Of a stretch of DNA of 11,114 nt, positions 1 through 11,114 are shown piece after piece. Each line of letters opens with the position of its first letter. Within the stretch, counting starts at the first letter, position 1. The DNA lies in assembly GCF_000208925.1 (NCBI RefSeq), contig NW_001915268.1, positions 1-11,114 of the forward strand. The letters run 5' to 3'. The DNA is from Entamoeba histolytica HM-1:IMSS (taxonomy: Eukaryota; Evosea; Mastigamoebida; Endamoebidae). The notes under the pieces were generated by a model. The model had not been told where the DNA came from, ran no database searches, and saw only the letters and a program-made list of their open reading frames with translations. The position numbers and the translations under genes are program-made.

Positions 1-13
1 ATATTTAAGAATG

Positions 14-38
14 AAAATATTGATTTATTCAATATTTT
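14..38. repeat. Terminal hairpin, left end
   Basis: AAAATATTGA and TCAATATTTT form perfect 10-base arms around a 5-base loop. The same hairpin is at the mirrored place in the right TIR (10988-11012). It may be a terminal structure used in end replication, but AT-rich sequence makes short hairpins common. Confidence 0.5.
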
Positions 39-478
39 ATTCAACATAAAATCAATAAAACATATAATTTGATAATACACAAATGAAATAATAAAGAAAT
101 ATACAATACTCAAGAATTAATAAAAAAGAAATAAAAAGAATAAATGAATATAAAAATGATAAATAATAGAAGAAAGAAATAGAAAAAGAACGAAAACAAA
201 TAATATAAAAAGAATATAAATATATAAAAGAATAAAAAGAAAGTAGAAGAAGAATATAAAAATAATAAATCACAAAGATGTAATAAAATAAGAAAAGAAG
301 AAATAAAAAGTGTAATTTTAATGTAAAAATTAGAAATATTCAATAAAAGTGTCTAATTTAATGATGTAAAATGATTAACAATATTTTATTATTGAAAAAT
401 ATTTTACTCTTTTTTATGTTTATTATTTATATGTATAATTTCAACATGATGTTTATTATATATTCAATCATATGTGTT

Positions 479-493
479 ATGTTATTATAACAT
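479..493. repeat. Short palindrome inside left TIR
   Basis: ATGTTATTATAACAT is a 7-base inverted repeat around one central T. It lies where the plus strand passes from the mixed block back to the purine-rich block. A copy is present in the right TIR. Its function is unknown. Confidence 0.35.
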
Positions 494-1096
494 ATAATAA
501 AATATAAAATATAAATGAAAATGATATGAATATATGATATAGAATATAAAAACAAAAGAATAATAAGAATAAATGATAAATAAAACGAGAAATGATAATA
601 AATGATATAATAATAAAATCAAAGTATAAAAGATAAAATTAATATTAATATAAATCAAATAAATATAAATATAAAATGAAAATAGATATAAATGATAATA
701 ATATAAAAATGATAATAATATAAAAATGATAAAGATGAATAAACAAATACATCTAAATAGAAAAGAATATAAAGAAGAAAATCTAAATAATATAAACATA
801 AAAATCATAAAATAAGAAGAATATAATAATATATAGATAATAAGAAGAATACAATGATATAAATAATATAAACAGAGAAATAAATATATAAAAATACGAT
901 AGATAAATAACATATAAAGAAAAGAATAAAAAGAATAAAAATAATTAAATATGAATAATCAAATCATCTATTTCATTAATATTTCATACAAAATGAATAG
1001 AAATGATTATAAAATATAAACATAAATATTTATATATTCTGTATTTATCATACTTTTTATTTTATGAGCAAAATATAATAAATGGAAAATTCTATG

Positions 1097-1116
1097 GATG
1101 CAAATTTTTTTGCATC
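1097..1116. terminator. Hairpin just downstream of the gene ending at 1122
   Basis: GATGCAAA (1097-1104) and TTTGCATC (1109-1116) pair across a TTTT loop, six bases past the stop codon of the minus-strand gene. It is duplicated in the right TIR at 9903-9922. It could shape the 3' end of the transcript. A minus-strand AATAAA (plus TTTATT at 1056-1061) about 60 bases past the stop is the likelier polyadenylation signal. Confidence 0.4.
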
Positions 1117-1121
1117 TTTTT

Positions 1122-1622
1122 TCATTTTTGTAAATTATTTAGATGCATTTTTTCTTTGCTAATTTTCGTACCCGGTCCATAATAATTTTGTTCTTGTAAT
1201 GTCATAGCTTTAATAATTGTATTAATTTGAAATGCTCCACCTGGATAATAGACTTGTTGTTGTAAGTGAGTACTTGAATTAATCATATTAATTACTTTAT
1301 TTATATCTTTGTCATCAGCAGTGTCTTGATCAATATTGGAACGAATATATGTTGGAAACCATGTAGTACTAACAATAGGAAAATTTAATCCTATTTCTTC
1401 TACATTTATTTCACCTATTGAGAGACTAATCAATGCTTTAAATATTTTAACTCTTTTAAAACAATTACAGAATGATTTATAATTTGTGTTATTGAAGAGT
1501 AAATCAAAAAGAGAAGTTGTATATACACCTATTCCTTTATTTAGTTTAACTTCAATTGGGGTATTAAATACAAATTCTACTTCATGTGTATTATTAGGAC
1601 AGTTATTTCTAGAACGGATCAT
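1122..1622 (-). CDS. Hypothetical protein, possibly CRESS capsid-like, 3' end in the TIR
   Basis: A 166-residue protein starting at the ATG at 1622, 33 bases from the divergent gene at 1656. It alternates short hydrophobic and polar stretches, as a beta-rich protein would. The order of motifs recalls the first half to two-thirds of a CRESS-DNA virus capsid jelly roll: a strand-like region near residues 13-35, then SLFD (37-40), a YKSFCNCFKRVKIFK stretch (48-62), YYPGGAF (125-131) and LQEQNYYGPGT (142-152). This is by eye only and weak, because such capsids usually continue for many more residues. The TIR begins at about residue 150, so the last 17 residues are TIR-encoded and may have replaced an older C-terminus. 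If it is not a capsid, I cannot name its function. I see no clear TATTTAAA box upstream. Confidence 0.72.
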   Translation of the reverse strand: MIRSRNNCPNNTHEVEFVFNTPIEVKLNKGIGVYTTSLFDLLFNNTNYKSFCNCFKRVKIFKALISLSIGEINVEEIGLNFPIVSTTWFPTYIRSNIDQDTADDKDINKVINMINSSTHLQQQVYYPGGAFQINTIIKAMTLQEQNYYGPGTKISKEKMHLNNLQK

Positions 1623-1627
1623 TTGAA

Positions 1628-1634
1628 TATAAAG
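1628..1634 (+). promoter_or_regulatory. TATA-like box for the gene at 1656
   Basis: TATAAAG lies 28 bases before the ATG at 1656, close to the 31-32-base TATA-to-ATG spacing of other plus-strand promoters here. It sits between two divergent start codons. Confidence 0.45.
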
Positions 1635-1655
1635 ATGAACTGATTAATTCATAAT

Positions 1656-1880
1656 ATGAGTGCAGACTCCAGTGATTCTAATCACTCGTCTAAATGTACA
1701 GAAGGGGTGTTTAAAGAAAGTACATGGAATATTATCCGTAAAATAGTCATGCTTCTATTATCATGTATATTATTAATAGCGAGTTGTTTCTTTGCATTTT
1801 TTGAAAGTAGAAGACAAGGAGATGTCATGAATGCAGTAGAAGAAGTATTAGAAGTAGTAAAAACTTTAATTCCTAATTAA
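1656..1880 (+). CDS. Small single-pass membrane protein
   Basis: A 74-residue protein of unknown family. Residues 1-25 are polar and Ser-rich (SADSSDSNHSSK). Residues 30-49 form one strong hydrophobic membrane segment rich in Leu, Ile, Cys and Phe. The rest is charged, with a short amphipathic helix-like stretch (NAVEEVLEVVKTLI) at the C-terminus. The long polar N-terminus with a basic R28-K29 before the segment makes a signal anchor more likely than a cleaved signal peptide. It is first in a plus-strand row, with only 12 bases between its stop and the next ATG. It might be a virion membrane, exit or host-membrane protein, but nothing in the sequence proves a role. Confidence 0.72.
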   Translation: MSADSSDSNHSSKCTEGVFKESTWNIIRKIVMLLLSCILLIASCFFAFFESRRQGDVMNAVEEVLEVVKTLIPN

Positions 1881-1892
1881 CTTTTTATTTTA

Positions 1893-2645
1893 ATGTGTTT
1901 GGTTAAGAAGAGAAAACAACGATTAAATCTTCATAAAAGAAGATATGGTTCATATGGATCTATACGATTTAATTATGATGGAATACGAAGAAGTAATCAA
2001 CAGAAATATCATCCTTTTAGTATTTCTAACAGAACTAATCCACTAAGTATTCGTCCTTTTGATAATTCTAGGAGAGTTGATAGTTCAAAATATAAACCAT
2101 TTAGTACTTCTAAGTATGATGGTGGGAAAATATTTGATAAAGAAAAAATAAAGAAGTATATTCCATCTTTACCAAATGTAAAGAAAGTAATTGATTCTGA
2201 AGATTTACAAAGTAAAGTAAAAGGTGTTATTGATGTAGTTGATAATTTTATTGAAGAGAAGAAACCAGTAACAATTATTAAAGATTTTATAAAAGATAAA
2301 TTTTGGGAAATGACAGATGGTAAGAGTCTTTTTGATCCATCTGCTCGTTTAGATGTTTCATTGATTCGAGGGATTGTTGATGGATATAAAAAATATGGTT
2401 CGAGATATTTTACTGATATTGCAAAAGCTTTTGGTGTTTCTTCCATTTTTAATATTAAAGAATTCAAAGAGTTTAATGAGGCAATAAAAGGAAACAATTT
2501 ATATAAATATTTGGAAAAGAGATACAAACAAGGAGATTTATTTGAGAAGAATACTGCACTTGAATTAATTAAGATGGCAATTCAGAATAGACCTGAAATT
2601 GTTGATAAATATATATTTCTACTATTTTTGGAGAGAAAGAATTAG
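1893..2645 (+). CDS. Basic protein with N-terminal KRRYGSYGSI motif
   Basis: A 250-residue protein of unrecognised family. The N-terminus is very basic (KKRKQR at residues 5-10) and leads into KRRYGSYGSI at 15-24. That motif is nearly the same as KRKWGSYGSI in the minus-strand protein at 3776-5272. Residues 25-80 are Ser/Arg/Asn/Tyr-rich and probably unfolded; about 85-250 look alpha-helical and charged. The basic tail could act in nuclear import or nucleic-acid binding, so a structural or DNA-binding protein is a reasonable guess. The frame stops at 2643-2645 while the next frame (-1 relative to it) is already open from 2609, so the two may make one product of about 490 residues. A 5' splice-like GGTAAGAG occurs at 2319-2326. 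Confidence 0.82.
   Translation: MCLVKKRKQRLNLHKRRYGSYGSIRFNYDGIRRSNQQKYHPFSISNRTNPLSIRPFDNSRRVDSSKYKPFSTSKYDGGKIFDKEKIKKYIPSLPNVKKVIDSEDLQSKVKGVIDVVDNFIEEKKPVTIIKDFIKDKFWEMTDGKSLFDPSARLDVSLIRGIVDGYKKYGSRYFTDIAKAFGVSSIFNIKEFKEFNEAIKGNNLYKYLEKRYKQGDLFEKNTALELIKMAIQNRPEIVDKYIFLLFLERKN
2319..2326 (+). promoter_or_regulatory. Possible 5' splice donor
   Basis: GGTAAGAG fits a strong eukaryotic donor. Paired with the TTAG ending at 2645, which follows a pyrimidine-rich stretch (TTTCTACTATTTTT), the intron 2320-2645 would join the two frames in the correct phase. Introns cannot be proven here, and 2320-2645 itself looks coding, so this would be an alternative splice at best. Confidence 0.25.
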
Positions 2646-2647
2646 CT

Positions 2648-3385
2648 TTGTATTATCTTACTCATCCTGAGGATATAAATTTGACATTACCCGTTTTGTA
2701 TAAAGGAAAAGTTATTCGTGTTAACGGAAATTGTTTTAAAACAACACCAGAAGGGGAAAGATGTTTAGATTCATCAATTGTAGATCAAATGTCTGGTGTT
2801 CTTGCTCCTTTGGCTATACAAAAGTATTTGGATGCTATTAAACCGATTAGTGATATTGTTGTTGATAAATTAAATGATTTGACTAATCAACACAAATTAA
2901 TGGATGATGATTTAGACCAATTGAATTTTAGTCAACAATATATTAGAAGTGTATTACCTCCTGAATTATGGAAGAGAATCGAGAATGTAGCATTTGAACC
3001 AAATGTTATGAGAAGATATGAAAGTTTGCAATATATTCCAGTACCAGAAGCTATTAGTACACATTCTTCTGATGATTATTATCATAAAATTCATATTGGT
3101 GCAAGAACAAATAGAAGTGATAATAAAGGTACTATCTTTAAACCATCTGATTTTGAAAGAAGAGGATTACATCAATATTTACATAAACAACCTCATTTTA
3201 ATAAAGTACAAAGCGGACAAGAGAGATTTGAAGTAATGAAGAATGTTTATAAACAATTAAAACAATGGGGAATAAGTGATGATCGTACTGATTATGAAAA
3301 GGTATTACTTAGAGTATCACCTGATGATGATAAAATTAATCATTTTAAAACAATAAATGGAACAGTTAAATTTTATAATAAATAA
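2648..3385 (+). CDS. Downstream frame, probably continuing the 1893-2645 protein
   Basis: This frame is open from 2609 to 3385. The 245 residues given here begin at a TTG codon; the first ATG in frame is at 2789 and would give 198 residues. The stretch before that ATG reads like ordinary protein (YYLTHPEDINLTLPVLYKGK), so starting at 2789 would discard coding sequence. I therefore suspect expression as an extension of the preceding frame, by -1 frameshift in the 2609-2645 overlap, by splicing, or because a base is missing or extra in the T5 run at 2625-2629. The protein is mixed helical, with no domain I recognise. Its stop codon at 3383-3385 touches the stop of the convergent gene, and AATAAA overlaps its last codons. 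Confidence 0.75.
   Translation: MYYLTHPEDINLTLPVLYKGKVIRVNGNCFKTTPEGERCLDSSIVDQMSGVLAPLAIQKYLDAIKPISDIVVDKLNDLTNQHKLMDDDLDQLNFSQQYIRSVLPPELWKRIENVAFEPNVMRRYESLQYIPVPEAISTHSSDDYYHKIHIGARTNRSDNKGTIFKPSDFERRGLHQYLHKQPHFNKVQSGQERFEVMKNVYKQLKQWGISDDRTDYEKVLLRVSPDDDKINHFKTINGTVKFYNK
3377..3382 (+). terminator. Polyadenylation signal overlapping a stop codon
   Basis: AATAAA directly precedes and abuts the TAA stop at 3383-3385 of the plus-strand frame. The convergent minus-strand gene starts its stop codon at the very next base, so 3' processing of the plus transcript must happen within the opposite gene. Confidence 0.45.
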
Positions 3386-3706
3386 TTAATTATCTTCTTT
3401 CTTTGGTTTACTTTCTTCTTCTTTCTTTTTATCTTTTAATACAAATTTAGTTTTGTATTCTTTTTTAGCTACTTCTGGTGTTTTTACTTTTTTAATCTGT
3501 GGTTTATCCCACATTAAGCCTTTCTTTCTGGCTATTCTATACACCAAGCTCCAATAATGTTTTTTTAATCCTTTTAATTCTTCTTCCTTGGTGTATTCTT
3601 CTACAGAGTTTATTAGCTTGACCATTGTGTCTATGAGTTCATCTGCATCCATAGATACAAACTTACCCATAGCATGGTCAGCAATTAAGTCTTTAATGGT
3701 TGTCAT
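3386..3706 (-). CDS. Small charged protein with Lys/Glu-rich tail
   Basis: A 106-residue protein of unknown family, starting at the ATG at 3706. Residues 1-60 are predicted helical (ADELIDTMVKLINSVEEY), followed by a basic linker. The tail has KKKEEESKP at 93-101; nearly the same nine residues (KKKEEETKP) end the 132-residue protein at 8306-8704. A TATTTAAA box on the minus strand (3746-3739) begins 40 bases before the ATG, exactly the spacing seen at the gene starting at 7668, so the two are probably expressed together. Its stop codon abuts the stop of the convergent plus frame with no gap. Function unknown; the tail hints at nucleic-acid or protein contacts. Confidence 0.72.
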   Translation of the reverse strand: MTTIKDLIADHAMGKFVSMDADELIDTMVKLINSVEEYTKEEELKGLKKHYWSLVYRIARKKGLMWDKPQIKKVKTPEVAKKEYKTKFVLKDKKKEEESKPKKEDN

Positions 3707-3738
3707 GTATGAATGATTAAACAGTTCAAAATAAATAG

Positions 3739-3746
3739 TTTAAATA
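3739..3746 (-). promoter_or_regulatory. TATTTAAA promoter box for the gene at 3706
   Basis: Minus-strand TATTTAAA within the wider ATATTTAAACTA. It begins 40 bases before the ATG. The same 12-base stretch and 40-base spacing recur at 7701-7710 upstream of the gene starting at 7668. Confidence 0.6.
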
Positions 3747-3775
3747 TTCAATTTATCTCTTTTCAGAGTATAGTA

Positions 3776-5272
3776 CTAGAACTCATACTCGTACTCATAT
3801 TCTATTTCTGGTTCTTCTACTTCTTCTATATCTTCTTCTATTTCTTCTTCATCTTCATTTACATCAACGTTTTCGTCATTATGTTTAAAGTTATTCCAAT
3901 ATTTTTGTTGATCTTGTATTGTTAACTCTTTTGGAATGTCTTCAACTCTTAAATCTTCTTCTTCTTGTTCTATTATTGGTTTAATTTGTTCTGGTAGAAT
4001 ATTTTTGGAATCATTTTCTTCTTTCTTTTGTGTTGGTTTATAATTGTGTAATATATCTTTAGTAAGTAATCTATATCTTTTTTCTAATTCATCAACTTCA
4101 CGTTTTCTGTTTTTAACGTCAGTGAAGAGTTCTTTATAATTAAATTTAGAATCAAACTTCTTAACTTCTTTGAGTTTTCGTTCTTTTTTGACAATAACTG
4201 GTTTTTTGATTCTTTTTTCTTCTTTTTCTTCTCTTTTCTCTTCTATTTTTTCATTTGGTAATGAATTATTCATTATTTCATTATTTTGAACTTCTTCTTT
4301 TTCGTTCAATGCTTCATTTTGTGGAATTTCTATTTTTGTTTCATTTATTGCTTCTTCTCTTTCTTGTTTCTCTTCTAATGGTAAGAACTGTTGTAATTCT
4401 TCTATTTTTATTCCTCGTTCAAAATCTCTCTTTTCTTGATATTCATTAGTATCTTCTAAATGATGTTTTCTTTTGGAATTATCTCTATTTTTATCTATCC
4501 ATTCTTTAATAGTATTTCTATTCTCTCTTGGTGGTCTAGGTGGTATAATATTTCTATCTGGTTCTTTTTCATCTTTGTGTATTTCTATTTCTTCCATTTG
4601 TTTATCTTTTATTTCATCATAATCTATATTCTGTACTATTATATCATCTCCTCTTTCTTCTATTACAGGGATTGTATTATCTACTCCTTCTTCTTTTATT
4701 GCATTTTTTAAATTCTCATAATTGTTTTGTCTAATGTCATCTTGTATATCTTGTAACGCTTTTATTATTTCCTTTTTATTGTTAATATTTATTTTCATAT
4801 CTTTTAATAATTCTATAGTATTATTATCATATGTATAAATATTATTTGGATTTTCTGGATCAACTATTGTTTGTAGAGGTAATTCATTTTCTTCTTCTTC
4901 GGTTTCTTGTTCTTTGTTTTCTTCAATGTGTTCTTCATCGATATGTATTTCTTTAGTATATTCTTCATAATCTGGATCATCAAATGCTGAATCTTCTGTT
5001 TTGTTAAATTCTTCATCTATTATGTCTGGTTTATTTACTCTGTCTGGTTCATTGTCTGGATCAAAATAAGTACTAGATTGATAGCTGTCTGGATGTAAAT
5101 CTACATCTTCTTCTTCAAAATATTCATCTTCTCCATTATCTGGATCATAGTTATTATTCATTCCATTGTTAAATGAGTAATCATTATAATTATCATAATA
5201 TTGGTCGTTATGAATACTTCCATAACTTCCCCATTTTCTTTTTAATGCATTTGGTCTATACCAATAGCTCAT
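3776..5272 (-). CDS. Large acidic low-complexity protein with KRKWGSYGSI motif
   Basis: A 498-residue protein, unrecognised. Residues 1-20 hold a basic head ending in KRKWGSYGSI (11-20), shared with the plus-strand protein at 1893. Residues 21-60 are Asn/Tyr/Asp-rich. DPDN-like motifs recur at about 43, 71, 98 and 138. A proline motif PPRPPR is at 244-249. Much of 280-440 is Glu/Lys-rich and coiled-coil-like, and the C-terminus is extremely acidic, ending EYEYEYEF. This is mostly disordered or coiled, as in a scaffold, tegument-like or genome-binding protein. It lies 37 bases downstream of Rep on the same strand with no clear TATTTAAA box between, so it may share Rep's transcript. The long open frame in the antisense of a Glu/Lys-rich gene is a composition effect. 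Confidence 0.85.
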   Translation of the reverse strand: MSYWYRPNALKRKWGSYGSIHNDQYYDNYNDYSFNNGMNNNYDPDNGEDEYFEEEDVDLHPDSYQSSTYFDPDNEPDRVNKPDIIDEEFNKTEDSAFDDPDYEEYTKEIHIDEEHIEENKEQETEEEENELPLQTIVDPENPNNIYTYDNNTIELLKDMKININNKKEIIKALQDIQDDIRQNNYENLKNAIKEEGVDNTIPVIEERGDDIIVQNIDYDEIKDKQMEEIEIHKDEKEPDRNIIPPRPPRENRNTIKEWIDKNRDNSKRKHHLEDTNEYQEKRDFERGIKIEELQQFLPLEEKQEREEAINETKIEIPQNEALNEKEEVQNNEIMNNSLPNEKIEEKREEKEEKRIKKPVIVKKERKLKEVKKFDSKFNYKELFTDVKNRKREVDELEKRYRLLTKDILHNYKPTQKKEENDSKNILPEQIKPIIEQEEEDLRVEDIPKELTIQDQQKYWNNFKHNDENVDVNEDEEEIEEDIEEVEEPEIEYEYEYEF

Positions 5273-5309
5273 TTTAAAAATAAAAATAAAAGATAAACCA
5301 AAAAATTAG

Positions 5310-6680
5310 TTAATTAATTTCATCTCCATAACGAGGCCATCTTGATGCAAGTTCTTCATCATCTTCTATTGATGGCACTCTGAGTCTTTTTTCTGGTTCT
5401 GGTATAAAGTCATCTTCTGGTAATCTTAATGTTGCTTCAGGATTAATTATAGCTGGAAGTGGTTCTTGTAATTGGAATTCTGAGGAGCTATCTTCACTTC
5501 CATCTTCTTCTTTATCCGGCTGGATATCTTCTTCATCAAACATTTCTAATATGGCTGGATCTAAATCACCATATTGTTTCTTTAATTCTTCTATAGTTTT
5601 TCTAATTTCTTTTGGTCTTTCAAAGAGTGGTTCTCTTGAGTAAAGAACAGCCGTATTTTTTTCGAGCCATTCTAAGTCATCATTTTCTTTAGCTATTCTT
5701 TTCATCATGTCCCAGTTTTTGGTGTTCATTACTATTATAGTTGGCAAGCTAGTTACATTAACGTGGTCATATTTTATATTCATAGTGATTGTCTCTCCTC
5801 TTGTTGAAATGAGTGCTTTAAACTCGAACCACTGAACTTCTTTTAAATTTGCATCGTCGAACAGACGAATATCATAATTTTTATATTCATCATGACCATC
5901 AAACATGAAGTGTCCTCTAAACTCGTCCACTTTCATTCCTTTCAACAGGTCGTTTACAAATTCAGTTTTTCCTATTCTGGTATCTCCTAATAATACCAGA
6001 GTTTTTACTCTTTTTTGTTTTGATAATTTGACTCCCTGGAGCCAAGCTCTAGCATTTTTCACTAATATATTATCTTCTTTCCAGGGTCTAAGTTTTATGT
6101 TAATTCTGTTAGTTTGTTTATTATCGTGTTGTTCTCTCCATACATCTCTGAACTTCTTTACATTGTTTAAATACCAGGTCATGCTTGCCTGTCTCAATAA
6201 CCCTTCCGCCTCTTTCAAATTTTCCAATGATAGTGCCTGTTCCACCAGGTTATTTCCCACTTTTCCTTTTATTGCTTCTTCTTTGCCAATTTCGTCAAAA
6301 GTAGATTCTGATCCGTGTTTCTTGTTTTGATTCTTTAGATATTTTATTATCGCTTGAAATGATCCATCAAATTTCTTATGTTCTGTGACTGGAGTAAAAA
6401 ATAGTTTATATTCTATATTATTTATTTTAGCAACTGGTTTTTTATGAACCTTTGCTCTATCTTTTAATTTAAAGAATACATGAGCATGAGCATTCGTTCC
6501 CTTGGTATTACTTGCGGCCAAGTATTCTATTTCAGCCTTATTTGTTTCCGTGGAGCACCAATTTTCCACCATCTGCTTTAATATTGGAGTGGAGAGAGAT
6601 GGATGGTTAGCATCGAAGTTCAATATGAGGAAGCCATGCATTGCATTAAAGGAATAGTATCTATCAAGTAAGCTACTCAT
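5310..6680 (-). CDS. rep: CRESS-type replication initiator: HUH endonuclease plus SF3 helicase
   Basis: A 456-residue Rep that should nick the origin, stay joined to the 5' end through a tyrosine, and unwind DNA in the nucleus while host polymerases copy it. HUH domain: motif I FLILNF (17-22), motif II HAHVFF (65-70, metal-binding H65 and H67), motif III Y114 in IIKYLKNQNK. Helicase: Walker A GDTRIGKT (232-239), Walker B IRLFDD (271-276), motif C TIIVMN (314-319). The stretch between B and C (FKALISTRGETITMNIKYDH) follows the geminivirus Rep pattern. DD in Walker B separates it from parvovirus NS1. Motif III lacks the usual Lys three residues after Tyr. Residues about 350-456 are an acidic extension, making it longer than most CRESS Reps. 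Start: the ATG at 6680, 43 bases after a TTTAAATA box. Identification is by motif; function follows from the family. Confidence 0.95.
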   Translation of the reverse strand: MSSLLDRYYSFNAMHGFLILNFDANHPSLSTPILKQMVENWCSTETNKAEIEYLAASNTKGTNAHAHVFFKLKDRAKVHKKPVAKINNIEYKLFFTPVTEHKKFDGSFQAIIKYLKNQNKKHGSESTFDEIGKEEAIKGKVGNNLVEQALSLENLKEAEGLLRQASMTWYLNNVKKFRDVWREQHDNKQTNRINIKLRPWKEDNILVKNARAWLQGVKLSKQKRVKTLVLLGDTRIGKTEFVNDLLKGMKVDEFRGHFMFDGHDEYKNYDIRLFDDANLKEVQWFEFKALISTRGETITMNIKYDHVNVTSLPTIIVMNTKNWDMMKRIAKENDDLEWLEKNTAVLYSREPLFERPKEIRKTIEELKKQYGDLDPAILEMFDEEDIQPDKEEDGSEDSSSEFQLQEPLPAIINPEATLRLPEDDFIPEPEKRLRVPSIEDDEELASRWPRYGDEIN

Positions 6681-6715
6681 TGTTCGATGTTATCAAATGA
6701 TTTGTTGGACCTTTT

Positions 6716-6723
6716 TATTTAAA
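6716..6723 (-). promoter_or_regulatory. TATA-like box for rep
   Basis: Minus-strand TTTAAATA starting at 6723, 43 bases before the rep ATG, matching the 40-44-base spacing of the other minus-strand promoters. The plus strand of the same bases reads TATTTAAA, but no plus-strand ATG lies about 32 bases beyond it. Confidence 0.5.
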
Positions 6724-6803
6724 TCTCCACGTGTTGTTTATTCATTGTCTGTTTATTTGATTGGTTAATTTATCTCTTTTTGTTATCTTTTCCGGATTGT
6801 TTT

Positions 6804-6825
6804 TGATATGAGGTAATGTATGAGG
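6804..6825 (+). promoter_or_regulatory. Paired operator-like element, copy 1
   Basis: TGATATGAGG followed by a second TATGAGG one helical turn later, in the intergenic region between rep and gene A. A copy matching 20 of 22 bases lies inverted at 7814-7835, just upstream of the gene B promoter. Two repeats spaced about 12 bases apart suit a dimeric DNA-binding protein. Regulator unknown. Confidence 0.5.
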
Positions 6826-6926
6826 CAGAAAATGATTTTTAAACTAAAAAGAATAATAAAAATATAATTCAATTAATTTAGAAATGCCTCTTTAAGTGTC
6901 TGTTTGTCGTGTTGTTTACACGTTTT

Positions 6927-6942
6927 ATTTGTTATTTAAACA
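6927..6942 (+). promoter_or_regulatory. Promoter of gene A (shared 16-mer)
   Basis: ATTTGTTATTTAAACA, identical to 7844-7859 upstream of gene B. The TATTTAAA begins at 6933, exactly 32 bases before the ATG at 6965; gene B has the same 32-base spacing. The ATG at 6943 lies too close to the box to be in the transcript. Confidence 0.7.
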
Positions 6943-6964
6943 ATGGTACTTTTTATTTTATTCG

Positions 6965-7240
6965 ATGTTCCCCCTCTTGTCTAGCATTGTGCAAGATATC
7001 GACGAAACCTGTAAAGGTCTCCTCGAGAGCGATAGTTTAGATTTGGACACCAAGTGTCTGATCTATTCTATCCTCTATTTTATGAGGAGGTTCGAGGAGA
7101 CTCACTATAATTATAGTGATGTATTATTTTATTACCTTACAGGTTTCGTCGATTCTTGCACTAAGGATCAACGTTTTAATAAACTAGGAGGTTTATTAGA
7201 ATTATTAGAGAATTTCCATTTCGTTAATGATTTGGAATAA
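6965..7240 (+). CDS. Gene A: small helical protein in a structured locus
   Basis: A 92-residue protein from the ATG at 6965. The open frame reaches back to 6896, but only through a GTG and across the TATA box, so that part is not coding. It looks alpha-helical and acidic and I recognise no family. It resembles gene B: both begin near the N-terminus with PLLSS, then I(V/I)-acid-I and similarly spaced hydrophobic positions (LIYSILYF against FLYSLVYW). The DNA is unusual: 6989-7161 folds into a nested branched stem-loop with a 27-base-pair outer stem, stronger and more GC-rich than neighbouring sequence. The locus may also work as RNA. An AATAAA follows 40 bases after the stop. Downstream lies the convergent gene at 7321-7668. 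Confidence 0.65.
   Translation: MFPLLSSIVQDIDETCKGLLESDSLDLDTKCLIYSILYFMRRFEETHYNYSDVLFYYLTGFVDSCTKDQRFNKLGGLLELLENFHFVNDLE
6989..7161 (+). ncRNA. Candidate structured RNA or DNA element inside gene A
   Basis: Outer arms 6989-7017 and 7135-7161 pair over 27 bases with only two unpaired bases, both in the left arm (GTGCAAGA-T-ATCGACG and CCTGTAA-A-GG). Inside are a second stem GTCTCCTCGA (7017-7026) with TCGAGGAGAC (7092-7101), enclosing GACAC-CAA-GTGTC (7046-7058) and TCCTC/GAGGA (7071-7088), and the palindrome TCACTATAATTATAGTGA (7102-7119) as another branch. The result is a three-way junction. Its function is unknown: it could be a noncoding RNA, a processing or regulatory fold in the mRNA, or a DNA cruciform. 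Pairing is seen directly; a functional RNA is inference. Confidence 0.5.
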
Positions 7241-7261
7241 TTATTAATTTACTATTTTTAT

Positions 7262-7285
7262 TTTATTTATTTTTTATTTAATAAA
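7262..7285. terminator. Bidirectional polyadenylation region between gene A and its convergent partner
   Basis: Plus-strand AATAAA at 7280-7285 serves gene A, and minus-strand AATAAA hexamers (plus TTTATT at 7262-7267, 7266-7271 and 7273-7278) serve the gene ending at 7321. The 3' untranslated ends would overlap by a few bases. Confidence 0.5.
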
Positions 7286-7299
7286 CAAAATAATATTAA

Positions 7300-7318
7300 A
7301 AAAAATTAAATTAAATTA
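7300..7318. repeat. 19-base repeat at 3' end of the minus gene, copy 1
   Basis: AAAAAATTAAATTAAATTA, identical to 8285-8303, in the same position just past the stop of each minus-strand cassette gene. It supports duplication of the whole gene pair, although the sequence is simple. Confidence 0.5.
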
Positions 7319-7320
7319 TT

Positions 7321-7668
7321 TTAATTATCTTTTAGTACTCTTGGTTTCTTATTCAATTCTCTTGAAATGGCAACTCTTCTTCTTCTTTGCCTTTCAGTAG
7401 CCCTTATTTCAAAAGCCTGTAAAATATCGTCATAGCTGTTCTTGATATTAGAACTTATTTCATAAATGGAATTAACTAATTTAGCCTCTTCTTCCATTAT
7501 CATATTAAATTTATCATCTTCTAAATAAAATTTCTGTTCCTTCTTAAAACAATCTACGAGGTAATCGCAGAAATCCTCTAAAGTGTCTAATTCAATAAAG
7601 TAAATTTTTAGACTAACTATATCTATATTTTCTATTTTCACATTTTCTATTCGGTCTTCGCTGTCCAT
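7321..7668 (-). CDS. Small protein with Arg-rich C-terminus (cassette 1)
   Basis: A 115-residue protein of unknown family, starting at the ATG at 7668. The N-terminus is acidic (DSEDRIENVKIENIDIVSLKI), the middle helical and acidic, and the C-terminus basic, with RQRRRR at 93-98 that could be a nuclear localisation or nucleic-acid-binding signal. It appears related to the protein at 8306-8704: both have an acidic head, then (V/L)KI..(D)I..L, a helical middle and a basic tail. Both follow a plus-strand partner in the convergent arrangement. Its promoter is a minus-strand TATTTAAA starting 40 bases upstream. Function unknown. Confidence 0.7.
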   Translation of the reverse strand: MDSEDRIENVKIENIDIVSLKIYFIELDTLEDFCDYLVDCFKKEQKFYLEDDKFNMIMEEEAKLVNSIYEISSNIKNSYDDILQAFEIRATERQRRRRVAISRELNKKPRVLKDN

Positions 7669-7700
7669 CGTGGTATGTTATATTTCATTCTTTCTTGTAG

Positions 7701-7708
7701 TTTAAATA
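7701..7708 (-). promoter_or_regulatory. TATTTAAA promoter box for the gene at 7668
   Basis: Minus-strand TATTTAAA in ATATTTAAACTA, beginning 40 bases before the ATG at 7668. The same element and spacing precede the gene starting at 3706. Confidence 0.6.
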
Positions 7709-7813
7709 TTTAGATGTCACAGGCATTCAGACAGATGGAGAGACAAAACAGACATTTTCTATTTTTATTTTATTATATTTTTATTATAAGTATAGTATAA
7801 AAGTCATTGATTA

Positions 7814-7835
7814 CCTCATATACTACCTCATATCA
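7814..7835 (-). promoter_or_regulatory. Paired operator-like element, copy 2 (inverted)
   Basis: Read on the minus strand it is TGATATGAGG then TATGAGG, matching 6804-6825 in 20 of 22 bases. It sits just upstream of the gene B promoter at 7844 and about 100 bases upstream of the minus gene's promoter, so it could control both divergent promoters. Confidence 0.5.
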
Positions 7836-7843
7836 GCCATTTA

Positions 7844-7859
7844 ATTTGTTATTTAAACA
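7844..7859 (+). promoter_or_regulatory. Promoter of gene B (shared 16-mer)
   Basis: ATTTGTTATTTAAACA, identical to the promoter of gene A. The TATTTAAA begins at 7850, 32 bases before the ATG at 7882. An inverted copy lies downstream of gene B at 8221-8236. Confidence 0.7.
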
Positions 7860-7881
7860 GCATTAATATAGGTAGCATTCA

Positions 7882-8184
7882 ATGCCTCCTAGAATGAAAA
7901 AGCCATTATTATCTTCTTTGATAAGGGAGATCGGCTTTATAGTTCAACAATTTCTTGACTCGGAAATATCCGAGTTTTGTCGAACATTTTTATACTCTTT
8001 AGTGTATTGGTTCCATATTTGGTTCCATAGATACAATATGAAGTATACCAAAAAGATGTTCGATTTGTTGAACTTTATTATAATTGATTTAAATGCAATG
8101 CTACTTAATAGTCAACGACTTGTTTCGTTGTTGACTTATATTTTACATCGCATTTATATTCTCGATATAAGACATCTTAATTGA
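7882..8184 (+). CDS. Gene B: small helical protein in a structured locus, paralogue of A
   Basis: A 100-residue protein of unrecognised family, starting at the ATG at 7882. It is basic and rich in aromatic and hydrophobic residues and looks alpha-helical, with no clean membrane segment. PLLSSLIREI at 8-17 aligns with PLLSSIVQDI in gene A. A tandem duplication gives WFHIWFHR, from the direct repeat TTGGTTCCATA at 8007-8017 and 8019-8029. As in gene A, the coding region contains nested inverted repeats (7941-8074), plus a separate 10-base hairpin at 8110-8136. Inverted copies of its promoter 16-mer and of AGCATTCAAT flank it. Its convergent partner is at 8306-8704. Coding and structural RNA roles are both possible. 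Confidence 0.65.
   Translation: MPPRMKKPLLSSLIREIGFIVQQFLDSEISEFCRTFLYSLVYWFHIWFHRYNMKYTKKMFDLLNFIIIDLNAMLLNSQRLVSLLTYILHRIYILDIRHLN
7941..8074 (+). ncRNA. Candidate structured RNA or DNA element inside gene B
   Basis: An outer stem AGTTCAACAA (7941-7950) with TTGTTGAACT (8065-8074) encloses two branches. One is the hairpin ACTCGGA-AATA-TCCGAGT (7958-7975). The other is a long arm, TCGAACAT (7980-7987) with ATGTTCGA (8056-8063), extended inward through a G-T wobble and T-A pairs, then TATACT/AGTATA and TGTAT/ATACA. The overall plan is a three-way junction like that in gene A, but with the branches in the other order and different stem sequences. Pairing is seen directly; function is inferred. 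Confidence 0.45.
8110..8136 (+). repeat. Hairpin near the 3' end of gene B
   Basis: AGTCAACGAC (8110-8119) pairs with GTTGTTGACT (8127-8136) over ten bases including one G-T pair, with the loop TTGTTTC. Confidence 0.45.
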
Positions 8185-8236
8185 ATGCTTTTTATTCCTT
8201 TTTATTTTATTATTGTTTAATGTTTAAATAACAAAT
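8180..8236 (-). repeat. Inverted copies of the gene B promoter region
   Basis: ATTGAATGCT at 8180-8189 is the inverse of AGCATTCAAT at 7874-7883, which spans the gene B start. TGTTTAAATAACAAAT at 8221-8236 is the inverse of the promoter 16-mer at 7844-7859. Gene B is thus bounded by inverted repeats. The minus-strand promoter copy faces only very short open frames. Confidence 0.5.
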
Positions 8237-8272
8237 TATTTTATTTTTAAAAATTTGAATAACAAAAATAAA
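8191..8272. terminator. Polyadenylation signals between gene B and its convergent partner
   Basis: Plus-strand AATAAA at 8267-8272 is about 83 bases after the gene B stop. Minus-strand AATAAA hexamers are at plus TTTATT 8191-8196 and 8201-8206, beyond the stop of the 8306-8704 gene. AATAACAAA occurs three times between 8227 and 8279. Confidence 0.4.
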
Positions 8273-8284
8273 TAACAAATTTTT

Positions 8285-8303
8285 AAAAAATTAAATTAAA
8301 TTA
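8285..8303. repeat. 19-base repeat at 3' end of the minus gene, copy 2
   Basis: Identical to 7300-7318 and in the same place relative to the minus-strand gene of the second cassette. Confidence 0.5.
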
Positions 8304-8322
8304 AACTAGAGAGGTCTAGTTT
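8303..8322. repeat. Hairpin across the stop codon of the 8306-8704 gene
   Basis: AAACTAGA (8303-8310) and TCTAGTTT (8315-8322) pair across GAGG and span the minus-strand TAG stop at 8308-8306. An alternative pairing AGAGAGG/CCTCTCT (8308-8314 with 8327-8333) excludes the first, so the two could switch. Confidence 0.4.
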
Positions 8323-8704
8323 TTCTCCTCTCTGGTTTTGTCTCTTCTTCTTTCTTTTTCTTCTCTAATCTATCTAATCTATCTTCTCTTTCTTTTCTTT
8401 TCTTTAATTCTTTCAATGCATTAATAAAGAGAATATTTCTCTTTTTGAATGCTTTAATTTCTTTTTCTATCTCTTCTATTGTTTCTATATTACCTTCAAC
8501 TATACATTTGAAACAATATAATGGATCGATACCTAATGATAAATCATTCCCATTAACTAATATCTTGCACTCGTCTATTATTTTCTTCAAATCCATTTGA
8601 AGGCATATAATATCTGATATCTTCAAGTTTCTCTCTTCAACAACTGTTTCATCTTCACTACCACAGAAATACTTTCCGTTGTCATCTTTCACTGTACTGT
8701 ACAT
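8306..8704 (-). CDS. Small charged protein with Lys/Glu tail (cassette 2)
   Basis: A 132-residue protein of unknown family, starting at the ATG at 8704. The head is acidic, followed by RNLKISDIICL (25-35), which matches ENVKIENIDIV of the 7321-7668 protein in pattern. The centre has several Cys, including CFKC at 64-67, a possible but incomplete metal-binding pair. Residues 75-130 form a long charged helix or coiled coil (KELKKRKEREDRLDRLEKKK) and end with KKKEEETKP, the same tail motif as the 3386-3706 protein. A TATA-like TATTTAAT on the minus strand starts 44 bases upstream. The gene starts beside the palindrome-rich origin candidate, so origin or transcription control is possible but not shown. 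Confidence 0.72.
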   Translation of the reverse strand: MYSTVKDDNGKYFCGSEDETVVEERNLKISDIICLQMDLKKIIDECKILVNGNDLSLGIDPLYCFKCIVEGNIETIEEIEKEIKAFKKRNILFINALKELKKRKEREDRLDRLEKKKKEEETKPERRKTRPL

Positions 8705-8837
8705 TGATTATTGTAATGACTATATCTAGATGGTAGGGTCATTAAATATTAGTATAGTTTAATATTAAACTATAATATTTACTATACTCCTGTCAATGTC
8801 CTATTACATTGATGTTTCCCGTTTTATTAAGGAAACA

Positions 8838-8864
8838 GTTAGTATAATATTGTGGTACAATAAT
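8838..8864 (+). repeat. 27-base repeat with TAATATTGT, copy 1
   Basis: Identical to 8989-9015. This copy lacks the long flanking stem but follows the TGTTTCC/GGAAACA hairpin directly. It contains the inverted repeat TATTGT-GGT-ACAATA. Confidence 0.7.
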
Positions 8865-8972
8865 ACAACACGTCATATGTCCTATCATCAAATTATAGTT
8901 AATTTATTAATAAATTAATCCATTCTATTTCTATTAATAGAATGCTATTACCATTAAATTGTGACATGCAGC

Positions 8973-9036
8973 TGACGTGGCAATTGTGGTTAGTATAATA
9001 TTGTGGTACAATAATTATTATACAATTGCCACGTCA
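8973..9036. other. Origin-like stem-loop with TAATATTGT in the loop
   Basis: TGACGTGGCAATTGT (8973-8987) and ACAATTGCCACGTCA (9022-9036) form a perfect 15-base stem. The 34-base loop contains TAATATTGT (8996-9004), sharing its first seven bases with the geminivirus nick-site nonamer TAATATTAC. The loop can fold further: GTATAATATTGT pairs with ACAATA plus TTATAC around GGT, with ATTA bulged. CRESS Reps nick inside such loops, so this is the best origin candidate. Confidence 0.6.
8989..9015 (+). repeat. 27-base repeat with TAATATTGT, copy 2
   Basis: Identical to 8838-8864, here placed in the loop of the 15-base stem at 8973-9036. Confidence 0.7.
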
Positions 9037-9068
9037 TCAATATGCCACAATGAGTTATAAACCATTTA

Positions 9069-9076
9069 TATTTAAA
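9069..9076 (+). promoter_or_regulatory. Orphan TATTTAAA promoter facing the right TIR
   Basis: TATTTAAA begins 31 bases before an ATG at 9100, the same spacing as genes A and B. That ATG opens only a 17-codon frame (9100-9153) into purine-rich sequence. It may drive a noncoding transcript or be the remnant of a lost gene. Confidence 0.4.
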
Positions 9077-9099
9077 GTAGAGTATTATACAATTATAAG

Positions 9100-9844
9100 A
9101 TGAATAAAATAGCACAAAGAATCAAAATTAGAATGAATATAAGAATCAGATAGAGAAAGATAAGACAAGAAATGAAATATGAAAAGAATGAGATAATATA
9201 GAGATGAAAGAAAAAGGATAAAGAAAAAGGAGAATAATATATAATAGAAATAAAAGAAGAAAAATGATAATAAAATGATAGAAGAAAAATAACAGAAAGA
9301 AAATAACAAACAAATAATGAATAATTAGAATGATAAAGATATATACAAATAAATGAAATAGTTTTATAAAAATAAATATAAAAGATGATAGAAGAAAATA
9401 AAAATCAAGAAGGAAGTAGAAAATGATATTAATTACAATAAAAAATATTATCATTTTCATTTATTAAATAAAATTGAAATATATATTTAATTTGTATTTA
9501 TTTGTATTTATTTGATATTATTCTTTAACTCACATTTGATTGTTTTGTTCATGTTGTATTGATATTTATTTATTTTCTTATATTCTCTACATATTATTTC
9601 ATCAATTCTTTCATATTAATCATTATATCTTTTATCATTATTTATTTTTAATTTTATATTTTTTTGTTCTTCATTCTTACTGTTTTTATTTATTCAATTT
9701 ATTGTAATTATTATTGAAATGAATTACTTTTATTTTATTTTGTTAATTTGTTTTATTTTATCTTGTTGTATTTTATCTTTTTCCTTTATTAATAAATACT
9801 AGTTTTATCTTTTTATTATTTTCATTTGTATTGTTGTTTATTTT
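9100..9844. other. Gene-free purine-rich then T-rich tract
   Basis: From 9100 to about 9420 the plus strand is almost only A, G and some T, like the left TIR in composition. From about 9460 it becomes T-rich. The switch is marked by the inverted repeat GAAAATGATA/TATCATTTTC (9419-9428 with 9449-9458). TTTGTATTTA is repeated in tandem at 9491-9510. Reading frames here give only Phe/Ile/Tyr/Leu strings. I see no gene. Confidence 0.6.
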
Positions 9845-11025
9845 GGGTATGAAAATTAGCAAAGAAAAAATGCATCTAAATAATTTATAAAAAAAGAAAA
9901 AAGATGCAAAAAAATTTGCATCCATAGAATTTTCCATTTATTATATTTTGCTCATAAAATAAAAAGTATGATAAATACAGAATATATAAATATTTATGTT
10001 TATATTTTATAATCAATTGTATTCATTTTGTATGAAATATTAATGAAATAGATTATTTGATTATTCATATTTATTTTTATTATTTTTATTCTTTTCTTTA
10101 TATGTTATTTATCTATCGTATTTTTATATATTTATTTCTCTGTTTATATTATTTATATCATTGTATTCTTCTTATTATCTATATATTATTATATTATTAT
10201 ATTCTTCTTATTTTATGTTTTTTATGTTTATATTATTTAGATTTTCTTATTGTTATTCTTTTCTATTTAGATGTATTTGTTTATTCATCTTTATCATTTT
10301 TATATTATTATCATTTTTATATTCTTATCATTTATATCTATTTTCATTTTATATTTATATTTATTTGATTTATATTAATATTAATTTTATCTTTTATACT
10401 TTGATTTTATTATTATATCATTTATTATCATTTCTCGTTTTATTTATCATTTATTCTTATTATTCTTTTGTTTTATATTCTATCTATGTTATATATTCAT
10501 ATCATTTTCATTTATATTTTATCACTTATTATATGTTATAATAACATAACACATATGATTGAATATATAATAAATATCATGTTGAAATTATACATATAAA
10601 TAATAAACATAAAAAAGAGTAAAATATTTTTCAATAATAAAATATTGTTAATCATTTTACATCATTAAATTAGACACTTTTATTGAATATTTCTAATTTT
10701 TACATTAAAATTACACTTTTTATTTCTTCTTTTCTTATTTTATTACATCTTTGTGATTTATTATTTTTATATTCTTCTTCTACTTTCTTTTTATTCTTTT
10801 ATATATTTATATTCTTTTTATATTATTTGTTTTCGTTCTTTTTCTATTTCTTTCTTCTATTATTTATCATTTTTATATTCATTTATTCTTTTTATTTCTT
10901 TTTTATTAATTCTTGAGTATTGTATATTTCTTTATTATTTCATTTGTGTATTATCAAAATATATGTTTTATTGATTTTATGTTGAATAAAATATTGAATA
11001 AATCAATATTTTCATTCTTAAATAT
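9845..11025. repeat. Right terminal inverted repeat (about 1.18 kb)
   Basis: Inverted copy of 1-1173, pyrimidine-rich on the plus strand. The inner edge is the GGGTAT at 9845-9850, matching GGGTAC on the reverse strand of the left copy. It carries a copy of the last codons of the gene ending at 1122 (the stretch from 9850 reads MKISKEKMHLNNL and then stops), without the rest of that gene. The hairpin GATGCAAA-AAAA-TTTGCATC at 9903-9922 matches 1097-1116 in the left copy. The reading frames on this strand translate to monotonous Phe/Tyr/Ile/Leu/Ser strings and are not believable genes. Confidence 0.93.
10988..11012. repeat. Terminal hairpin, right end
   Basis: Mirror copy of the hairpin at 14-38, with 10-base arms at 10988-10997 and 11003-11012 and a 5-base loop. 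In this copy about 100 further bases follow towards the end of the window. Confidence 0.5.
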
Positions 11026-11114
11026 TCATTCTTTATTCTGAAATGTTTTGTATATTTATTATATTAAATGAATATGATGAATGAATATCAATATTATTGT
11101 TTATTTGATTTTAA
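11026..11114. other. Right-end sequence beyond the paired TIR
   Basis: These 89 bases have no partner at the left end, whose sequence begins exactly where pairing stops. They include half of an inverted repeat, ATATTCATTC at 11022-11031 and GAATGAATAT at 11079-11088. Either the left end is incompletely determined, or the right terminus is truly longer. A third possibility is that the molecule is circular and this is the short spacer between the two TIR copies. No gene is visible. Confidence 0.6.

Follow-up and report, generated by a model that had tools for sequence, protein, structure and literature searches.

The window analysed here comprises the whole of contig C11 (11,114 bp) from a 17-Mb Entamoeba assembly. 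Its left margin (1-1173, minus strand) is a copy of a dispersed AT-rich repeat, which has its fixed end (GGGTACGAAAAT...) at 1173 and lies outside the element. The repeat cuts the p297 gene after residue 171 of its 297-residue ORF, leaving the 5' part (1174-1622, minus strand); the reading frame runs on into the repeat as far as position 1122, and p297 of relatives measures 276-297 aa. There follow p74 (1656-1880, plus strand), a small protein with a hydrophobic stretch recognized by eye and 97-99% identity to the mapped sister copies, and p496 (1893-3385, plus strand), which has a Lys/Arg-rich N-terminus and is split by a frameshift into ORFs at 1893-2645 and 2648-3385; in the sister contig C174 it is a single open frame. 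The minus strand then carries p106 (3386-3706), a conserved small protein with dN/dS values of 0.04-0.39 (20 of the 21 pairs giving a defined value), the acidic, Glu/Lys-rich p498 (3776-5272), present on eight contigs, and the 456-aa Rep (5310-6680), a CRESS-type protein with HUH endonuclease and SF3 helicase parts. Beyond Rep lie the conserved small protein p114 (6896-7240, plus strand; listed with a GTG start), p115 (7321-7668, minus strand), p100 (7882-8184, plus strand) and p132 (8306-8704, minus strand), the last also small and Glu/Lys-rich. Both p115 and p100 are small proteins that are mosaic between copies: p115 is 34-70% identical to its counterparts in the five fuller copies, and p100 either 95% or about 32% identical.

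The Rep-side end of the element consists of a terminal palindrome (8958-9051), whose fold in this copy is a plain hairpin with z values of -4.9 (111 nt) and -6.3 (230 nt), and a 32-bp end motif (9046-9077, plus strand). A 27-bp sequence at 8838-8864 (plus strand) recurs exactly at 8989-9015, within the hairpin. Outside the end motif, an AT-rich flank (9078-9844) is 90% identical over about 700 bp to the capsid-side end of sister contig C48 and weakly similar to dispersed AT-rich sequences; the contig terminates within a second, inverted copy of the dispersed repeat (9845-11114, plus strand).

The assignment of Rep, already made in the preliminary description, is upheld by motifs, alignment and predicted fold alike. 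HAHVFF at residue 65, IIKYLKNQ at 111 (Tyr114), GDTRIGKT at 232, LFDDAN at 273 and IIVMNT at 315 place endonuclease before helicase motifs, as is characteristic of the Cressdnaviricota, and their residues are mostly invariant or nearly so in an 18-row alignment. In a structure model of moderate quality (69.3), the predicted endonuclease fold is nearest to geminivirus and redondovirus Reps, a redondovirus (Vientovirus) Rep being the top Foldseek match among solved structures. The helicase part is predicted to match PCV2 Rep, with general AAA+ ATPases such as NSF scoring equally well; AAV Rep68 and B19 NS1 also match the model, and CRESS Reps match best. Sequence profiles had been recommended alongside structural searches: a sequence-profile search of solved structures matched no Rep, and the best Pfam match of Rep, to DUF87, a HerA-type ATPase family, scored 20.3 bits and stayed below the cut-off of 23.2. 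Among the ten window proteins scanned (all but p100), the Pfam cut-off was not reached by any family of polymerases, proteases, packaging ATPases or transposases, in agreement with what had been noted from the sequence. The other proteins scanned likewise yielded nothing above the Pfam cut-off and weak PHROGs matches, PDB sequence searches gave no relevant match, and scanning IMG/VR viral contigs with alignments of the capsid and of Rep brought up no confirmed relative.

Related copies occur on at least seven contigs besides the window. Five of these share twelve genes in one order (p132-p100-p115-p114-Rep-p498-p106-p496-p74-p297-p259-capsid), and every one of these genes is open on one contig or more. 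The search for contigs with the same gene order and terminal repeats that had been proposed was successful for the order; the 1.17-kb repeats are absent at the sister sites examined. Measured against this arrangement, the window lacks the capsid and the 259-aa p259 genes, which rules it out as a complete element, and has p297 cut and p496 frameshifted. The expectation of a gene-rich element larger than parvoviruses is borne out, the sister copies having twelve genes on 10.3-10.5 kb. Lesions are found elsewhere as well: the Rep frames of C48 and C174 are interrupted, as is p498 in C123, and the p297 ORF ends early in C189. Gene modules are swapped between lineages.

The 507-aa capsid protein of the sister copies is predicted to have a single jelly-roll fold with a basic N-terminus, a common though not universal trait of the Cressdnaviricota. 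In a low-confidence model (pLDDT 56.4, pTM 0.39), capsids of circoviruses and small RNA viruses rank first among the structural matches, the match to PCV2 being tied within 1 Z with those to tobacco necrosis virus and enterovirus capsids; on the parvovirus side, one Bufivirus protein appears among the BFVD matches, at rank 25. Of the eight contigs carrying p498, five have an open capsid frame; the gene is absent from the window and fragmentary in C142 and C239.

The sister copies possess inverted ends of their own. In the two copies with both ends (C189 and C123), 10.30 and 10.48 kb separate inverted 32-bp end motifs, and the motif faces outward at seven ends on five contigs. Long palindromes adjoin it. 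In C123 and C69 the palindromes at either end, and in C174 that at one end, fold into T-shaped hairpins with two small arms, resembling parvovirus ITRs; the Rep-side hairpin of C189 is nearly lost (z -4.1). The two C69 hairpins are inverted relative to each other and identical over 158 bp. Those of C123 are direct repeats, one hairpin being flipped in orientation in the manner of flip and flop. In the chromosomal copies the hairpins are followed outward by the end motif and by flanks that are also common to different ends and copies; the true termini may therefore lie further out.

We conclude, with a probability of about 0.78, that the window holds, in damaged form, a chromosomal copy of a large endogenous virus, or of a mobile element derived from one, CRESS-type by its Rep and by the predicted jelly-roll capsid of its sister copies. 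The narrower statement that it belongs to a large CRESS-type endogenous element is very probable. The scenario mentioned at the outset as contrary to a new virus group, Rep sitting in an insertion embedded in the host genome, is correct in so far as the window is a damaged genomic copy; fuller sister copies exist, however. How the element replicates is less certain. A parvovirus-like linear plan had been deduced from the 1.17-kb repeats; that basis has fallen away, but the sister copies' own inverted ends with parvovirus-like hairpins make the linear plan the better of two models. Rolling-hairpin replication of linear DNA is our preferred, albeit unproven, mode, to which we give even odds. Rep would nick at the terminal palindromes with its HUH domain and then unwind the DNA by its SF3 helicase, a host polymerase would copy the strand, and the T-shaped hairpin would fold back, prime synthesis and be nicked again in parvovirus fashion; these steps would account for the flip and flop orientations. 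The capsid may package the displaced single strands, and copies may enter chromosomes through Rep-mediated joining.

The other model, which we regard as possible but unlikely, is that the same large CRESS-type virus is circular and uses rolling-circle replication, with a single large palindromic origin lying between the capsid and the Rep-side genes. Chromosomal copies would then be unit lengths cut at the origin and hence carry the palindrome at both ends. A circle, the usual state of CRESS genomes, or a head-to-tail form would explain C142, in which the 5' end of the capsid gene, a single hairpin and the Rep-side genes follow one another, and also the direct-repeat hairpins of C123. It is harder to reconcile with the end motif, whose two copies in C189 and in C123 are inverted rather than direct, with the inverted hairpins of C69, and with the two-armed T shape, since known CRESS origins have a short stem-loop instead.

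Rather unlikely, too, is a mobile element that has kept the capsid gene but ceased to form particles, spreading solely within the genome like a transposon by means of Rep. Copies of the element adjoin dispersed repeats in larger contigs, several genes carry lesions, and dN/dS of the first-family capsids (0.26-1.45, 10 pairs) is not clearly purifying, all of which would suit such an element; the predominance of open capsid frames among p498-carrying contigs would not. For Rep in this family, dN/dS is 0.10-0.21 in five of six pairs, at dS values of 1.0-2.7 that are near saturation. A second, distant family of related elements on five contigs also argues against the loss of particles, its capsids being under strong purifying selection (dN/dS 0-0.04). 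For four of its Reps, dS is saturated in 6/6 pairs and dN/dS is not computable; a fifth Rep, on C72, has a stop within the match. No fold as strong as the first-family ends was found in the central parts of this family (three best windows per source). The similar sizes of its contigs (14-17 kb) were dropped as evidence, since contigs are numbered roughly by size. Further capsid relatives lie on contigs measuring 1.8-3.7 kb. These may represent small CRESS genomes, a point against a purely intragenomic element, or mere fragments.

With a large CRESS-type virus or virus-derived element as the preferred reading, the outer repeats of the window can be accounted for separately. They are present as first described: positions 1-1173 and 9845-11025 are inverted copies with 98.5% identity (18 mismatches in 1168 ungapped positions) plus 18 gap columns. 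The right copy is 89 bp longer and reaches the contig end, so that both contig ends lie within repeat copies; the repeat itself extends beyond the window by some 250 bp or more. Its G+C content is 12-17%. A first look at the genome gave 643 candidates, and all 40 copies scored (two being the window's own) match approximately the full query at 93-100%, with the fixed end adjoining differing sequences at different genomic places. The left repeat site is uninterrupted in all six sister copies examined (C48, C174, C189, C123, C69 and C142), and a tblastn match in C239 also passes through it; the right site is likewise empty in C48, no other sister extending over it. Almost certainly, then, these repeats are copies of an abundant dispersed repeat unrelated to the element, and because they flank and cut the window copy, the 1.17-kb "TIRs" that were thought to bound it are not viral. 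They are probably Eh_ERE1, an orphan E. histolytica repeat described as 7,160 bp long and 82% AT, with 2,221-bp TIRs, 777 fragmented copies and a 369-aa ORF (Lorenzi et al. 2008, PMC2657916), a likeness drawn to the published description. Like the window's repeats, Eh_ERE1 is AT-rich and present in hundreds of copies, and an Eh_ERE1 insertion would present the same end at both faces; an ORF of its 369-aa type was not found in the 4.75-kb stretch next to one repeat copy.

An assembly chimera, in which unrelated repeats were joined to the element copy in the contig, is improbable. It would fit the distribution of the mismatches between the two window repeats, 13 of the 18 falling in the inner 640 bp and two in the outermost 466 printed columns, as if collapsed repeat reads had extended the contig ends; the block from the p297 cut through the Rep-side genes is, however, collinear with five other contigs, so that chimerism could touch at most the outer parts of the repeats. 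A linear virus with the 1.17-kb repeats as telomeres is highly improbable. In its favour, the window's two copies are closer to each other over the inner 640 bp (97.9%) than any of the other 27 pairs among eight copies (92.5-96.4%); against it, the repeat has hundreds of candidate genomic copies with varied neighbours, the left copy breaks a gene that is whole at this point in the six sisters examined, the right site is empty in C48 and the capsid gene is missing; the uninterrupted sites rule the repeats out as viral termini. The empty sites would lose this force if C11 were a separate, derived lineage that had recruited the repeat as new ends. For annotation, the lesson is that a contig with inverted repeats at its two ends may owe them to the faces of an abundant repeat rather than to viral telomeres.

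CRESS viruses are known for very small, mostly circular genomes. Redondoviruses, which share with the element the predicted Rep fold, have small circular genomes, those of the Naryaviridae and Nenyaviridae are small and encode Rep and Cap only, and the Oomyviridae genome is roughly 4 kb. Parvovirus ITRs of the AAV type are T-shaped hairpins: a long palindrome folds up with two small arms inside it, and both flip and flop orientations occur. The element shares the two-armed palindromes in both orientations (C123, C69 and C174), the window's hairpin being simple; apparent differences from the Parvoviridae are that CRESS proteins lead the matches of its capsid and Rep models and that, in the chromosomal copies, its hairpin is followed outward by the end motif and shared flanks. 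No parvovirus is known to be as large.

It is already known that Entamoeba genomes contain small CRESS integrations and that some CRESS viruses are linear. Naryaviridae and Nenyaviridae are described as CRESS viruses of Entamoeba with circular genomes, whole copies of which are integrated in the host (Kinsella et al. 2020, PMC7493932); they resemble the element in host and in having Rep and Cap in the host genome, whereas its twelve genes, 10.3-10.5 kb and hairpin ends set it apart by size and gene content. The Oomyviridae (Lineavirales) are summarized as linear ssDNA viruses within the Cressdnaviricota with likely stramenopile hosts (ICTV summary 2025, PMC12451638), a likeness to the linear plan that is taken from the description. 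Viruses mixing CRESS, parvo- and papilloma-type replication and capsid modules are reported by Buck et al. 2024 (PMC11071296), a mixing similar to that of the element; Entamoeba is not named in the main text of that paper, nor in that of a study of integrated protist viruses (PMC10120064). Among the matches listed in searches of openly licensed papers, none describes large CRESS-type elements from Entamoeba.

A wider reading, which we put forward tentatively and hold to be somewhat more likely wrong than right, is that large CRESS-type viruses of two or more families (the first of at least 10 kb and about twelve genes) reside in Entamoeba and replicate as linear DNA, a CRESS-type Rep acting through parvovirus-like T-shaped hairpin telomeres. 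They would have reached the parvovirus plan from circular CRESS ancestors by a route of their own or by an intermediate one, and would be candidates for the genome of the polyhedral virus-like particles of E. histolytica. If true, a twelve-gene CRESS-type element of more than 10 kb with parvovirus-style hairpins would show how the linear parvovirus plan could derive from, or converge with, the CRESS plan. Virus-like particles of E. histolytica have been described since 1972, and the available text of two reviews (PMC5851034, PMC9973342) ties no genome to them; the element offers a sequence that could be sought in these particles.

The 1.17-kb inverted repeats (1-1173 and 9845-11025), which in the preliminary description bounded an 11-kb element, are rejected as viral termini because of their hundreds of genomic candidates, the varied neighbours of their fixed end and the uninterrupted junctions in sister copies. 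At first look, the outer 472 bp of the repeat retrieved 643 candidates genome-wide; the 40 of these that were scored match at 93-100%, two of them being the window's own copies. The single fixed end of this dispersed repeat, GGGTACGAAAAT, adjoins at the fetched loci the p297 gene in the window (proteins are named by length in residues), the capsid gene and also, judged by eye, p259 on contig C142, the outer flanks on C189, C123 and C69, a stretch of C250, and a stretch of C79 lying ~1.5 kb away from a gene identified by eye as EF-1alpha-like. The left junction (1173/1174) is uninterrupted in all six sister copies found (C48, C174, C189, C123, C69 and C142) and the right (9844/9845) in the one sister, C48; the proposed boundaries are thus not borne out. 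The window spans all of contig C11 (11,114 bp, one of 392 in a 16.95-Mb assembly), which terminates within the repeat at both ends, where an assembler would be expected to stop. The window's two copies differ by 18 mismatches, 13 of them in the inner 640 bp, with 2 in the outermost 466 printed columns. Counting against a dispersed repeat, the identity of these two across the inner 640 bp is 97.9%, higher than in the 27 remaining pairs from eight copies (92.5-96.4%). Contig C79, with the EF-1alpha-like host gene (L057, 1-6000), also carries inverted copies of the repeat near both ends and serves as a control for the window. Going by its published description, in the part consulted, the repeat is likely Eh_ERE1, an orphan repeat with 82% AT, 2,221-bp TIRs and 777 fragmented copies (Lorenzi 2008, PMC2657916); an Eh_ERE1 insertion would present the same end at both faces.

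The ends of the element are marked by an outward-facing 32-bp motif, found at seven ends: one each on C11, C48 and C69, and two each on C189 and C123, where the motif-to-motif lengths are 10,301 bp (18,597-28,897) and 10,478 bp (9,340-19,817), respectively. Palindromes sit immediately inside this motif. When 230 nt at nine ends were folded, each against 100 dinucleotide shuffles, z ranged from -4.1 to -19.6; five of the nine (both of C123, both of C69, one of C174) fold into a long stem bearing two small arms (z -14.7 to -19.6), resembling a parvovirus ITR. The window hairpin (8958-9051) is simple (z -4.9), and that on the Rep side of C189 is almost lost. Among 26 sources scanned in 200-nt windows at 50-nt steps, the five strongest folds came from both C123 end pieces, C69, C189 and C142. 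The lowest-energy 200-nt window of C11 lies in the p114 coding region (7001-7200; -40.7 kcal/mol). The two C69 palindromes are identical in outward orientation. The C123 Rep-side palindrome has to be flipped to match the remaining three on C123 and C69: flipped, it differs by 1 mismatch and 4 gap columns, and unflipped by 9-10 mismatches and 20-22 gap columns.

Linear rolling-hairpin replication is the reading we favour, at a probability of about 0.5, a value set by shared flanks and by one junction. Beyond the motif, a ~200-bp stretch is 100% identical at four ends (both of C189, the C123 capsid side, and C69; one being the query) and at a fifth, the Rep side of C123, identity is 96% across its first 157 positions. 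Most of the stretch falls within a dispersed repeat; the other copies listed for that repeat are 72-91% identical. C11 and C48 have a different AT-rich stretch there. Flanks common to several ends imply either that host sequence was picked up and duplicated at the two ends, or that the true termini lie further out. On C142 (L038, L039), the capsid 5' end leads through a single hairpin into the Rep-side genes, as in a circle or a head-to-tail concatemer; this copy is cut at both ends by the dispersed repeat (in the capsid gene and, by eye, in p259). The C142 junction favours a circular genome whose origin is a palindrome, which we consider a tentative and less probable alternative to rolling-hairpin replication.

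Gene modules are swapped among the copies: p74 and p297 are nearly identical between copies while the genes around them differ, Rep pieces share either 85-100% (C48, C174) or 43-45% (C123, C189, C69) identity with the window Rep, p100 either 95% or ~32% with its window counterpart, and p496 has a long and a short form. dN/dS, computed with a Nei-Gojobori script, is 0.10-0.21 for Rep (five of six pairs defined; dS 1.0-2.7, near saturation), 0.09-0.28 for p297 (three pairs) and 0.04-0.39 for p106 (20 of 21 pairs defined); for the capsid of this first family it is 0.26-1.45 (10 pairs), and purifying selection is not clear. C48 starts with p100 and p132 as an inverted duplication (L029, 1-1760), and C239 (L041) holds decayed pieces in an inverted duplicate layout with several stop codons.

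A second, distant family occupies five contigs (C88, C82, C72, C86 and C49; L021-L025, L051-L055), with identities to the first of 22-26% for the Reps and 39-40% for the capsid N-halves. Its Rep frames are 550-595 aa long (with one stop within the match on C72) and its capsid frames 301-325 aa; C88 also encodes 477-aa and 460-aa proteins. Capsid-centred DNA is 96-98% identical, versus 68-74% for Rep protein; capsid dN/dS is 0-0.04 (10 pairs), and Rep dS is saturated. Two long contigs carry open frames resembling Rep, 482 aa on C335 (L015/L040) and 491 aa on C348 (L027), which are 34% and 25% identical to the window Rep, respectively, and possibly represent further families. All source-named relatives of the window Rep are from Entamoeba, and the C123 Rep is identical along its entire length to E. 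histolytica CL6EHI_095460, which on this protein evidence makes E. histolytica the most likely host. In some of the archive-derived clusters that contain relatives of Rep (P0019), capsid (P0030) or p297 (P0044), the longest contigs measure 9.8-10.9 kb, near the element size; these could be free genomes.

Integrations of entire circular CRESS genomes, Rep and Cap included, were found in Entamoeba and Giardia (Kinsella 2020, PMC7493932), and Lineavirales/Oomyviridae comprise linear CRESS viruses (ICTV 2025, PMC12451638); on the consulted sections of these sources, CRESS integration in Entamoeba is not novel by itself, and neither is a linear CRESS genome. Among the papers listed in the literature searches, no report was found of a CRESS-type element as large and as rich in genes as this one, with T-shaped hairpins. 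According to the sections consulted, virus-like particles have been described in E. histolytica since 1972, and no genome has been assigned to them (PMC5851034, PMC9973342); that they are linked to this large CRESS-type element is offered only as a suggestion.
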